From NCBI GenBank assembly GCA_015068645.1, contig SVKD01000005.1:1-64000 (forward strand): 64,000 nucleotides of DNA. Direction: 5' to 3'. This stretch comes from Oscillospiraceae bacterium (lineage in GTDB: Bacteria > Bacillota > Clostridia > UMGS1840). Shown here piece after piece: positions 1-64,000 of the stretch (positions are counted from its first letter, which is position 1; every line of letters starts with the position of its first letter). The position numbers were made by a program, and so were the translations under genes. The notes below the pieces were generated by a model, which was not told the DNA's origin, did not search any database, and was given only the letters and a program-made list of their open reading frames with translations.

Positions 1-82
1 TGATATTTTTTAGTAATGCGGTCGCCAAACCATTTACTATTATATCATGAAGGTTTTTCTTTTGCTAAAGCTTTTTTATCTT

Positions 83-101
83 CCCCCAGTAGAACTGGGG
101 G
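83..101. other. Perfect GC-rich hairpin near window start
   Basis: An 8-bp perfect stem (CCCCCAGT/ACTGGGGG) closes a 3-nt loop. It is not followed by a clear T-run on either strand, so it is a poor terminator. Such compact palindromes are also found at the ends of IS200/IS605-type elements, but no transposase is visible. The rest of bases 1-130 shows no gene that I can support. Confidence 0.4.
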
Positions 102-130
102 TTTATCTCCACGCCTAAAGACACCAAACA

Positions 131-165
131 AAAAAACAGCACTCATAACGAGTGCTGTTTTTTGT
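131..165 (-). terminator. Bidirectional intrinsic terminator
   Basis: An 8-bp stem (CAGCACTC/GAGTGCTG) is flanked by A- and T-runs. It lies 15 bases downstream of the S-layer gene that ends at 181 on the minus strand. Confidence 0.85.
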
Positions 166-180
166 TATCTTTTCTGAAAA

Positions 181-2418
181 TCAGGATACATTAAATCTTT
201 CTTCGTAGAAAATGTCAGTCCAAGTTTCAACATTGTTTTCTACTTTATGGTCATGCCAGTTACTTGCTTCCAAGATTTCGTAGTATGCCCAATGAGATTC
301 TGCTAAATCAGGATAGGTCAGAACATCTTCGTAGTTAGCTTTGATGTATTCTTTATCTGCTTCACGGTTCAACATTCTGTTGATGATGGTAACCGCTTCA
401 GAACGTTTGATCGGCTGATCAGGACGGAAAGTACCGTCTTCATAACCGATTAACCAACCTTTGATAACAGCAGAATCAATGTATTCTTTTGCCCAATGAT
501 TATCTGCAACATCGGAGAAGGTGTTGTCTGCACCGTCTTCTAATTCAAAGAATCTGGAAGCAATCGTAGCAAATTCTGCACGAGTAATATTGTTGTGGGG
601 GCGGAAAGTACCATCTTCATAACCTTCAACAATATCAACTTTGCTTAAATATTTGATGTAGGGCGTTGACCATTCACCATCTTTTACATCGGAGAAGGTG
701 CTTTCGCTGCCATCTAAGAATACCATCTTCTTCACGATTAAACGGGAGAACATTGCAGAAACTTCCGCTCTGGTAACATAATCGTCTGCATCAAAGTTAC
801 CGGTATCTCTACCGTGAACATAAGCGATATGTTCTTCAGTAAGGCCAGGAATGCCACCTTCTGCTAAATTAATGGTATCAGTGGTTACATAACTGTCAAT
901 CCAACCGGGTTTAGTTGCATAAGTTTTGATGGTGGTTTTATCTGCCACATTGAAGGGACCTTCGTATTTCGGAGAATTTTTGGTGGGAGTAGATCCGTCG
1001 GTGGTGTAGTAAATGGTAGCACCGGGAGTTTTGGTTTCTAAAGTAACGGTAATATTTTTATCTGCATCAACTTCAAAAGTAATAGTAGGAGCTTCTACAC
1101 GCTGAGTAGCAGATGGACCGGACGGTGCAGGTCTGTGGTTTTCTTCAGACACTTTGATATCCAGCTCCATAAACAACTCTTTGGTATTACCGTTTACAGC
1201 ACCTTCAAAATCGTTATTGGTATCTCTGTATAATTTTAAGATACCTTCGCCTACTTCCGCACCGGTTAATACTAACATACCGGAATCTCTGTCAACAGTT
1301 GCAATGTTGATCAAGGTATCCGCAGTATCGGTAACTCCTGCATCTAAGCTGGAAGATAAGCTGGGAACAAATACTAAAGACGCTTCTTCACCACGTTCAA
1401 ACAGTTTTACCAGTTCATCGGAAATCACTTTTAAGTAAACAGTTTCGCCAACTTTAAAATCAACAACTAAATTATTAGGTTCTACCATATTGATTTTATT
1501 GGTACCTGCTACATCAGAATATACTTCCACTTTGGCATCCATAACGCCGGACATAATGGTGTTCATCACGGTTGCCATAACGTCTGCATCATCTGCTTTT
1601 AACGCATTGATAGAAGCAACCAGGATTTCAATAAAGGGAGAATTAGTGTTTACAGTGGTACCGGTAACAGTAACCATACCGTTACCAACCATCGCATTGG
1701 TAGCCAAACCTAACTGGTCCCCTGCAGGATTGGTCAGTGCAGCTGCAGCAGCATTTCTTACATAAGGATTGATTGCATCAACAAAATCAGCCGCATTGGG
1801 AGTGCAATATGCATTTAAGAAAGCTGTAATATTGCCTGCAGCCTGGCTTCTTAAGTTTTTCTGAAAATCAATTACAAATGCACCTAATGCATGTTTGGTC
1901 ATATAACCATTAGCATCTGCAGGATCATCGAAAGTAACTTTGTTTAAAATATCAGCAGGTTTTGCAGTGGTAGCGCCAATGGTGACATCAGTATAGAAGG
2001 TTGCAGCAGCTCTGTTGATATCTGCATCACTGATGTTGTTATCTTTGGTGTTGGGGTCACCAACAGTTCCGTTTTTCGCATTGGTGAAAGTCATCAGTTT
2101 GATGAATCCGTATGCTAAAATCTGAGCTTCTTCGTCAGAAACTACAGCAGCATTGGGAGAAGTAATACCACTGACAACAGAAGTATCCACAGTATTGTGA
2201 TAATTTCTCAGTGCAGTTAACTGATCGATAGACACATTTCTGTATGCACGGATCAAATCTGCACCGTAATTAGTTGTGCTAGGATGACTCTGCATACCTA
2301 ACAGAACTTCTTTAAATTCCTGTTCCGTCATAGTAGGAACAGTTCCGGCAGCATGAGATACCAATGAAAAAATCGGTAACATCATGATTACCAAAAGCAA
2401 AGCAATGATTCTTTTCAT
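181..2418 (-). CDS. S-layer homology domain protein with chitobiase-type domain
   Basis: Secreted cell-surface protein of 745 residues. Residues 1-24 form a classical signal peptide (KR, hydrophobic core, SHAA). Residues about 25-430 are an Ala/Asn/Thr-rich region I do not recognise. Residues about 440-515 resemble the CHB_HEX_C_1/FN3-like domain (motif ATIYYTTDGSTP). From about residue 528 come three SLH repeats (TRAE, GYEDGTFRPHNNITRAE, GYEDGTFRPDQPIKRSE) and a fourth partial one. SLH repeats bind pyruvylated secondary cell-wall polymer, so the protein is probably anchored by its C-terminus. The start has an AAAAGGAGC Shine-Dalgarno. A second, smaller SLH protein follows upstream on the same strand. 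The cargo function of the N-terminal half is unknown. Confidence 0.9.
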   Translation of the reverse strand: MKRIIALLLVIMMLPIFSLVSHAAGTVPTMTEQEFKEVLLGMQSHPSTTNYGADLIRAYRNVSIDQLTALRNYHNTVDTSVVSGITSPNAAVVSDEEAQILAYGFIKLMTFTNAKNGTVGDPNTKDNNISDADINRAAATFYTDVTIGATTAKPADILNKVTFDDPADANGYMTKHALGAFVIDFQKNLRSQAAGNITAFLNAYCTPNAADFVDAINPYVRNAAAAALTNPAGDQLGLATNAMVGNGMVTVTGTTVNTNSPFIEILVASINALKADDADVMATVMNTIMSGVMDAKVEVYSDVAGTNKINMVEPNNLVVDFKVGETVYLKVISDELVKLFERGEEASLVFVPSLSSSLDAGVTDTADTLINIATVDRDSGMLVLTGAEVGEGILKLYRDTNNDFEGAVNGNTKELFMELDIKVSEENHRPAPSGPSATQRVEAPTITFEVDADKNITVTLETKTPGATIYYTTDGSTPTKNSPKYEGPFNVADKTTIKTYATKPGWIDSYVTTDTINLAEGGIPGLTEEHIAYVHGRDTGNFDADDYVTRAEVSAMFSRLIVKKMVFLDGSESTFSDVKDGEWSTPYIKYLSKVDIVEGYEDGTFRPHNNITRAEFATIASRFFELEDGADNTFSDVADNHWAKEYIDSAVIKGWLIGYEDGTFRPDQPIKRSEAVTIINRMLNREADKEYIKANYEDVLTYPDLAESHWAYYEILEASNWHDHKVENNVETWTDIFYEERFNVS

Positions 2419-2475
2419 AGTTTTTTGCTCCTTTTATAAAAATTATATTTTTAACAATTTAAAAAATACTTTTTG

Positions 2476-3513
2476 TTATTTGTTTGCAAACTGATAGCAA
2501 CGGTACAGCATTTGGGCTGCTTCAGCACGGGTAGCCGACATTGTGGGGTTAAAACAATTGAGTTCATTCCCTTGAATAATGCCGTTTTCCTGCAGAGTAA
2601 TTACTGCAGTTTTAGCATAAGATGCAATATACCTGTCATCTTCAAAGGTTGAATTTCTTGAAGTACTTCTATCAAACATACCGAGCATTTCACCAACACG
2701 GAACATCATCACAGCCATATCCTGACGGGTAATGTTGCGTCCAGAACCAAATTGACCGTCTCCGATTCCCAGTACCAACTGACGGCTTGCCATCGTGGTA
2801 ACATAGGGATAAAACCATGCGTTTTCCGGCACATCAGAAAATGCCGGCTTTTCTGCTCCTGCTTCAATAGCGAAAGCGATACACATCATTTTCGCAAACT
2901 GTTCACGAGTAACATTGGATGCGGGAGCAAAAGAAAAATCACTTACCCCGTTGATAATGTCGCGATTAAATAAGTCGGTAATCGCTCCTTCTGCCCAACC
3001 ATATCCGGCTAAGTCATCAAAAACGTGACTACGTTGACCATTTTCGTCAAATCCTAAAATAATATAGGCTTCCTTAATCAAAGCTTGATACAGTGGCTCA
3101 AATTCCGCCGGAATTTCACCGGTCAGCAACATTGCAACCGATTCCGAAGAAAAAGCATCGGTACAAAGCGCAATATATGCAGCCTCCATAGAGGTAGCAG
3201 TGTTGATCGTAGTAGTCTTCATACGTTGCTCGAAATTATCTTCCCGCAAAGTATCATTTGCCTTCTCAGCCTCTGCGATGGTCAACACAGTTTGAATCGT
3301 TTCTTTCATCTTTGCATCCACAGAAGCATTCGTAATAGAAAGTTCTCTGTACAGCGGAACCGCGCCATATAGCTGCGGTAAAAAATTGGGGTCCTGATAT
3401 ACTCTTTTGAACACTCGCATCACATCTGCATTAGTAATTGCAAAAGCAGGTGCTGTGAACACATTGACAAGCACAATCAGAATGCATAAGAAACGCTTAC
3501 AAAACATCCTCAT
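2476..3513 (-). CDS. S-layer homology domain protein
   Basis: Secreted protein of about 345 residues. The chosen start is the ATG preceded by AGAGGTG at 8 bases, ten codons inside the longest frame; it gives a clean signal peptide (CKRFLCILIVLVNVF, then APAFA). The middle ~150 residues are unassigned. The C-terminal half holds three SLH repeats (around TREQFAKMM, TRQDMAVMMF and TRAEAAQMLY). The third has lost the usual GYEDG/TFRP spacing but keeps TRAEAA. It lies 57 bases upstream of the larger SLH gene and may be co-transcribed. Role beyond wall anchoring is not evident. Confidence 0.85.
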   Translation of the reverse strand: MRMFCKRFLCILIVLVNVFTAPAFAITNADVMRVFKRVYQDPNFLPQLYGAVPLYRELSITNASVDAKMKETIQTVLTIAEAEKANDTLREDNFEQRMKTTTINTATSMEAAYIALCTDAFSSESVAMLLTGEIPAEFEPLYQALIKEAYIILGFDENGQRSHVFDDLAGYGWAEGAITDLFNRDIINGVSDFSFAPASNVTREQFAKMMCIAFAIEAGAEKPAFSDVPENAWFYPYVTTMASRQLVLGIGDGQFGSGRNITRQDMAVMMFRVGEMLGMFDRSTSRNSTFEDDRYIASYAKTAVITLQENGIIQGNELNCFNPTMSATRAEAAQMLYRCYQFANK

Positions 3514-3680
3514 ATAACGAACACCTCTTACAGAAACAAACACTTCTCAAAACTATCAAACTTCTACCTTCATATAGTAACATAAAAATTATCTAAAGTC
3601 AAGTTTTTTGTAGGAATCTCTTACAAATTTTATTGAATTTTATAAAATTGTGATATTAAAATCCTAAAGGATATTTCATC

Positions 3681-3917
3681 TCATTCCAATTCTACCAGAA
3701 TAATATCATCCCCTATCTTTTTTATTGTTTCAAAATCAATAATCAACTCCTCATATTTGAAGAAAAAACGAAAAATAGAATTACGACATGGCACTATAAG
3801 ACTTTTCAGTGTCCCTGTTTGCAAATCAATTTCTGCATCGTAAACAAAACCCAACCGTTTTCCGTTGGATAAATTGATTACTTCTTTTTTCTGAAGTTCT
3901 CTAACTCTCTCTGTCAT
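3681..3917 (-). CDS. YlmC/YmxH-family PRC-barrel sporulation-type protein
   Basis: Small protein of 78 residues with the PRC-barrel pattern of the YlmC/YmxH family: KKEVINLSNGKRLGFVYDAEID near the N-terminus, GTLKSLIVP in the middle, and I(K/G)xIGDDIILVE at the end. Members occur in spore-forming Firmicutes and are sporulation-associated, but the biochemical role is unclear. The start is the ATG behind AAAAAGGAGAG; the longer frame would put 15 extra codons over the Shine-Dalgarno. Confidence 0.85.
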   Translation of the reverse strand: MTERVRELQKKEVINLSNGKRLGFVYDAEIDLQTGTLKSLIVPCRNSIFRFFFKYEELIIDFETIKKIGDDIILVELE

Positions 3918-3991
3918 GAAAATCTCTCCTTTTTCTATCGGTAATTCAGTGTATGAAAACAAAACCGATCAAAAGCATGTCCACATAAAAA

Positions 3992-4018
3992 AAACAGGGC
4001 TATACAAGCCCTATTTTT
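3992..4018 (-). terminator. Intrinsic terminator after the MATE gene
   Basis: Stem AGGGC/GCCCT with a 7-nt loop. On the minus strand it is followed by an uninterrupted T-run, immediately downstream of the MATE stop codon. Confidence 0.75.
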
Positions 4019-5418
4019 TAAAGAGAATGAATACATTTCCGATAAACACGAATCATAAACAAAACAGATAACAATAAAGATGCAATTTCTGCTACGGGGA
4101 ATGCCCACCAAACTGCTCTCAGGCCAAACCACTCAGATAACATCCACGCTACGGGCACCAGTACGACAAGCTGTCTGCCCAGGGAAACATAAAGACTGTA
4201 GATACTTTTGCCAAGTGCCTGAAACACAGATAAGAAAATGATGCAAACACCTGCAAAAATATAATGCAAACTAATGATCCGAAAAGCCGAAACGCCAATG
4301 GCAAGCATTTCAGGCGAAGCACTGAACATTTTTAAAAGCGGAACAGGGAAAATCTGAAAAATTCCCATTCCGAAAATCATAATTCCGCACGCAATTAGGA
4401 TGCTAAGTCGCATTGTTGCAAGAATACGATGTTTATTTTTGGCGCCATAGTTATATGCGATAATGGGAACCATACCGTTGTTAAGTCCTGTTACCGGCAT
4501 AATGAAAAAGCTTTGCAATTTAAAATATGCACCAAACACCGCAACAGATGCAGCAGATGTTATAAGAATCTGATTCATACAAAGGGTCATCACAGTACCG
4601 ATAGACATTAAAAGAATGGAAGGAACAGCTATAGCATAGATACCTCCAACAGTTTTCCTGTCGGGGCGGTAATGAGTGGGATAAATTTTAATTTCTTTGT
4701 TGCAACGGATATTAATGATAATCCCCAATGTCATAGATACGATCTGCCCCAGTACTGTTGCCAATGCGGCTCCTGCAATCCCCATTTTCGGAAAACCGAA
4801 CAGACCGAATATTAAAATGGGGTCAAATATCAGATTAAAGATGGCTCCTGCTAACTGTACTACCATAGAAAGCAAGGATTTTCCGGTTGACTGAAGCAGT
4901 CGTTCCATAGTAATCTGCATAAAAATACCAATCGAACCGAAACAGATAACACGAAGATAATCCACGCAATACTGTGCAATTTCAGGATCCTTGGTCTGCA
5001 ATCCGGAAAAGCCATCTACAAAGAAAATGCCAAATAACAAAAATGCCACATAGCTGAAAGCTGCCAGATAAATACCTGTGTTGGCAACCTTGTTGGCTTT
5101 TTCAAACTTTTTCTCACCCAAACTTCGGGACAACAGTGCATTAATACCAACACCGGTTCCTGCTCCCACAGCAATCATCAGATTCTGCACCGGAAAAGCA
5201 AGACTAACTGCTGTGAACGCTTTATTATTCGGGTCAATCTGAGCTACAAAAATACTGTCCACAATATTATAGCACGCCTGTACCAACATAGAAATAATAA
5301 TCGGTAAAGACATACTGATTAACAATTTCGGGATAGGCATTGTTCCCATCTTATTTTCTTTTCGTTTTTCCCCTTCAACCTTTTCGTTGATTTCATTTTT
5401 TTCCATAACTTCGCTCAT
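4018..5418 (-). CDS. MATE family efflux transporter
   Basis: Inner-membrane Na+ or H+-coupled multidrug/metabolite exporter of the MATE superfamily, about 466 residues. A hydrophilic N-terminus of ~35 residues precedes 12 hydrophobic segments in two homologous halves. Family features include PIPKLLISMSLPIIISMLVQ at the start of helix 1, NIVDSIFVAQ, NALLSRSLGE in the first half and GLNNGMVPIIAYNYGA in the second. The start is the ATG seven bases behind GGAGG; ten upstream codons were discarded. A consensus promoter lies just upstream and a terminator just downstream, so the gene appears monocistronic. Substrate cannot be inferred. Confidence 0.93.
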   Translation of the reverse strand: MSEVMEKNEINEKVEGEKRKENKMGTMPIPKLLISMSLPIIISMLVQACYNIVDSIFVAQIDPNNKAFTAVSLAFPVQNLMIAVGAGTGVGINALLSRSLGEKKFEKANKVANTGIYLAAFSYVAFLLFGIFFVDGFSGLQTKDPEIAQYCVDYLRVICFGSIGIFMQITMERLLQSTGKSLLSMVVQLAGAIFNLIFDPILIFGLFGFPKMGIAGAALATVLGQIVSMTLGIIINIRCNKEIKIYPTHYRPDRKTVGGIYAIAVPSILLMSIGTVMTLCMNQILITSAASVAVFGAYFKLQSFFIMPVTGLNNGMVPIIAYNYGAKNKHRILATMRLSILIACGIMIFGMGIFQIFPVPLLKMFSASPEMLAIGVSAFRIISLHYIFAGVCIIFLSVFQALGKSIYSLYVSLGRQLVVLVPVAWMLSEWFGLRAVWWAFPVAEIASLLLSVLFMIRVYRKCIHSL

Positions 5419-5454
5419 ATGATATCCTCCGATTTGATTTACACACAAATAAGA

Positions 5455-5483
5455 ATTCTATCATATAATTAAAAAAATGTCAA
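5455..5483 (-). promoter_or_regulatory. Sigma-A-type promoter for the MATE gene
   Basis: On the minus strand TTGACA and TAGAAT are separated by exactly 17 bases. The -10 box lies about 37 bases upstream of the chosen start codon. Confidence 0.7.
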
Positions 5484-5507
5484 ATAAAAACGAAAAATAT
5501 GTGGTTT

Positions 5508-6200
5508 TTACGGAATATTTTTAATACCGCTGACAATTCCTTCCACCAGCTTTTGCTGATATGTTTCATCTTTTAATTTCTGGAGTTCTTCTTCATTGGA
5601 AATGAAACCGCATTCCACCAAAACTCCCGGAATTTGCAGTTTGGAAAAAGTAAGATTTTTATTGGGAAGAGGTTTCTCCATACGATGGTTTTTAGAATCG
5701 ATTTTTTTCAGCTCCGTCATAATACTGCCAGCATACTGAGCTCCGGTAGGGTCATTTTTTCTGTAAAAAACCTGCGCTCCTTTCACATCGGGAGACTCAT
5801 ATTTGTTCATGTGAATGCTCACGAACAAAATTGCCTTTTCACTGTTTGCAATATTTGCTCTCTTTTTTAAATCCGAATTTTTCTGGCTACGAACCGTAGT
5901 TTTCCCCTCTTCATGCAAAGAAACATCTTCACATCTTGTCATGACAACTCGATATCCGTTTTGGGTCAGAACTGCTTCCAATTTTTTTGCAATTTGAAGG
6001 TTCAAATCTTTTTCGGGAGTTCCGTCAATCCCGACGCCGCCCCCATCCATACCACCGTGACCTGCGTCAACCACAATTATCTCCGGATTAAGACCTGCAG
6101 TGGTAATATCTGTGGGCATAGCTGAAATTACTAAAATACCGCTGACCAAAATTGCCAATAATAATCCAATAATCACATTTTTACGAAACACAAAGAACAT
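5508..6200 (-). CDS. cwlD: Germination-type N-acetylmuramoyl-L-alanine amidase CwlD
   Basis: Zn-dependent amidase_3 protein, about 230 residues, matching CwlD in length. It has one N-terminal membrane segment (NVIIGLLLAILVSGILVIS) and then the catalytic domain: VVDAGHGGMDGG with the first zinc His, EKDLNLQIAKKL with the zinc Glu, SIHMN with the second zinc His, and LVECGFISNEEE with the catalytic Glu. CwlD removes peptide side chains to allow muramic-delta-lactam formation in spore cortex, so it suggests a spore former. The ATG start was preferred over an upstream GTG because TGGTGGGG sits six bases before it. Confidence 0.88.
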   Translation of the reverse strand: MFFVFRKNVIIGLLLAILVSGILVISAMPTDITTAGLNPEIIVVDAGHGGMDGGGVGIDGTPEKDLNLQIAKKLEAVLTQNGYRVVMTRCEDVSLHEEGKTTVRSQKNSDLKKRANIANSEKAILFVSIHMNKYESPDVKGAQVFYRKNDPTGAQYAGSIMTELKKIDSKNHRMEKPLPNKNLTFSKLQIPGVLVECGFISNEEELQKLKDETYQQKLVEGIVSGIKNIP

Positions 6201-6280
6201 AAAAATCCCCACCAGTTTTCCTTGATTTTTTAATAATACAGTATATCAAAGAAACTGTGGGGATATGCATTATTTCATAT

Positions 6281-6916
6281 TTAAGGCAAGATTTTTATCA
6301 CACGGACTATATCCTTCACCAACGGTTCAAAAGCACAAAAGTCCTCAGGAGTACCCACCAAAGTACCGTAATGGGTAGGAATTACCACTTTAGGTTTCAT
6401 CTGATTCACCCACTCCGCCGACTCTTTGGGATTCATCGTGTAGGTCCCGCCAATGGGAATCATCGCAATATCACAGGAAATTTCTTCCGGCATTGCATCA
6501 CAATCACCTGAAACATAGATTTTAGCACCATCGATGGTTATGATATAACCAAGCCATCCGTTTTCTTTGGGATGCATTGGTTTATCCACGTTATAAGACG
6601 GCACTGCCTTCACTAAAACACCCTGAACAGAAGTTTCATCGCCTGCTTCCATAAAAACGGCGTTTTCTTTGGTAAACCCATATTCTCCTACTTCACGTTC
6701 CATTGACTTCGGCATCACAAATACCGTTTTATCGCAACTGATTTTTTTGATATCTTCCGGAGAAAAATGGTCATAGTGGGCGTGTGTTATAAACACAATA
6801 TCAGCGTCATTAGTTTCTTTTTGAATTCGAAACGGGTCAAAATACAACACCGGTTCTCCCTCAATACGGATACTGCTGTGTTCATTGATGCTGATTTTTT
6901 CTATCATTTTATTCAT
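6281..6916 (-). CDS. Metallo-beta-lactamase-fold hydrolase (UlaG-like)
   Basis: A 211-residue MBL-fold protein with the zinc signature THAHYDH (residues about 45-51), VSGDCD as the bridging-Asp motif, and PTHYGT as the late His motif. This short architecture is typical of the broad UlaG-like/Zn-dependent hydrolase group, whose substrates are mostly unknown. It starts two bases after the GTPase-NYN gene stops, with GAGGA inside the end of that gene, so the pair should be translationally coupled. Any functional link to that translation factor is inference. Confidence 0.85.
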   Translation of the reverse strand: MNKMIEKISINEHSSIRIEGEPVLYFDPFRIQKETNDADIVFITHAHYDHFSPEDIKKISCDKTVFVMPKSMEREVGEYGFTKENAVFMEAGDETSVQGVLVKAVPSYNVDKPMHPKENGWLGYIITIDGAKIYVSGDCDAMPEEISCDIAMIPIGGTYTMNPKESAEWVNQMKPKVVIPTHYGTLVGTPEDFCAFEPLVKDIVRVIKILP

Positions 6917-6918
6917 TT

Positions 6919-9501
6919 TTAGATTCCTCGTTCTTTCGTTTCTTCTAAAATACCGCGAATAGCGTCCTCGGTCGTTTTTACCTCTTCTAAAAAAGCATCA
7001 GCAGAAATTCTTAATGCTCCGTGACCGATAATAATCAGTTGCTCTAAATTATCAGAAGTAGCTACACGAACTTTATGATGTTTTCCAAGCTGCTTGGTCG
7101 CTTTTTCAATATACATATCGGCAGTTTCTGCTTCTTTGGTATATACGACACTGATATTGTGAATTTTTTCCACTTCTCCGGGGTTGTTTTTTACCTTGTA
7201 AGCATCAAACACCACAATCAGTTCGCATTGGGTAAACCCCTGATAATTGCATAAACGGTCAATCAGGTGTTCTCTTGCCACTTCCAGACTTTCTGAGGCA
7301 ATTTTCTTTAAATCGTCCCAAGCAAAAATAATGTTGTAACCGTCCACCAATAGGTATTCAGGTCCCTTGGGTGCCTGTTTTACAGGTTTATATTTTGGGG
7401 TGGGATCCAAAGGGCGTTTTGCCGGATTTTTCGCTTCATATTCCCGACGGCGAATGGGTCCGTAAGTTTTTTCAAACACTGCTAAGAGTTCGTCATCGCC
7501 ATATACCCGTTCCAAATACCGTCTGGCGCGTTTTTCGGTAGGTATTTCTCCCCCATCATCTTCATCAGAAATTTTAGCACCATCCAAATGCATATAATCA
7601 CGAACCTGATTCCATTTAACATAAAATCCTGCTCCATGAGAACAAAACACAGAATCAGGCGTATTTTCGGTGTCATTTTCAGGATTATATCCTATTTCTT
7701 CGATAATAAATTCAGCATCTTTACATGGCTCGTACCCTTTCAGGTGACAAACCAACCGACCTGCGCCGTGGGTATAACGAATCACTTCGGTGTGATAATC
7801 TCGCATTTTAGAAACAGGTGCACTTCCCTTGAGAACTGCCTTTTCTTCCAAAAATCCTGTCTGCTGACAGTTACCGCCCATATAAGAAATATCGGTCATC
7901 GCTTTTCCGACTGAATCTGAGGGCAATTCCAGTTCAAATTCGTACCAAGGCTCTAACAAAATACTTTCCGCACACATGAGTCCCTGACGAACCGCCCGAT
8001 ATGTTGCCTGACGGAAATCGCCGCCCTCAGTATGCTTCTTGTGAGCACGTCCTGTAATCAAGGATATTTTCATATCGGTAATGGGTGAACCCGTGAGAAC
8101 ACCCAAGTGTGTTTTTTCATATAAATGCGTTAAAATCAACCGTTGCCAGTTTTTATCCAATTCATCTTCACTGCAGGAGGTGACAAACTGTAAACCGCTT
8201 CCACGGGGCAACGGTTCCAACAAAAGATGCACTTCCGCATAGTGACGAAGAGGTTCGTAATGCCCAACTCCCTCCACAGCGGATGCAATCGTTTCTTTAT
8301 AGGTAATACTGCCTTGTCCAAAAGTTACATGCAATCCGAAACGTTCTGCAATGACACCTTTTAAAACCTCTAACTGCACTTCACCCATCAGCTGAATTTG
8401 AATTTCACGAAGACGCTGATTCCAAAAAATGTGAAGTTGGGGATCTTCCTGCTCTAATACCCGTAATTTTGCCAATGCGGATGCCACATCTGTTCCGTCC
8501 GGCAACTCTATACGGTAGCTTAATACCGGTTCCGTCCACATAGGAATACTGTTTCTCTCAAAACCAATACCATCCCCCACACGAAAGTTATCCAATCCTG
8601 TTACTGCACAGATTGTACCCGGAAAAACTTCGTCAACAGTCTGGAATTTCTGCCCTGAATAAATACGTATCTGATTGATTTTTTCATCAATTTTTTCGTG
8701 ATTGGCATCTGTTGTTTGTAAAATGGATTTTACTTTCAAACTTCCGCCGGTGATTTTCATATGAGTTAAGCGGTTTCCCTGCTCGTCCTCAGATATTTTA
8801 TACACTTTTGCCCCGAATTTTTTAGAAAAGACAGATTCCTCTGTTAAGGTAAGAACACCTTTGATAAATTCATCAATGCCTTCCATTTTTAAGGCAGACC
8901 CGTAAAACACAGGAAACCATTTTCGGTTTTTGATTGCTCGTTTTAAGCTTTCTTCCGATATAGTATCAGTTTCTAAATATTCTTCCAGCAAGGATTCGTC
9001 CGAACAGGAAATACTTTCTAAGTCTAAATCCTTACTATAATCAATCAAAGACGGATGGAGCCGTTCTTTTAAATTTTGAGACAATTTATCTCGGTCGGCA
9101 CCGTCTAAATCCATTTTATTGACAAACACAAAAGTGGGAATATGATAACGTTCCAACAGTTTCCACAAGGTTTCGGTATGGCTTTGTACTCCATCGGTTC
9201 CACTGACTACTAAAATGGCATAGTCCAGCACACTCATTGTACGTTCGGTTTCGGTAGAAAAATCAATGTGACCGGGTGTATCCAAAAGAGTGATAATGGT
9301 ATCTGAAAATTCCAAAATAGCTTGTTTGGAGAAAATCGTAATGCCTCGATCACGTTCCATAGAATGAGTGTCCAAAAATGTATCTTTATGATCAACACGT
9401 CCTAATTTTCGGATGGCACCGGAACAATACAAAAGGCTCTCGGAAAGTGTTGTTTTCCCAGAGTCAACATGTGCCAATATTCCAAAAACCAAACGTCTCA
9501 T
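6919..9501 (-). CDS. TetM-like ribosomal-protection GTPase fused to YacP/Rae1-type NYN nuclease domain
   Basis: About 860 residues. The N-terminal ~640 form an EF-G-like translational GTPase of the TetM/TetO type: G1 AHVDSGKTT, G2 within RGITI, G3 DTPGH, G4 NKMD, then the GQGSITYKET and LTDMKISL-type domain IV/V features. After a Pro/Lys-rich linker (NPAKRPLDPTPKYKPVKQAP) come about 145 residues matching the YacP-like NYN ribonuclease domain: LLVDGYNIIFAW, LIDRLCNYQG, VVFDAYKV, KEAETADMYIE and RVATSDNLEQ, so its acidic catalytic residues are all present. Rae1 (YacP) of B. subtilis cleaves mRNA in the ribosomal A site, where TetM-type factors also act. Chosen start aligns with the TetM N-terminus; the Shine-Dalgarno (AAAGGA) is slightly distant. 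Resistance to tetracycline should not be assumed. Confidence 0.9.
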   Translation of the reverse strand: MRRLVFGILAHVDSGKTTLSESLLYCSGAIRKLGRVDHKDTFLDTHSMERDRGITIFSKQAILEFSDTIITLLDTPGHIDFSTETERTMSVLDYAILVVSGTDGVQSHTETLWKLLERYHIPTFVFVNKMDLDGADRDKLSQNLKERLHPSLIDYSKDLDLESISCSDESLLEEYLETDTISEESLKRAIKNRKWFPVFYGSALKMEGIDEFIKGVLTLTEESVFSKKFGAKVYKISEDEQGNRLTHMKITGGSLKVKSILQTTDANHEKIDEKINQIRIYSGQKFQTVDEVFPGTICAVTGLDNFRVGDGIGFERNSIPMWTEPVLSYRIELPDGTDVASALAKLRVLEQEDPQLHIFWNQRLREIQIQLMGEVQLEVLKGVIAERFGLHVTFGQGSITYKETIASAVEGVGHYEPLRHYAEVHLLLEPLPRGSGLQFVTSCSEDELDKNWQRLILTHLYEKTHLGVLTGSPITDMKISLITGRAHKKHTEGGDFRQATYRAVRQGLMCAESILLEPWYEFELELPSDSVGKAMTDISYMGGNCQQTGFLEEKAVLKGSAPVSKMRDYHTEVIRYTHGAGRLVCHLKGYEPCKDAEFIIEEIGYNPENDTENTPDSVFCSHGAGFYVKWNQVRDYMHLDGAKISDEDDGGEIPTEKRARRYLERVYGDDELLAVFEKTYGPIRRREYEAKNPAKRPLDPTPKYKPVKQAPKGPEYLLVDGYNIIFAWDDLKKIASESLEVAREHLIDRLCNYQGFTQCELIVVFDAYKVKNNPGEVEKIHNISVVYTKEAETADMYIEKATKQLGKHHKVRVATSDNLEQLIIIGHGALRISADAFLEEVKTTEDAIRGILEETKERGI

Positions 9502-9570
9502 TGGATTTTTTAATCCTTTCATTATAATATTTTATATTATAATAAAAAAATTTCGTTCTGTCAATAAAAA

Positions 9571-9602
9571 AGGAGATGTAAAAATCAGGTTTTACATCTC
9601 CT
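9571..9602 (-). terminator. Intrinsic terminator after glnA
   Basis: Long stem AGGAGATGTAAAA paired with a near-perfect complement, followed by a T-run on the minus strand, 11 bases past the glnA stop. Confidence 0.85.
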
Positions 9603-9612
9603 AAAAACAGTT

Positions 9613-11034
9613 TTATAAATTATAATATTTTTCAAATTCTGCAGGATGCGGAATTTTGGATAATTCACTTACCTCTGCACGTTTTGCTTTGATGAAGTTT
9701 TTGATGAGTTCTTCGGGGAATACACCGCCTGCAGTCAGGTAGTCGTGATCTTGTTCCAAAGCACCCAACGCTTCATCCAAAGAGGTAGGCAGATGTTTTA
9801 ATTTTGCTTTTTCTTCTTCGGGCAAGTGGAATAAGTTCATATCGTAGGGTCCCCAACCGTTGGCATGAGGATCAATCTGATTTTTGATACCGTCAATCCC
9901 TGCCATTAAAATTGCTGCATAGCAGAAATAGGGATTACAGGTTGCATCGGGGTTACGGAGTTCAAAACGGCGGAGAGTGGGTTCTTTCGCATAGGCAGGA
10001 ATACGGATTACTGCGCTACGATTAGAGGTTGCATAGCCAACAGTTACCGGTGCTTCAAAGCCGGGTACCAAACGTTTGAATGAATTGGTGCTGGGATTAG
10101 TGATCGCACATAAGGATGCAATATGTTTTAACAAACCGCCCATAAACCAATGTGCTTCCTGGCTTAAATTGGAATAACCGTTATCATCGGAAAATACCGG
10201 CTGACCGTCTTTTAATAACAACATATGAACGTGCATACCGTTGCCTGCTTCTCCCATAATGGGCTTTGGCATAAATGTTGCAGACAACCCATATTTTCTT
10301 GCAACATTATGAATGATATATTTAATCATCATAGTGGCATCTGCCATTTTGGACATCTGGCCTAATTCGGGTTCAATTTCAAACTGTCCCCCCGCCCCAA
10401 CTTCGGGATGGTGATAGTTTAATTTGATACCTGCTTCTTCCATTAAAAGACACATTTCACTACGTGCTTCGTAGGTGGTATCAAAAGGTTTTGCAATATG
10501 ATAGTTTTTCTGTTTTGCCACCACATTTCCCAAACCTTCCTGATAACTGTTCCAATGTGCCTGCTGGGCATCCACGGAAAATCCCACGGAATTAGCAGAA
10601 ACTTCCCAACCTGCCTGATTGAACAGATAAAATTCAAATTCGGGTAAAATGAGCATGGTATCTGCAATCCCGCTGTCTTTTAAATACTGCTCAGCAGCTG
10701 CCACAATATTTCTGGGATATTGGGAAAGCGGTCTGTTTGCGGGATTGTCAATAATCATCGCATTGCCTGTCATAGACAATGTGGGAATATCGCAAAACGG
10801 ATCTACCTGAGCGGTATCGGGATCGGGAATAAATACCATATCACTTTTTTCCACCACGGCATAGCCATAGTTGGAAGCATCAAATCCAATACCATTTTTC
10901 ATGGTTTTTTCAGAAAAATTCTTGGCAGGAATGGTTACATGGCGGAACTGACCGTTAATGTCCACCATTTTAAAATCCACCATCTTGATGCCATAATCAT
11001 CAATCATTTTTAAGATATCGCTTACTGTTCTCAT
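9613..11034 (-). CDS. glnA: Type I glutamine synthetase
   Basis: ATP-dependent ligation of ammonia to glutamate, a cytoplasmic dodecameric enzyme of 473 residues. The N-terminal beta-grasp runs through about residue 105. Catalytic motifs include MCLLMEEAGIK, VGAGGQFEIE, GNGMHVHMLL, NPSTNSFKRLVPGFEAPV and NRSAVIRIP. Length and C-terminal spacing resemble the GSI-beta class, but the adenylylation site reads NLFHLP: the tyrosine modified in enteric enzymes is phenylalanine here. Adenylylation control is therefore unlikely. The start has AGGAGGAA nine bases upstream and a consensus promoter lies just upstream. Confidence 0.95.
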   Translation of the reverse strand: MRTVSDILKMIDDYGIKMVDFKMVDINGQFRHVTIPAKNFSEKTMKNGIGFDASNYGYAVVEKSDMVFIPDPDTAQVDPFCDIPTLSMTGNAMIIDNPANRPLSQYPRNIVAAAEQYLKDSGIADTMLILPEFEFYLFNQAGWEVSANSVGFSVDAQQAHWNSYQEGLGNVVAKQKNYHIAKPFDTTYEARSEMCLLMEEAGIKLNYHHPEVGAGGQFEIEPELGQMSKMADATMMIKYIIHNVARKYGLSATFMPKPIMGEAGNGMHVHMLLLKDGQPVFSDDNGYSNLSQEAHWFMGGLLKHIASLCAITNPSTNSFKRLVPGFEAPVTVGYATSNRSAVIRIPAYAKEPTLRRFELRNPDATCNPYFCYAAILMAGIDGIKNQIDPHANGWGPYDMNLFHLPEEEKAKLKHLPTSLDEALGALEQDHDYLTAGGVFPEELIKNFIKAKRAEVSELSKIPHPAEFEKYYNL

Positions 11035-11082
11035 CGGGAATTCCTCCTATATGATATTTTTCAATCGCTTGGAATTTCTTTT

Positions 11083-11111
11083 ATTATAGCATATTACTGC
11101 AAAATTAGCAA
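11083..11111 (-). promoter_or_regulatory. Sigma-A-type promoter for glnA
   Basis: TTGCTA, 17 bases, TATAAT on the minus strand, about 50 bases upstream of the glnA ATG. The -35 box overlaps the end of the neighbouring transporter gene. Confidence 0.7.
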
Positions 11112-12328
11112 GATATATCAGGAATATTCTTTTGAAATTTTGGGCAAGAAATCAAAACACCCAACACCATTAGGCAAATCCAGATTAAAATGAGATTCCC
11201 CCAGCCAATGGACGATACTGCGGAAGAAAACACCACAGTGGAAACTGCTGCCGCAATATAACTGACAAAATCAAGAAATCCCGTTACGGTGGACACACGT
11301 CCCGTATCTCTAAGACTGGGGCAATAACGACTCCAGAGCATAGATGCTGCGCCGTTGGATGACATAATGGCAAGCATAAAGCAGATGATGTTTAAGACTG
11401 GATTTTTTACGAAATACAGCAACGTAAAGAAAATGGTTGCCGAAATAAACATATAAAACATAGTTTTATCCAGATCTCTTTTTAAAAGTTCATAAATACC
11501 AACCGAAATAAATGCCATCAGAGAAATAATAAAGGTGGAAACGGTAAAAATCATTGCCGCCTGATTTGGCGCAAAGCCAAGATGTTCGGAAATATAGGTA
11601 GGCATCCAAAATACCACAGTTGTACGGACGACCCCTGTAATTACAGAAATCAGTGTAAAACGAATAATTCGCCGGCGTACAAGCTCACGGATATTCAATT
11701 TTTCTTTTTCTTTGGTCTGATATTGACCGTATGTTACAATCCCCTGCTTTTCAAACAACAGAAAAAACAAAAAGACCAAAACCGCCATCACACCCAAAGC
11801 AATACTGCTGATTCCAAACACGCTTTGCCACACAAAGACGGAAGCAATCACCCCTGCTAAAGGAGAACCGAAGAAAGAGGCAAAGGTAAATCCCAAGCTG
11901 CAACGGGTAGCATATACTGGTTCTGTATTCTCCGCCACCACTTTCATCATAGGTGCATAAATCATTGCCAGAAAAAAGCCGGTCATTCCGTAAATATACT
12001 GAGCAATTTCAGGAGTTATTCCTGCCATTTTTGAAAAAATAAAATTGCTGATTCCAGCCATCAGAAGTCCGATACTAATCATATATCTTGCCTTTACACG
12101 ATCTCCGATAGCTCCGTTAATCAGCTGACCGAAAGCGTAAAAAATAAAATATACGGAAGACACTTTTCCGATATATGCTTCCGAATAACCGCCTGCAATC
12201 ATCTGAGGTGATACGGTACTTAAAATATTTCTTGCAAAATAGACCGCTAGATAGGACATAGAGCACAAGAAACCGATATAAACTGCATGCAGTGCTTTTT
12301 TATTTTGAAAAAGATTTTGTTTTTTCAT
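11105..12328 (-). CDS. Major facilitator transporter, OPA (GlpT/UhpT)-like
   Basis: Twelve-helix MFS permease of 407 residues. The first helix pattern (YIGFLCSMSYLAVYFARNILSTVSP) with the Arg-Asn just after helix 1, and NGAIGDRVKAR in the loop 2-3, match the organophosphate:phosphate antiporter group that includes GlpT and UhpT. A sugar phosphate or glycerol phosphate is thus the likely type of substrate, but the sequence alone does not prove it. The start is preceded by AAAGGAAA. It lies 11 bases downstream of the VanW-family gene, on the same strand. Confidence 0.85.
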   Translation of the reverse strand: MKKQNLFQNKKALHAVYIGFLCSMSYLAVYFARNILSTVSPQMIAGGYSEAYIGKVSSVYFIFYAFGQLINGAIGDRVKARYMISIGLLMAGISNFIFSKMAGITPEIAQYIYGMTGFFLAMIYAPMMKVVAENTEPVYATRCSLGFTFASFFGSPLAGVIASVFVWQSVFGISSIALGVMAVLVFLFFLLFEKQGIVTYGQYQTKEKEKLNIRELVRRRIIRFTLISVITGVVRTTVVFWMPTYISEHLGFAPNQAAMIFTVSTFIISLMAFISVGIYELLKRDLDKTMFYMFISATIFFTLLYFVKNPVLNIICFMLAIMSSNGAASMLWSRYCPSLRDTGRVSTVTGFLDFVSYIAAAVSTVVFSSAVSSIGWGNLILIWICLMVLGVLISCPKFQKNIPDISC

Positions 12329-12339
12329 AAAAATTTCCT

Positions 12340-13161
12340 TTAATATTCCTGAACATTCAAATGCTTGGTATCATATAACACTTTAGCGTGATTTTTTCGG
12401 ATACATTCATCCCAAAGTGTGTCACCGGTTTTTCTGTCGACACACTTACGGTAAACATTCCCGATTCGGTAAACATCATCTGCTTCCTTAATAAAACATT
12501 CATCTTCCACACGAATTTCATATTGACAGCAAGGTAATTTTTCTGATCGCAATTCACCACAAAGTCGGATATCATTTGTCCACACACAAAGCTGAAAAGT
12601 GTCATCTGTTGGATTTTTAAAACGGTAATCCAAATAATTATATGCAATGGAAGTCCCCGTTCCGAAAGGAACTCTTCGGTCGCAATCCGGAAACAAATCA
12701 AATCCATCGTGATGATGATGCTCTACAATTTCTAGCGGAGAATGCAAAATCATCCAATGAATTAAATTACTCAGCTGACACATTCCTCCACCGACTCCGG
12801 AAGAAACATTGGAATTTGAAATGGTAACGCCGGGTAAATATCCTTGAGATTTCTTACATTTTCCCAAAAGTTTCCACAAAGAAAACACTTCCCCGGGACG
12901 AATTAAAATTCCGTTCACGTTGGGCGCAGCAAGCGACAGATTTTTTGCCTTGTTTTCCTGCAGCTTCATATCAACATTTCCCAATGTACGTCTGATAACT
13001 GACTGATGCTCTGCCACTAAAACAGGTAATTTATCTGCTGATTTTTTCTTGGCAAACTTCTGTTTGGAAACCAAATCTTTCAAATGTCTGGTTAGTATAT
13101 TTTTCTGCACAGATAAGCAATAGGTTACAGGCGACAGTTCACAAAACAATTTTCTTTCCAT
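12340..13161 (-). CDS. VanW family protein
   Basis: A 273-residue VanW-domain protein. The signature runs from GILIRPGEVFSLWK through GYLPGVTISN, GVGGGMCQLSN and HHHHDGFDLFPDCDRRVPFGTGTSIAYNYLDYRF. There is no signal peptide or membrane segment, unlike the large secreted VanW/YoaR proteins, so this is the short cytoplasmic form. VanW was first seen in a vancomycin-resistance cluster, but its function is not established and no vanA/B-type partner genes are here. AAAAAGGAAA precedes the ATG. Confidence 0.88.
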   Translation of the reverse strand: MERKLFCELSPVTYCLSVQKNILTRHLKDLVSKQKFAKKKSADKLPVLVAEHQSVIRRTLGNVDMKLQENKAKNLSLAAPNVNGILIRPGEVFSLWKLLGKCKKSQGYLPGVTISNSNVSSGVGGGMCQLSNLIHWMILHSPLEIVEHHHHDGFDLFPDCDRRVPFGTGTSIAYNYLDYRFKNPTDDTFQLCVWTNDIRLCGELRSEKLPCCQYEIRVEDECFIKEADDVYRIGNVYRKCVDRKTGDTLWDECIRKNHAKVLYDTKHLNVQEY

Positions 13162-13302
13162 ATTAATTTCCTTTTTATTATTTAGGTATATAATATCATA
13201 TTTTCATAGATATTCTTCTGTTTTCTTGGTATCTCGTCTAAAATATTTTTGTTGCATCCGTTCGGAAACAAAGTCTTCAATATCAAAAAACAAGTCCTCA
13301 TT

Positions 13303-13815
13303 TTAAATCCCCGGTGCAATAAATCCTTTTTCCCGCAGAGCAATTTCTATTCTGTCCAACACTTCTTTAGAATCTGCTTTAACGGTATGGTAATGATATC
13401 CACCGGTGACCGCCATAAGCTCTGTTGATTTTCCGGTTCTTACCCCTTCTATAAATTGCGCTATGTGATGTCTTGAAGAAATATTAAGAGGTGCAGTCAT
13501 TTTTCCATATACTTTATGCCATACAAAAACATTTGTAACAATACCGCCGAAATCAATGATGGTATTCAGTTCTTCTTCTGTCTGCTCGCTGGTGTGATAC
13601 ATCTTAAAAGATCTTTCACAATGCGGCGTAGTCTGCATAATGTATCCGCTATGTGTTGAAAGAATTGTATACCCAGCTGCTTTCAGCGCAGCAATATCTT
13701 GAACAATAATTTGCCTGGACACACCGAACTGTTCGGATAATTTGCTGCCGGATATTGCCTTTTGTTGCGACATCATATAGGTTGCGATTTCTCTTCTTCT
13801 TTGGTCAGCTTTCAT
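13303..13815 (-). CDS. niaR: NAD biosynthesis transcriptional repressor, NiaR/3H family
   Basis: A 170-residue regulator. Residues 1-60 form an HTH_11-type winged helix (GSKLSEQFGVSRQIIVQDIAALKAAGY). Residues ~70-168 form the 3H domain, named for conserved histidines, seen here in VWHKVYGKM, SRHHIAQFIEG and GGYHYHTV. NiaR represses NAD synthesis and niacin uptake genes when nicotinic acid is available. Position as the last gene of the nadA-nadB-nadC unit, 18 bases after nadC, fits autoregulation of the operon. Confidence 0.92.
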   Translation of the reverse strand: MKADQRRREIATYMMSQQKAISGSKLSEQFGVSRQIIVQDIAALKAAGYTILSTHSGYIMQTTPHCERSFKMYHTSEQTEEELNTIIDFGGIVTNVFVWHKVYGKMTAPLNISSRHHIAQFIEGVRTGKSTELMAVTGGYHYHTVKADSKEVLDRIEIALREKGFIAPGI

Positions 13816-13833
13816 AAAATTACCGCCCTTCTA

Positions 13834-14685
13834 TCAGATTGCATGAAGATTTTTCAGTGAAAGGTCAAGAATTTTAGCTGAATGAGTTAATGCTCCGCTC
13901 GAAATATAATCCACACCAATATCCGCAAGTCTTGCAATATTTTCTTGTGTTACATTACCGCTGCACTCAGTGATAGCTTTCCCTGCGGTAAGTTTTACTG
14001 CTTCCTTCATATCCTCAATGCTCATATTGTCGAGCATAATAATATCCGCTCCCGCTTCTAACGCTTCTTTGAGCATATCCAGGTTTTCAACCTCAACCTC
14101 AACTTTGCATACAAATGACGCATATTTCTTGGCCATCCAAACGGCTTCTTTCACGCCGCCGGCAGCGCCAATGTGATTATCTTTGAGCAAAATGGCATCA
14201 CTTAAATTATATCTGTGATTATGTCCTCCCCCCACCTTTACGGCATGCTTTTCAAATATTCTCATATTCGGTGTTGTTTTTCTTGTGTCAAGAAGCTTTG
14301 TATTTGAACCTTCCAAAAGGTCTGCAATCTTTCTGGTATAGGTTGCAATGCCACTCATTCTCTGCAAATAGTTCAGTGCTGTACGTTCCCCTGAAAGAAG
14401 AACACGGATATCGCCTCTTACAATACCGAGCTTTTGCCCTTTGGTAACCCTATCTCCATCCTTACAATTAAATGTTACTTCTGTGTTTTCATCAAGGAGT
14501 GTAAAAACCCGTTTAAACACATCAAGCCCTGCGATTACACCGTCTTCTTTACAAATTAAATCCACCTCACCTGCTTTGTATTCAGGCATAACGGAATTTG
14601 TTGTGATATCTTCACTTGTAACATCTTCTTGCAATGCTGATAAAATCAAATCATCTGCGTTTAATTTCATTGTAATATTATTCAT
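13834..14685 (-). CDS. nadC: Nicotinate-nucleotide pyrophosphorylase (carboxylating)
   Basis: Quinolinate phosphoribosyltransferase, about 283 residues: converts quinolinate and PRPP into nicotinate mononucleotide, CO2 and PPi. Motifs: ALQEDVTSEDITT at the N-terminus, ERTALNYLQRMSGIAT, LLDTRKTTPNMR, KVGGGHNHRYNLSDAILLKDNH, EVEVENLDML and IMLDNMSIEDM. The chosen ATG follows AGAAGGAG and overlaps the nadB stop by 8 bases, implying translational coupling; the longest frame adds seven unlikely codons. Confidence 0.95.
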   Translation of the reverse strand: MNNITMKLNADDLILSALQEDVTSEDITTNSVMPEYKAGEVDLICKEDGVIAGLDVFKRVFTLLDENTEVTFNCKDGDRVTKGQKLGIVRGDIRVLLSGERTALNYLQRMSGIATYTRKIADLLEGSNTKLLDTRKTTPNMRIFEKHAVKVGGGHNHRYNLSDAILLKDNHIGAAGGVKEAVWMAKKYASFVCKVEVEVENLDMLKEALEAGADIIMLDNMSIEDMKEAVKLTAGKAITECSGNVTQENIARLADIGVDYISSGALTHSAKILDLSLKNLHAI

Positions 14686-15952
14686 GGCTGTTTTTCTCCT
14701 TCTCAATTGAGTTTAAAATTAACTCTTTGTATTCTTCACGATAGTTTTCATAATTCTCCGGGTTTATTTCCGGTAATAAATCATCTTTTAATGAATTGTG
14801 ATTAAGGTTTATATCTGACGCTGCTCTCTTGGCAAAAACAAGACTTTCCAAAAGCGAATTACTGGCCAGCCTGTTTCGTCCGTGAACACCGTTACACGCA
14901 GTTTCTCCAACTGCATAGAGTCTGCCCATGCTTGTTTTACCAAACCCATCTACATCAATACCACCCATAAAATAATGTTGTGACGGAACTACAGGAATCG
15001 GCTCTTTGGTTACATCATATCCTTCGCTGCGGCAGTGCTGATAGATATTTGGAAAATGCATCTTGATTTTTTCTTCCGAAATAGGTGCAAATGAGAGCCA
15101 CACATGCTCTGTTCCTTCTCGCTGCATTTCTGCAAATATTGCCTTTGTCACCACATCACGAGGCTGCAATTCATCAGTAAATCTTTTTCCTTCAGAATTA
15201 AGAAGCACAGCTCCCTCACCTCTTACCGATTCCGAAATCAGAAACTCTCTTCCATCTTTTTTGGTAAACAAGGTGGTAGGATGTATTTGTATGTAATCCA
15301 TATGCTGCAACTGAATATGATACTTAATAGCAAGTGCCAGTGCATCGCCGGTTAAATGACGGTAGTTTGTGGAATGCTCGAAAAGTCCTCCTATACCACC
15401 GGTTGCAAGAACAGTATAATTTGCAGTGATTGCCTTGTAATTACCTTCTTCATCGTGACCGATAATTCCTCTGCACTCGTTATCAGCACAAATAAGATCA
15501 ACCATTGTAAAATTCTCAATGAGTGTTATATTCTTACGGCTTCTTGCAGTTTCCAACAGATGCGAGGTGATTTCCTTCCCTGTTTCATCCTCATGAAAGA
15601 GAATTCTCGGTGCAGAATGCGCCCCCTCTTTGGTATAATTAAAAGTTTCTCCATTCTTTTCAAAACGAACTCCGAAGGATACCAAATCTTCAATTACGCT
15701 CTGCGATGAACGAATCATAATATCCACTGATTCAGGATTATTTTCATAATGACCGGCTTTCATGGTATCTTCAAAAAAAGCTTTGTAGTCCTCTTCATCT
15801 CTCAGAACACAAATACCGCCCTGCGCAAGATATGAATCGCTTTTTCTTGCTATATTTTTTGTTACGATTAAAATGTTTCTGTTTTCTGGAAAATTCAGTG
15901 CACAGTATAGTCCTGCAACACCGCATCCAACAATCAAAATATCTGTACTCAT
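14678..15952 (-). CDS. nadB: L-aspartate oxidase, C-terminally short form
   Basis: FAD enzyme that oxidises L-aspartate to iminoaspartate, the substrate of NadA. It has the Rossmann motif IVGCGVAGLYCAL, the covering motif SYLAQGGI, HRHLTGDA-type NYRHLTGDALALA, HPTTL, SVRGEGAVLLN, and MGGIDVD with GRNRLASNSLLESLVF at the FAD site. The protein is about 424 residues, whereas B. subtilis NadB is over 500: most of the C-terminal helical domain is absent and the protein ends shortly after ASDINLN. No frameshift is visible, and short forms occur in other clostridia. The ATG overlaps the nadA stop (TAATG). Confidence 0.93.
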   Translation of the reverse strand: MSTDILIVGCGVAGLYCALNFPENRNILIVTKNIARKSDSYLAQGGICVLRDEEDYKAFFEDTMKAGHYENNPESVDIMIRSSQSVIEDLVSFGVRFEKNGETFNYTKEGAHSAPRILFHEDETGKEITSHLLETARSRKNITLIENFTMVDLICADNECRGIIGHDEEGNYKAITANYTVLATGGIGGLFEHSTNYRHLTGDALALAIKYHIQLQHMDYIQIHPTTLFTKKDGREFLISESVRGEGAVLLNSEGKRFTDELQPRDVVTKAIFAEMQREGTEHVWLSFAPISEEKIKMHFPNIYQHCRSEGYDVTKEPIPVVPSQHYFMGGIDVDGFGKTSMGRLYAVGETACNGVHGRNRLASNSLLESLVFAKRAASDINLNHNSLKDDLLPEINPENYENYREEYKELILNSIEKEKNSHE

Positions 15953-16851
15953 TACTTTGCACACTCCAGCATTCTGTCAAGCGGAACAAGTGCTTTCTTT
16001 CTTGTTGCTTCATCTATTTCTACAATGTTATTCTCTTTTTCCAAAACGGAAAGTATATTTTCAAGAGTATTTAATTTCATATCTTTGCAACATGGTGCAG
16101 GAGATACATAATAAAATTTCTTATCCAGGTTATCTTCTGTCAGTTTAAAATTCACTCCATCTTCCGTGCATATGATAAACTCTTTCTTATCCGACATTTT
16201 CGCATAATCTATAATACCTGCTGTACTACCTATATAATCGGACATCTTAAGAATCTCCGGTTCACATTCCGGATGAGTAAGAATTTCCGCTTCAGGATGC
16301 TCTGTCTTTATTATTTGTAACTGTTCTTTTGTAATTGCGGCATGAATCGGACAATATCCATCATTTAAAATAATATTCTTTTCGGGAACCTGCTCTGCCA
16401 CAAATCTCCCAAGATTACGGTCAGGAATAAAGAAAATATTTTTGTTCGGCAGTGATTTAACGATTTTTACTGCATTCGATGATGTTACGCACACATCACT
16501 TTGGCATTTCAGCTTAGCGGTTGAATTGATATAACACACAACAGCAAGGTCTTGAAATTGATTTCTCATTTCATCAACGATCCCGGGCTTAACCATATGC
16601 GCCATAGGACAATCAGCAGACAAATCCGGCATCAAAACCTTCTTGTCGGAATTTATTATCTTTGCACTTTCGCCCATAAAAGAAACGCCGCAGAAAACAA
16701 TAATATCTGCCGTGGTTTTCTTGGCAACCTTTGCAAGATAAAATGAATCACCAACATAATCAGCCACTCTTTGTGCTTCTTTTGGGGCATAGTAATGTGC
16801 AAGTATGATTGCGTTTTTTTCAGATTTCAGCTTCTCTATTTGTTTTTCCAT
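15952..16851 (-). CDS. nadA: Quinolinate synthase
   Basis: [4Fe-4S] enzyme of 299 residues that condenses iminoaspartate with dihydroxyacetone phosphate to quinolinate. The triplicated fold shows ILAHYYAPKEAQRVADYVGDSF at the start, FCGVSFMGESAKI with the first cluster Cys, the MPDLSADCPMAHM stretch, DGYCPIHAAI with the second, HPECEPE, and APCCKDMKLNTLENIL with the third. First gene of the operon, preceded by AGGTGA and a candidate NiaR operator. Confidence 0.96.
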   Translation of the reverse strand: MEKQIEKLKSEKNAIILAHYYAPKEAQRVADYVGDSFYLAKVAKKTTADIIVFCGVSFMGESAKIINSDKKVLMPDLSADCPMAHMVKPGIVDEMRNQFQDLAVVCYINSTAKLKCQSDVCVTSSNAVKIVKSLPNKNIFFIPDRNLGRFVAEQVPEKNIILNDGYCPIHAAITKEQLQIIKTEHPEAEILTHPECEPEILKMSDYIGSTAGIIDYAKMSDKKEFIICTEDGVNFKLTEDNLDKKFYYVSPAPCCKDMKLNTLENILSVLEKENNIVEIDEATRKKALVPLDRMLECAK

Positions 16852-16908
16852 AATACCAATTCACCTCATAAGCTTCATAAAACATTATTAAACATCTTAA
16901 CATATAAC

Positions 16909-16934
16909 TTTACATCTGTCAACTTATCTGTAAA
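16909..16934 (-). promoter_or_regulatory. Candidate NiaR operator upstream of nadA
   Basis: Inverted ends TTTACA/TGTAAA enclose two ATCTGT half-sites. It lies 58-83 bases upstream of the nadA start, where a repressor site for the co-encoded NiaR would be expected. Only the symmetry and position support it. Confidence 0.4.
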
Positions 16935-17073
16935 TTTTTTTTAAGTTTTACATCATGAAAAAAATCTGCCAAATCTGACAGATTCCTGTGAAAAAACCAA
17001 ATGGTTTGGATATCTTTCTGTTAATATCTTAAACTATTGTAAAATCAAGGCTTTCAAGACTTTATTTTCTGCT

Positions 17074-17094
17074 GGACAGTTATTTGACAGTTGA
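17074..17094 (+). repeat. GACAGT direct-repeat pair, left copy
   Basis: Two GACAGTT units separated by a few bases. The 11-mer TTGACAGTTGA (17084-17094) recurs at 19680-19690 in the same orientation, where it is again paired with a second GACAGT. Together they bracket the integrase remnant and could be att or arm-type integrase sites. Confidence 0.4.
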
Positions 17095-17166
17095 GAAAAT
17101 ATTAACAATTTTATTTTCATTTTTATTATACTACATTTTATAATATAATTCAATAATAACAAACAA

Positions 17167-17191
17167 AAAACAGGGCGTTAAACCCTGTTTT
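17167..17191 (-). terminator. Intrinsic terminator after the integrase remnant
   Basis: Stem ACAGGG/CCCTGT with A/T runs on both sides, just past the integrase stop on the minus strand. Confidence 0.75.
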
Positions 17192-17195
17192 CGTG

Positions 17196-17960
17196 TTATA
17201 CGCATATTTTCAATTCTTCTTCATCTTCAAGACCTTTAATAATATGAGTATAGGTATTTATAGTTGTAGAAACATCTTTATAACCTAATAACAAACTGAT
17301 TTTTTTCGGATTGATTCCAGCTTCAAAAAGCGTTGAACAAAATTGATGTCTAAGGGTATGTAATCCCATTCTTTCAATATTCGCATTTTTCAAGATAATA
17401 TAAAATTTTTGGTCGCACTCGTTTTGATTAGCATAACCGCCTTTTTTACTATGAATTAAAAGACTTGTATCATCTTTATAAGTTTTCTTTTTCATTTCCA
17501 AAAATGCTTCAATGGCTTTTTTCGTTTAGTGGAACTATTCTATCTCTGCCACCTTTGGTAGTATGTTGTAATACAGGATGAAAACCCTTTATACGCTTTC
17601 CATCTTTATCTCGGTTAGAAACCCAAACTACATTTTTAGTAATAGATACTATTTTTTGTTCAAATCAACATCTCCATAGGGTAAAGCAATCATTTCGCCA
17701 AGCCTTAGTCCAGTATTCAACATAAACTGAAATACCCATCTTGAAGGATACTTGTAATTTCCGTTTTTGTATTGACTAAAACAGGCTGTTTTGAAGCGTT
17801 CTAATTCTTCCTTTGTAAAAATCCTTTCCTTTGGTTTGCTTTCTCTTTCTGCCTCAAGTTTATTCTTGTTTGGTTTATGGTCTGCTTCAATAACAGGACT
17901 TTTCCTAATTATATCTGTCTGGACTGCGTATAAAAGTAGATTGTATAATATAAAAACCGC
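17196..17960 (-). pseudogene. Tyrosine recombinase/integrase, truncated and twice frameshifted
   Basis: Reading the minus strand across frames gives a contiguous phage/ICE-type integrase: LYNLLLYAVQTDIIRKSPV, then ERIFTKEELERFKTACF, NTGLRLGEMIALPYGDVDL, VVWVSNRDKDGKR, TTKGGRDRIVPLNEK, and finally HTLRHQFCSTLFEAG with LLGYKDVSTTINTYTH. The catalytic Arg (GLRLGE), HxLRH and Tyr (INTYTH) are all recognisable. The frame breaks twice, at A6 runs near 17651 and near 17521, and the N-terminus is missing at a hairpin near 17955. Only the last 101 codons remain one clean frame. The integrase is therefore almost certainly inactive, unless both breaks are sequencing errors at homopolymers. Confidence 0.85.
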
Positions 17961-17973
17961 CGTTAAAGGCGGT
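17955..17973 (-). terminator. Hairpin at the truncated 5' end of the integrase
   Basis: Stem AACCGCC/GGCGGTT with a T-run on the minus strand. It sits where the integrase N-terminus should continue, so it may mark the deletion or rearrangement point. Confidence 0.6.
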
Positions 17974-18001
17974 TAAATACAAGGGAAAGAAACAAAATGG
18001 C

Positions 18002-18034
18002 AAAAGCACCGCTTACAGATTGTAGGCGGTGCTT
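18002..18034 (-). terminator. Intrinsic terminator after the SHOCT protein gene
   Basis: Stem AGCACCGC/GCGGTGCT with a large loop, immediately downstream of the minus-strand gene ending at 18040. Confidence 0.75.
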
Positions 18035-18039
18035 TATAT

Positions 18040-18921
18040 TTATAACCCTAATAATTGTTTTTTCTTTGCGTTAAACTCATCTTCAGTTATAATTCCGTCG
18101 TCAAAAAGTTTCTTGTATTTCACAATTTCATCCGCAGCAGATGAGTTGATTTCTTGAACTGGTTGCGTTTGTGGTTGGCTATTTATAGCGGCAACATCTT
18201 TTTCGGGTATAACCATCTTAAAAACATTTAAATCTGTATAAGCAAACTTAATATATATTTGATTTGGTAATCTTAAATATACAGCTCGGGTATCGTGAGT
18301 TATATCTCTACTTTGTATAGATTTTGGCCCTTTGTTACCAAGAAGAAGTGCTCCAACAGTTCCGCCAACAGCCTTACCTATCATAGCTCCTGGAATAGAT
18401 GTTCTACTGCCTCCACCGCCACTAATCTTTGTTTCGTGATAAAGTTCTCCATCAAGTTCATAATAAAGAATGTTTTTTAGAGCAATAGCTTTTAGGGGAG
18501 AATCGCCCGCTTCCATTTTTCCACCTATAGGGAACAATTTCAGTTTATCGTTATCTTTCCACATATAATATATCATATTCTTTTTTAGACCAAATGCCTT
18601 TGAATCCGCTATATTTGTTCCCAACACAGTAACCGTTGTCTGGCAACCAGCTGGAACAACGGACTGCAAAGTCTGTTGGAAGGTATCCAATGCTCTTTTT
18701 CGCAACTCATTGTTTATTGGTGCGAACTTACGAAGCGGAATAAACACATAGATAACAGAACCTACACAAGCTAATCCAGGAAAAAACATTCCTTCCGGTG
18801 AATCAGTTGAAATAAACCACACATAACTGATTACAAAAACCACTGCAGTAATTATTAATTTCTTCAATAATGGTTCTTTTAATTCTTTAAGTTCCTTATC
18901 TGTCATTTTTGAAACATCCAT
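18040..18921 (-). CDS. Membrane protein with C-terminal SHOCT domain
   Basis: A 293-residue protein. A charged N-terminus (KELKELKEPLLKK) precedes two closely spaced membrane segments (about residues 21-41 and 45-63). A soluble middle follows with a Gly-rich stretch (GGGGSRTSIPGAMIGKAVGGTVGALLLG). The last ~30 residues are a SHOCT module (EIVKYKKLFDDGIITEDEFNAKKKQLLGL), which is common at protein ends and thought to mediate oligomerisation. The start has GGAGG eight bases upstream. It lies inside the decayed integrative element, so it is probably accessory cargo. Function unknown. Confidence 0.8.
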   Translation of the reverse strand: MDVSKMTDKELKELKEPLLKKLIITAVVFVISYVWFISTDSPEGMFFPGLACVGSVIYVFIPLRKFAPINNELRKRALDTFQQTLQSVVPAGCQTTVTVLGTNIADSKAFGLKKNMIYYMWKDNDKLKLFPIGGKMEAGDSPLKAIALKNILYYELDGELYHETKISGGGGSRTSIPGAMIGKAVGGTVGALLLGNKGPKSIQSRDITHDTRAVYLRLPNQIYIKFAYTDLNVFKMVIPEKDVAAINSQPQTQPVQEINSSAADEIVKYKKLFDDGIITEDEFNAKKKQLLGL

Positions 18922-19049
18922 AGTTTAATCCTCCAAACCATAAATTAGTAATATTATATCATAAACATAGGTAAAAGTCCATAATTTAACAAAAAATTGT
19001 ATAGAACACTTAAAAATTATAAACCCCTACTAAAAAAGCATACTGTATA

Positions 19050-19108
19050 AAAGGTTGAGACCTTTGGAACATTAGGTTAAAAACCTAATGGCACTTTCGC
19101 TAATGTGA
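19050..19108 (+). promoter_or_regulatory. Leader with mutually exclusive hairpins
   Basis: Three stems can form: AAAGGT/ACCTTT (19050-19065), a 9-bp stem CATTAGGTT/AACCTAATG (19070-19090), and an alternative that pairs ACATTAG (19069-19075) with CTAATGT (19100-19106). The second and third exclude each other. The gene at 19147 starts about 40 bases further on, so this may be an attenuator or antisense-type control region. Confidence 0.4.
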
Positions 19109-19146
19109 ACAATAAAAAATAAAAAGATACAGGAGGCTTACTACAA

Positions 19147-19552
19147 ATGAAAAACACCCCCATATTAAACAGAGTAAAAAACAACAATTACACCTTAAAG
19201 CATATTTCACAAGCAGATATTGATAAAATAAGTCAAACAAACTTTGTTTGGTTTCTCTTTTGGCTTGATAATGATTATATCACTATCAAACACAATTATT
19301 ATAGGTTTTCAAATGATGAGAAACAATATTTATTGTTGTCTTGATAACGATTATAAAGGGAAACAATCAACAGACCAAATTAAAAAGCAAATGATAAAAA
19401 ACACTTATGATTTAAGGAGCATAATTCAAAACCTGATAAAATACAACAACGGGCATTTAATAAAAGATTGGAATGAGTGCTTAAAGTTTTCAAATTATAT
19501 CGATGTTGATATAAAGCAGTTTTTAGGAATACAGGAAAACAAGCAATTATAA
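19147..19552 (+). pseudogene. Small gene of unknown function, apparently frameshifted
   Basis: A good Shine-Dalgarno (AGGAGG, 10 bases) leads into a 65-codon frame (MKNTPILNRVKNNNYTLKHI...) that stops at 19344. The downstream frame continues at once with DNDYKGKQSTDQIKKQMIKN... and ends GIQENKQL at 19552. Joined near 19335-19345, the two give a protein of about 135 residues with uniform Lys/Asn/Ile-rich composition. I do not recognise the family. It lies in the integrative remnant next to a broken integrase, so decay is the simplest reading; no obvious slippery heptamer supports programmed frameshifting. Confidence 0.5.
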
Positions 19553-19648
19553 AATATAATGTAGCAGAACGCTACACTCTCTGACCTAAATCAAAGCAAA
19601 TAACAGGGGCAGAAAAAGAAAGGCAAGAAACAAACAGGAACATAAAAG

Positions 19649-19683
19649 GCTATCTGTAATTTAAACGCAGATAGCCTTTTTGA
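19649..19683 (+). terminator. Intrinsic terminator
   Basis: Stem AAGGCTATCTG/CAGATAGCCTT followed by T5, downstream of the small frameshifted gene. Confidence 0.75.
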
Positions 19684-19699
19684 CAGTTGATTTGACAGT
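19680..19699 (+). repeat. GACAGT direct-repeat pair, right copy
   Basis: Contains TTGACAGTTGA at 19680-19690 followed by TTTGACAGT. Same orientation and similar arrangement as the copy at 17074-17094, 2.6 kb away. Confidence 0.4.
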
Positions 19700-19756
19700 A
19701 AATAGAAGAAAAAGCAAGGGTAAATAAGGGGAAATAAGAAGAAACGCACAAAAAAA

Positions 19757-19795
19757 GAAAACTGCTTAATTCCCTTGAAATAAGCAGTTTTCAAG
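19757..19795. terminator. Intrinsic terminator-like hairpin
   Basis: Stem AAAACTGCTTA/TAAGCAGTTTT around a short loop, with an A-run on its left. Confidence 0.6.
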
Positions 19796-20014
19796 CACTT
19801 TTGATAAGAACACTCAAAATATAACAAATGGTTTAGATGACACTTTATTTCGGTGATATTAAAACTTCGTTGGAGTGTTATTTTTGATAAACCAAAAGTG
19901 ATCTTGAAACCAATCGGTTTCAGTGATATTATATTGATTCCTTCAACTCAACGAATGGCAACATCATTTACGCAGGAAATATCACTTGTTCCGCAAGAAA
20001 TAAATATAACTAAA

Positions 20015-20043
20015 AAAAGCATCGACAAAGTCGATGCTTTTTT
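20015..20043. terminator. Bidirectional intrinsic terminator next to tRNA-Pro
   Basis: Perfect stem AGCATCGAC/GTCGATGCT with a 3-nt loop and A7/T6 flanks, immediately downstream of the minus-strand tRNA. Confidence 0.85.
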
Positions 20044-20044
20044 C

Positions 20045-20121
20045 TGGTCGGGATGACAAGATTCGAACTTGCGACCTCTTGAACCCCATTCAAGCACGCT
20101 ACCAAGCTGCGCTACATCCCG
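20045..20121 (-). tRNA. tRNA-Pro (anticodon GGG)
   Basis: Full cloverleaf on the minus strand: acceptor CGGGATG/CATCCCG, anticodon stem CTTGA/TCAAG with loop ATGGGGT giving anticodon GGG, T-loop TTCGAAT, discriminator A, and an encoded CCA. It reads proline CCC/CCU codons. A terminator follows directly. Confidence 0.95.
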
Positions 20122-20239
20122 TTACCTAGGATATTATACAGTCTTTATCCCGATTTGTCAAGAGTAAAATTAAATTTTTTTTAATTTTTTTCACTTTTTT
20201 TATTTTTTATCGATTTCTTAGTTTTTTTCGCAAAAAGAA

Positions 20240-20268
20240 TTGCCATTTGGCTGCATTTTTGTTATAAT
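20240..20268 (+). promoter_or_regulatory. Sigma-A-type promoter for the PHP gene
   Basis: TTGCCA, 17 bases, TATAAT; the leader to the ATG at 20287 is only about 12 bases and contains the GAGGTGA Shine-Dalgarno. Confidence 0.75.
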
Positions 20269-20286
20269 ATCACCCGAGGTGATACT

Positions 20287-21024
20287 ATGTTTAAATACGA
20301 AACACATCTGCACACAACACCCGTGAGCAAATGCGCCGTGGTAACTATACGGCAGATTATGGAATTTTATAAAAAAGTTGGATTTGACGGAATTTTTATC
20401 ACCAATCATTTTATTGACGGCAATATTTGTCTTGATATCAGAAATGCATCTTACGAAGAACGAATCCGCTTTTATTTTTCCGATTATGAAGAAGCGCTGA
20501 AACTGCAAGATGAAATCGGCATCAAAGTGTTTTGCGGTGTGGAATCAACTTATATCGACGGAACCGATTTTTTAATTTACGGTTTGGATAAGGACTGGTT
20601 TTTAGCTCATCCTGAAATTGAAACTATGAAAATGAGCGAACTTCTCCCCTATTATATGGAACACGGAGCGTTAGTCATTCATGCGCACCCCTTCCGTGAG
20701 GCCGGCTATATTGACCATATTCGTTTATTTCCCCGTTGTGTACACGGAGTGGAAGTGATAAATGCTTCCCGCACCGATTTTGAAAACGACTCCGCAAAAA
20801 AATATGCCAAGCAGTACAAACTTTTAGAATTCGCAGGAACTGATAACCACGGTTTTACTTATGAGTATTTAGGCGGAATGCAGAGCAAAACACCCGTAGA
20901 AAGTGTGGCAGATTTTATCAATAAGGTAAAATCCGGACAAATGAAAGTGTTTACGCAAGAACTGCACGAACCATATTGCAATGCCGAATTGCACGAACTG
21001 GATGAATTTAAAAGTTTAGAATAA
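20287..21024 (+). CDS. PHP-domain phosphoesterase
   Basis: A 245-residue PHP-superfamily protein with ETHLHTTPVSKC carrying the first metal histidines, ITNHF, VFCGVESTY, VIHAHPFRE and EFAGTDNHG. The fold is shared with histidinol phosphatase, DNA polymerase PHP domains and nucleotide phosphatases; the exact substrate is not visible. It stands alone with its own promoter. The structured dispersed repeat begins at its stop codon. Confidence 0.88.
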   Translation: MFKYETHLHTTPVSKCAVVTIRQIMEFYKKVGFDGIFITNHFIDGNICLDIRNASYEERIRFYFSDYEEALKLQDEIGIKVFCGVESTYIDGTDFLIYGLDKDWFLAHPEIETMKMSELLPYYMEHGALVIHAHPFREAGYIDHIRLFPRCVHGVEVINASRTDFENDSAKKYAKQYKLLEFAGTDNHGFTYEYLGGMQSKTPVESVADFINKVKSGQMKVFTQELHEPYCNAELHELDEFKSLE

Positions 21025-21093
21025 TAAGAACCCGACCCGATAACGCAATCAAAGATTGCGGTCGGGTGCCCCGGAACCTTGTTGTATTCACAA
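21023..21093 (+). repeat. Structured dispersed repeat, copy 1
   Basis: About 70 bases: nested stem (CCCGACC/GGTCGGG outside, GCAATC/GATTGC inside, loop AAA) and then a conserved 3' tail containing CCTTGTTGTATTCACAA. It overlaps the PHP stop codon and is followed within 8 bases by a terminator. Nearly identical to copy 3 (63725-63795). Confidence 0.85.
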
Positions 21094-21097
21094 AAAT

Positions 21098-21128
21098 AAA
21101 AAAGCTCTCGGTTGAGAGCTTTTTTATT
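21098..21128. terminator. Bidirectional intrinsic terminator
   Basis: Stem AAAGCTCTC/GAGAGCTTT with GGTT loop and A/T runs on either side; serves the PHP gene (plus) and possibly the antiporter gene (minus). Confidence 0.85.
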
Positions 21129-21137
21129 TTTGATATT

Positions 21138-22070
21138 TTAGTGTTGCATTGCAATTACTGCAAAGTATGCCGCATAGCTTAGAAGGAACAACCAACCACC
21201 CCAGCGATATAACTTTTTATCTTTTGCACAGCAAATCCACAATAACACAACAGCACCGGTTGCCACAAGGGTATCAAAAATAAATTTACTCTGGAACGGA
21301 ACCGGAATAATCAGAGACGAAATACTAACCACAAAGAGAATATTAAAGATATTGCTTCCCACAATGTTACCGATCGCAATATCCGCATTGCCTTTTCGTG
21401 CAGCCATCACAGAAGTGAACAGTTCCGGCAAAGAAGTTCCCAAAGCAACAATTGTCAGACCAATAAAGCGAGGGCTCATTCCCCACATGGTTGCCAAAGC
21501 AGTAGCAGCATCAACAGTTACATTACTTCCCCATACAATCAGACCAAGTCCAACAACTGTAAAGATTAACGCCTTCCAAATGGATATTTCTTTGATTTCT
21601 TTCTGCTGGTCGTTTTTTTGTTTTAAGGTAGTTACAAATAAGTATACCATATATGCTATAAATACTGCTAAAAGCACCAGTCCTTCCCATCTGTTCAAGG
21701 AACCGTCCAGCCCCATAAATAATAGTAGGGATGCTAAAAGCACTACAGGAATATCTACTCGAACGGTGGACTTGGCAACCACCAAAGGTGTGATAACTGC
21801 AGATAACCCTAAAATAATCAATACATTCAAAATATTGCTACCAACAATATTACCAATCGTAATATCCGCATTCCCACCCAAAGCGGCAGAAATACTTACT
21901 GCGGCTTCCGGGGCGCTGGTTCCCATTGCAACAATTGTTAAACCGATTACCAACTGCGGAATTTTAAACTTAGTGGCAATGCCGGAGGCACCGTCCACAA
22001 ACCAATCCGCACCTTTTACCAGCATTGTAAATCCGATTGCCAAAAGCAAAAACTGCAATAAAACTTCCAT
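21138..22070 (-). CDS. Calcium/sodium antiporter family protein, probable Mn2+ or Ca2+ exporter
   Basis: A 310-residue CaCA-superfamily antiporter of the YrbG type. The two inverted alpha-repeats are plain: GLTIVAMGTSAPEAAVSI with GNIVGSNILNVL in the first half and GLTIVALGTSLPELFTSV with GNIVGSNIFNIL in the second, with about ten membrane segments. The chosen ATG follows AAAGGAG; 19 upstream codons were discarded. A yybP-ykoY riboswitch occupies the leader. That class senses Mn2+ and commonly controls such antiporters, so export of Mn2+ (alone or with Ca2+) is a reasonable inference. Confidence 0.92.
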   Translation of the reverse strand: MEVLLQFLLLAIGFTMLVKGADWFVDGASGIATKFKIPQLVIGLTIVAMGTSAPEAAVSISAALGGNADITIGNIVGSNILNVLIILGLSAVITPLVVAKSTVRVDIPVVLLASLLLFMGLDGSLNRWEGLVLLAVFIAYMVYLFVTTLKQKNDQQKEIKEISIWKALIFTVVGLGLIVWGSNVTVDAATALATMWGMSPRFIGLTIVALGTSLPELFTSVMAARKGNADIAIGNIVGSNIFNILFVVSISSLIIPVPFQSKFIFDTLVATGAVVLLWICCAKDKKLYRWGGWLFLLSYAAYFAVIAMQH

Positions 22071-22130
22071 TTTTAAATCTCCTTTTGTATCTTTAGTTTT
22101 GAGATTGTGTCTGCAAGAAAGGCACAAAAA

Positions 22131-22268
22131 AAGGCAGACCTTTCCTGTAAATACTTACAGAAAAGTCTTGCCATTTCATTACAAACCGGATATTCTAAAA
22201 GAATATCGTACTGACGGTATCGTAACCATAATGCCAGAGCATTACGCCAGCTACTCCCTTTTCATATT
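22131..22268 (-). ncRNA. yybP-ykoY (Mn2+) riboswitch
   Basis: On the minus strand the leader has the class signature GGGAGTAGC (22250-22258), the GTCAGTACG element, CCGG, and then GGCAAGAC pairing across a long arm ending GGTCTGCC followed by T7 (22125-22172), the usual terminator of this class. It sits about 60 bases upstream of the antiporter Shine-Dalgarno. Assigned from motif order, not from a covariance model. Confidence 0.85.
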
Positions 22269-22305
22269 CTCTTAATCAACAATTGTAAGAAACACTTACT
22301 TTACC

Positions 22306-22333
22306 ATTATATCATATATTTTCCATTTTGCAA
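22306..22333 (-). promoter_or_regulatory. Promoter for the riboswitch-antiporter transcript
   Basis: TTGCAA, 16 bases, TATAAT on the minus strand; predicted transcription start about 30 bases before the riboswitch core. Confidence 0.65.
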
Positions 22334-22383
22334 GTGTTTTTGAAATTTTTTTCAACTTTTTCAACGTTATAATAATGCCAATT

Positions 22384-22422
22384 GAAAAAAGGTCTGCCTA
22401 AAATTAGACAGACCTTTTACAT
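22384..22422 (-). terminator. Intrinsic terminator after the ABC ATPase gene
   Basis: Stem AAAGGTCTG/CAGACCTTT with A/T flanks, just past the minus-strand stop at 22428. Confidence 0.8.
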
Positions 22423-22427
22423 TTCAA

Positions 22428-23546
22428 TTAAGAATTTTTGGTCATAGAAAGTTCAGTTTCCGGATCAAACAGATGTAATTTTTCCATATCAAAACCAACC
22501 TTGATGCTATCACCAATTTTAGCAGTGGTTCTAGGATTAACTCTTGCAATAAATTTATTGCCGTCTGCTAATAAGTACAGATAAGTTTCTGCACCCATCA
22601 ATTCGGAAAAGTCTACTTTTACATCGATAGTTGCATTCGGGAAAGCAGAAATGAAGGACTGTTCATCATGAATATCTTCAGAACGGATACCAAATACTAC
22701 TTCTTTGCCAACATGTTCTTTTACAGCATCGTTAATTTTGCTTGCAGGTAAAGTCAGTTTATTGGAACCGAATACTAATACGTATTCGTTACCTTCTTTT
22801 TCCAATTTTGCAGTAGTCATGTTCATCTGGGGGCTTCCCATAAAGCCACCAACAAACATATTTACAGGATTATCATACAGATTCTGAGGAGTATCTACCT
22901 GCTGAACCACACCATCTTTCATAACAACGATTCTGGTACCCATAGTCATTGCTTCGGTCTGGTCATGAGTAACGTAGATAAAGGTGGTCTGTAATCTCTG
23001 ATGGAGTTTACCGATTTCTGCTCTCATCTGTACTCTCAATTTAGCATCCAAGTTAGACAGAGGTTCGTCCATTAAGAAAACCTTAGGTTCTCTAACGATT
23101 GCACGACCTAACGCAACACGCTGTCTCTGACCGCCGGATAAAGCTTTGGGTTTTCTTTCCAACAGATGCTCAATATCTAAGATTTTTGCAGCTTCGGTAA
23201 CTCTTCTTTTGATTTCAGCCTTCGGAACTTTTTTCTGTTTTAAACCGAATGCCATATTTTCGAATACAGTCATATGCGGGTAGAGCGCATAGCTCTGGAA
23301 TACCATCGCAATATCTCTGTTCTTCGGAGAAACATCATTTACTAAATTATCACCGATATAGAGTTCACCGCTGGTGATTTCTTCTAAACCTGCGATCATT
23401 CTTAAGGTAGTGGACTTACCGCAACCGGAAGGACCTACCAAAATAATAAACTCTTTATCTTCAATGTCAAGGCAGAAGTTATCAACAGATTTCTGCTGGC
23501 TGCCTTCGTAAACTTTGCAAAGATTTTTTAAAATTAAACCTGCCAT
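22428..23546 (-). CDS. Carbohydrate ABC transporter ATP-binding protein (MsmX/UgpC type)
   Basis: A 372-residue cytoplasmic ATPase. Walker A GPSGCGKST, Q-loop VFQSYALYPHMTVFENMAF, signature LSGGQRQRVALGRA, Walker B VFLMDEPLSNLDA and the H-loop VTHDQTEA lie in the first ~240 residues. A TOBE-type C-terminal domain follows (FGIRSEDI, GAETYLYL, FDMEKLHLFDPETE). No permease or binding-protein gene is adjacent. A lone ATPase of this family usually energises several sugar importers, as B. subtilis MsmX does. No AraC/MalT-specific regulatory insert is seen. Confidence 0.93.
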   Translation of the reverse strand: MAGLILKNLCKVYEGSQQKSVDNFCLDIEDKEFIILVGPSGCGKSTTLRMIAGLEEITSGELYIGDNLVNDVSPKNRDIAMVFQSYALYPHMTVFENMAFGLKQKKVPKAEIKRRVTEAAKILDIEHLLERKPKALSGGQRQRVALGRAIVREPKVFLMDEPLSNLDAKLRVQMRAEIGKLHQRLQTTFIYVTHDQTEAMTMGTRIVVMKDGVVQQVDTPQNLYDNPVNMFVGGFMGSPQMNMTTAKLEKEGNEYVLVFGSNKLTLPASKINDAVKEHVGKEVVFGIRSEDIHDEQSFISAFPNATIDVKVDFSELMGAETYLYLLADGNKFIARVNPRTTAKIGDSIKVGFDMEKLHLFDPETELSMTKNS

Positions 23547-23683
23547 TTACAATTTACCCCCATGTTAAAGTTTTCTTACTATGCGACCATTATAACACAG
23601 TTGTTTCAAAAATAAAAGTGGTTAATTCACCAAAAATAATAATTTTATTTTATACAATTTGCATAGCACGTCAAAAATAGGGG

Positions 23684-23712
23684 TTGAAATTGGTCTGCTT
23701 TTGTGTTAAAAT
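23684..23712 (+). promoter_or_regulatory. Sigma-A-type promoter upstream of rlmD
   Basis: TTGAAA, 17 bases, TAAAAT, about 100 bases upstream of the RlmD start. Confidence 0.55.
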
Positions 23713-23808
23713 AACAAACAAGCTCGAAGATTCCATATTTTTTCCACAGAGTTTTCCATAGAACAATTACGAAAGGATAAAAAAGCACTGCTTTTGAACC
23801 GGTATATT

Positions 23809-25179
23809 ATGCTAAAGAAAAATGATATTGCAACCATCACGGTAACTGATATTTCTCATAACGGCAGCGGCATCGGAAAAACAGAAGACGGTTTTGTTGT
23901 ATTTGTGCCGGAACTCCTCATTGGAGAAACTGCCCAAGTGAAAATTTTAAAAGTTCTAAAAAATTCTGCCTACGGAAAAACCGAAAAGCTGGTAGAGACA
24001 TCGCCCGAACGTATCAACACAGTCTGTTCCGTGGCGAAACAATGCGGTGGCTGTGTTTTTCATCATACTACTTATGCTAACGAATGCAATATCAAACGGC
24101 AACTTGTTAAAAACGCATTCCGTCCATTGGGAAACAACATCCCTGAGATTGCTCCCACCGAACCCTCACCAAAACAAGAATCCTATCGCAACAAAATGCT
24201 GCTTCCGGTGGGCTACGATAAAGACGGAAATATTGTTGCGGGATTTTATCGGGCAAGAAGTCATCAGATTATCCCCTGCTCCGCTTGTTATATTAGCTAT
24301 CCTGAATTTTCAGAAATTACCGACTGCATTCTCTCTCATTTGAAAGAGTATAACATTTCTCCCTACACGGAAGAAACGCACTCCGGAATTGTCCGCCATA
24401 TTTTTATTCGTCGCGGAGAGCATACCGGTGAAATTATGGTGGGCTTAGTTGTCAATCTGAACAAGAATTTAAAAGCCATTTTACATACAGACGAACTAAC
24501 CCAAAAACTTCTCGCACAAAACCCTAATATAATTAGTATAGCAATCAATATTAACAAAAAAAAGACCAATGTGATTTTGGGAGACGATACCATAACCGTT
24601 TACGGTGAAAAATATCTGACTGACACTATGAATGATATTTCCTTTGGTATCTCTCTTCCTTCCTTTTATCAGGTAAACACACTGCAGGCAGAAAAGCTGT
24701 ACCAAAAAGCACTTTCCCTGTTGGGAGATGATTTTGATACCGTGTTTGATTTGTATTGCGGCATCGGAACTATTACATTAAATATAGCGAAAAAAGCGAA
24801 AAAGGTTTACGGAATTGAAAGTTGCGCCCCCGCCGTGGAAGACGCCAAAATGAACCGCGATAAAAATGGTATGACAAATGTGGAATTCATCTGCGGAACT
24901 GCAGAGGAAGAAGCTCCAAAGTTGGTAAAGCAAGGAATTATTCCCGATGCAGTGGTATTGGATCCGCCCAGAAGCGGATGCGACGAATCATTGCTTCAAA
25001 TGCTTAGTGAAATTAAACCTCAAAAAATAGTGTACATCAGCTGTAATCCAGCCACCCTCGCCCGTGATATGAAATATTTAACCGAAAACGGATATCGGGC
25101 AAGTACCGTTTATCCCTTTGATTTATTCCCAAGAACTTTCCATTGCGAATGTGTGGTATTAATGTCAAAAACGGAATAA
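23809..25179 (+). CDS. rlmD: 23S rRNA (uracil-C5)-methyltransferase RlmD-like
   Basis: SAM-dependent RNA m5U methyltransferase, about 456 residues. An N-terminal TRAM domain (VTDISHNGSGIGKTEDGFVVFVPELL) is followed by the four-Cys iron-sulfur motif (CSVAKQCGGCVFHH, later PCSACY). The C-terminal Rossmann domain shows LYCGIGTITL, DPPRSGCDESLL and VYISCNPATLARD with the catalytic Cys. The ATG was preferred over an in-frame TTG five codons upstream; neither has a strong Shine-Dalgarno. In Firmicutes this family acts on 23S U1939 and/or U747, which the sequence cannot separate. Confidence 0.9.
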   Translation: MLKKNDIATITVTDISHNGSGIGKTEDGFVVFVPELLIGETAQVKILKVLKNSAYGKTEKLVETSPERINTVCSVAKQCGGCVFHHTTYANECNIKRQLVKNAFRPLGNNIPEIAPTEPSPKQESYRNKMLLPVGYDKDGNIVAGFYRARSHQIIPCSACYISYPEFSEITDCILSHLKEYNISPYTEETHSGIVRHIFIRRGEHTGEIMVGLVVNLNKNLKAILHTDELTQKLLAQNPNIISIAININKKKTNVILGDDTITVYGEKYLTDTMNDISFGISLPSFYQVNTLQAEKLYQKALSLLGDDFDTVFDLYCGIGTITLNIAKKAKKVYGIESCAPAVEDAKMNRDKNGMTNVEFICGTAEEEAPKLVKQGIIPDAVVLDPPRSGCDESLLQMLSEIKPQKIVYISCNPATLARDMKYLTENGYRASTVYPFDLFPRTFHCECVVLMSKTE

Positions 25180-25225
25180 AAACAGTGAAAATTCAACATA
25201 AACACACCAGAAAGGACGGTCAACA

Positions 25226-26191
25226 ATGCAACAGTATTCAAATAATCAATCAAAAAAGACGCAACTAGAAAAAGAACTGGATTCCTATACACAACAGCTA
25301 CTTTCAGAAAACGATCACTATAAAAGAGCGGAATTAGAACAAAAAATTGCAGTTATCAAGGATGAAATCAACAACTCACAGGGCAACAACTTTCCCCAGC
25401 AATCTCCCAATGCAGACAGAATGTATCAGGAAAATAAAAAATATAAAATGTTTCTGATATGCACATTAGCTGTGTTATTACTATTGGCAATCATTTGTCT
25501 GTTGACTGCTTTACGTTATAATCAAATGAAAAATGCATACACAGGAATCTCTAACCAAGCCGGTCAATACCAGAAAGAAATTGACGAACTGAACAAAAAG
25601 CAAGAATCGTCTGAAGAAAAGGAAGAATCTTCAACTCCTGCTCCCTCCTCAACAATCGAACCCAGCGCTGAACCTACCACTGAACCCGATGTCGAAACCA
25701 CGGCTGAGCCTACTGCCAAACCTACCGCAGAACCCACAGCAAGGCCAACCGCCGCTCCAACAGCAGCACCCACTCCTGAGCCAACAGTTGCTCCAACTAC
25801 TGCTCCCGCACAAACTTCTCAGCAAACAAGCACCGTGAAATATTATGTGCAAAAAATCCAAAATGGCAAGAGAATTCAGATTGGAGCATACAATGTTTAT
25901 GATGCGGCAACCAACTATGCATACGAAAACCGCTACAACGGATACAAGGTGTATGATGCAAGCGGCAATTGTATATACGATCCGTACCCGGCATATTCCG
26001 AATCCACAACCACAACAGAAAGCAATCTTTACTATGTGCAAAAACCTCACGAAATAGATCCAAATAAAATCATTCTGTTTGGCACCTATTCTTCTTATGA
26101 TGAAGCAAAAAACGCAGCCAATGCCAACCGCGGCGAAGGCTATAAAGTATATGATGCTAACGGAAACTGTATGTACGACCCCGGTTATTAA
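25226..26191 (+). CDS. Membrane-anchored protein with two YVQ/GYKVYD repeats (tandem paralogue 1)
   Basis: A 321-residue protein of unknown function. Residues 1-70 are charged and coiled-coil-like (LEKELDSYTQQLLSEN). One membrane segment covers about residues 74-96. A Glu/Lys helix follows, then a Thr/Pro/Ala linker (~130-200) built from TAEPTAKPTAEP-like units. Two C-terminal repeats begin near residues 206 and 269; each starts YYVQK, has a (I)G(A/T)Y core and ends GYKVYDANGNC(I/M)YDP. The first half of the repeat recalls SPOR peptidoglycan-binding modules (VQ...GAY...A...A). An outward-facing, wall-binding protein is inferred. Its close paralogue follows 340 bases downstream. Confidence 0.75.
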   Translation: MQQYSNNQSKKTQLEKELDSYTQQLLSENDHYKRAELEQKIAVIKDEINNSQGNNFPQQSPNADRMYQENKKYKMFLICTLAVLLLLAIICLLTALRYNQMKNAYTGISNQAGQYQKEIDELNKKQESSEEKEESSTPAPSSTIEPSAEPTTEPDVETTAEPTAKPTAEPTARPTAAPTAAPTPEPTVAPTTAPAQTSQQTSTVKYYVQKIQNGKRIQIGAYNVYDAATNYAYENRYNGYKVYDASGNCIYDPYPAYSESTTTTESNLYYVQKPHEIDPNKIILFGTYSSYDEAKNAANANRGEGYKVYDANGNCMYDPGY

Positions 26192-26233
26192 TTGCAAATA
26201 GGAAAATCCAGTTATAAACATATCAAATATATT

Positions 26234-26268
26234 CCGCAAGATGGTTTTATCATCTTGCGGATTTTTTT
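26234..26268 (+). terminator. Intrinsic terminator
   Basis: Perfect 10-bp stem CCGCAAGATG/CATCTTGCGG followed by T7, 40 bases after the first paralogue. Confidence 0.9.
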
Positions 26269-26362
26269 AAATCAACTTTGTAACAAGAAAATTTACGTTA
26301 AAGTAATATGGGAGCCTTCTATACAGAATCGACAAATATCAACTTTTCTTTGTATAAAAGAG

Positions 26363-26391
26363 TAGACAATCAAGAAAAAATGTGTTACAAT
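26363..26391 (+). promoter_or_regulatory. Sigma-A-type promoter for the second paralogue
   Basis: TAGACA, 17 bases, TACAAT; leader of about 130 bases to the ATG at 26530. Confidence 0.65.
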
Positions 26392-26529
26392 TATAAAGCT
26401 GGAGAATGGTATCATTGTAAATCTTTCATCAACCAAAGCGTCAGGACATTCCTATTTGATATCATACCAAATGAAAAATTGCAGACGGTAACCTCGTCAT
26501 ACAACACCCTAAAGAAAGGATAAATCATA

Positions 26530-27396
26530 ATGTCGGAATTCCCTATTGATTCTAAAACAGAAGCAAAACTGATACAACTGGAAAGAGAATTAGACTATTA
26601 TAACCAAGTACTTCTCACAGAAACTGATTATAAAAGAAAGCTGTCGCTGCAAAAAAAAATCACAAAAATCAACGATGAAATTGCCGGTTTAAAAATCAAT
26701 ACCATCCCCTATCGGCAGCGTTCCAGAGCAGACAGAATGTATCTGGAAAATAAAAAGTATAAAATGTTTCTGTTATGTACGTTAGCTGTATTATTACTAT
26801 TGGCAGTCATTTGCCTGCTAACAGCTTTACGTTATAATCAAATGAAAGGAACTTATAGTAACACTGCTTACCAAGCTGATCAGTACAAACAAGAAATTGA
26901 CGAACTGAATAATCAACTGGAAGAAACCGCGCAGTCTTCTTCCCAAACAGCCACACCGGAACCCACGTTGGAGCCGGCTCCGGAACCCACAGTTGATCCA
27001 ACACCGGAACCCACACAATCCTCTCCTTCAACCTCCAACACAGGAGGCGGGCTTTACTATGTGCAAACAATCCAGGGAGGAAAAAGGGTTCAGATAGGCG
27101 CCTTCAAAGTGTATGATAATGCATCCGATTTAGCTTACGAAAACCGTTATAACGGATACAAGGTGTATGACGAAAACGGAAATTGTGTCTACGATCCATA
27201 TCCCACAGCTTCCCAATTGTCTCCGGAAACAGGTAGCAGTTTATACTACGTACAAAAAATAGAGTATGGCAAAAGACTTCAGATAGGCGCCTTCAAAATT
27301 TATGATAACGCAACCAAATTGGCATATGAACATCGCCATGAGGGTTACAAAGTGTATGACTATGATGGGAATTGCGTTTATGATCCCGGTTACTAA
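26530..27396 (+). CDS. Membrane-anchored protein with two YVQ/GYKVYD repeats (tandem paralogue 2)
   Basis: A 288-residue paralogue of the preceding gene with the same plan: coiled-coil N-terminus (LERELDYYNQVLLTE), membrane segment nearly identical in DNA as well as protein (ENKKYKMFL, LLLLA, CLLTALRYNQMK), shorter Pro/Glu/Thr linker (PEPTLEPAPEPTVDP), and two repeats starting LYYVQTIQGGKR and LYYVQKIEYGKR. The repeats are more regular here and both keep GKR(V/L)QIGAFK(V/I)YDNA. AAAGGA lies nine bases before the ATG and the gene has its own promoter. The membrane segment is better conserved than the linker, which suggests recent duplication with relaxed linker length. Confidence 0.75.
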   Translation: MSEFPIDSKTEAKLIQLERELDYYNQVLLTETDYKRKLSLQKKITKINDEIAGLKINTIPYRQRSRADRMYLENKKYKMFLLCTLAVLLLLAVICLLTALRYNQMKGTYSNTAYQADQYKQEIDELNNQLEETAQSSSQTATPEPTLEPAPEPTVDPTPEPTQSSPSTSNTGGGLYYVQTIQGGKRVQIGAFKVYDNASDLAYENRYNGYKVYDENGNCVYDPYPTASQLSPETGSSLYYVQKIEYGKRLQIGAFKIYDNATKLAYEHRHEGYKVYDYDGNCVYDPGY

Positions 27397-27443
27397 TTTC
27401 ACACAGAAAAAATCTGTTGTTTCCTTAAAAAAATATCCACAGA

Positions 27444-27514
27444 AATAAGAAACCGACCATATAACACAATCAAAGATTTCGGTCGGGTACCCTAAAAACT
27501 TGTTGTATTCACAA
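27444..27514 (+). repeat. Structured dispersed repeat, copy 2 (diverged)
   Basis: Same layout as the copies at 21023 and 63725: ACCGACC, then CAATC-AAA-GATT(T), then GGTCGGGT, then TTGTTGTATTCACAA. Several changes weaken the outer and inner stems, but the 3' tail is conserved. It lies downstream of the second paralogue and is followed by a terminator. Confidence 0.75.
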
Positions 27515-27520
27515 TCAAAA

Positions 27521-27561
27521 AAAGGGATTCAAGTCAGTTGTTTGACCTGAATCCCTTTTTT
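27521..27561. terminator. Bidirectional intrinsic terminator
   Basis: Stem GGGATTCA..GTCA/TGAC..TGAATCCC with A7 and T6 flanks, between the second paralogue and the convergent histidine kinase gene. Confidence 0.85.
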
Positions 27562-27610
27562 GAACCTTTAAAAGGTTTCCCTATCATTACCAACACCACA
27601 GAATTTTGAA

Positions 27611-29029
27611 TTACAACTTGATAAAAAATTCCACGCCGTCATCCAGATAACGGAAACCATATTCTTTTTTGTGAGCTTCCATAATTGCTTTTACAATGGA
27701 CAGGCCCAATCCATTTCCCTGGCTTTCATCGCTTTTATAAAAGCTGGTCCAGATTTTTTCCCGATCTAAAACCTTGGGCGTGGAATTATAAACGCCCAGA
27801 TAGGAAAAATTTTCATCCTGATACAAAGAAACGCGGATTTCCTTGGGTTCCCCGATATGAGCAATGGCATTATTGAGATAATTGGTAATGACCCGTTCAA
27901 TAAAGAAACGGTCCGCACACACAACTACATCTTCTTTTATGTTTTCCAGCAACGATATCTGTTCCTTGTCCATCTGTAAACGGAAGGTAGATATCACATC
28001 GCTCAGCAGCTCCGACAAATTGAATTTTTCCAATGTAATATTAAGCGTTTGGGATTCCAACTGTGCCACATTCAGAAGATTCTTGACGATATTACTCATT
28101 TTCTCGGTTTCATCATAAATAACATCATAATAATAATCCAGCTCGTCTTCCTCGGTAACCATTTTATCTTTTAGCATTTCTGTGTAGGAAGCAATTACCG
28201 AAATCGGTGTTTTTAATTCGTGGGAAGCATTCTGCAAAAATTCCTTCCTCATTTTTTCAATTCGCTCTTTGCGGTATAAATCCTGCTGCAGAGACTCATT
28301 AGAGGCAGAAAGCATCTGAATATTAGCATATAATCGATCCGACATCATATTGATTTGCTCGCCCAAAACATTAATCTCATCATCCCCTCGAATCTGAAAT
28401 TTCCTGGAAAAATCCAGATTGGTGATTCGTTTGGAGATATCCAAAATGTCATAGATCGGACGCACAAAATAATTACCGATAAACAGCATAATAATAGCAC
28501 CAATCAAGCCAATCGCAATCATCACAATCAAAAAGAACTCATGATAAATCTCCATACTTTTATGAATGGATGCAATCGATTTGATTAAAAACAGCTTTCC
28601 AAACGGCTCCAATTCAGCCACCATAACCAAATGCTCGGAATCCTCCGCATCCAACACCGTCTGAATAGCGTAATCTCCGCCCGGAACAATTGGAATACTC
28701 TGAGCAAAATGCTGCACCAATTGATGTGTAAAATATGCCTTCTGATTACTGTCCATACTGGAACTGGAATACAGAATATCGTGAAAACGATCAGTTACAA
28801 TAATGGTCATATTAGAATTGGAGGCAGTATACGATAACAACTCTGCTAAATGATGAGGATTTCTATCTGCAGTGGCTTGAATTTTGTGATATGTTTCCCG
28901 AAATTCTACCTTTTCCTTCTCGGTATAATACGGCTCCAACAGCACCTTATTGGCAACCAACATTATCATTAAAATGGAAAACACCACCGCAAGAAGCATA
29001 AAAACCAATTTTGCTTTTAACGATTTCAC
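27611..29029 (-). CDS. Sensor histidine kinase with HAMP domain
   Basis: Membrane sensor kinase of 472 residues. Membrane segments at about 7-28 and 163-186 enclose a ~130-residue extracytoplasmic sensor region with no family I recognise. HAMP spans about 187-240. HisKA has the phosphorylatable His at about residue 270 (NASHELKTPISVI). HATPase_c has the N-box FIERVITNYLNNAIAH and G-boxes EKIWTSFYKSDESQGNGLGLSIVKAIM. It starts 29 bases after the response regulator, so the two form an operon. It begins with GTG behind GGAAC(GG). The stimulus is unknown. Confidence 0.92.
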   Translation of the reverse strand: MKSLKAKLVFMLLAVVFSILMIMLVANKVLLEPYYTEKEKVEFRETYHKIQATADRNPHHLAELLSYTASNSNMTIIVTDRFHDILYSSSSMDSNQKAYFTHQLVQHFAQSIPIVPGGDYAIQTVLDAEDSEHLVMVAELEPFGKLFLIKSIASIHKSMEIYHEFFLIVMIAIGLIGAIIMLFIGNYFVRPIYDILDISKRITNLDFSRKFQIRGDDEINVLGEQINMMSDRLYANIQMLSASNESLQQDLYRKERIEKMRKEFLQNASHELKTPISVIASYTEMLKDKMVTEEDELDYYYDVIYDETEKMSNIVKNLLNVAQLESQTLNITLEKFNLSELLSDVISTFRLQMDKEQISLLENIKEDVVVCADRFFIERVITNYLNNAIAHIGEPKEIRVSLYQDENFSYLGVYNSTPKVLDREKIWTSFYKSDESQGNGLGLSIVKAIMEAHKKEYGFRYLDDGVEFFIKL

Positions 29030-29058
29030 AAGTGCATTACCGTTCCTTTTTTATTTTT

Positions 29059-29733
29059 TTACAAAGCAGCATCAAATTTATATCCAACACTTCTCACTGT
29101 TTGGATATAGCTGCCACAATCTAACAATTTTGCTCTTAATTTCTTAATATGAGTATCAATTGTTCTCACATCACCGAAATAATCATAGTGCCAAACATTA
29201 TTTAAAATATCATCACGGGACAACACAATACCTTTATTTAAAATAAGATATCCCAAAAGTTCAAATTCTTTGTTGGTTAATTCCACTTTCTCTGCTTTGA
29301 CACTCACTTCATAAGTGGCTTTATTATAGGTCAAATCCCCAATAGTAACTTCTTCAGACAAACCATTGCTGCGACGTAAAAGAGCTTCCACTCTGGCAGA
29401 TAAAATTTTTAAATTAAAGGGTTTTGCCACATACTCATCAGCGTATAGTTCATAACCTTTTAAAATATCATACTCTTCCGATTTTGCCGATAAAATCATA
29501 ACAGGAACATTAGAAACCTTGCGAAGCTCTTTTAAAGTTTCATAACCGTCCATCACAGGCATCATAATATCTAAAATTACCAGATCAATTTTGTTAGCAT
29601 AAAACACATCAATGGCTTCTTCCCCATTTTTTGCCAATCGCACGTGATAATCCTGTTTCGTAAAATAATCATACAGTACTTTGCGGATACGCTCTTCATC
29701 ATCCACAATCAATATGGTAGGTTGATTCACCAT
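29059..29733 (-). CDS. OmpR-family response regulator
   Basis: DNA-binding response regulator, about 224 residues. The receiver domain has the acidic pair IVDDEERIRK, phospho-acceptor Asp at about residue 55 (LVILDIMMPVMDGYE), the SAKSEEYD switch Ser and YVAKPFN Lys. The C-terminal OmpR-type winged helix includes ELTNKEFELLGYLILNKG and HYDYFGDVRTIDTHIKKLRAKL, then VRSVGYKF. First gene of the pair with the histidine kinase. Alternative GTG starts one codon up or downstream exist. Confidence 0.94.
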   Translation of the reverse strand: MVNQPTILIVDDEERIRKVLYDYFTKQDYHVRLAKNGEEAIDVFYANKIDLVILDIMMPVMDGYETLKELRKVSNVPVMILSAKSEEYDILKGYELYADEYVAKPFNLKILSARVEALLRRSNGLSEEVTIGDLTYNKATYEVSVKAEKVELTNKEFELLGYLILNKGIVLSRDDILNNVWHYDYFGDVRTIDTHIKKLRAKLLDCGSYIQTVRSVGYKFDAAL

Positions 29734-29768
29734 TATCACCTCATTTACATCTTATATTACTAAAAAAC

Positions 29769-29796
29769 ATTATATCATATTTTTTAAAAAAGGCAA
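29769..29796 (-). promoter_or_regulatory. Promoter for the two-component operon
   Basis: TTGCCT, 16 bases, TATAAT on the minus strand, about 35 bases upstream of the regulator start. Confidence 0.6.
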
Positions 29797-29973
29797 GAAG
29801 ATTCACAGAAATTACAAAAAAGCTTATTTTACCCTGTTATTACCACGAGAAAACGGAGATTTGGAAAAAACTTTGTCTATCTTTTTAGTATATTATCCGT
29901 TATAATAAACAAGAGCCTATTGTTTTTAAAGACACAGACGGCTCAATCTAACTCCAAAAAGGAGCTGAAAGGT

Positions 29974-30501
29974 GTGAAAATCGAAAAAATTGATGAAAAT
30001 CAAGTAAAAATCACATTATCCTGTGCGGAAATGCTCACAATGAATGCAGAAAATTCAGAAAATGCATCTTCCAATCTTGTGATGGATCTTTTGGGTGCTT
30101 TGGAGGAAGAATTCCAATTTTCTATGATTCATCACGCAATTGTGTTGGAAATGGTACCATCTAAAAAAGACGGCTGCGAAATTTTCCTTACAAAAACAGA
30201 ATCCAAAAATCATCCGAAAAAAGAAGAAAATCTGATTATTACTTCGTTTTCGGAATCCGAAGATGCACTTTACGCAGGGAGACTGTCCAAAAGATATATC
30301 AGCGGACAACTAGCAGTTTATCTGATGGATAATGAATTTTATCTGGTAATATCTTCCAACGAAAAACAAGCTTTACCCAAAATCAAACTTTTGCTCAGTG
30401 ATTTGGGAGACAGTATAGAGAATCCACTCTTGATGGAAAGTGTACTAAAGGAATACGGAACATTGATTTTAGAAGAAGATGCCCCTCCCCTTCTGACCTA
30501 A
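29974..30501 (+). CDS. MecA-like adaptor protein
   Basis: A 175-residue protein resembling the ClpC adaptor MecA. The N-terminus (VKIEKIDENQVKITLSCAEM) corresponds to the MecA opening MEIERIN..TIKV, followed by LVMDLLGALEEEFQF and VLEMVPSKKDGCEIFLTK; the C-terminal half alternates as in MecA (EDALYAGRLSK, LAVYLMDNEFYLVIS). MecA proteins select substrates for the ClpCP protease. Similarity is moderate and several MecA positions differ, so this may be a diverged paralogue. Start is the GTG nine bases behind AAGGAG; 18 upstream codons were dropped. It precedes pyk on the same strand. Confidence 0.7.
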   Translation: MKIEKIDENQVKITLSCAEMLTMNAENSENASSNLVMDLLGALEEEFQFSMIHHAIVLEMVPSKKDGCEIFLTKTESKNHPKKEENLIITSFSESEDALYAGRLSKRYISGQLAVYLMDNEFYLVISSNEKQALPKIKLLLSDLGDSIENPLLMESVLKEYGTLILEEDAPPLLT

Positions 30502-30530
30502 AAGTTTTTTCAAAAATTATGAAAAAGATG

Positions 30531-30559
30531 GTGACAAACTGACTTTCTTGTGGTATACT
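30531..30559 (+). promoter_or_regulatory. Sigma-A-type promoter for pyk
   Basis: GTGACA, 17 bases, TATACT, with about 40 bases of leader to the pyk ATG. Confidence 0.7.
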
Positions 30560-30605
30560 ATAAAATACGAGAATGTTTTTTTAAATACAGCAGAGGAGTT
30601 TAACA

Positions 30606-32015
30606 ATGAGAAAGACTAAAATTGTTTGTACCTTAGGTCCCGCAACCGATGACGAAAACGTGCTCCGCCAAATGATCCTGGCTGGTATGAATACTGCCAG
30701 ATTCAATTTTTCTCACGGAGACTATGAAAGTCATCAGAAACGGATTGATATGTTTAAAAAAGTACGGGAAGAAATGGGCTTACCTGTTGCAATGTTACTT
30801 GATACCAAAGGTCCGGAAGTTCGTATCAAAACTTTTGAAAACGGAAAAGTTATGCTGGCAGAAAACCAACTCTTTACGTTAACCACCAAAGATATGGTTG
30901 GAAACGAATCTATGGTTTCGGTCACCTATAAAAAACTGCCCTTTGATTTAACCGTGGGCAACAAAGTACTCTTAGATGACGGCAACATTGAAATGGTGGT
31001 TGAAAAAATTGAAGATACCGATATTATCTGCCGTGTACTGACCGGTGGCCCCTTAAGTGACAGAAAGAGCATGAATCTGCCCGGCATTGATTTATATATG
31101 CCCTATATGGACGATGTGGACAAAGAAGATTTACTCTTTGGTATCAAAAACGATTTTGACTATATTGCCGCATCCTTTGCACGCCGTGCAGATGACATTG
31201 TGGGTATGAGAAAATTCTTAGATGCTAACGGCGGTGAAGAAATTGAAATCATTGCAAAAATTGAAAACCGTGAAGGGGTTAACAATATCGATGATATTTT
31301 AGCAGTTTCCAGTGGTATTATGGTTGCCCGCGGTGATATGGGTGTAGAAATCGATTTTGAAGAACTTCCCTCTATCCAGAAAATGCTGATTAAAAAATGT
31401 TACAGCGCAGGCAAACGTGTTATTACTGCCACTCAGATGTTAGAATCGATGATTGCTAATCCTCGCCCCACCCGTGCAGAAACCTCCGACGTTGCCAATG
31501 CAGTATACGACGGGACAAGCGCTATTATGTTATCCGGTGAAACTGCTGTGGGAAAATACCCAGTAGAAGCGGTAAAGGCAATGTCTCGCATCGCAAGAAG
31601 TGCGGAAATGGATATTGACTATAAAAAACGTTTTACCCTGAGCACACTGTCTGCCCCCACCATTCAGGATGCGATTTCTCATGCTGCTTGCACCACCGCT
31701 CACGATCTCAATGCAAGAGTGATTATTGTGGTAACAAACTCTGGGCGAACCGCACGTATGGTCTCTAAATTCCGTCCCAATATGCCAATTGTGGCTACCA
31801 CTCCCAATGAAAAAACTTACAGAAAACTGGCGCTCTCCTGGGGAGTATATCCTGTAAAATCCGAAGTGCAAGGCAATTCCGATGCGCTCTTTACCCACGC
31901 CATCAAAAGAACTCACGAGGAAAACTATATCACAAAAAATGATTTAGCTGTTATTGCAGCCGGTATACCGTTAGGGGAAAGCACCAATACCCTGCGAGTT
32001 ATTACCGTGAAATAA
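30606..32015 (+). CDS. pyk: Pyruvate kinase
   Basis: Glycolytic enzyme of 469 residues transferring phosphate from PEP to ADP. Motifs: KIVCTLGPAT at the start, FNFSHGDYESH, DTKGPEVR, the B-domain insertion (about 70-165), IEIIAKIENREGVNNID with the catalytic Lys, VARGDMGVEI for Mg2+, and ITATQMLESM. It ends right after the C-domain (GESTNTLRVITV) and lacks the extra PEP-utiliser domain found in bacilli. AGAGGAG lies eight bases before the ATG. Confidence 0.97.
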   Translation: MRKTKIVCTLGPATDDENVLRQMILAGMNTARFNFSHGDYESHQKRIDMFKKVREEMGLPVAMLLDTKGPEVRIKTFENGKVMLAENQLFTLTTKDMVGNESMVSVTYKKLPFDLTVGNKVLLDDGNIEMVVEKIEDTDIICRVLTGGPLSDRKSMNLPGIDLYMPYMDDVDKEDLLFGIKNDFDYIAASFARRADDIVGMRKFLDANGGEEIEIIAKIENREGVNNIDDILAVSSGIMVARGDMGVEIDFEELPSIQKMLIKKCYSAGKRVITATQMLESMIANPRPTRAETSDVANAVYDGTSAIMLSGETAVGKYPVEAVKAMSRIARSAEMDIDYKKRFTLSTLSAPTIQDAISHAACTTAHDLNARVIIVVTNSGRTARMVSKFRPNMPIVATTPNEKTYRKLALSWGVYPVKSEVQGNSDALFTHAIKRTHEENYITKNDLAVIAAGIPLGESTNTLRVITVK

Positions 32016-32068
32016 TTTTCAATTTAATCAAAAGTATGCCTTGGTATCGGAAACTATGTCGCACAAAA

Positions 32069-32107
32069 AAGCTGAAATCAAACTTATTTGATTTCAGCTT
32101 TTTTTAT
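32069..32107. terminator. Bidirectional intrinsic terminator
   Basis: Long stem AAGCTGAAATCAAA/TTTGATTTCAGCTT plus T-run, between pyk and the convergent PQ-loop gene. Confidence 0.85.
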
Positions 32108-32430
32108 TGTGATACAGCGACTTTTGGCATTCTGTCGTATTTACAGTTTCTAAAATAGAGTGCCACATCAATAGAAATTTCCAAAAAATTCAAAATATAG
32201 AAAAAGAAACTTAAATAAAAAATTCCTCCGCTACAACCTAACTGAGTCAGTTGCAAAATTTTACGGAAAATTCCAAATGCATAACCAATCAGCAAAAACA
32301 CCTCAAAGAACAAACTTTTCCCTTTTGCGGTTTTAGAAATATAAGACTTGTGAATCGAAATCGGCCACGATAGCCCGAAACAAAGAATTGTAACTGCTTC
32401 CATTAATTCTGTAATAAAAGAAATTTCCAT
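32104..32430 (-). CDS. Small PQ-loop/SemiSWEET-like membrane protein
   Basis: About 108 residues with three hydrophobic segments. LCFGLSWPISIHKSYISKTAKGKSLFF resembles the PQ-loop repeat of SemiSWEET-like proteins (P/W-P in helix 1, K-S/T-K loop), but the glutamine of the PQ pair is not present. Transport of a small solute is possible yet unproven. The ATG behind GGAGGAA was chosen, nine codons inside the longest frame. The gene is divergent from a LysR regulator, which is a likely controller. Confidence 0.6.
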   Translation of the reverse strand: MEISFITELMEAVTILCFGLSWPISIHKSYISKTAKGKSLFFEVFLLIGYAFGIFRKILQLTQLGCSGGIFYLSFFFYILNFLEISIDVALYFRNCKYDRMPKVAVSQ

Positions 32431-32488
32431 TTTCCATTCCTCCGATATTGACTTCATTCACTGTTTGTATTATACTACATATCGAAGT

Positions 32489-32505
32489 ATATGTAAAATA
32501 CATAT
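32489..32505. promoter_or_regulatory. Candidate LysR operator (perfect palindrome)
   Basis: ATATGTAAAATACATAT: 7-bp perfect arms with a 3-base centre, containing a T-N11-A core. It lies in the 115-base divergent region between the PQ-loop and LysR genes. Confidence 0.55.
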
Positions 32506-32545
32506 TAACTATATAAGATATATCGTTTTGATATGGAGGATTTTT

Positions 32546-33433
32546 ATGAATATCAGCTATGATCACTATCGGATTTTTTACAATGTTGCCAAATATAAAA
32601 GCTTTACACGTGCGGCGGAAGTAATGTTCAGTAATCAACCGAACTTAACTAGAGCAATCAAAACACTGGAAAATGAACTTGGCTGCACTTTGTTTGAGCG
32701 CTCCAACAAAGGTGTCCGCTTAACAGAAGACGGCAAAGAACTTTATGAACATATCGCCATTGCATTTGAGCATATTCAGGCAGGTGAAGAAGCAATATCC
32801 GCCAAACACAGCTTGGATAGTGGCATGGTTTCCATCGGTGCAACCGAAATCGCACTGCGGTGTTGCTTATTGCCAATTCTACGCCGTTATCACCAATTAT
32901 ATCCGGGTATCAAAATTAAAATTTTAAATGTTTCCACCCCTCAGGCACTGAAAATGATTGACAATCAACTGGTTGATTTTGCTGTATTAACAACCCCTGC
33001 CGAGATTCACGGCAAATTAACAGCAAAAAAATTACTGACCCTGCAAGAGGTTCCCATCTGCAGTATCGGTTTTGAAGTCAAAGAAAACTTATCCTTGTCC
33101 GAACTGATGCAATATCCCATTATTTCGTTGGGGACCGGAACGTCAACCTATGATTTTTACGTGGAAGAATGTTTGAAACATAGTTGCAGTTTTGCTCCCG
33201 ATATTGAAGCGGCAACCGCTGACCAAATTGTTCCCTTGGTAAAATATGATTTAGGAATCGGATTTGTGCCGAGACGTTTTTTGACATCAGAAGACGGCGT
33301 TCGGGAAATCCCACTGAAAACACCTATCTCCAAAAGAGAAGTCACCTTAATTCAAAAGAAAGGACATTCTCTTCCCCTACCCGCAAAAGAACTAATAACC
33401 ATGATCAATCGGGAATATCAAATTGATTTCTAA
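32546..33433 (+). CDS. LysR family transcriptional regulator
   Basis: A 295-residue LTTR. Residues 1-65 form the HTH (HYRIFYNVAKYKSFTRAAEVMFSNQPNLTRAIKTLE, with LGCTLFERSNKGVRLTEDG). The remainder is a type-2 periplasmic-binding-like effector domain (GSGMVSIGATEIALR, QLVDFAVLTTPAE, YDLGIGFVPRRF). The ATG chosen follows GGAGG by seven bases; the longest frame adds 27 implausible codons. Divergent transcription from the PQ-loop gene suggests that gene as a target. The inducer is not known. Confidence 0.92.
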   Translation: MNISYDHYRIFYNVAKYKSFTRAAEVMFSNQPNLTRAIKTLENELGCTLFERSNKGVRLTEDGKELYEHIAIAFEHIQAGEEAISAKHSLDSGMVSIGATEIALRCCLLPILRRYHQLYPGIKIKILNVSTPQALKMIDNQLVDFAVLTTPAEIHGKLTAKKLLTLQEVPICSIGFEVKENLSLSELMQYPIISLGTGTSTYDFYVEECLKHSCSFAPDIEAATADQIVPLVKYDLGIGFVPRRFLTSEDGVREIPLKTPISKREVTLIQKKGHSLPLPAKELITMINREYQIDF

Positions 33434-33483
33434 CAGAAAAGTATCACCCTACAGAAATAAGAATTCGCTATACCATAGAAAAA

Positions 33484-33520
33484 AACAGCAAATATCAAAG
33501 AACTGATATTTGCTGTTTTT
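33484..33520. terminator. Bidirectional intrinsic terminator
   Basis: Stem AACAGCAAATATCA/TGATATTTGCTGTT with A/T flanks, between the LysR gene and the convergent LRR gene. Confidence 0.85.
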
Positions 33521-33531
33521 TATCAATAAGT

Positions 33532-34896
33532 TTATTCCGTAATTAAAACTGTTCTGCCATTTTGGTTCCACTCTACATTAGCGCCAAAAGACTCAGCTAT
33601 CACACGCACAGGAACCATAGTTCTGTCATTTAACAACCTTGCAGGAACATCTACAGGGATACTCTTTCCGTCTTTATACATTTCGTTTGCGCCGATTTGG
33701 ATTTTAATTTCAACGCCGTCACGCTTTGCAATGGCTGTACTGGTGGACTGATCCCACTCTACATCCGCACCCATTGCTTCAAAAATGGAACGCAACGGAA
33801 CTAATGTACGGCTTTCCAACAACTCAGGATTCTGACCGTAGGAATGGAAAGAAATTCTGGTACCGTTATAGAGAACGGTTATCACACTGTTTACCGATTC
33901 ATCTGTGATATAAGAAATTTCATTCTTTTTACAAACTTCCTCTGCAACGGAACCGGCACTGCAATAGATGATACAGTTGTCCGAACCACCTAAAATACTG
34001 GGACTGATAGAGGTTACTGTATCGGGAATATAAAGACTTTTTAAATTATCGCAATCTCTGAAGGCATATCCAATGCTTTCCACACCATAAGGTATTACAA
34101 CCTCTGTTAAACTGTCACAATCCCGAAACGCATCGCTACCAATCGATTTCAATCCGACAGGTAATATAATCTGCTTTAAAGAGGTACAATCTTTAAAGGC
34201 TTCCGAACCGATATCCGTTACGGTTTCCGGGATAACAACCTCCTTCAATCCGTAACATCTAACAAAGGTTTCATTTGGTATTTCTGTGTAACCAACGGCA
34301 AGGGTTGCTTTTTCAAGATTTTCACAACCGGCAAAAAGGCTTTCTCCTATTTGTTCGATATACGGAACATCGACTTCTGTTAAGCCTGAATCTGCAAAAA
34401 CGCCATCCCCGAGGATTCTTAAATTTTTGGGGAAATTAACAGATGTGATTTTCGGACATATAGCAAAAGCACTGTCACCAATCTCTTCCAAAGAATCAGG
34501 AAGATAGACATTGGTAAGCTGTCTGCATCCTTCAAAGGCAACACTATCGATTTTTTTTAAGGTATCAGGAAAAGATACTGTTGTCAATCGCTCATTTACA
34601 GAACAACATACCTGAGCAGGAATTGTTTCCAAACTGGTCGGAAAAGTGATAGAGGTAATATCTTCATGGCTTAATAAATATGTCCAGCTTTGCATTTCGG
34701 TAACAGGAAAACCATATAAAGTTTCCGGAACGATTACGTCTCCGCCTTCTCCGATATAATCAGTGATTTTAACCTTGTTATCCAGCAATTTAAACTCCCA
34801 GTCACCCTCAGTTAATGCAAAGGCGCTCATAGTGAATAAAATCATGGCAGTGAAAACAATTGCCAATGTGAAGCTTAACCGCTTTAATACTTTCAT
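33532..34896 (-). CDS. Secreted BspA-type leucine-rich repeat protein with stalk (CuAO-N-like) domain
   Basis: A 454-residue exported protein. Signal peptide residues 1-27 (ends TMSAFA). Residues ~35-310 are about ten LRR_5 repeats of the BspA type (ITSITFPTSLETIPAQ, GCRQLTNVYLPDSLEEIGDSAF and so on). The C-terminal ~115 residues form the domain historically called copper amine oxidase N-terminal, now often stalk domain: SRTLVPLRSIFEAMGADVEWDQSTSTAI and DRTMVPVRVIAESFGANVEWNQ. No metal site or catalytic domain is present. BspA-type repeats are common surface proteins in gut bacteria and may mediate adhesion; that is inference. Confidence 0.88.
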   Translation of the reverse strand: MKVLKRLSFTLAIVFTAMILFTMSAFALTEGDWEFKLLDNKVKITDYIGEGGDVIVPETLYGFPVTEMQSWTYLLSHEDITSITFPTSLETIPAQVCCSVNERLTTVSFPDTLKKIDSVAFEGCRQLTNVYLPDSLEEIGDSAFAICPKITSVNFPKNLRILGDGVFADSGLTEVDVPYIEQIGESLFAGCENLEKATLAVGYTEIPNETFVRCYGLKEVVIPETVTDIGSEAFKDCTSLKQIILPVGLKSIGSDAFRDCDSLTEVVIPYGVESIGYAFRDCDNLKSLYIPDTVTSISPSILGGSDNCIIYCSAGSVAEEVCKKNEISYITDESVNSVITVLYNGTRISFHSYGQNPELLESRTLVPLRSIFEAMGADVEWDQSTSTAIAKRDGVEIKIQIGANEMYKDGKSIPVDVPARLLNDRTMVPVRVIAESFGANVEWNQNGRTVLITE

Positions 34897-34947
34897 TCAG
34901 TTCATCCTTTCATTTCTAAAGTTTTCTTCATAAAAGACTTATGAAAA

Positions 34948-37320
34948 CTACATGGGTAAGCCGTTTTTCAGCTTGATTTCTTTGGCATCCAATTCTGCAA
35001 CAATACCGTTTACAACCTGCAATACTTCCTCTTTTGTTAAAGTACGTTCAGGATGGGAGAATAAAATTCGTAAGGTAATGGATTTTCCTGTATCGTCGGT
35101 GTAGGTACCAACCACTTTTACGTTTTTAATCAACGGGCAGTTTGCATTTGCGATGGCATCTGCAATAGGCTGATAGGTTTCAGAAACGAAAGATAAATCA
35201 ATTTCAATTTCCGGGAATCTGGAAGCTTCCTGATAAGCGATGCTTTTGTTTTTGATATCTGCAAAATCGGTCACATCAATTTCTGCATACACGATGTTTG
35301 CTTTTTTATCAATTTCCTTGGAAACAACGGGATTTACAATACCGATTTCACCCAGTTCTTTGCCACTGCAAATGATAGCATTTAAGTTCTTGGGATGCTG
35401 ATAGGAATGAGTTGCTTCCTTGGTTTTAAATGTCAGAGCTTCGTGTTTTAAGTCGTCTGCAACTACCGCTAAAATATCGCGGAGTTCAAAATACAGAGCT
35501 TCCATTTCCTTGGTTTTGGAATACAGAGTGATTGCAAGTTTCTTTCTTTCATTGCAAAGACCGTCGTCTTTTAACCCTTCCACCACTCTGCCGATTTCAA
35601 ACACTTTAAAATCAGGAGCATAAGCGGTGTTGGATTTCACCTGACAAAGCTGAGTGGGAACGATAGATTTACGGATGGTTTTGATGTTGGGGTTTACAGA
35701 GCTTACTAAGTTGATATTGTCTTCCACTTCCAAGCCCAGTGCTTTATATTCATCATAATATGCCCACACATAAGAATGAAGTTCGTGCATGGAATAACGT
35801 TTTACCAGAATATCTTTGATTCTGTCTTCATCGCTCTTTTCCTGTGCTGCTCTTACGGGATACAAGGGCACTGCAGCGGTGTTGATATCAAAGTTATCGT
35901 AACCGTAGATACGGGTGATTTCTTCGATGATGTCCGCTTTCATAGTGACGTCTTTGGTTGCACGCCAGGACGGAACTGTTACGCCGAAGGTATCGCCGTT
36001 TACGGTTACGCCAAAGCCCAAAGCTTTTAATGTTTTTTCGATGGTAGCGTTATCAATATTGATACCGGTGTATTTATCCACAAATGCTTTTTCAAAGCTT
36101 AAGCTGATGGTGTCATAATGATAGGGATATTCATCAGTTAAAGAAGAAACCACAGTTGCAGAGGGGTCAATTTCAGTTAAAAGTTTTACGAAACGAGCGA
36201 TTGCAACGGTAGTCATTTCGGGGTCCAAGCATTTTTCGTAACGCATGGAAGCATCCGTACGGTGCGCCAGACGAACGGTTGATTTACGGATGGAGGTTGC
36301 ATCAAAGGTTGCAGATTCCAAAGTTAAAGTGGAAGTGGATTCCACAATTTCAGAATCCAAGCCACCCATAATCCCTGCGATTGCAACGGGAGTGTTATCA
36401 TTACAAATCATTAAGGTATCTTCGTCGATATCTCTTTCCACGCCATCTAAAGTCTGGAATTTAAAGGGGTTATCAAAACGTTTGATACGGATTTTTTCTA
36501 CTTTACGAGAGTCAAAAGCGTGCATCGGCTGACCCATTTCCAGCATTAAATAGTTGGTTAAGTCTGCTAAGAAGTTAAGTCCTCTCATTCCACAGTAGAA
36601 CAGACGGATTCTCATATTCATGGGGCTTACGTGCTTGGTGATGTTACCAAACTGTAAGCAGGAATATCTCTGACATAAGGGATCTTCAATTTTTAAATCC
36701 ACTTTGGGCAAATTGTTGTAAGCTTCCAAATCCGCTACGGGCAGGGGTTTTAATTCTCTGCCTGCAATTGCCGCAAATTCACGGGCGATACCATAGTGAC
36801 CCCATAAGTCGGGACGGTTGGTTAAGGATTTGTTATCCACTTCGAAGATAATATCGTCAATCTGATATAATTCTTTTAAGTCGGTACCCAATGCCACATC
36901 TTCGGTAATATCCATAATACCTGCATTTTCGTCGCTTAAACCAAGCTCTTTTTCAGAGCAGCACATACCGTTGGAGGTGTAGCCTGCCAGTTTTCTGGGG
37001 GTGATGGTGATATCGCCAATTTGTGCACCCAATTTTGCGAATGCGGTTTTCATTCCCACTCTTACGTTGGGAGCACCGCAAACCACGTCAACCAATTCAC
37101 TTTCACCGATATCCACTTTTAATAAGTGCAGTTTCTTGGATTCGGGATGGTCTTCCACAGATTTAATTTCCGCAACCACAATCCCGGAAAGGTCGGAGCC
37201 TTTCTGATAGATATCATTTTCCACTTCGGCAGTGGATAAAGAAAATTTTGCAATTAAGTCTAATTTATCCAGTCCGGACAAGTCAACAAAGTCCGAAATC
37301 CAGTTCATTGATAAAATCAT
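34948..37320 (-). CDS. pheT: Phenylalanine--tRNA ligase beta subunit
   Basis: Large subunit (790 residues) of the heterotetrameric PheRS. Domain order: N-terminal PheT region (SMNWISDFVDL), EMAP/OB tRNA-binding domain about 40-150 (VVAEIKSVEDHPESKKLHLLKVDIG, VVCGAPNVR), B3/4 editing domain about 215-380 (ESATFDATSIRKS), B5 about 400-475, the catalytic-like core, and the C-terminal FDX-ACB anticodon-binding domain about 695-790 (RFPEIEIDLSFV). It starts 17 bases after pheS, behind AAGGGGAG, in the T-box-controlled operon. Confidence 0.97.
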   Translation of the reverse strand: MILSMNWISDFVDLSGLDKLDLIAKFSLSTAEVENDIYQKGSDLSGIVVAEIKSVEDHPESKKLHLLKVDIGESELVDVVCGAPNVRVGMKTAFAKLGAQIGDITITPRKLAGYTSNGMCCSEKELGLSDENAGIMDITEDVALGTDLKELYQIDDIIFEVDNKSLTNRPDLWGHYGIAREFAAIAGRELKPLPVADLEAYNNLPKVDLKIEDPLCQRYSCLQFGNITKHVSPMNMRIRLFYCGMRGLNFLADLTNYLMLEMGQPMHAFDSRKVEKIRIKRFDNPFKFQTLDGVERDIDEDTLMICNDNTPVAIAGIMGGLDSEIVESTSTLTLESATFDATSIRKSTVRLAHRTDASMRYEKCLDPEMTTVAIARFVKLLTEIDPSATVVSSLTDEYPYHYDTISLSFEKAFVDKYTGINIDNATIEKTLKALGFGVTVNGDTFGVTVPSWRATKDVTMKADIIEEITRIYGYDNFDINTAAVPLYPVRAAQEKSDEDRIKDILVKRYSMHELHSYVWAYYDEYKALGLEVEDNINLVSSVNPNIKTIRKSIVPTQLCQVKSNTAYAPDFKVFEIGRVVEGLKDDGLCNERKKLAITLYSKTKEMEALYFELRDILAVVADDLKHEALTFKTKEATHSYQHPKNLNAIICSGKELGEIGIVNPVVSKEIDKKANIVYAEIDVTDFADIKNKSIAYQEASRFPEIEIDLSFVSETYQPIADAIANANCPLIKNVKVVGTYTDDTGKSITLRILFSHPERTLTKEEVLQVVNGIVAELDAKEIKLKNGLPM

Positions 37321-37337
37321 TTCTTCGCTCCCCTTTC

Positions 37338-38390
37338 TTATTTATCGTCAGTAAACTGAGACAGTGCTTTTAAGCTGCCGCTGTTTAAATCACGAATGTC
37401 TTTTACGCCGTATTTCATCATAGCAAGACGGGTTAAGCCTAAGCCAAATGCAAAACCGGTGTATTCTTCGGGGTCAATACCGCCTGCTTTTAACACTTCG
37501 GGATGAATCATACCGCAGGGGCATAATTCCAGCCATCCGCTATGCTTACAGGAAGGACAACCTTCCCCACCGCAAATCAGGCAGCTGATATCCAATTCAA
37601 AACCGGGTTCCACAAAGGGGAAGAAACCGGGACGCAGACGAACCTTAATATCCTTTTGGAACACTTCGGAAAGCATGGTTTTCATAAAGAAAATCAGGTT
37701 GGAAATGGAGATGTTTTTATCCACCATTACCCCTTCCATCTGGAAGAAGGTGTTTTCGTGGCAGGCATCGGTTGCTTCATTTCTAAAACATCTGCCGGGG
37801 AAAATCGCTTTGATGGGTTTTCCTTCATTGATGAGGGCATCCTTATATTTTTTATAAATGGCATTCTGTGCCGCAGAGGTATGGGATTTTAACAACTGAC
37901 CGTTATCTAAATAGTAAGTATCCTGCATATCTCTTGCGGGGTGATTTTTGGGAATGTTTAATGCTTCAAAGCATTCGTAGTCGGTTACGATTTCACTGTA
38001 ATCCTCAATGGCAAAGCCCATGGAACGAAATACTTCTTCACATTGACGCTGTACCAATGTAATCGGATGATAAGAACCTCTGTCCAACACGGGAGGCATA
38101 GACAAATCAAACAAAGGCATACGACTGTTTTCCAGTTCGATTTCCTTTTGTTTTAATTCTTCTCTTTTTTGGGTAATGGCATCGTTTACTTCGTTTTTTA
38201 AAACGTTTACTGCCTGACCGAATGTTTTCTTTTCTTCGGGACTTAAAGATTTCATTTCCTGCATAAGCTCGGTAACGAGACCTTTTTTGCCTAAGTATTC
38301 AACTCTTACTTTTTCAAGCTCTTCCATATTGGTAACACCTTGCAGTGCCAAAGAAAAGCTTTCTTTTAATGCTACGGTTTTATCAGCCAT
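37338..38390 (-). CDS. pheS: Phenylalanine--tRNA ligase alpha subunit
   Basis: Catalytic subunit (about 350 residues). The N-terminal coiled coil (residues 1-90) is followed by the class II core: DMQDTYYL and KSHTSAAQNA, motif 2 FRNEATDACHENTFFQMEG, and motif 3 GFAFGLGLTRLAMMKYGVKDIRDL. A Cys-rich insert C-x2-C-x4-C-x2-C (CLICGGEGCPSCK) and a further CPC pair could bind zinc; the first four cysteines occur in many clostridial PheS proteins. The ATG follows AAAGGA by ten bases; the longer frame would start at a TTG. Confidence 0.96.
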   Translation of the reverse strand: MADKTVALKESFSLALQGVTNMEELEKVRVEYLGKKGLVTELMQEMKSLSPEEKKTFGQAVNVLKNEVNDAITQKREELKQKEIELENSRMPLFDLSMPPVLDRGSYHPITLVQRQCEEVFRSMGFAIEDYSEIVTDYECFEALNIPKNHPARDMQDTYYLDNGQLLKSHTSAAQNAIYKKYKDALINEGKPIKAIFPGRCFRNEATDACHENTFFQMEGVMVDKNISISNLIFFMKTMLSEVFQKDIKVRLRPGFFPFVEPGFELDISCLICGGEGCPSCKHSGWLELCPCGMIHPEVLKAGGIDPEEYTGFAFGLGLTRLAMMKYGVKDIRDLNSGSLKALSQFTDDK

Positions 38391-38458
38391 AGTTTTCAAA
38401 TCCTTTCTATATCTTATGCTAATTTTAAAACAAATTTTTTAAGGGGACAAGGGCAATA

Positions 38459-38730
38459 AAAAAACAGCTCCGTCACCACAAAGGGACGAGCTGCAAACCC
38501 GCGGTACCACCCAATTTCAGATTCTTTTGATATGATTCAAAAAAACTGCACTTTTTAGTATCTTTTGGCGTGAGATACAACACCTGACTTATAATCTTAA
38601 ACAAGAAACTTCGCCAAATACTCCAATGCTGAAATTCATCTTGTATCCTATCTTGGGAGCTTCCAGCCAATGGCTCCCCTCTCTTTTAAGAATCGGATAC
38701 AGACTACTGACACATCTTCCTTGCATACCA
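38459..38730 (-). ncRNA. T-box leader controlling pheST
   Basis: On the minus strand the leader carries the T-box core TGGTACCGCGGG (about 38497-38508), overlapping an antiterminator, then a terminator stem CAGCTC/GAGCTG (38465-38493) followed by a T-run. A candidate specifier UUC (Phe) lies in GAATTTCAGC at 38628-38637. Uncharged tRNA-Phe binding would relieve termination. Location directly upstream of pheS agrees with the specificity. Confidence 0.93.
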
Positions 38731-38734
38731 TAAT

Positions 38735-38763
38735 AGTATAACAGTTCTTTTTAAAAAAGTCAA
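38735..38763 (-). promoter_or_regulatory. Sigma-A-type promoter for the pheST T-box transcript
   Basis: TTGACT, 17 bases, TATACT on the minus strand, placing the transcription start at about 38728. Confidence 0.75.
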
Positions 38764-38794
38764 GTCCCGAAAGACATTTTCTTTTCGGGACTTT
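38762..38794 (-). terminator. Intrinsic terminator after the yjjG-like gene
   Basis: Stem AGTCCCGAAA/TTTCGGGACT with T-run on the minus strand; overlaps the -35 region of the pheST promoter. Confidence 0.8.
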
Positions 38795-38799
38795 TTCCA

Positions 38800-39492
38800 T
38801 TAGAGTTTATCCAAAATTGTTTCAATCTCAGAAAAATCAGATACTTCATATGTAACAGGAAGGTTCAATCTGTTTGGCACTTTTTTTGGATTATACCACA
38901 TCGTGTCCAAACCCACATTTTCTCCGCCTTTCATATCGGAAGAAAGAGAATCACCAATGATGATGGCTTCTTCTAATGTAAAGTCCGGAATGTTTGGGAA
39001 TACAGCATCAAAAAATGCTTTTTCGGGCTTTTGGTATCCGATTTCTTCCGAGAGAAAAATGCCGTCAGCCAAAGAATCCAGTCCCGAATTTTTCAATCTG
39101 GGATACTGCACTCCTGCGGTACCGTTGGTGACATAATGAATCTGATAACCTTTCTCCTTCAGCGATAACAAAAGTTCCTTAGCACCATCTATCAAAAAAG
39201 CGTGTTTGGATAAATCGGTGCGGTAATAAGCATCAAATTCTTTAGAATCAAAGCTGATACCAAATTCCGAAAACAAAATATCAAATCGACGGTATAAAAT
39301 GGTTGCCTTTTCAATAGTTCCTCTTTCAAATTCTTCCCAAAGCATTTCGTTAATGACGGGATAACGGTTGCAGATTTCATCGGTTACGGGCAAGCCAAAA
39401 TGACGGAGGGTGTTTTTAATTGCCTCTGCCTCAGAACGGTCAAAATCCAGTAAAGTTCTGTCTACATCAAATAATAAGAATTTCTTTTTCAT
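38800..39492 (-). CDS. HAD hydrolase, YjjG-type noncanonical pyrimidine nucleotidase
   Basis: A 230-residue HAD-superfamily phosphatase. Motif I FDVDRTLLDF with the nucleophilic Asp, motif II VTNGTAG, the motif III Lys in QKPEKAFFDAV, and motif IV IIGDSLSSDMKGG. The DRTLLDF signature and length fit the YjjG subgroup, which dephosphorylates dUMP and modified pyrimidine nucleotides. Neighbouring genes give no further hint. Weak Shine-Dalgarno (AGGGAC). Confidence 0.85.
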   Translation of the reverse strand: MKKKFLLFDVDRTLLDFDRSEAEAIKNTLRHFGLPVTDEICNRYPVINEMLWEEFERGTIEKATILYRRFDILFSEFGISFDSKEFDAYYRTDLSKHAFLIDGAKELLLSLKEKGYQIHYVTNGTAGVQYPRLKNSGLDSLADGIFLSEEIGYQKPEKAFFDAVFPNIPDFTLEEAIIIGDSLSSDMKGGENVGLDTMWYNPKKVPNRLNLPVTYEVSDFSEIETILDKL

Positions 39493-39618
39493 CGTAAATC
39501 TTGTCCCTGATAATATTTTTTAGATCAATATGGTATGTTTTGTTGTCAGCACCGTTTCATACCATAGCTACACCTTATAGAATAATCAGCTCACTCATAA
39601 AAGTTCTGCGTTGGATCC

Positions 39619-40494
39619 TTATAAAAACAACAAGGTACCGAAAACGCAAATCACAACCCCAATCACTTGTCTTACGGAAAACTTTTCACGAAATACCAAT
39701 ACAGCGGCAAGAGAGGTTAAAATCACAGAACCCCCTGTCACCATCGGAAACAGAACAGTTGCGGGAATTGTTGAAGCACCAACCAATTGTAACATATAGG
39801 AAAGTCCATCTGAAACAGCTGCAAAAAATACAATCCAAATTGCTGACTTCCAGGAAATTGTTACAGAAGCTTCCTTGGAATCCTTTCCTCGATAAATCAA
39901 CAATGCTATCGCACAAATCACAATCTTCCAACACACTACAAGGAAAGCATAATCGGAAGAAGTGATCAACTCACTCGCCGGACTAATCTGATGCAGCTTA
40001 CTGATAATGCTGCAAAGGCCATTGAGCACAAAAACTAAAACGCACAAAAAGATTTGTTTCTTTTCCGGCTTGGTCACTCCGGTGTTGGAAATCGCAATTG
40101 ATACAACAATTGCCACAAGACCAAGGGTGCGAAGGAATGTTAATTGTTCATTTAAAAACAGCACGCCGAATATGTACGGAAGAACCATACCTCCCGACAT
40201 TAAAAAGAAGGTATATAATGACATACTGCCCATTTCCATAATTTTAAAGCCGATAAAAACATAGAGCATCCCTGTAATGGTTGAAAAAGCAGCCATCATA
40301 ACGGAATAAGGCGTTAAGCTTACACGGCATCCATTGATGCAAAAAAACATCACCGCACAAAAAACGCCCATCAATAAGTTGTATACCAGCCCAGATTTTA
40401 CAGCGGTTCCTGCTGCTTTTTGATAGTTCTTTTGGAACACAAAACTTGCAGCCAGGAAGATGTCGGCAATGATAATTAAAAAATACGGATTCAC
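39619..40494 (-). CDS. DMT-superfamily (EamA) transporter
   Basis: A 291-residue permease with ten membrane segments in two EamA repeats (first repeat IIIADIFLAASFVFQKNY ... VAIVVSIAISN; second starts about residue 150 and ends VIGVVICVFGTLLFL). The drug/metabolite family exports amino acids, nucleotides or other metabolites; no substrate can be named. The start is a GTG behind TTGAGGG. It lies 21 bases after the DTD gene and may be in one unit with the LOG, GNAT and DTD genes. Confidence 0.87.
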   Translation of the reverse strand: MNPYFLIIIADIFLAASFVFQKNYQKAAGTAVKSGLVYNLLMGVFCAVMFFCINGCRVSLTPYSVMMAAFSTITGMLYVFIGFKIMEMGSMSLYTFFLMSGGMVLPYIFGVLFLNEQLTFLRTLGLVAIVVSIAISNTGVTKPEKKQIFLCVLVFVLNGLCSIISKLHQISPASELITSSDYAFLVVCWKIVICAIALLIYRGKDSKEASVTISWKSAIWIVFFAAVSDGLSYMLQLVGASTIPATVLFPMVTGGSVILTSLAAVLVFREKFSVRQVIGVVICVFGTLLFL

Positions 40495-40515
40495 TGCATA
40501 TATACCCTCAACCTT

Positions 40516-40965
40516 CTATAAGATTTCCTTACTATCCAGTACAATGGTAAACGGGCCGTCATTGACTAATGAAACCTTCATATCTGCACCAAACCGTCCG
40601 CACTCTACTTTGCCAAACAGTTCACGGCATTTATCCAGCATATAAAGATACAGTTCTTCTGCCATATCAGGTTTTCCAGCGTTAATAAAGCTGGGGCGGT
40701 TTCCTTTTTTACAGTCGGCATACAAGGTGAATTGAGAAACTGCAAGTACCTCACCGCCAACATCTGCAATGCTTAAATTTGTTTTGCCGTTTTCATCTTC
40801 AAAAATGCGGAGTTTTGATATTTTCTCCAGCATTTTATCTGCAATTTGTTTGGTATCTTCATTAGAAATACCGATGAGAAGCAGATATCCTTTGCCGATT
40901 TGCCCGTGAACGGTTCCGTCAATTTTAACACTTGCTTCCAAAACTCTTTGAATGACTATTTTCAT
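40516..40965 (-). CDS. dtd: D-aminoacyl-tRNA deacylase
   Basis: A 149-residue DTD enzyme that removes D-amino acids (and glycine mischarged on tRNA-Ala) from tRNA. It has [17 protein letters not shown] at the start, the active-site motif [17 protein letters not shown], and the cross-subunit motif NDGPFTI, where the usual Val is Phe but the Gly-Pro pair is kept. Length is typical. Confidence 0.95.
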
Positions 40966-40989
40966 TTTTTTGGTATCCTTTTTTCTGTA

Positions 40990-41514
40990 TTATACTTTCT
41001 TTTCCAAAAGAACCATATTGATGCCCGTCATAGAATGAAACACACAGGGAACGATTCCGATTTCTTTGTATCCTAATTTTTCATACATCGTTCTGGCACG
41101 AACATTTCGCTCGTTGGTATCCATCCGAAGATAAGGGCATCCTTGTTTTTTCGCATACTGCTCATAAAATTCTACAAATTTTTTAGCATAGCCTTTTCGA
41201 GCAGCCTTTGTGGAGATAACCAACGTATGAAGCACCATAATTTCTTCGTCAGCGGCATCATACTGCCAATTACCTACGGGATACACATCCATTTGTTCCT
41301 GATTGATAACCGCCGTTCCCATTACTCCCGATTCGTCTTCCAAAACGAATAAATCATGTCGCAAAAGTGCCGCCTCTGCAGTAGCTTTTACGGGATAAAT
41401 ATTGCGATTCCAACCGATAACAGCCCTGCCCTCTTCTTCCTCAATATGATTTTCTAAATAAATTTGCCAAATTCTTTCAATATCTTTTTCTTCTGCTTTG
41501 CGAAATTGTAACAT
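40990..41514 (-). CDS. GNAT family N-acetyltransferase
   Basis: A 174-residue acetyltransferase. The N-terminal strand (MLQFRKAEEKDIERIWQIYLEN), the core VLHTLVISTKAARKGYAKKFVEFYEQYAKKQG with the acetyl-CoA loop (A-A-R-K-G-Y-A), and the C-terminal LRMDTNERNVRARTMYEKLGYKEIG are clear. Substrate unknown. AAGGAA precedes the ATG. It sits 17 bases after the LOG-family gene. Confidence 0.88.
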   Translation of the reverse strand: MLQFRKAEEKDIERIWQIYLENHIEEEEGRAVIGWNRNIYPVKATAEAALLRHDLFVLEDESGVMGTAVINQEQMDVYPVGNWQYDAADEEIMVLHTLVISTKAARKGYAKKFVEFYEQYAKKQGCPYLRMDTNERNVRARTMYEKLGYKEIGIVPCVFHSMTGINMVLLEKKV

Positions 41515-41531
41515 TGTTTATAATTCCTTGT

Positions 41532-42089
41532 TTACTTTTTGATTTCTGCTAACATAGACTGTAAGTTTTCGTCTTCAATATCGGTAACAACGTGATATAA
41601 AGTGCGGATTTTTTCTCCTGCTGCTTTTTGAGCAATCAAGCTATCCATCAGTGCCAGAAGACTATCATAAAAGCCATCTAAATTTAAAATCACAATGGGT
41701 GTTTCCATCTGTTCTAAATATTTTAGGGTTATAATCTGGAAAAATTCATCCATCGTGCCAATACCGCCGGGTGCAATCAGATATAAATCTGCGTGCTTTT
41801 CCATCAATGTTTTTCGTTCTGCCATAGTGTCTACCTTGATGGTATTATCACAGTCAAAAATATCTTCAAAATCGCCCATAAAGCGAGGTGTTACACCCAT
41901 GATATAGCCGCCGTTTTCACGAAAACCTCTTGCAGCCGCACCCATACAACCGGTTGCACCTGCACCATATACCAGAGAAAAACCCTGTTTTGCTAAATTT
42001 CCACACAATTCTTTTACAGCATCCTTATGAACATCCGAGATATTGTCGGATGCACCGCCATATAAACATACAAAAAACTGTTTAGACAT
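41532..42089 (-). CDS. LOG family (TIGR00730) phosphoribohydrolase
   Basis: A 185-residue Rossmann-like protein of the LOG/YvdD family. Signature residues: VCLYGGASD at the N-terminus, LVYGAGATGCMGAAARG, the active-site motif PGGIGTMDEFFQ, and an upstream MAERKTLM with conserved Arg-Lys. Characterised members hydrolyse nucleoside 5'-monophosphates such as cytokinin riboside monophosphates. The start is the ATG six bases behind GGAGGAG. Confidence 0.9.
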   Translation of the reverse strand: MSKQFFVCLYGGASDNISDVHKDAVKELCGNLAKQGFSLVYGAGATGCMGAAARGFRENGGYIMGVTPRFMGDFEDIFDCDNTIKVDTMAERKTLMEKHADLYLIAPGGIGTMDEFFQIITLKYLEQMETPIVILNLDGFYDSLLALMDSLIAQKAAGEKIRTLYHVVTDIEDENLQSMLAEIKK

Positions 42090-42186
42090 TTTTGACTCCT
42101 CCAATAATCATGTTTCCATGCTTTTATTATACCATTTTATGCAGCGAATTGCAAGATGTTGCAAAAACTTTTCTGTAAAAAGTAAA

Positions 42187-42215
42187 AGTCCCCACACTTT
42201 CGTGTGAGGACTTTT
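42187..42215. terminator. Terminator after tRNA-Thr
   Basis: Stem AGTCC.CACAC/GTGTG.GGACT with a TTTC loop and A/T flanks, directly 3' of the minus-strand tRNA. Confidence 0.8.
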
Positions 42216-42291
<76 letters not shown>

Positions 42292-42428
42292 CAACCAACG
42301 AGTGATATTATAGCAAATAACTTTTCATTTGTCAATACATTTTTTCAATTTTTTTTATTTTTTTTTAATTTGTTTGTATTTTATCGAAAAACAGTGTTAA
42401 AAAACGCGTAATATGACGTATTTTAACC

Positions 42429-43139
42429 TTATTTATCAAGACACCAGCCAAAATCTCCATGATAAATCATCTGTTTGGTCATTCCTCCGTCGATACAAAT
42501 ATTTTCACCGGTGATAAATCCTGCACAATCCGAACACAGATACAATACCATATTGGCAATATCAGATGGATTCCCTACTCTGCCTGCAGGTTGTTGAATA
42601 GCATCAGAGCCTGTATAACAAGTTCCAACAGTATCAATCCACCCCGGTGAAACAGAATTTACTCGAACTTTCCCCGAAAAGCTGACAGCAAGTGCATGTG
42701 TCAGAGCAGAGATTCCACCTTTTGCCGCCGTGTAGCTTTCTGTTTGAGGTTGACTCATTCTGTCACGAGATGACGAAATATTGACAATGCTGGCTCCTTT
42801 TGTAAAATAAGGTGCAAACAGTTTTGCCAAATAAAAAGGTGCCGTTACCCCAACCTTCAGAGCATATTCAAACTCTTCGTAGCTTCCGTCCCCAACACCA
42901 CACATTTTTGGTGCTGCATTATTGATCAGAAAATCCACTTTGCCAAAATCTCTAATTACTTTTTCACAAAAAACTTCCAATGTTTGTTGATTGGCAAGAT
43001 CGCCTTGAAAATATTCGTTATCTTGAAGGTCGATAACACATACCGTGGCACCACATCTTGAAAATTCATCTGCAATATGCTTGCCAATTCCTTGTGCGCC
43101 ACCTGTTACAACTGCCACCTTATTTTGAAAATCAAACAT
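42429..43139 (-). CDS. Short-chain dehydrogenase/reductase
   Basis: A 236-residue classical SDR. Cofactor motif TGGAQGIG, acidic residue after beta-2 (CVIDLQD, which favours NAD), NNAAP, catalytic Ser in NISSSRD and SYTAAKGG giving Tyr-x3-Lys, then NSVSPGWIDT and FITGENICIDGG. The substrate is unknown. Start chosen at the ATG five bases behind AAGAGGTGA; six upstream codons dropped. Confidence 0.9.
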   Translation of the reverse strand: MFDFQNKVAVVTGGAQGIGKHIADEFSRCGATVCVIDLQDNEYFQGDLANQQTLEVFCEKVIRDFGKVDFLINNAAPKMCGVGDGSYEEFEYALKVGVTAPFYLAKLFAPYFTKGASIVNISSSRDRMSQPQTESYTAAKGGISALTHALAVSFSGKVRVNSVSPGWIDTVGTCYTGSDAIQQPAGRVGNPSDIANMVLYLCSDCAGFITGENICIDGGMTKQMIYHGDFGWCLDK

Positions 43140-43181
43140 TGGATTCACCTCTTGCACTCTTTTGGATGGTATTATTCCATA

Positions 43182-43883
43182 TTATATTAACAATTCGGGT
43201 AAACTATCCGCTTCGTCTTCAATCTGCCAATCAATGGGAGTCTGACCCGTCATTTTTAAAAACTGATTAGTTTTAGAAAAGTGTTTGCAGTCCCAAAAAC
43301 CATTATACGCAGACAAAGGGCTTGGATGCGCCGCTTTTAAGATCAAATGCTGCGGTGCAGTGATCAGTTTTTCCTTTGCCTTGGCATTGGCTCCCCACAG
43401 AATAAACACCACAGGTTTTTCTCTGTCGTTCAATATGCGGATGACCTGGTCAGTGAACTCTTCCCAACCGCAACCTTTATGAGAATTAGGCTGATTTTCA
43501 CGAACGGTCAGCACATTGTTCAAAAGCAGAACCCCCTGTTTTGCCCATTTTTCCAAAAAACCGTTTTTGGGAATTTTACAGCCTAAATCATTATGCAACT
43601 CTTTATAGATATTCATTAAGGATGGCGGAATATCAACTCCTTTTTTCACAGAAAAGGACAATCCGTGCGCCTGCCCCTTGCCGTGATAAGGATCCTGACC
43701 GATAATCACAGCCTTTACCTGAGAATATGCGGTCAGCTTCAAGCTATTAAAAATATCATACATATCAGGATAAATCACGTGATTAGAGTATTCTTCCACT
43801 AAAAAAGAACGAAGTTTTAAATAGTATGGTTTCCCGAATTCCCCTTTTAACGCAATATCCCAATCATTACCAAATTTCACCAT
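43182..43883 (-). CDS. ung: Uracil-DNA glycosylase (family 1)
   Basis: A 233-residue base-excision repair enzyme that removes uracil from DNA. Catalytic water-activating motif [18 protein letters not shown], the uracil-specificity region [42 protein letters not shown], and the minor-groove loop [10 protein letters not shown]. Preceded by GGAGG. This is the ordinary housekeeping enzyme; a second, unusual UDG-superfamily-like gene lies at 56213. Confidence 0.97.
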
Positions 43884-43906
43884 ATAACAATCCTCCGATT
43901 TTTGGA

Positions 43907-44383
43907 TCAGTCTCTGTTTCTCATGAAGTTCATAACAAAGGATGCCACCGTTCCGATAACCGAACCTAATAAGAATACAAAAATGAAGTAGTACACACTG
44001 TCAAAGGTAGCAAAGGGACAATGCAAAACGGTTTTCATCATATCCCCAATCATATAATATGCTCCCAACGTTGTGCCATACAACCATACGCAGGCAATCA
44101 AACTGATGCCAATATAGGCAAAAGCATATTTCACTTTTTCATATCGCATTAAAAACACGGGAACCAGGGATGCTAAAACCAAGCCCACAATTGTTGATAT
44201 TTCCCAGGAAATAATATTATGAGGTTGAAATCTAAGCACAGCACTTTCACCGGTAATCACCCAAAAGCTGTGCCATTTGGTAATATAACCGATACATAGC
44301 ACAAATACCACATATAAGAGATAACTGCAGGCACCGGATAAAAGACCCATTTTTAATGATTTTTTAAAACTATCCATTTCCAT
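43907..44383 (-). CDS. Four-helix membrane protein of unknown function
   Basis: A 158-residue protein with four strongly hydrophobic segments (about 12-33, 53-75, 83-103 and 125-150) and a short basic end ([10 protein letters not shown]). I do not recognise a family. Shine-Dalgarno GAGGAA is good. It lies 23 bases upstream of ung on the same strand and may be co-transcribed. Confidence 0.65.
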
Positions 44384-44475
44384 AAACTAATTCCTCGCAA
44401 TTTGCTTTTTGATATACTCCTATTATTGTAACACATCAAAATAAAAAAAGCAAGTCGATTTTTCAATAAAAAGTC

Positions 44476-44504
44476 TTGACAAACAATCCCTTTGGAGTTA
44501 TAAT
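44476..44504 (+). promoter_or_regulatory. Perfect consensus promoter for thiT
   Basis: TTGACA, exactly 17 bases, TATAAT. Confidence 0.85.
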
Positions 44505-44540
44505 GCAATTGTATTTCGAAATATCAAACAATTAAAAATT

Positions 44541-44628
44541 TGGGGGGCTGACCATAAGTCGGCTGAGAGTAAGTGTGTTGCACTTTGACCCGTAACCTGA
44601 TTTGGATAATGCCAACGTAGGGAAAATA
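44541..44628 (+). ncRNA. TPP riboswitch (THI element)
   Basis: Contains the invariant blocks GGCTGAGAG, TTTGACCCG, AACCTGAT, GGATAATGCCA and CGTAGGGAA in the correct order. Thiamine pyrophosphate binding would favour the downstream terminator and shut off thiT. Confidence 0.96.
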
Positions 44629-44643
44629 ACGTGTTTTCTTTTT

Positions 44644-44677
44644 GTCCGAATCATTTTTTGATTCGGACATTTTTATT
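44644..44677 (+). terminator. Expression-platform terminator of the TPP riboswitch
   Basis: Stem GTCCGAATCA/TGATTCGGAC followed by T5, 16 bases after the riboswitch and 30 bases before thiT. Confidence 0.85.
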
Positions 44678-44703
44678 ATTTTGGTATTATTCTTTTCTGA
44701 AAA

Positions 44704-45291
44704 TTGAAAGGAGTAATAAAAAACATGTCAACAACCAAAAAACTAACCACCTGTGCCCTGCTGATTGCTTTAGCAACAGTGCTGATGTGGGTTTCCAAAC
44801 TGATTCCTGCTCCCTGGCTGCAGGGCGGAAGCATCACCATAGCATCTATGGTTCCCATTGTAATTGCAGGGATTTTATTCGGCACAAAATGGGGATTATG
44901 CGCCTCTGTTGCCTATGCTATCATTCAGATGCTCTTCGGATTTTATCCCCCACCGACACAGACCTTCGGATATTTTGTGCTGGTGGTATTATTGGATTAT
45001 ATCATTGCATTTGGCGTTTTGGGACTTTCGGGATTTTTCTACAAACTGTTCGGAAAAAAAGAATGGGCAATTCCCGTGTCTGCAGCCATTGTCACTACCC
45101 TTCGCTATGTGTGCCATATTCTTTCGGGCATTTTAATCTGGGGTGTGTATGCAGAAGAGGGACAAAGCGTACTTTCCTATTCTCTCATTTATAACGGTAC
45201 CTATATGATTCCTGAAATTATCATCACTACCATTGTAACTGCTTTGATTTTCAAAATGGGATTCTTTAAAAATCAAATTTCAAAAAATTAG
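44704..45291 (+). CDS. thiT: Thiamine ECF transporter substrate-binding component
   Basis: A 195-residue S-component of an energy-coupling-factor importer with six hydrophobic segments. ThiT features include TTCALLIALATVL with the A-x3-A face that contacts EcfT, the thiamine-binding WLQGGSITIASMVPI, GFYPPPTQTF, LDYIIAFGVLGLSG, and the later RYVCHILSGILIW and NGTYMIPE. No ecfAAT genes are in the window, as is normal for a shared energising module. Control by a TPP riboswitch directly supports thiamine as substrate. Confidence 0.94.
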   Translation: MKGVIKNMSTTKKLTTCALLIALATVLMWVSKLIPAPWLQGGSITIASMVPIVIAGILFGTKWGLCASVAYAIIQMLFGFYPPPTQTFGYFVLVVLLDYIIAFGVLGLSGFFYKLFGKKEWAIPVSAAIVTTLRYVCHILSGILIWGVYAEEGQSVLSYSLIYNGTYMIPEIIITTIVTALIFKMGFFKNQISKN

Positions 45292-45302
45292 AATACCGTA
45301 AA

Positions 45303-45335
45303 AAATAACCGCACAAATTGTGCGGTTATTTTTTT
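45303..45335. terminator. Bidirectional intrinsic terminator
   Basis: Stem AATAACCGCACAA/TTGTGCGGTTATT with T-run, between thiT and the convergent glgP. Confidence 0.9.
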
Positions 45336-45351
45336 CATAAACCCTATTTTT

Positions 45352-47952
45352 TTACTTGATTTTGTTTTCTTTTAAGAACCAGATTTCGTTTGCATAGTTG
45401 CGGATGGTTTCGTCAGAAGAGAATCTGCCTGCCATCGCAATATTATATGCAGACATCGACAGCCATTTTTGCTGATTGGTGCGGTATAAATCCATTGCAC
45501 GCTCCATAGTTTCTTTGTAAGAAGCAAAGTCTGCCAATACAAAATACTCGTCGTTCTGATGAATCAAAGAATCAAAGATGGGCATAAATTCACCGGGATG
45601 GGCATCTTTGAAGAAATCGCCTTTTAAAGTGTCTAAGATACGGCGGAGTTTGTAATCAGATTCATAAATGTTTCTGCTATGATAATCACCGTCTCTGTAG
45701 TGATTTAACACTTCGCTTACAGACATACCGAAAGTGAAGATGTTTGCATCCCCTACTGCTTCCGCAATTTCAATGTTTGCACCGTCCATCGTACCCATAG
45801 TTAAAGCACCGTTTAACATAAATTTCATATTACCGGTACCGCTGGCTTCTTTGGATGCGGTGGAAATCTGTTCGGATAAGTCAGATGCAGGGAAAATATG
45901 CTGTGCAAAGGAAACATTGTAGTTTTCCAAGAACAGAACAGTGATAATATCCTTGGTATCGGGGTCATTGTTTACCAAATTAGCAACAGAGTTGATAAAC
46001 TTGATTACCAATTTTGCATAAGCATAACCGGGAGCCGCTTTACCACCGAATAAGAAGGTCATCGGCTGACGTACTTTGGTGGGATTATCTTTGATGTCAA
46101 AATACATATCCAGAATCTGGAACGCTTTTAAGAGCTGACGTTTGTATGCGTGAATACGTTTTACCTGCACGTCAAAGAGCGTGTCGGGATTCAGTAGGAA
46201 ACCCTGTTTATCTTTAATGAAGTTCGCCAATTTAATTTTGTTGCGGTATTTGATTTTGCCAAGTTCTTCTAAGAATGCAGAATCGTTATGCAATCCTTTT
46301 TCCACGATTTTTGATAACTGGAGCGGTTTTTTGATAAAGTCTTTACCAATATTTTTGGTGATTAACTCGGTTAATTCGGGGTTGGAATCTACCAGCCATC
46401 TTCTATGGGTAATACCGTTGGTTTTGTTATTGAATTTTTCAGGAGTGGTCATATAATAATCGTGGAACAGTTCGTCTTTTAAAATCTGAGAGTGAACTGC
46501 TGCAACACCGTTGACGCTATGGCTACCTGCGATACACATATTCGCCATATTTACCACATCATTCTGAATGATTGCCATATAAGAAACCTTGCCGGTGTCA
46601 CCGGGATAAATCTGATAGAGTTCTTCGCACAGACGACGGTTGATTTCCTCGGTAATCATAAAGATTCTGGGCAGAAGCTCACGATACATATGGATGGGCC
46701 ATTTTTCTAAAGCTTCGGGCATAATGGTGTGGTTGGTATAGGACAGGGTTCTGGTGGTGATGCCCCAGGCATCTTCCCACGGTACTTCGTATTCGTCCAC
46801 CAACAATCTCATCAATTCGGGCACACAAAGCGCGGGATGAGTATCGTTGATATGCACACCAACATACTGGTCTAATTTCCAGATGTCGTTTCCTAATGCC
46901 ACATAGTCTCTCAAAATAGAGGTTAACCCTGCAGACACAAAGAAATACTGCTGTTTTAAACGGAGTAATTTATTGGAATAGTTGGAATCGTCAGGATATA
47001 ACACGTCAGAAATTGCACGAACAGACTGACGATATTCCACTGCGCTGGAGTATTCCCCACGGGAGAATTTGGAAAAATCAAATTCATCTTCTTTCGGTTC
47101 TGCACTCCAAAGACGCAGGGTATTTACAATATTATTTTCGTAACCAATCATAGGAGTATCATAAGGTACCGCCATAACGGGATCGTAGTTCACCTGAGAA
47201 TAGTAACATTTTCCGTTTCGTTCTTCACATACCACGTCACCGTAGAATTTTACTTCCACGGATTTGGAAGAACGGCGTGCTTCGTATAAGTTTTCGGTAT
47301 TCAGCCAGTTATCGGATTCTTCCACCTGATAACCGTCCACGATTTTCTGTTTGAACAGACCGTGTCTGTAACGGATACCGTTCCCGTGACCTGCATAACC
47401 GCAAGCTGCCAGAGAATCCAGGAAACAAGCAGCCAGTCTTCCCAAGCCACCGTTGCCTAACCCTGCATCAGGTTCAATATGGGTAACTCTGGTGATATCA
47501 AAGCCCATTTCTTTTAAGATTGCAGTCATATCATCTAAGATATTTAATCTTCTCAAATCCTTACGGAGTGCCTTCCCCATTAAGAATTCCAAAGAAAAAT
47601 AGTAAATCTGCTTTACATTATTTTCTTTATAATGTTTTTTGGTTTTTACCCATTCTTTCCCGATGAGTTCCATTACCAGATTTCCCAATGCAAAATACAT
47701 ATCACGTTCGGTTGCATCTTCCACGGATACGTTTCTTACACCTTCCAACTTATTGATTAATGCTTCTTTTAATTCTGCTTTGGTCATTTTTTTGGAAGCG
47801 GTGGTGGTTTCTTTTTTCGGTGCTGCTTTTTTTGCAGGCGCTTTCTTTTCAGCAGCTACCTTGGAAGTTGCTTTGGTAGTTGTTTTGGTGGTTGTTTTTT
47901 TTGCAGTTTCTTTCACTGCAGTCACTTTGGTCTCTTCTTTTTTGGTGCTCAT
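45352..47952 (-). CDS. glgP: Glycogen phosphorylase with basic N-terminal extension
   Basis: PLP enzyme of 866 residues that releases glucose-1-phosphate from glycogen. The core starts near residue 75 (RDMYFALGNLVMELIG). Family motifs: GLGNGGLGRLAACFLDS, HINDTHPAL, NGITHRRWL, HAYKRQLLKAF, FGGKAAPGY, and the PLP-lysine region EASGTGNMKFMLNGALTMGTMDGANIEI. The first ~55 residues are a Lys/Thr/Ala-rich histone H1-like tail (KKTTTKTTTKATSKV, KKAPAKKAAPKK), absent from standard bacterial phosphorylases. The gene starts two bases after the GH13 gene ends, and its GGAGGAG lies in that gene's last codons. Confidence 0.95.
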   Translation of the reverse strand: MSTKKEETKVTAVKETAKKTTTKTTTKATSKVAAEKKAPAKKAAPKKETTTASKKMTKAELKEALINKLEGVRNVSVEDATERDMYFALGNLVMELIGKEWVKTKKHYKENNVKQIYYFSLEFLMGKALRKDLRRLNILDDMTAILKEMGFDITRVTHIEPDAGLGNGGLGRLAACFLDSLAACGYAGHGNGIRYRHGLFKQKIVDGYQVEESDNWLNTENLYEARRSSKSVEVKFYGDVVCEERNGKCYYSQVNYDPVMAVPYDTPMIGYENNIVNTLRLWSAEPKEDEFDFSKFSRGEYSSAVEYRQSVRAISDVLYPDDSNYSNKLLRLKQQYFFVSAGLTSILRDYVALGNDIWKLDQYVGVHINDTHPALCVPELMRLLVDEYEVPWEDAWGITTRTLSYTNHTIMPEALEKWPIHMYRELLPRIFMITEEINRRLCEELYQIYPGDTGKVSYMAIIQNDVVNMANMCIAGSHSVNGVAAVHSQILKDELFHDYYMTTPEKFNNKTNGITHRRWLVDSNPELTELITKNIGKDFIKKPLQLSKIVEKGLHNDSAFLEELGKIKYRNKIKLANFIKDKQGFLLNPDTLFDVQVKRIHAYKRQLLKAFQILDMYFDIKDNPTKVRQPMTFLFGGKAAPGYAYAKLVIKFINSVANLVNNDPDTKDIITVLFLENYNVSFAQHIFPASDLSEQISTASKEASGTGNMKFMLNGALTMGTMDGANIEIAEAVGDANIFTFGMSVSEVLNHYRDGDYHSRNIYESDYKLRRILDTLKGDFFKDAHPGEFMPIFDSLIHQNDEYFVLADFASYKETMERAMDLYRTNQQKWLSMSAYNIAMAGRFSSDETIRNYANEIWFLKENKIK

Positions 47953-47954
47953 AT

Positions 47955-49790
47955 CTATTGCTCCTCCTTCAGATGTTTGAAGATTATATAAGATTTTGGT
48001 GGCATTAAAACGCCGTATTCGTTATACAACACCCCGTGGTGTGAAAATACCGATTCACCCGTAATTTCCTCTTTCCAAAGTGCTGTTTCCTCTTTGGCAT
48101 TGACAAGCACTGTAAGGTTCCCGCGTTTTAGGCAGAGAATGTCCTCATTGTGGGTGATTTGGGTGGACGATGTTTGAAATTCGTCTTCATAATCAGTGTG
48201 AAATTTTGTGATTTTTTTGAAAAAATCCAGAAGTTCTGTGTCTTCTTTGCCGTAGGGATAGGTTCTTCTGCAATAAGGATCTGCAAAGCCTTGCAACCCA
48301 ACTTCGTCCCCATAATAAATACAGGGAATACCGGGCAAGGTAAACTGCAGTACCGTAGCAACCTTCAGAAGTTTTTTTGATTCTTCGTATGCTTCTTCGC
48401 CCATACGGTAGGTCCCCTGCTCTTGCATCGGGATATCTTCTGATACACCAAGCTCTGTCAGAATTCTCTTTGTATCGTGAGTCCCCAGAGAATTCATCAG
48501 AACCAGTAACACTTCTTCAGGATAGTTTTCTAAAATCGGCATCACGCTATCTTCAAATTTCTTTGCATCGTGATGCTTCACATAATCAATGATGGCTGTG
48601 CGGAAGGGATAATTCATTACGCTGTCCAACTGGTCTCCCAGAAGATAACGGCGTTTCACACCGTAGCTTTCCTTGTTGGAAGCATCCTCCCACACTTCTC
48701 CGATGATAAATCCGTCGGGATTGACTTCTTTTACAGTCTTTCTCAAACGGTCAATAAACACATCGGGCAATTCGTCTGCCACATCCAGTCTCCATCCGTC
48801 TACCCCACGATCACTCCAGAATTTTAACACACCGTGTTCGGGATTGGTGATAAAATCCAGATAACATTCATTATCTTCCCGAACATTTGGCAAATTTTTA
48901 AATCCCCACCAACTTTCGTAGGTATCGGGATGTTTTTGAAAGGAATACCAGGGATAGTAGGGCGAATCTGTGCTTTGATAAGCTCCCACAGAATCATAAT
49001 GTCCGAATTTATTAAAATAAACGCTGTCGGCTCCCGTGTGGCTGAACACACCGTCCAGGATTACTCGGATTCCACGTTTTTTGCACGCTTTGGTAAAATC
49101 GGTAAAATCTTTTTCTGTTCCTAAATAAGGGTCAATTTTTTTGTAATCTGCTGTGCTGTAACGGTGATTTTCTCCACTTTCAAACACGGGATTCAGATAA
49201 ATAATCCCAACGCCCAGTTCTTTAAGATAATCCAGACGCTCTGTAATCCCCCGAAGGTTTCCGCCAAAATAATCGTTGGCAAGATAGGGATTCTGCTGGG
49301 GTAAAAAAATGGGAGTTTCATCCCAGTTTTCGTGAAAAATCCGTTCATTTTTGGTGGCAGGCAATTTCACCTTGACGCTCCGATTAAAGCGGTCGGGAAA
49401 AATCTGATACATAATCTTCCCTTTTGCCCAATCAGGTGTGGTAAATCTTTTCTGATACACCGTCTGCTGAAACATCGGAAGTGTTTCGTCCAAAACCAGT
49501 CTTCCATTCTGATTTCTGCCGATAAAGGTGCCGTGTTCCGTTTGAATCCGAAATTCGTAAAACACTGCTTCTGTTTCCGAAAACGAAATCTTCAGCTCAT
49601 ACTGACTATAATTGTCACGGCATCCTGCATAAGAAAAATCAAACTGATTTCCACAGGACGTTACCAGAGAAACTTTTTCCACAAAAATATCATTAAAAAC
49701 AAAAATACGAAACAAAACCTCGCGGTTCGTCTGAACGGCACCGAAAGGATTTTTACAGAGAATATCGCGGGAATTAAAATAAATGTTCAA
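47955..49790 (-). CDS. GH13 alpha-amylase family enzyme (neopullulanase/cyclomaltodextrinase type)
   Basis: Cytoplasmic alpha-glucan hydrolase, about 611 residues. An N-terminal CBM34-like beta domain (to about residue 120) precedes MYQIFPDRFNRS. GH13 regions: VILDGVFSHTG, GWRLDVADELP with the nucleophile Asp, IIGEVWED with the acid/base Glu, and NSLGTHDTKR. GVGIIYLNPVFES and the C-terminal beta domain (FQTSSTQITHNEDILCLKR) follow. No signal peptide. The TTG at 49790 is chosen because GAAGGAG lies nine bases upstream, while the longest frame (GTG at 49853) begins inside a perfect promoter. Likely trims maltodextrins beside GlgP. Confidence 0.88.
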   Translation of the reverse strand: MNIYFNSRDILCKNPFGAVQTNREVLFRIFVFNDIFVEKVSLVTSCGNQFDFSYAGCRDNYSQYELKISFSETEAVFYEFRIQTEHGTFIGRNQNGRLVLDETLPMFQQTVYQKRFTTPDWAKGKIMYQIFPDRFNRSVKVKLPATKNERIFHENWDETPIFLPQQNPYLANDYFGGNLRGITERLDYLKELGVGIIYLNPVFESGENHRYSTADYKKIDPYLGTEKDFTDFTKACKKRGIRVILDGVFSHTGADSVYFNKFGHYDSVGAYQSTDSPYYPWYSFQKHPDTYESWWGFKNLPNVREDNECYLDFITNPEHGVLKFWSDRGVDGWRLDVADELPDVFIDRLRKTVKEVNPDGFIIGEVWEDASNKESYGVKRRYLLGDQLDSVMNYPFRTAIIDYVKHHDAKKFEDSVMPILENYPEEVLLVLMNSLGTHDTKRILTELGVSEDIPMQEQGTYRMGEEAYEESKKLLKVATVLQFTLPGIPCIYYGDEVGLQGFADPYCRRTYPYGKEDTELLDFFKKITKFHTDYEDEFQTSSTQITHNEDILCLKRGNLTVLVNAKEETALWKEEITGESVFSHHGVLYNEYGVLMPPKSYIIFKHLKEEQ

Positions 49791-49835
49791 CTGCTTTTTC
49801 TCCTTCAAAATATAAGGTATAGAAATACCCAATAC

Positions 49836-49864
49836 ATTATACCCTTTTTTCACCCGTTTGTCAA
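49836..49864 (-). promoter_or_regulatory. Perfect consensus promoter for the amylase-glgP operon
   Basis: TTGACA, exactly 17 bases, TATAAT on the minus strand. Transcription would start near 49829, about 40 bases before the TTG start codon. Confidence 0.88.
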
Positions 49865-49878
49865 CTGACAGAACAGTT
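49863..49878. promoter_or_regulatory. Candidate operator overlapping the -35 box
   Basis: Inverted repeat AACTG-N6-CAGTT that overlaps the TTGACA of the amylase promoter by two bases. The position would suit a repressor, but the repeat is short. Confidence 0.3.
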
Positions 49879-50155
49879 AGTATTTTGTCTTGTTTGGGCT
49901 ATATTTTTATGGATATTTACCAAGGAAACTTTCCAAATTTTGTAAAGAAACACAGTCTTTCTATTTTTTATATATTTTTTACAAAAAACACTTTATTTTT
50001 CAATCTGTTTATGTTATAATATAACAAAGTTATACAATTCGACAATGATCTTTTTTATTTTCGGCAAACCCCGAATAACCGAGAAATAAAAACGGCGGAG
50101 TAAAACCGCCGATTTTGTCGTGTTTTCGAAGCATACATCAGGAGGCAACAACATT
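49879..50155. other. Divergent region and leader upstream of glgB
   Basis: Together with the promoter above this is a 365-base gene-free region. It contains a TATAAT at 50015-50020 with a weak -35, and then a ~130-base leader for glgB with two hairpins. No gene is apparent. Confidence 0.6.
50060..50116 (+). promoter_or_regulatory. Candidate attenuator in the glgB leader
   Basis: A first small stem TTCGG/CCGAA (50060-50075, with an alternative partner at 50079-50082) precedes a GC-rich stem CGGCGG/CCGCCG (50093-50111) followed by ATTTTG. The second stem is terminator-like but its T-run is short. It ends about 40 bases before the glgB start codon. Confidence 0.4.
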
Positions 50156-52054
50156 ATGCAAAAACCCAATAACCATATGGCAGAATACCTGTTTCACCAA
50201 GGGACCAACAGCCGTGCCTACGAATTTTTAGGAGCACACCTTCAAGGTAACAAGTGTGTATTTCGTACCTGGGCACCCAAAGCAAAGGCGGTCTATGTGA
50301 CAGGTTCTTTTTGTAATTGGGATTACACTGCACATCAGGCCGAACGAATTACAGACGGCGGTATCTATGAATGTGTGATTGAAAATGTAAGTGAATTTGA
50401 TGCTTATAAATTTGTGATTATCACACAATCAGGAGAAACACTTCTAAAAGCAGACCCTTACGGATACCATTCCGAAACCCGTCCCGGAGATGCATCTAAG
50501 GTGTATGATTTATCAGGATACCGATGGAGTGATAAAAAATGGCTGACAAAACGGGAAGCACCCTACCAAAAAGCCATGAATATTTACGAGGTGCATTTCG
50601 GCTCCTGGAAACGGTATGCCGACGGCAATAATTTCTCCTATCGGAAAATGGCGGAGGAACTGATTCCTTATGTGAAAGAAATGGGATATACCCATATTGA
50701 ACTGATGCCTATGAGTGAATATCCCTACGATAAATCCTGGGGTTATCAGGTAACAGGCTACTATGCACCCACCTCCCGTTACGGAGAACCAAAAGATTTT
50801 ATGTATTTTATTGACGAATGTCATAAAAATGACATTGGCGTTATTTTGGATTGGGTGCCTGCCCATTTCCCCAAAGATGCACAAGGTTTATATGAATTTG
50901 ATGGAAGCTTTTGTTACGAATACGAAAGTTTATATAAAAGAGAACATAAAGATTGGGGCACCCGTATCTTTGACTACGGCAAAAACGAAGTAATTTCGTT
51001 TCTCATTTCCAATGCCTGTTTCTGGCTGGATAAATACCATATTGACGGTCTTCGAGTGGATGCAGTTGCCTCCATGCTATATTTAGACTACGGAAGAAAA
51101 GACGGCGAATGGGAACAGAATCAATATGGCGGAAACGGCAATTTGGAAGCGGTGGAATTTTTAAAGAAATTAAACACCCGTGTATTCTCCGATTTTCCCG
51201 GCATTATGATGATTGCCGAAGAATCCACCGCCTGGCCCATGATTACCTATCCTGTGGAAGACGGAGGATTGGGATTCAACTACAAATGGAATATGGGTTG
51301 GATGAACGATTCTCTTCGCTACATGGCAACTGACCCGTTTTTCAGAAAAGGCGTTCACAACAATATGACCTTTTCTTTAACCTACGCATTTTCAGAAAAC
51401 TTTGTACTTCCCTTATCTCACGATGAGGTGGTGCACTTAAAATGTTCCCTGCTAAACAAGATGCCCGGTTACTTTCACGATAAACTGGCAAATCTTCGAG
51501 CGTATCTTACTTATATGTTTACCCATCCCGGCAAAAAGCTGACCTTTATGGGAGCTGACATCGCTCAGCAAAATGAATGGAATGAAGAAGCCCAGCTTTC
51601 CTGGGAATTGCTTCAGTATCCGGAACACAAAAAGCATCAGGAATTCGTGAAAGCGTTAAATCATTTTTATCGGAATGAACCTACCCTGTGGGAGAGAGAC
51701 GACAGCTGGGAAGGATTCCAATGGACCAGTGCCGATGACTGTGATAACAATGTGTATGCCTTCTGGCGAATGGATAAAAAGGGAAACAAACTGTTAAGCG
51801 TGTTTAATTTTTCTTCCAACCGCTATGAAAATTACAAACTGGGAGTCCCCAACCGGGGTAATTATGTGGAAATTTTCTCCACCGACAAAGAAGAATTCGG
51901 CGGAAACGGAACACCTGCCCAGAAACTTACGTCAAAATCGGGTGCAATGCACGGTCAGAAACAATATGTTGAACTGACCATTCCCCCGTTCTCGGCGTTA
52001 TGCTTTTATAAAAAAGCAACTCCAAAGAAAACAAAGAAAACAAAAAAAGCATAA
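50156..52054 (+). CDS. glgB: 1,4-alpha-glucan branching enzyme
   Basis: Transfers alpha-1,4-glucan segments to alpha-1,6 branches; 632 residues. An N-terminal CBM48 domain (about 15-115: YEFLGAHLQGNKCVFRTWAP) precedes the GH13 barrel: ILDWVPAHFPKD, GLRVDAVASMLYLDY with the nucleophile Asp, MMIAEESTAWP with the Glu, and LPLSHDEVVH. An alpha-amylase C-terminal beta domain follows. The protein ends in a Lys/Thr tail (ATPKKTKKTKKA) not typical of the family. Start is the ATG ten bases behind GGAGG. First gene of glgB-C-D-A. Confidence 0.96.
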   Translation: MQKPNNHMAEYLFHQGTNSRAYEFLGAHLQGNKCVFRTWAPKAKAVYVTGSFCNWDYTAHQAERITDGGIYECVIENVSEFDAYKFVIITQSGETLLKADPYGYHSETRPGDASKVYDLSGYRWSDKKWLTKREAPYQKAMNIYEVHFGSWKRYADGNNFSYRKMAEELIPYVKEMGYTHIELMPMSEYPYDKSWGYQVTGYYAPTSRYGEPKDFMYFIDECHKNDIGVILDWVPAHFPKDAQGLYEFDGSFCYEYESLYKREHKDWGTRIFDYGKNEVISFLISNACFWLDKYHIDGLRVDAVASMLYLDYGRKDGEWEQNQYGGNGNLEAVEFLKKLNTRVFSDFPGIMMIAEESTAWPMITYPVEDGGLGFNYKWNMGWMNDSLRYMATDPFFRKGVHNNMTFSLTYAFSENFVLPLSHDEVVHLKCSLLNKMPGYFHDKLANLRAYLTYMFTHPGKKLTFMGADIAQQNEWNEEAQLSWELLQYPEHKKHQEFVKALNHFYRNEPTLWERDDSWEGFQWTSADDCDNNVYAFWRMDKKGNKLLSVFNFSSNRYENYKLGVPNRGNYVEIFSTDKEEFGGNGTPAQKLTSKSGAMHGQKQYVELTIPPFSALCFYKKATPKKTKKTKKA

Positions 52055-52161
52055 ATAAAATCACAAAAGCATAAATATCAGGGAGGAAATTTTGCTTCCC
52101 GACAAAAGAGTATTTTAATTTCAGCATATAAAATGCAACAGAACAAGAAAGGATAATTCTT

Positions 52162-53349
52162 ATGATTGCAAAAAAAGAAATGGTCGCAATGTTACTTGCA
52201 GGCGGTGCCGGCAACCGTTTGTATGTTCTCACAAAAGAACGTGCAAAACCGGCAGTTCCTTTCGGAGGAAAATATAAAATTATTGACTTCCCTATCTCCA
52301 ACTGTGTGAACTCCGGCGTGGATACCGTGGGTGTGTTGACTCAGTATCAGCCGTTGGAATTAAACACCTACATCGGAAACGGGCAACCTTGGGACTTAGA
52401 CAGAATGTATGGCGGTGTGCACATTCTCCCTCCCTATCTTGCGGGAGCAACCGGAGACTGGTATAAAGGAACCGCTAACGCCATTTTCCAGAATATGCAT
52501 TTTATGGATCAGTTTGACCCGGAATATGTGCTCATTTTATCCGGTGACCATATTTACAAAATGGACTACGCAAAAATGCTTCAGTTCCATAAAGAAAAAG
52601 ACGCTGATCTTACCATTGCCGTGTTAAATGTTACCATGGAAGAAGCAACCAGATTCGGTATCTTGAATACCAATCCTGATTTGTCGGTGTATGAATTTGA
52701 AGAAAAGCCCGCAAACCCGAAATCTACCAATGCTTCTATGGGGATTTACATTTTCAATTATAAAAAATTAAAAGAATATTTGGTAAAAGACGAAGAAAAC
52801 CCCAATTCTTCTAATGACTTCGGCAAAGACGTTATCCCCGCGATGTTAAATGATAACTGCAAACTGTTTGCATACCCCTTTGAAGGTTACTGGAAGGATG
52901 TGGGAACCATTGATTCTCTGTGGGAAGCCAATATGGATTTATTAAATCCCAAACTTCCTTTGAATTTAAGCGATCCCTTATGGAGAATTTACAGCCGTCA
53001 CAATGCTACCACTCCTCATTATATTGATGAAAAAGCAACGGTGGCGGACTCTATTATTTCTTCTGCTTGTGAAATCTACGGCAATGTTTCTCAGAGTGTG
53101 ATTTTCGCCAACACCACCGTGGGTGAAGGTACCGACCTGGAATACTCTGTGATTATGCCCAACGTAACAATCGGCAAAAATGCCAAAATCCAGTATGCAA
53201 TTATTGCTGATGATGCAGTGATTGAAGATGGCGCCATCATCGGTGCAGACCCCAGAGACTGCAAAGAAGGCGAATGGGGTATCGCAGTAATCGGTCAGGG
53301 TGCCGTGATTAAATCCGGTCAGGTTGTATTACCCAAACAGATTGTATAG
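52162..53349 (+). CDS. glgC: Glucose-1-phosphate adenylyltransferase, catalytic subunit
   Basis: Makes ADP-glucose from ATP and glucose-1-phosphate; 395 residues. N-terminal nucleotidyltransferase domain: [58 protein letters not shown] with the catalytic Asp, and [11 protein letters not shown]. The C-terminal left-handed beta-helix (about 290-395) has hexapeptide repeats. AAAGGA precedes the ATG. It is 108 bases after glgB and 43 before glgD. Confidence 0.97.
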
Positions 53350-53391
53350 ATTTCCAAACGAAAGAAACACAGAGAAAGAAGGATATAAACA

Positions 53392-54501
53392 ATGAATGCA
53401 TTCAGCATATTATTTTCAGATACCTTTTACTACGACAGAATCGGCGAGCTGACCAAAAACCGTAATCTGGCATCTGTCCCCTTCGGCGGAAGATACCGTC
53501 TGGTGGATTTTGTGCTCTCCTCGTTAGTAAAAGCACATGTGCCCAATGTTGGCGTAATTACCCGTAATAATTACAGTTCCTTAGTGGACCATTTAGGCAG
53601 CGGTAAGGATTGGGATTTAGACCGTAAAAACGGCGGTTTAAAAATCTTAACTCCCTTTGCCAACAATATGGGAAACTCCTCCTCCAAAAACAAATTTGAA
53701 GCCTTAAACAGCGTGAAAACCTATATCCGCCATAACCTGCCCGATTATGCGATTTTGGCAGATACCAATATTATATGTAATATTGATTTTAAAGCAATGG
53801 TGCAATTCCATAAAGATACCAATGCGGACGTGGTATGCTTATATAAGAAAAGAGATGTATACGAAGGAAGCACCAGCATTGCAGTAAATGAAAACGGTCA
53901 GGTAACCGGTTCCCGTTATCACGGAATCGCAAATGGCGAAGAAGACAATTTTGTGTTAAAAGTTTATGTGATGAAAAAAGACTTCCTCTTAAACTTGATT
54001 GACACGGGCATCACTTACGGATGGGAAGAATTCAACCGTGACTTTATCACCAAACACTTCTCCAATTACCGTATTTTCGCAATGGAACAAAAGGGTTATT
54101 GCAAAGTGTTAAGAAACATCAACGATTATTATCAGGCAAGTATGGATTTATTAAATCCCGAAATCCGCCGTGAAATCTTCCAGTCCGGCACCAACATCTT
54201 GACCAAAATCAAAGACAGTGTTCCCACCATGTACGGCTCCAATTCCAAAGTGAAAAACAGCTTGATTGCAGACGGTTGTAAAATTGACGGCACCGTGGAA
54301 AACTGTGTGATTTTCCGTGGTGTTCACATTAAAAAAGGTTCAGTTGTGAAAAACTCCATCATTATGCAGGGTGCAGAAATCTCCGAAAACTGTCAGATTA
54401 CCAACGTGATTGCCGATAAAGGTATGGTCTTAAACGAAGGCATGGTATTAACAGGTTCAGAAAGTTTCCCCTTCATCATCGCAAAGAACACCAAAATTTA
54501 A
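53392..54501 (+). CDS. glgD: Glucose-1-phosphate adenylyltransferase regulatory subunit
   Basis: GlgC paralogue of 369 residues, usual in Firmicutes where GlgC-GlgD form a hetero-oligomer. The P-loop-like start is lost (the GGxGxRL motif is missing and the sequence runs from SDTFYYDRIGELTKNRNLASVPFGG), and the catalytic DHIYxMDY is replaced by DTNIICNIDF. GGRYRLVDFVLSS and the hexapeptide beta-helix remain. It should modulate GlgC activity and not catalyse by itself. GAAGGA precedes the ATG. Confidence 0.95.
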   Translation: MNAFSILFSDTFYYDRIGELTKNRNLASVPFGGRYRLVDFVLSSLVKAHVPNVGVITRNNYSSLVDHLGSGKDWDLDRKNGGLKILTPFANNMGNSSSKNKFEALNSVKTYIRHNLPDYAILADTNIICNIDFKAMVQFHKDTNADVVCLYKKRDVYEGSTSIAVNENGQVTGSRYHGIANGEEDNFVLKVYVMKKDFLLNLIDTGITYGWEEFNRDFITKHFSNYRIFAMEQKGYCKVLRNINDYYQASMDLLNPEIRREIFQSGTNILTKIKDSVPTMYGSNSKVKNSLIADGCKIDGTVENCVIFRGVHIKKGSVVKNSIIMQGAEISENCQITNVIADKGMVLNEGMVLTGSESFPFIIAKNTKI

Positions 54502-54525
54502 TCCCCTGAAAGGTAGCTAACATCT

Positions 54526-55953
54526 ATGAAAGTTTTATATGCAGCAGCAGAAGCCACTCCTTTTATTAAGGTTGGCGGTTTAGGAGACGTAATGGGCGGT
54601 TTACCCAAAGCTCTTTGTGAGCTTGGTGTAGATGCCAGAGTGATTTTGCCTCTTTATTCCAAAATCAAAGACAAATATATCGACCAGTTGGAATTTATTG
54701 CCGACATTGGAATCCCGCTGGGTTGGAGAATGTGCTATTGCGGAATTTTTAAAGCCGAAATCGGCAAAGTGATATACTATTTTATTGATAACGAACTGTT
54801 TTTCAAACGTGATAACGTGTACGGAGAATTTGACGACGCGGAACGGTTTGCATTTTTTTCCAAAGCGGTTTTAGAAGCGTTACCCCACGTGGATTTCTAT
54901 CCCGACGTGATTAACGCAAACGACTGGCACACCGCAATGGTGCCTCTGTATCTGAACGCCTTTTACAGAAATATCCCCGAATATATGTTTATTAAAACCG
55001 TTCTTTCCATTCACAACATTGAATTTCAGGGACAGTATGACCCGCTGATTATGGGGAACGTGTTCGGCTTGGATGTATCTTACCGTGAGATTATGATGTA
55101 TGATGACTGTCTGAATGTGTTAAAAGCAGGGATTGAATCTGCAAACTTGGTAACCACCGTATCAGAAACCTATGCCAAAGAGATTCTGGATCCCTATTTC
55201 TCCCATAATCTGCATAACATTTTAATTCCCCGTCAGTATAAATTAAAAGGGATTATCAACGGAATTGACACCGAAGTGTTTAACCCCAAAACTGATAAAG
55301 CACTCCCCTATCATTACGACTATTCTTCCATCCGTATGAAATCCATGAATAAGACCGCTCTGCAAAAAGAACTGGGCTTAGAAGTGGATGCGAAGAAACC
55401 CATCATCGGTATGGTTACCCGTTTAACTCCCCAAAAAGGTTTGGATTTAGTACGTGAAGCCATGAGCGAGCTGACCAAGCACGATGTTCAAATTGTGATT
55501 TTAGGAACAGGATATCCCGAATATGAAGAATGCTTCCGCTACTGGGAAAATGTTTGTCACGATAAAGTTCGTGCCATCATCAAATTCTCAGGAGAACTGG
55601 CTTCCAAAATTTATTCGGCGGCAGACTTATTCTTAATGCCCTCTCACGCAGAACCCTGTGGATTGGCTCAGATGATTTCCATGCGCTACGGCACCATTCC
55701 GATTGTGCATACCGTGGGTGGCTTAAAAGACAGTGTAACCCCCTACAATCCCGAAACCAAAGAAGGAAACGGGCTCACCTTCCAGTCTTACAATGCCTGG
55801 GATATGTATGATGCCATTATGAGAGGATTAGAATTATATCACGATAAAAATCATTGGCGGGCGCTTCGTAAGAATGCAATGAATACCGATTTCAGCTGGG
55901 AAAATTCTGCGAAGATTTATAAACAGACCTACGAAGATTTATTGAATCAATAA
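54526..55953 (+). CDS. glgA: Glycogen synthase (ADP-glucose)
   Basis: GT5 enzyme of 475 residues that elongates alpha-1,4-glucan from ADP-glucose. GT-B fold: KVGGLGDVMGGLPKAL with the ADP-glucose-binding Lys at the N-terminus, NANDWHTAMVPL, SIHNIEFQG, GIINGIDTEVFNP, MVTRLTPQKGLDL, and PSHAEPCGLAQMISMRYGTIPIVHTVGGLKD near the C-terminus. Last gene of the synthesis operon, followed by a terminator. Confidence 0.97.
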   Translation: MKVLYAAAEATPFIKVGGLGDVMGGLPKALCELGVDARVILPLYSKIKDKYIDQLEFIADIGIPLGWRMCYCGIFKAEIGKVIYYFIDNELFFKRDNVYGEFDDAERFAFFSKAVLEALPHVDFYPDVINANDWHTAMVPLYLNAFYRNIPEYMFIKTVLSIHNIEFQGQYDPLIMGNVFGLDVSYREIMMYDDCLNVLKAGIESANLVTTVSETYAKEILDPYFSHNLHNILIPRQYKLKGIINGIDTEVFNPKTDKALPYHYDYSSIRMKSMNKTALQKELGLEVDAKKPIIGMVTRLTPQKGLDLVREAMSELTKHDVQIVILGTGYPEYEECFRYWENVCHDKVRAIIKFSGELASKIYSAADLFLMPSHAEPCGLAQMISMRYGTIPIVHTVGGLKDSVTPYNPETKEGNGLTFQSYNAWDMYDAIMRGLELYHDKNHWRALRKNAMNTDFSWENSAKIYKQTYEDLLNQ

Positions 55954-55960
55954 TACAAAC

Positions 55961-55996
55961 AAAAAAGGAGTTGATAAAATCAACTCCTTTTTTAGT
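55961..55996 (+). terminator. Intrinsic terminator after glgA
   Basis: Perfect stem AAAGGAGTTGAT/ATCAACTCCTTT, 3-base loop and T6. Confidence 0.92.
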
Positions 55997-55999
55997 ATA

Positions 56000-56039
56000 A
56001 AATATTTAAAATCGGCAAACTAATCTTTTAAATTGTATG
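56000..56039. repeat. ~40-bp duplicated gene-end sequence, copy A
   Basis: Shares the pattern GGCAAACTAAT, TTTTAAATTGTATG (one or two changes) with 57059-57097. On the minus strand both encode the end of the same peptide (TYNLKD or PYNLKH, then TAG) plus the same downstream bases. Confidence 0.7.
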
Positions 56040-56159
56040 TATCCTTTACTAAATTACAAAAATCTTCCATTTGTTTTTCAGTTTTTTCAGTGAATGCTTT
56101 TTTGCAGATTTTTTTCATTCAGTCTTTAATTCCTGCATTTTTACCAAATCTTTATTCAT
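56020..56159 (-). pseudogene. Small frameshifted gene, family unknown
   Basis: AAGGTG lies upstream of an ATG at 56159. The frame reads MNKDLVKMQELKTE and stops; shifting frame at the A7 run near 56110 continues KKICKKAFTEKTEKQMEDF and ends TYNLKD. The whole is about 46 codons with two extra bases, i.e. one frameshift. Its last codons are duplicated at 57059-57097. It marks the edge of the accessory island. Product not recognised. Confidence 0.5.
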
Positions 56160-56212
56160 TGTGCACCTTCATTTCTGCTTTATTCAAATATAACACGTCA
56201 CATGGTATATTT

Positions 56213-56863
56213 TTAGTACATTATTTCTTCTAAAAAATGTGTGTCGGTAAAATTGTTTTTATCACCCTTCCGTGACGGATGATAGTGAAAACGCACTTTT
56301 CTACCTTTGCATTGCTCTATAATATTTAACACTTCATCACGATTATCAAAAAACTCCCTCCCCAAAAACACAATTATTTCAGGGTCTAATATTTCTATTT
56401 GTTTATTGATTTTATCGCTATAAATATCAGCATATTGCAATAAATTTTCAAATTTGCAATTTCTGAATCCGCCTCGTTTATTTATGTTCATCATAGCAGC
56501 ATACTCATACCACTTGGAAGAATCATCAATATCCAACAATTTTACAGTCAATTTTTTTAATCTTCTGGGAATTGCTTTTCTGTATTTTTCTCTGTTTTCC
56601 TTAAGCCAGAATATGGAGTCACCTATCACAAATTCTTTATCAGCCAATTCCTCTATGTTAGATTCTTTTAGTATAAATAATATCCTGCAAGTTGAATTGT
56701 CGTTCAAATAACCATCATTTGTCCAATTGTTCTTAAATTTATCGACGTCAATCACTTTATCTTTATACAGAGGGAATGTCATTTGACAAGAATCATCCCC
56801 CTCTTTAGCATGACATTCCTTCCACTCAGAAAACAGTTGGTTTAGTTCTTTTATTTTAGACAT
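56213..56863 (-). CDS. Uracil-DNA glycosylase superfamily-like protein
   Basis: A 216-residue protein with the outline of a UDG-fold domain: an early strand ILFILKESN where motif A would be, the central ILDPEIIVFLGREF, and VRFHYHPSRKG (HPS at residues 195-197) as motif B. Canonical GQDPYH is absent, so base specificity and even catalysis are uncertain. The AT-rich composition and neighbours suggest an accessory gene; a normal Ung is present elsewhere in the window. AAGGAG lies 11 bases before the ATG. Function inferred only at fold level. Confidence 0.6.
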   Translation of the reverse strand: MSKIKELNQLFSEWKECHAKEGDDSCQMTFPLYKDKVIDVDKFKNNWTNDGYLNDNSTCRILFILKESNIEELADKEFVIGDSIFWLKENREKYRKAIPRRLKKLTVKLLDIDDSSKWYEYAAMMNINKRGGFRNCKFENLLQYADIYSDKINKQIEILDPEIIVFLGREFFDNRDEVLNIIEQCKGRKVRFHYHPSRKGDKNNFTDTHFLEEIMY

Positions 56864-56925
56864 ATCACTTCATACTCCTTATTTTGAACTTTATCTTTCG
56901 ACAGTATTTAACATTTTCATATAGT

Positions 56926-56940
56926 TCGTGTCAAGTCAGG
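56926..56940 (+). repeat. 15-bp direct repeat, copy 1
   Basis: TCGTGTCAAGTCAGG, identical to 59563-59577 and in the same orientation. The pair brackets the two-gene nuclease cassette (unit about 2.64 kb). Confidence 0.85.
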
Positions 56941-57058
56941 AGAACAGTGAATAATAGGACCTACTATTTTTTCCTTAATTTTTCACTGGATTTTTCTTAA
57001 ACACTTTTCCTTAGAACCCGCGAGAATACTGAATTTTCTCACATCCGACAGTATATAT

Positions 57059-57107
57059 AAATATCAAAATCAGCAAACTAATGTTTTAAATTGTATGGAC
57101 TTGACAC
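57059..57107. repeat. Duplicated gene-end (copy B) joined to an inverted repeat core
   Basis: 57059-57097 repeats the gene end found at 56000-56039. It is followed without a break by GACTTGACAC (57098-57107), the reverse complement of the core GTGTCAAGTC of the 15-bp direct repeats. This looks like a recombination junction that cut off the rest of the duplicated small gene. Confidence 0.65.
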
Positions 57108-57126
57108 AAGTAAATTTTCATAATTA

Positions 57127-58113
57127 TCAGTTATTTTTTTCTGTATCAATCATTATACCAATTTCAAAATAATTTAATAAAATAATACGTGCTAATGTAA
57201 ATGCGTTTTCTGCATCATAAACCGATAATTTTAAAACATTTTCATTTATATTGTGAGAAGATAGATGACTTCTTATATAACTTAATTCTAGAATTGCATC
57301 GCAAATATTTATTTCAAAATCGCATATTACTTCTCCGTCACTCCACTCACATAATTTTTCAGTTTGGATAACTTTATCTTTGAATGGACGGATAAAACCA
57401 TTTCTTGTTAACCAAGGAATCGTTTCATTGGGATTTATATTTTTTCTGAGCAATCGACTGTACAACTCTTCTTTTACGACTGGGTTCCACTCGTTGTTGA
57501 TTACACTTGGATTGTCAGTATTTGCTTTAATTTGAAGATGTAGTTCTTCTAGAACAGAGTAACAATCTACTACCACATTTGCAATCCGTATTCTATCCGT
57601 CAAAAGATAATCTTTAATAAATGGATCTTCACACGGATGTAATTCCATAGGATGTAAAGCATATATTTCTTTCGCCACATAATACTTACATACAGAGTTT
57701 TCATATGTTTGTGTATCATATACTTTTTGCAGCAGTTTACAAGCAAACAGCAATGCATCATCACCATAAACCACGCCTTTTCTTCCAACTTGAGAAAACA
57801 CATCTATTGGGTCCCTGTCAAAACGTCTAATAATTTCCTCTGTTCTTTCTTCAACATAGCCATTTACAACTGCATGGCAAGACGCAAGAACATCTACAAT
57901 ATGTTTTGCTTTTTCCTTTTTAGATGTTAAAATTTCTATACCATAAATATTTGTTCCTTCAAACCTAGTATTCATAGGTTCACAATAGTTTCCGTAATTA
58001 ACAAATATTATTGCTTCATTTTCAGATAAATCTATTTTTTCAATTTGTTTTAATTTCGAGGTGAAATAACACCATGTATTGTATTGTGAAAGGCTAGACA
58101 ATTCTATCACCAC
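57127..58113 (-). CDS. HEPN-like protein of unknown function, cassette gene 2
   Basis: About 328 residues, no signal peptide or membrane segment. The C-terminal helical part carries an R-x5-H motif (YIRSHLSSH, R281 and H287) followed by an Ala-rich helix (YDAENAFTLARIILLNYF), the arrangement of HEPN-fold ribonucleases. The middle has VVVDCYSVLEELHLQIK and NNEWNPVVKEELYSRLLRKN, patterns I associate with uncharacterised HEPN-type proteins near defence genes, but this is recollection. The start is GTG-GTG with a poor Shine-Dalgarno; a TTG at 58101 is an alternative. It lies 7 bases after the nuclease gene, so the two are one operon. Confidence 0.6.
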   Translation of the reverse strand: MVIELSSLSQYNTWCYFTSKLKQIEKIDLSENEAIIFVNYGNYCEPMNTRFEGTNIYGIEILTSKKEKAKHIVDVLASCHAVVNGYVEERTEEIIRRFDRDPIDVFSQVGRKGVVYGDDALLFACKLLQKVYDTQTYENSVCKYYVAKEIYALHPMELHPCEDPFIKDYLLTDRIRIANVVVDCYSVLEELHLQIKANTDNPSVINNEWNPVVKEELYSRLLRKNINPNETIPWLTRNGFIRPFKDKVIQTEKLCEWSDGEVICDFEINICDAILELSYIRSHLSSHNINENVLKLSVYDAENAFTLARIILLNYFEIGIMIDTEKNN

Positions 58114-58120
58114 CTACTCT

Positions 58121-59500
58121 TCATTTTAAATAATACTTGTTCTTAATAACATCTTTTTGTTTAAAGGCCTCAATTACTTTTTCTTTTATCAAGTTAGTTG
58201 TAATATCTTCCCAATAATTTACATAAATCAAAACTATTCCATTTTCTTCACTCAACTTGAATTTCAAGTCATCTCTTTTTCGTTGTTCTTCAAAATGTTC
58301 TTCTCCGCCAAAATATTCAACTGGCTCGAAATGTTGCTTGCCCTGGTATTCAAATGCTATTTTTTCACCATAGACAAAGACATCATAAGACATTTGTCCA
58401 TTCCTAGTATGTAAAAAATATGGTCTATGCTGATGAACAACTTCATTTTTCGAGAAAACTTTTTTCACGCATTCAAACATTAATTCTTCCGATTTCCAAC
58501 GATTTTCTGTTTTAATATACTCCGTAGGTTGTGTACATTTCTGCAAGTATTGCTGTATATTGGTTAAAATATCTTCGTACTTTTCTGGAAAATAGTCTTT
58601 TTTCTGATAATCAACAAAAGTCCAATATCGTATACAATTATTAGGGATAAACCTTGGATGTAAATTAGAATCTTTTTTAGGATTCGTTTTATGTTCATGG
58701 TAATACTCGCTAAGTTTACATAATAAGAATTCATCAAACTCACTTATATTATTGTATGCCAAAAACTCCGGAAACCTATCTGATTTTTCTAACAAATCCT
58801 GTCTTACTTGAGGTTTGCCATCAACAAACTCATAGGCCATATAAACGTGTCTTGTAGACTTCTCCATATCTGAAATAGCATTCAATATATACTTTGTAAT
58901 ATACGGAGAAGTAGTGCTATCGACTGCATAAGCAACCTTTCCGTTACAAGTAATTTCAAAAATAATGAATGTATATGGTTTTCCTTTCCAAGCTTCAACT
59001 CTATGTTTTAAGTTCAAAAACGACAACTCTTCATTAACTCTATAGAAATTTGTTTTCCAATAATCACGATTACCTTCATTATAGTTTTCTTCCTCAATAA
59101 AATTCAGGTTTTTTATCGGTCTATTTAAATCTGAGGTGAAGAATTTATATTTGTATGGTGCGTAAGGTGCATATTCCCCAAAAAGTTGTTTTCTCAATTT
59201 AGTAGCATTTATTTTGAAAAGTTCATTATAAGTTAGTTCTTCAATTATGAATATGTGTCCTATTAATGTATTAAATACCCCGCAATCATTTTCAAGATAA
59301 TAATTTATAGTGTTTTCTGTTAATTCTCTGGTTTTCTTTATGCCAAAATAAACGATAAAGCTATCTTCTATCACATACACTTTTTCATTTTCACTTATAT
59401 CGTGACACACAAAAGTATAAGTGTCAAAAAGTCTTTCAAACACTTCTGCTGAACTTTTATAAAAGTTTTTTAAATTATAATAAAACTCTTTAAGGTTCAT
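58121..59500 (-). CDS. PD-(D/E)XK nuclease-domain protein, cassette gene 1
   Basis: A 459-residue protein. The first ~330 residues are unassigned, rich in aromatic and acidic residues. The C-terminal ~120 form a nuclease domain of the PD-(D/E)XK superfamily: WKSEELMFECVKKVF with a conserved Glu, then SYDVFV (Asp373), FEYQGKQHFEPVEYFGG (Glu384-x-Gln386) and RDDLKFKLSEENGIVLIYVNY. The D...ExQ spacing fits the catalytic core, with Gln in the place of Lys as in some Vsr-like groups. AGAGGT lies eight bases before the ATG. Probably a DNA-targeting effector; whether it is a defence protein is inferred from context. Confidence 0.75.
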   Translation of the reverse strand: MNLKEFYYNLKNFYKSSAEVFERLFDTYTFVCHDISENEKVYVIEDSFIVYFGIKKTRELTENTINYYLENDCGVFNTLIGHIFIIEELTYNELFKINATKLRKQLFGEYAPYAPYKYKFFTSDLNRPIKNLNFIEEENYNEGNRDYWKTNFYRVNEELSFLNLKHRVEAWKGKPYTFIIFEITCNGKVAYAVDSTTSPYITKYILNAISDMEKSTRHVYMAYEFVDGKPQVRQDLLEKSDRFPEFLAYNNISEFDEFLLCKLSEYYHEHKTNPKKDSNLHPRFIPNNCIRYWTFVDYQKKDYFPEKYEDILTNIQQYLQKCTQPTEYIKTENRWKSEELMFECVKKVFSKNEVVHQHRPYFLHTRNGQMSYDVFVYGEKIAFEYQGKQHFEPVEYFGGEEHFEEQRKRDDLKFKLSEENGIVLIYVNYWEDITTNLIKEKVIEAFKQKDVIKNKYYLK

Positions 59501-59562
59501 ATTATTACCTCTTAATTATACTTTTTTCAACACAACTCTCTATCATTCGACACAATTCTTAC

Positions 59563-59577
59563 TCGTGTCAAGTCAGG
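59563..59577 (+). repeat. 15-bp direct repeat, copy 2
   Basis: TCGTGTCAAGTCAGG, exact match to 56926-56940. Confidence 0.85.
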
Positions 59578-59583
59578 CTAAAA

Positions 59584-59598
59584 ATTACGATTCGTAAT
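59584..59598. promoter_or_regulatory. Perfect 15-bp palindrome
   Basis: ATTACGA-T-TCGTAAT, located six bases beyond direct-repeat copy 2 and about 85 bases upstream of the nuclease gene start (minus strand). It could be an operator for the cassette. Confidence 0.4.
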
Positions 59599-59822
59599 CA
59601 CTTTTTCAAAAAAACGAAAATGTCCCAAAAATTCTCAACTAAATTCTAATTTTTATTGTACTTATTATAACATATAAAAATAGAAATAACAAGTCTTTTA
59701 GTTTCTTTTGGTTCAAATTCGCGTCAGTTTCAGACTGCGGATTCCATTTTCTTTCATTTGTTTGAATTTCTTTGGTTTTTTTTGTTTTGTTTTGATTTTT
59801 TTGATTTTTTTTGGTTTTCCTA

Positions 59823-59851
59823 TTGCATTTTGAAAATGAGTGTGCTATAAT
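59823..59851 (+). promoter_or_regulatory. Sigma-A-type promoter for the aldolase gene
   Basis: TTGCAT, 17 bases, TATAAT, preceded by a long T-rich tract that may act as an UP element. Confidence 0.75.
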
Positions 59852-59948
59852 AAAATTGCTTTATGATAAATAGGCAATTTTTGTCAAACTGTGTCGGACA
59901 TCCTACGGTTTATTATTTACATATTATATAGATAGGAGATCTTAAAAA

Positions 59949-60788
59949 ATGCTGGTAACCTTAGAAGAAATCTTAAAAGACGCCGAACAAAAGAAATACG
60001 GTGTTGGTTTGTTCAACATGTTGAACTTAGAAATGGCAAGAGGTATCATTGATGCTGCTGAAGAAGAACGCTCCCCCATTATTCTGGGTGTTGCGGAAGT
60101 TCATCTGCCTGTAATCCCCTTTGATTACGCTTGTCATATCATGAATAAAATCGCAAAAGAAGCAACCGTTCCCGTTTGCTTACATTTTGACCACGGTACC
60201 AACTACAAAAAAATCTTAACTGCTATGAAAGGCGGCTTCACTTCCGTAATGTATGACGGTAGTGCTCTGCCCTACGAAGAAAACATTGCAAACACCAAAG
60301 AAATTTCCAAAATTGCGCACGCTTTAGGCGTAAGCGTGGAAGCAGAACTCGGTCATGTTGGCGGTGCAGAAGGCGGCGCTGATGACGGTCACGAAGCAAT
60401 GTATACCAATGTGGATCAGGTAAACGATTTTATCCGCCGTGCAGACATTGATGCACTGGCTGTTGCAATCGGTACCGCTCACGGTCAGTACAAAGTAAAA
60501 CCGAAGCTGGATATCGGCAGATTAAAAGAAATCTATGATATTGCTGAAAAACCGTTGGTATTACACGGCGGTTCCGGCTTAAGCGATGACGACTTCAGAA
60601 ACACCATCAAAAACGGTATCAGAAAAGTAAATATCTGTACCGAAATGTGTATGGCTGCACACAGAGCATACACCTTCGCATTCAACGAAAACACCAACTT
60701 TGAAATCGCTCTGCAGGTTGCAAAAAAATCCGTTCAGGAAATTGTAAGAGAAAAAATGATTCTCTTCGGTTCCAGCGGCAAAGCGTAA
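59949..60788 (+). CDS. Class II fructose-bisphosphate aldolase family protein
   Basis: Zn-dependent aldolase of 279 residues in the FbaA/GatY/KbaY family. Catalytic and metal residues: CLHFDHGTNY with Asp-His, SVMYDGSALPYEENI, VSVEAELGHVGGAE, AVAIGTAHGQYK with a zinc His, and VLHGGSGLSDDDF with another. It most likely cleaves fructose-1,6-bisphosphate in glycolysis; tagatose-bisphosphate cannot be excluded from motifs alone. Strong Shine-Dalgarno (TAGGAG), own promoter and terminator. Confidence 0.92.
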   Translation: MLVTLEEILKDAEQKKYGVGLFNMLNLEMARGIIDAAEEERSPIILGVAEVHLPVIPFDYACHIMNKIAKEATVPVCLHFDHGTNYKKILTAMKGGFTSVMYDGSALPYEENIANTKEISKIAHALGVSVEAELGHVGGAEGGADDGHEAMYTNVDQVNDFIRRADIDALAVAIGTAHGQYKVKPKLDIGRLKEIYDIAEKPLVLHGGSGLSDDDFRNTIKNGIRKVNICTEMCMAAHRAYTFAFNENTNFEIALQVAKKSVQEIVREKMILFGSSGKA

Positions 60789-60803
60789 ATCGTAAAAACA
60801 CAC

Positions 60804-60838
60804 AAAAGCCAAATCATCAAAAGATTTGGCTTTTTCTT
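60804..60838 (+). terminator. Intrinsic terminator after the aldolase gene
   Basis: Stem AAAGCCAAATC/GATTTGGCTTT followed by a T-rich run. Confidence 0.85.
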
Positions 60839-60868
60839 TTTATTTAGGAGAAAAATTTGAAAATAATA

Positions 60869-60897
60869 TAGACAAAATCAAAAATATTTGCTATAAT
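60869..60897 (+). promoter_or_regulatory. Sigma-A-type promoter for the parvulin-proS unit
   Basis: TAGACA, 17 bases, TATAAT, about 38 bases upstream of the ATG. Confidence 0.8.
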
Positions 60898-60934
60898 ATA
60901 TAAGTTAAAAAGTCGTAAGGAGGTTCTTTTTTTA

Positions 60935-62266
60935 ATGTTTACTAAAACAAAACGAATTTTAGGCTTATTTCTTGCTCTTATGATGCTAATTTCTGTTTCT
61001 GTGTTCGCAGACACAGCGGAAATCAATGCAGGCTACGATATGGTTTCTGTTCGGGTAAACGGAAAATACATCAATGCTCCAAGCTACTTATATAACGACT
61101 ACATATATCTTCCGCTTCGTGCCGTTTCGGAAGCTATGGGAGCAGAAGTGTTATGGGACGGTGAAACCAATGCAATCACCATCACCACCAATAAAACAGA
61201 ACCAAAAATACAACCTCGGGCATTTGCTGTGAATCCCGGTGAAAACGTTTCCTTTGAAGCACACGTCAATTATGTGAAAGTTTTTATCGACGGCAGCGAA
61301 CAAATGGTTCCCCATTTTCTGTATAACGGAACCACTTATGTACCTGTGTCAATCTTTGATGAAATATTCGGATGTCACGTAATGCAGCATTTTGATACCA
61401 TGTCTGTGAGAATCTATTCTCCGGGTTATAAAACATTCGGCGAAAACGAAGTGTTTTATGTAAACGATACTCCCTATACCAACGAAGAAGCAACTGATAT
61501 TTCCAAAATGCTGTTTGGCGTGGTTACGCCATCCACCCTGGCAGAGTATGCCAACGTGGAAGAATATCTCCTATCCGGTACGGCGATGATAACCATCGGC
61601 GAGCAAATTGGTTCCAAAGATGGATTCGATGAATACTATCAGGCACAAGACTTTGATGGTTTAATGGAATCATACAATATTACAGACAAAGAATCATTTA
61701 CCGAAAATATTGCATGGCCTTTCTACTACAGCCAGAGTTTTGACGATGAAACTCTCAACAATTATTTTAATCCTACCGATGAAGACTTAGCGGCATATTT
61801 GCCAAATACTATCTATGCTCAGGGCAGATGGCTGAAAGCAAAACATATTTTAATTGAAAAAACACAAGACGAAAGCGGCTTAAAACAAGCTGAAGAAATT
61901 TTAGCCTTCTTAAAAGAAAATCCCGAAAAGTTTGACAGTATGATGGCAACCTATTCCACTGATTTCGGTTCTGTCACCCAACCAAACGGCTATCTGTTCA
62001 CTGAGGGCGATATGGTAGACGAATTCTATGAAGGTACCCTTCCCTTACAGGTTGGTGAAATCTCCGGCATTGTGGAATCCGAATTTGGATATCACATCAT
62101 TTTAAAAGTTGCAGATTATGAAAACGGAGTTCCTCTGGAAGAAGTAAAAGACGAAGTCAAATCTGCCTACTTAGATGATGCTATCAGCGATCTGTTTGTG
62201 CAACAAATGGCTGAAATCGACACTGTGTTAAACCACGAAGTAGTGGAAAAACTGAACGAAAAATAA
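60935..62266 (+). CDS. Exported parvulin-type peptidyl-prolyl isomerase with stalk domains
   Basis: A 443-residue exported foldase. Signal peptide residues 1-25 (ends VSVFA, no lipobox Cys). Residues ~35-165 carry one clear and one diverged stalk/CuAO-N-like module ([24 protein letters not shown], then [24 protein letters not shown]). A helical chaperone-like linker follows. The parvulin domain at ~300-400 has [40 protein letters not shown]. It plays a PrsA-like role in folding secreted proteins but lacks PrsA's lipid anchor, so the stalk modules may serve for retention. AAGGAGG precedes the ATG. Followed 17 bases later by proS. Confidence 0.87.
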
Positions 62267-62283
62267 GAAAGGAATATAAAAAG

Positions 62284-63714
62284 ATGCAAGACAAAAAATT
62301 AGTAACAGAAATCACATCTATGGATGTGGATTTTGCAAAATGGTACACCGATATCGTTAAAAAAGCAGACTTGGTTGATTACTCCTCCGTGAGAGGTTGT
62401 ATGATTATCCGTCCCTACGGCTACGCTATCTGGGAAAATATCCAGAAAGTATTAAATCAGAAATTTAAAGAAACTGGCCACGAAAACGTGTATATGCCTA
62501 TGTTTATTCCCGAAGGTCTTTTAAATAAAGAAAAGGACCACGTGGAAGGTTTCGCACCCGAAGTTGCCTGGGTAACTCACGGCGGTAACGAAAAACTTTC
62601 TGAACGCCTTTGTGTTCGTCCTACCAGTGAAACCTTATTCTGTGACCACTATGCAAATATTATTGAATCTTACAGAGATTTACCCAAATTATATAACCAG
62701 TGGTGTTCCGTGGTAAGATGGGAAAAAACCACCCGTCCCTTCCTTCGTTCCTGCGAATTCTTATGGCAGGAAGGACACACCGCTCACGCTACTGCTGAAG
62801 AAGCGCAGGAAGAAACCATCCGTATGCTGAATGTATACGCTGATTTCTGTGAAAAATACTTAGCTATCCCCGTGGTAAAAGGCCAGAAAACCGATAAAGA
62901 AAAATTTGCAGGTGCCGTTGCAACCTACACCATCGAAAGCTTAATGCACGACGGGAAAGCACTGCAGAGCGGTACCTCTCATAACTTTGGTGACGGTTTT
63001 GCAAAAGCATTTGGCATTGAATTTACCGGTAAAGACAACAAATTAACCAACGTTCATCAGACTTCTTGGGGTGTTTCCACCCGTTTAATCGGTGCAATTA
63101 TTATGGTACACGGTGACGATTCCGGTCTGGTGTTACCTCCCAACATTGCTCCCATTCAGGTTGCTTTAATCCCCATCGCTCAACATAAAGAAGGGGTGCT
63201 CGATAAATGTCGCGAAGTAAAGGAAATGCTTTCCGACTTCACCGTGAAGATTGACGATAGTGACAAATCTCCCGGATGGAAATTTGCAGAGTACGAAATG
63301 AAAGGCGTACCGCTTAGAATCGAGTTAGGACCCAAGGATATTGAAAATAATCAAGCTGTTTTAGTTCGCCGTGATACCCGTGAAAAGAAAGTGGTATCTT
63401 TAGATAACATCGCAGAAGAAGTAAAAGAAATGCTGGCAATTATCCAGGATGCTCTGTTCCAGAAAGCATTAAAACACAGAGAAGAAACCACTTCCGTTGC
63501 AAAAGACTTTGACGAATTAAAAGATATTGCTCAGAACAAGCCCGGCTTTATCAAGGCGATGTGGTGCGGTGACGAAGAATGTGAACTGAAAATCAAAGAA
63601 GAAACCACCGTTACCAGTCGTTGTATCCCCTTTGAGCAGGAAGAAATCTCCGACAAATGCGTATGTTGCGGAAAACCTGCGAAAAAAATGTTATACTGGG
63701 GTAAAGCATATTGA
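62284..63714 (+). CDS. proS: Proline--tRNA ligase, eukaryote/archaeal-type
   Basis: Class II synthetase of 476 residues. It lacks the bacterial-type editing insertion and carries the C-terminal extension of the eukaryote/archaeal type. Core: [21 protein letters not shown] (motif 1), [26 protein letters not shown] (motif 2 and proline pocket), [12 protein letters not shown] and [21 protein letters not shown] (motif 3). The anticodon-binding domain begins about residue 290. The C-terminal zinc-type domain has MWCGDEECE and [19 protein letters not shown]. This class is found in many Clostridia. AGAAAGGA precedes the ATG. Confidence 0.96.
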
Positions 63715-63724
63715 GAAACAATTT

Positions 63725-63795
63725 AATAAGAACCCGACCCGATGACGCAATCAAAGATTGCGGTCGGGTGCCCCGGAACCTTGTTGTATTCACAA
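63725..63795 (+). repeat. Structured dispersed repeat, copy 3
   Basis: Almost identical to copy 1 (21023-21093): stem CCCGACC/GGTCGGG, inner GCAATC-AAA-GATTGC, conserved tail CCTTGTTGTATTCACAA. Located 10 bases after proS and followed by a terminator. Confidence 0.85.
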
Positions 63796-63803
63796 TCAAA
63801 CTA

Positions 63804-63837
63804 AAAAGAGTGTTGCATCAGCAACACTCTTTTTTGA
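63804..63837 (+). terminator. Intrinsic terminator after proS
   Basis: Perfect stem AGAGTGTTGC/GCAACACTCT with ATCA loop and T6. Confidence 0.92.
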
Positions 63838-63839
63838 TA

Positions 63840-63874
63840 AAAAAACTCCTGCTATTAGTAGCAGGAGTTTTTCA
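63840..63874 (-). terminator. Terminator for the convergent gene at the window end
   Basis: Stem AAACTCCTGCTA/TAGCAGGAGTTT with T-runs; lies 18 bases past the stop of the minus-strand gene. Confidence 0.85.
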
Positions 63875-63891
63875 TATTCATTTTTCAGGTA

Positions 63892-64000
63892 TTATCTGTT
63901 ATAGCAATATTTCATATTGTATGCAGTTGCAAGTTTGTTTGCGGTGGTAAGGATAATATTCATTGCAATAAAAGGACCAATACCGCAAAGCAGAGCCCCA
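63892..64000 (-). CDS. 3' end of a gene cut by the window edge (probable membrane protein)
   Basis: Thirty-five codons and a stop are visible on the minus strand: a hydrophobic stretch GALLCGIGPFIAMNIIL followed by TTANKLATAYNMKYCYNR. The composition suggests the end of a membrane protein. Too short for a family call. Confidence 0.5.
   Translation of the reverse strand, partial: GALLCGIGPFIAMNIILTTANKLATAYNMKYCYNR

Follow-up and report, generated by a model that had tools for sequence, protein, structure and literature searches.

The window analysed here, 64,000 nt of contig SVKD01000005.1 from an Oscillospiraceae bacterium, encodes on its minus strand a translational GTPase fused to an endoribonuclease domain in one uninterrupted ORF. 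The ORF can be read from 9522 down to 6919 (867 aa) or, from its second ATG, from 9501 (860 aa). Since most homologues of the fused protein align from residue 8, which is the second ATG, an AAAGGA ribosome-binding site lies just 5′ of it at 9519-9514, and predicted transcription begins just some 7 nt from the upstream in-frame ATG, the ATG at 9501 is preferred as the likely start, in agreement with the coordinate given in the initial annotation. The features of the locus are collected in Table 1; residue numbers follow the 867-aa form.

Table 1. Features of the fused gene and of the region upstream of it.
Feature	Position in window	Strand	Basis
Whole fused ORF	6919..9501	-	Homologue starts; AAAGGA at 9519-9514; in-frame ATG at 9522
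G domain (GTP_EFTU), residues 11-226 of 867, with G1-G4 and catalytic His85 of DTPGH	8845..9492	-	Pfam, E 3.2e-50
EF-G domain II	8569..8817	-	PF22042, E 2.5e-9
EF-G domain III	8317..8532	-	PF14492, E 6.6e-8
EF-G domain IV	7969..8310	-	PF03764, E 8e-19
Domain IV tip loop GHYEPLRH, residues 420-427	8242..8265	-	Signature of the family, not present in Tet or EF-G
Domain IV tip loop HKKHTEGGDF, residues 494-503	8014..8043	-	Replaces YYSPVSTPADF of TetM/TetO
EF-G domain V	7717..7959	-	PF00679, E 1.6e-16
C-terminal extension PDSVFCSHGAGF.V.W..V..YMH, predicted folded hairpin and helix	7588..7716	-	Alignment and model
Linker, mostly predicted disordered	7357..7587	-	Model and homologue comparison
Conserved linker helix motif DDELLAVFEKTYG	7459..7497	-	Not found outside fused proteins in the genomes searched
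NYN_YacP (Rae1) endoribonuclease domain, residues 724-864	6928..7353	-	Pfam, E 1e-50; PDB 5MQ8/5MQ9 (Rae1), E 3e-28
Sigma-70-type consensus promoter TTGACA-17-TATAAT, 12/12 matches	9536..9564	-	Sequence match
Terminator-like hairpin after the upstream glutamine synthetase gene	9571..9602	-	Sequence

The initial annotation described a fusion with complete G motifs and NYN acidic residues, and proposed a Pfam search for GTP_EFTU together with NYN_YacP. That search found both in the one ORF, in the order GTP_EFTU, EF-G_D2, EFG_III, EFG_IV, EFG_C and NYN_YacP; for NYN_YacP the score was 171.9 bits, with a Pfam cut-off of 24.6. The motifs G1 (AHVDSGKTT), G2 (RGITI), G3 (DTPGH) and G4 (NKMD) are intact, and with G1-G4, the catalytic His and domains II-V all present the fused protein belongs to the translational GTPases of the EF-G (EF2) family. 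Residue conservation was counted over 121 full-length fused proteins: D20, G22, K23, H85 and D138 of the GTPase are kept in 119 to 121 of them, and D727, N730, D773, D802, E806 and D824 of the NYN domain are invariant (121/121), which bears out the description. The best PDB sequence matches of the GTPase half were TetO/TetM (3J9Y, 3J25, 4V6V; E 1e-75 to 2e-71), and the NYN half matched the solved B. subtilis Rae1 (Table 1). In an AlphaFold2 model built with 75 sequences (mean pLDDT 87), the GTPase and NYN parts are well folded and the linker between them is largely unordered; by fold, the model resembles structures of EF-G and TetM on the ribosome. An artefact of assembly or reading frame was rejected, since about 100 of 291 Clostridia genomes, and loci of named genomes, have the same architecture within a single ORF. 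A separate NYN protein made from an internal start was likewise rejected, ribosome-binding sites preceding the NYN region in 7.4% of cases against a background of 8.9%.

Between the GTPase and the NYN domain lie two further elements. The C-terminal extension, with the sequence DSVFCSHGAGF, is common to fused and NYN-less members and absent from Tet and EF-G; its residues S624, F626, C627, G630 and W637 are present in 121/121 fused sequences. The linker ranges from 50 to 134 residues across homologues and contains a helix with the consensus (D/E)xEL..IFE+TYG in fused proteins; the stretch past the helix has a net positive charge in 95% of those scored. A search of ten genomes for the linker motif as a docking peptide shared with other proteins gave no convincing second copy.

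Upstream lies a glutamine synthetase gene, from which a terminator-like hairpin would insulate the fusion; the predicted promoter comes directly after this hairpin. Expression of tet(M) is governed by attenuation; the leader predicted here, about 28 nt from transcription start to gene start, would be too short to leave room for a tet(M)-type attenuator, and no Rfam leader or attenuator element was matched before the fused gene. Downstream, a metallo-beta-lactamase-fold hydrolase gene (6281-6916, minus strand) begins within 3 nt of the fusion stop codon and, because of this spacing, is probably co-transcribed with the fusion in the window; a homologue lies within 300 bp of the fusion in only four of 121 loci. 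Neither conserved neighbour genes nor recurrent mobile-element genes were found around the 121 loci. Guilt by association was rejected as a guide to function, the commonest neighbour, a MATE-type transporter, being present in 12/121 loci with mixed orientation and distance.

Replacement of stand-alone Rae1 by the fusion

The distribution of the NYN domain was followed in a sample of 291 Clostridia genomes. NYN_YacP scored above the cut-off in 188 of these and was lacking altogether in about 103. The fusion was present in 105 genomes (in one piece in 102, split across contigs or frames in three) and a stand-alone NYN protein of about 160-220 aa in 83; no genome (0/291) had both, where about 30 would be expected under independence by an arithmetic that ignores phylogeny. 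In four families (f22, f23, f27 and f28) both states were found, always one or the other per genome. The domain is single-copy per genome, and the genome of the window has only the fused form. Apparent second copies in three genomes (G136, G201 and G241) were rejected as sub-threshold matches of 49 residues, and a match in G247 was also sub-threshold. Only a dozen of 200 further genomes, most of which belong to other classes of the phylum, carried the fusion.

Stand-alone NYN genes have a fixed place: 23 of 24 loci were at rlmB/sigH, with 23 beside sigH and 19 beside rlmB. None of 120 fused loci adjoined rlmB/sigH, three weak rlmB-like matches among them looking like paralogues. In four fused genomes (G025, G136, G155 and G222) rlmB and sigH are neighbours and the NYN slot between them is empty; G059, a genome congeneric with G025 and G136, lacks the fusion and has a stand-alone gene in that slot. 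In the genome of the window, rlmB lies on another contig, with neither NYN nor sigH found beside it. The absence of the fusion from rlmB/sigH and the empty slot in the four fused genomes show that the fusion replaces stand-alone Rae1.

The one stand-alone NYN outside the slot (genome G242, locus L025) grouped within the fused NYN clade (support 82), which suggests fission of a fusion in that genome; a separate GTPase-only gene is also present there (L182). GTPase-only genes were found in 16 genomes altogether, and since six of these lack any NYN, the GTPase has a use of its own apart from it. Co-occurrence of a GTPase-only gene with a separate NYN gene was weak (10/83 genomes, against 6 of the approximately 103 without NYN).

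Two side observations concern copy number and source. One genome of 61% completeness (G133) has two diverged fused copies (L072 and L073), representing a real paralogue or contamination. Full-length fusions were also met in a phage collection, in records H41 (MT835563.1, UNVERIFIED) and H42 (MT835514.1), both labelled Bacteriophage sp. Both are unannotated stool scaffolds, and they do not count as evidence of phage carriage; they are most likely bacterial scaffolds from stool metagenomes.

The GTPase subfamily and its domain IV tip

The initial annotation called the GTPase TetM-type, a label that holds at the superfamily level but not beyond it: identity to Tet proteins is 29-32%, and the protein falls outside the Tet clade. 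In a maximum-likelihood tree of the GTPases, a quick one with long branches and a tentative deep order, fused and GTPase-only proteins formed one clade (SH-aLRT 99) outside both the Tet clade (100) and EF-G. The fused proteins clustered together within it (support 99), with one NYN-less member from Ligilactobacillus salivarius nested inside; given this nesting, the L. salivarius protein may have lost its NYN. One origin of the fusion is compatible with the GTPase tree and with the NYN tree (NYN p-AU 0.46, not rejected).

The domain IV tip displaces tetracycline in Tet proteins (PMC4342817). In essentially all members of the clade found here the tip reads GH[YF]EPLRH and HxKHTxGGDF, the corresponding sequences being VPPNPFW and YYSPVSTPADF in TetM/TetO and HEVDSSEMAF in EF-G. 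In the first loop H421, E423, P424 and H427 were present in 121/121 fused sequences, and H421 and H427 also in 20/20 GTPase-only sequences; in the second, H497, G501, D502 and F503 were present in 121/121 fused sequences. Against the NCBIfam tet_protect model the window protein scored 440 bits, with a cut-off of 775, and against the TetM/W model 300, with a cut-off of 1100. As judged from sequence, therefore, the GTPase is a subfamily of its own, distinct from TetM. Four conserved His residues (421, 427, 494 and 497) cluster in the tip, where they might bind a metal or contact RNA at the decoding centre.

NCBI names several relatives TetM/TetW/TetO/TetS family resistance proteins, as the initial annotation had anticipated. 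Two members so labelled that have no drug-displacing loops are a protein of Agathobacter rectalis (L081:4974-7775) and the GTPase-only protein on plasmid pMP118 of L. salivarius UCC118 (L082:4992-6926); for both the resistance label is likely a misannotation, which could inflate resistance counts. On this L. salivarius megaplasmid the GTPase-only gene adjoins rpsN, encoding S14 (L082:4535-6926).

Proposed function and competing explanations

EF-G and Tet-type folds occupy the same ribosomal site, with domain IV at the decoding centre. Rae1 of B. subtilis, the nearest studied relative of the NYN half, cleaves mRNA in a translation-dependent manner (PMC6613710). The reading we favour, with a probability of about 0.55, is that the fused protein is a housekeeping chromosomal factor of Clostridia that took over the job of Rae1/YacP, an A-site GTPase delivering a tethered mRNA endonuclease to stalled ribosomes. 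A conserved fusion of a GTPase with Rae1 in which both active sites are intact makes it plausible that one protein reaches the A site and cuts mRNA there, and the replacement of the stand-alone gene supports a Rae1-like job. The zero co-occurrence, the empty slot, the consensus promoter and the lack of mobile neighbours also speak for a housekeeping role of this kind, as do the fold match of the model to EF-G and TetM on the ribosome and the agreement of both trees with one fusion origin. Against it speak the GTPase-only relatives in genomes lacking NYN, the roughly 103 genomes without the domain, and the weak association of a GTPase-only gene with a separate NYN gene.

We infer how the protein would bind ribosomes, what it would cut, what would trigger it and how cleavage would be coupled to GTP hydrolysis, as follows. 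On a paused ribosome the EF-G-like half would bind the factor site, so that domain IV, whose conserved tip is particular to the family, comes to lie in or close to the A site; a change of conformation, and release, would follow from the hydrolysis of GTP. A long, flexible and often basic linker would keep the NYN half on the same ribosome, where it would cut the mRNA in the A site, or that of the next ribosome, so that decay and rescue could start. Because the GTPase and the NYN domain would compete for the same A-site space, they would act in turn on one ribosome, or on neighbouring ribosomes. A bolder version of this proposal, which we put forward only tentatively, is that a distinct class of GTPase uses a decoding-centre probe of its own (GH[YF]EPLRH/HxKHTxGGDF) to sense A sites that are stalled or empty, and passes the mRNA on to the tethered endonuclease, as a one-protein no-go-decay factor that would be the standard stalled-ribosome pathway of many Clostridia.

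Three other explanations were weighed. The least improbable, though still unlikely, is that the halves work independently, the GTPase being a mere ribosome anchor or a separate rescue or recycling factor, and are fused only for ratio or location. The GTPase-only relatives in six genomes without any NYN are in keeping with this, as are the 73 of 83 genomes in which a separate Rae1 has no GTPase partner, the NYN-less L. salivarius member inside the fused clade, and a linker that is long, variable and disordered; yet the fusion has been kept across many families of the class, and the linker helix, conserved in fused proteins and not found elsewhere in the genomes searched, hints at a specific contact. 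More doubtful is a quality-control or growth-arrest device whose target on the ribosome is rRNA or tRNA and not mRNA. The four conserved tip histidines would face the decoding centre, and processing of rRNA and tRNA was earlier predicted for NYN domains (Anantharaman and Aravind, as cited in PMC4342817); against this, the nearest studied relative cuts mRNA, the promoter looks constitutive, and the loci showed no toxin-antitoxin layout or antitoxin partner.

Least probable of all, and very much so, is a ribosomal protection protein against tetracycline or another A-site drug to which the RNase was added as a new resistance mechanism, the idea of Atkinson 2015. The domain order is that of TetM/TetO, many relatives bear the NCBI names noted above, and matches to tet_protect models exist below the cut-off. 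That cut-off is missed widely, however, the drug-displacing loop YYSPVSTPADF is replaced by HxKHTEGGDF, the clade is separate from Tet, the gene is single-copy, widespread and free of mobile context, and the predicted leader would be too short for attenuation; in G035 and G026, moreover, a Tet-like gene (644 aa) is present as well. Tetracycline resistance by the fused protein is thus unsupported by these sequence features. The initial annotation had proposed one protein that clears stalled or drug-bound ribosomes and cleaves the mRNA; the conserved fusion, intact sites and Rae1 replacement leave the cutting of mRNA at the A site plausible, and it is the drug-bound part that finds no support in the features just listed.

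If the favoured reading, that of an A-site GTPase delivering a Rae1-type endonuclease, is true, a single GTPase-RNase protein, not known to have been studied, carries out ribosome-linked decay of mRNA in a large share of Clostridia (36% of the sample), and the fusion offers a direct handle on the recruitment of Rae1 to the A site. Many 'tetracycline resistance' genes of gut bacteria would then probably be core translation factors that should not be counted as resistance.

Relation to known systems

The fusion itself is not new. In Atkinson 2015, Tet proteins of ten Clostridiales were reported to have gained an RNase domain of the YacP-like NYN type, and a mechanism of resistance based on this RNase was suggested (PMC4342817). 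The initial annotation knew of no experimental study of the fusion, and a full-text literature search, which may miss subscription papers, found neither later work nor experiments; the architecture was nevertheless already in print. New here are the 105/83/0 distribution, the replacement of Rae1, the separate GTPase subfamily with its own tip, and the features of promoter, leader and linker. With the same architecture and host group, the Tet-YacP NYN fusions of 2015 are almost certainly the same family, an identification made without comparing that paper's sequence list. There they are treated as Tet proteins, whereas here they form a separate subfamily that is far more widespread and replaces stand-alone Rae1.

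B. subtilis Rae1/YacP is like the NYN domain of the window in core alignment, acidic residues and its one copy per genome, but is a stand-alone protein of about 170 aa in the rlmB-rae1-sigH slot, whereas the window domain is part of a GTPase fusion encoded at an unrelated locus. EF-G and EF-G2 share the fold and the GTPase motifs and are set apart by a long branch in the tree and by the tip loop HEVDSSEMAF, which in the fused protein is HxKHTxGGDF. With TetM/TetO the window protein shares the five-domain EF-G-like GTPase fold; it differs in its tip loops and C-terminal extension, its extra NYN domain, its non-mobile setting and the lack of an attenuator-sized leader. The GTPase-only members, named 'translation factor GTPase family protein' (L. 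salivarius UCC118, Subdoligranulum, Paenibacillus; 42-51% identity), share the domain IV tip, slightly altered, and the FCSHGAGF extension, but end at about residue 645, without linker or NYN.

Follow-up and report, generated by a model that had tools for sequence, protein, structure and literature searches.

A nuclease and HEPN-like gene pair as probable cargo of an integron-like cassette family in Clostridia

The best reading of a pair of AT-rich genes lying between glgA and fba in an Oscillospiraceae genome (assembly GCA_015068645.1), which encode a PD-(D/E)XK-type nuclease and a predicted HEPN-like protein, is that they are accessory cargo of an integron-like family of gene cassettes. The cassettes form a widespread mobile family in Clostridia, with common boundaries, a rule of orientation, arrays and transfer between families. 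The window, as the whole stretch of DNA analysed is called here, comprises the first 64,000 nucleotides of contig SVKD01000005.1. Its positions 56926-59577 are read as one gene cassette, followed by a second, both being accessory DNA at the glgA-fba site; this explanation is probable when the roles proposed below for the proteins are included, and it can be held with clearly more confidence when the cassettes are considered without protein function.

Two units in tandem at the glgA-fba site

Transcription of the segment follows the minus strand, from the 459-aa gene to the 328-aa gene, separated by a gap of 7 bases, and then to the 216-aa gene (Table 1), with a GC content of ~27-33% over the three genes in comparison with 38-46% in the flanking ones. 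The 15-bp core CCTGACTTGACACGA precedes the first gene and, again, the third, and the 3' repeat begins as TTACTTGTGTCAAGTC, 13 bases past the stop of the second gene. Since the order core, gene or genes, and repeat is seen twice, two units stand in tandem at this site. The similarity of the 216-aa protein to uracil-DNA glycosylases is weak and falls below the cut-off.

Table 1. Positions of the features at the glgA-fba site of the window and of related features at other loci
Feature	Position	Strand	Remarks
First gene	58121..59500	-	459 aa; N-terminal part ~1-330, nuclease domain ~330-457
Second gene	57127..58113	-	328 aa, GTG start; predicted HEPN-like, R281-x5-H287, E189/E190
Third gene, cargo of the next cassette	56213..56863	-	216 aa
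15-bp core CCTGACTTGACACGA	59563..59577	-	5' boundary of the nuclease/HEPN-like cassette
Opposed boxes TTGACAC...GTGTCGAA	59546..59571	-	Left end of the cassette (TTGACACGAGTAAGAATTGTGTCGAA)
Structured 3' repeat, ~190 bp	56926..57113	-	Core at its end
15-bp core CCTGACTTGACACGA	56926..56940	-	3' boundary, common to both neighbouring cassettes
Shortened copy of the 3' repeat	55996..56039	-	Model positions 17-56; closes the second cassette, beside the glgA terminator
glgA	54526-55953	+	Flanking gene
fba	59949-60788	+	Flanking gene
Near-apex inserts in repeat copies	L029:8515-8575; L181:313-449; L189:8425-8494; others
DUF4379 cargo	L029:6480-8609 (G000:C10:72479-74608); L186:7218-9104; L187:8315-8770		With a REase-like segment in L029

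A preliminary description of this DNA had already pointed to two genes with a 7-base gap, to their AT-richness, to an exact 15-bp direct repeat around them and to their insertion between housekeeping operons. The coordinates of the open reading frames, the GC values and the identity of the neighbours as glgA and fba bear all of this out, with both copies of the direct repeat lying just outside the interval that it had delimited; the ~190-bp repeat and the second cassette were both missing from it. Its reading of the segment as inserted DNA agrees with a sister species (G005) that lacks the segment: its glgA and fba are separated by 265 bp of ordinary intergenic DNA, with neither core nor insert. 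Genomes G006 and G008 have different genes at this position, and G007 keeps a remnant of the core. Because the empty G005 site is devoid of the core, the first insertion between glgA and fba would not have taken place at a pre-existing core, as the site now reads.

Upstream of fba, a T-rich stretch that resembles a repeat (59740-59830) is conserved throughout the sister species, and short matches to it occur at other places in the genomes. Elsewhere in the window lies a degraded integrase gene (17241-17819, minus strand) with a phage-integrase domain and five internal stops.

A family of cassettes bounded by a core and a structured repeat

In the same genome, the 3' repeat is also found after a gene for an OLD-like ATPase/TOPRIM protein and after a DUF4379/REase-like gene, and it is present in the sister species as well. 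A survey of 391 sampled Clostridia genomes with the copy from locus L003 as query (E <= 0.001) matched the repeat in 45 of them. Matches were long in 33 genomes, belonging to 22 genera and 11 families (best E 3e-19 or better), and the remaining 12 gave only short partial matches that may be due to chance. Every one of the 41 classified copies, from 28 loci analysed, was located just downstream of an open reading frame on the same strand, at a median distance of 29 bp. At several loci the cassettes form arrays of two or three, in which neighbours share exactly one core. Moreover, the same cassette occurs in different contexts and in different families, as observed for the genome pairs G175/G176 (98% identity), G007/G157 (94%) and G287/G026 (88%); several of the copies are internal to contigs of more than 100 kb, which makes mis-binning an unlikely explanation for sharing across families.

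The cargo of the family comprises S-layer, RhuM, glutaminase, beta-lactamase-fold, phosphatase, esterase, LysR and ion-channel genes, together with nucleases, OLD-like proteins and lipoproteins, most of it unrelated to defence, and RhuM itself is listed in PADLOC as a candidate only. Such a mixed list rules out a cargo restricted to defence. Three cassettes, each from a different genome, carry a DUF4379 zinc-finger protein (Table 1). Spread by phages or plasmids was also discarded as an explanation, the repeat being absent from both the phage and the plasmid collections searched; a single match to the core in a viral contig falls within a gene of replication type and appears fortuitous.

The core marks the boundaries of these units. 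Its exact 15-mer has five copies in the 1.76-Mb genome, all of them at cassette ends, and a version of 14 bases, allowing up to 2 mismatches, would be expected 0.21 times in the window. When the cassette with the DUF4379/REase-like gene is compared with the same host locus in G006, homology stops exactly at the end of CCTGACTTGACACGA, and the homology of cassettes shared between genomes likewise ends at the core. Boxes of the form TGTYRAA follow the cores at 0.90 per 60 bases, against 0.037 in shuffled sequences (~25-fold), an enrichment that yields the opposed TTGACAC...GTGTCGAA pair. A hybrid promoter at the core, with TTGACA as the -35 element, was considered and rejected, as its score (3.29 matching bases) was no better than that of control windows (3.09).

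With regard to structure, the outer arms of the window copy (57098-57113 and 56926-56938) are complementary, and in 23 of the 27 repeat copies the arms are complementary in at least 9 of 10 bases at the best offset, reading TTGTGTCAAGTC and GACTTGACAC in the copies listed. Two pairs of the inner hairpin carry compensatory changes, which lend modest support to the fold, and the window copy, folded as a single strand, scores only mildly better than shuffled sequences (z -2.1 on the gene strand and -1.3 on the other). Many copies contain an extra insert of ~60-145 bp at the same near-apex point, which recalls the variable terminal structure of attC sites.

As the main alternative to site-specific recombination, the cassettes would have entered T-rich sites as transposon-like units, with homologous exchange through their ~190-bp repeats at a later stage; in another version, the repeat would be a conserved 3' RNA element that travels with the genes. 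An origin of this kind would suit the left flanks, T-rich in many hosts (TTTTTA.TCCWG), and the lack of a core at the empty G005 site, and a hairpin with compensatory pairs is what an RNA element might have. It is nevertheless rather unlikely, given the single core between adjacent cassettes, the end of homology at the core both in shared cassettes and at host sites, the left ends that have a core but no repeat, and the lack of a credible Rfam match in this region of the window. A simple MITE was discarded, failing on those same left ends and on the shared cores. Recombination at the core is preferred here.

The encoded proteins and the question of defence

Searches against Pfam, NCBIfam and PADLOC gave no match above cut-off for the first protein. 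On the other hand, its residues 330-457 matched six PHROG families in a profile search (1.8e-23 to 1.6e-8), of which three are named as HNH, homing or intron-encoded nucleases (7e-12 to 1.6e-8) and those reaching 1.8e-23 are listed as of unknown function; the phage proteins matched include ones annotated as 'homing endonuclease' and 'homing endonuclease EDxHD'. An alignment of four homologues showed that residues E338, D373, E384, Q386, H390 and D410 are invariant, and an AlphaFold2 model built from four sequences placed the helix-strands-helix-strand-helix elements of the nuclease core in the correct order with moderate confidence (pLDDT ~74), the N-terminal part not being resolved. The only sensible neighbour found by Foldseek in the PDB was the Vsr endonuclease 1vsr (probability 0.90, a weak E of 0.2, and a TM of 0.50 on the target), whereas a search with the whole model was swamped by the poorly modelled N-terminal part. 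Taken together, the PHROG matches, the invariant residues, the modelled core and the 1vsr neighbour make a PD-(D/E)XK-type nuclease well supported for the C-terminal domain, for which EDxHD/Vsr-like is the best subtype label. The preliminary description had therefore been right about both the class of nuclease and the positions of its D373/E384/Q386 core.

Compared with the Vsr/EDxHD homing branch, the first protein has the same order of core elements in its model, the E...D...ExQ..H...D invariants and the homing matches in PHROG, but it differs in bearing a ~330-residue N-terminal part and in being encoded outside any intron. This N-terminal part is conserved and common only to a few chromosomally encoded proteins of Clostridia, the phage matches starting only at residue ~257-336. 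One homologue of 608 aa (L146:575-2401) has its N-terminal part apparently doubled before the nuclease domain, in the stretches '..IFEDKYVVFAG..' and '..VFEETLVIYIG..'. Another reading would be selfish DNA, with the first gene encoding an endonuclease of the homing type that stands on its own and the second gene as an unrelated passenger. The PHROG matches to homing endonucleases and intron-encoded nucleases would fit, and so would the phage records annotated as homing endonuclease, one of them as EDxHD, yet an N-terminal part foreign to phage proteins and recurrent in bacterial chromosomes, together with the lack of any visible cleaved insertion site or intron, makes this explanation improbable.

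The second protein had no match in the Pfam, NCBIfam, PADLOC or PHROG profiles, nor in the PDB by sequence. None of the other genomes sampled, which comprised 340 Clostridia and 398 Bacillota from two draws that overlap, contained a relative, and viral contigs gave no further homologues. Relatives were found on three alphaproteobacterial plasmids. In an alignment with the Roseovarius and Ensifer proteins (three sequences, 22% identity), R281, H287, E189 and E190 are invariant, whereas the Bradyrhizobium copy looks frame-shifted and has lost the His of the motif. The criteria applied were an R-x4-6-H motif at the end of helix 3, an acidic residue in helix 2 and a four-helix bundle, following a published description of HEPN domains (PMC3710099). 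The predicted helices 174-197 (bearing E189/E190), 270-284 (bearing R281) and 301-314 fit this layout, in a model whose pLDDT of only 39 makes it unusable. In addition, the Roseovarius gene shares an 8-base overlap with a gene for an MNT nucleotidyltransferase (PF01909, 1.4e-12). On that plasmid, pTHAF8_d (L019:3779-5165), the nucleotidyltransferase gene lies 3' of the homologue, the reverse of the usual MNT-first order.

The second protein is quite likely to be HEPN-like, as predicted from these features. The R-x5-H motif announced in the preliminary description is where it had been placed and proved invariant in the aligned homologues; the HEPN assignment built on it gains from the Glu pair and the MNT-coupled homologue, although no profile or reliable model confirms it. 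With HEPN ribonucleases and HEPN-MNT toxins it would share the motif at a predicted helix end and the Glu pair in an earlier helix, and it departs from them in having no profile similarity, a long insert between putative helices 2 and 3 and an extra N-terminal part. MNT proteins are a known antitoxin type of HEPN toxins (PMC7641770), and the overlap of the Roseovarius gene with one of them would favour a toxin-antitoxin or addiction pair, in which a HEPN-like toxin keeps the cassette in the genome. The window cassette has no MNT or other antitoxin-like gene, and as an antitoxin a nuclease of 459 aa would be unusual, so that such a pair is also improbable.

Concerning the association between the two genes, the closest homologue of the first (L001, 73% identity) is followed by a DUF2513 gene, and a remnant at L003 (84% over the last 58 residues) precedes an unrelated 201-aa gene, behind which the same 3' repeat lies; the remaining homologues have other neighbours again. 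Homologues of the second gene have the MNT gene as partner, or XRE and ImmA/IrrE-like genes nearby. Within this small sample, for both genes, the partner differed in every homologue examined and the two were never found together, an outcome that the preliminary description had listed among those refuting its proposal.

A compact abortive-infection or DNA-targeting module had been proposed in the preliminary description. As a dedicated two-component anti-phage system acting by abortive infection, its nuclease would recognise or cut foreign DNA, the HEPN RNase would stop the infected cell and the cassette would be only the vehicle. Its short intergenic gap and single orientation, the combination of a nuclease with a HEPN-like motif, the accessory character of the insertion and the OLD-like and REase-like proteins carried by cassettes of the same genome speak in favour of such a system. 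It is, on the other hand, unlikely in view of the changing partners (DUF2513 in L001, the 201-aa gene in L003, MNT in Roseovarius), of the absence of the second gene from all other Bacillota genomes sampled, of the mostly non-defence cargo of the family and of PADLOC-DB 2.0.0 (2023; later systems lie outside its coverage), which gave no match for any of the three cassette proteins. As the cargo is so diverse, the cassette context shows mobility and presence in a cassette is no evidence for defence. An action against phage or other foreign or incoming DNA is tentatively put forward as the likeliest role of the pair acting as cassette cargo.

Proposed recombination and comparison with known systems

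Site-specific recombination at the core is deduced from the boundaries described above. According to the proposed mechanism, cassettes would recombine at the 15-bp core, next to the opposed TTGACAC/GTGTYRAA boxes, by means of an enzyme acting in trans. As for the cargo, the first protein would be a Vsr/PD-(D/E)XK-type DNA nuclease with a recognition part of its own, the second a HEPN-type RNase acting through cell arrest or RNA degradation, and both would probably act together on nucleic acids. No tyrosine recombinase was found among the open reading frames of the 28 array loci, the core was absent from the surroundings of the integrase loci examined, and none of the 391 genomes has an integron integrase above the curated NCBI cut-off (TIGR02249). 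Neither circular forms nor reshuffled cassettes were observed. A canonical integron was ruled out by the lack of both an IntI above cut-off and attC-type boxes.

A broader proposal, for which the case is nearly balanced, is that Clostridia have a gene-cassette system independent of integrons, in which single genes or small operons, bearing GTGTYRAA boxes at the 5' end and a folded 3' site of ~190 bp, would be exchanged between families by an undescribed recombinase at the 15-bp core, the nuclease/HEPN-like pair being one cargo among others and possibly a new defence module. No description of the family was found in the open literature searched, an absence that is no proof of novelty. With long matches in ~8% of the sampled Clostridia and cassettes up to 98% identical in different families, it would represent, if true, an unrecognised route of gene exchange. 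Through the repeat, the cargo can easily be mined, new nucleases and candidate defence genes included, and the search for the recombinase becomes directly testable.

Short direct repeats also flank the insertions of SCC-type elements and ICEs at their att sites; the cassettes described here differ in having no recombinase in the element, in occupying many unrelated sites and in carrying one gene or a small operon per unit. The resemblance to integron cassettes and CALIN goes further, as it covers a gene followed by a folded 3' site, fixed orientation, arrays, mixed cargo and transfer between lineages. CALIN are clusters of attC sites without an integron integrase, and the outer boxes of attC are RYYYAAC and GTTRRRY, whereas the Clostridia family, also with no IntI above the cut-off, has the arms TTGTGTCAAGTC and GACTTGACAC in their place and cassettes dispersed at many loci. 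Integrons are reported to be extremely rare in Firmicutes, with one complete integron and a few CALIN when 22,301 chromosomes and 21,520 plasmids were surveyed (PMC9024848). According to the same work, attC sites vary strongly in sequence (PMC9024848), in contrast with the repeat of the Clostridia cassettes, whose sequence is conserved between families.
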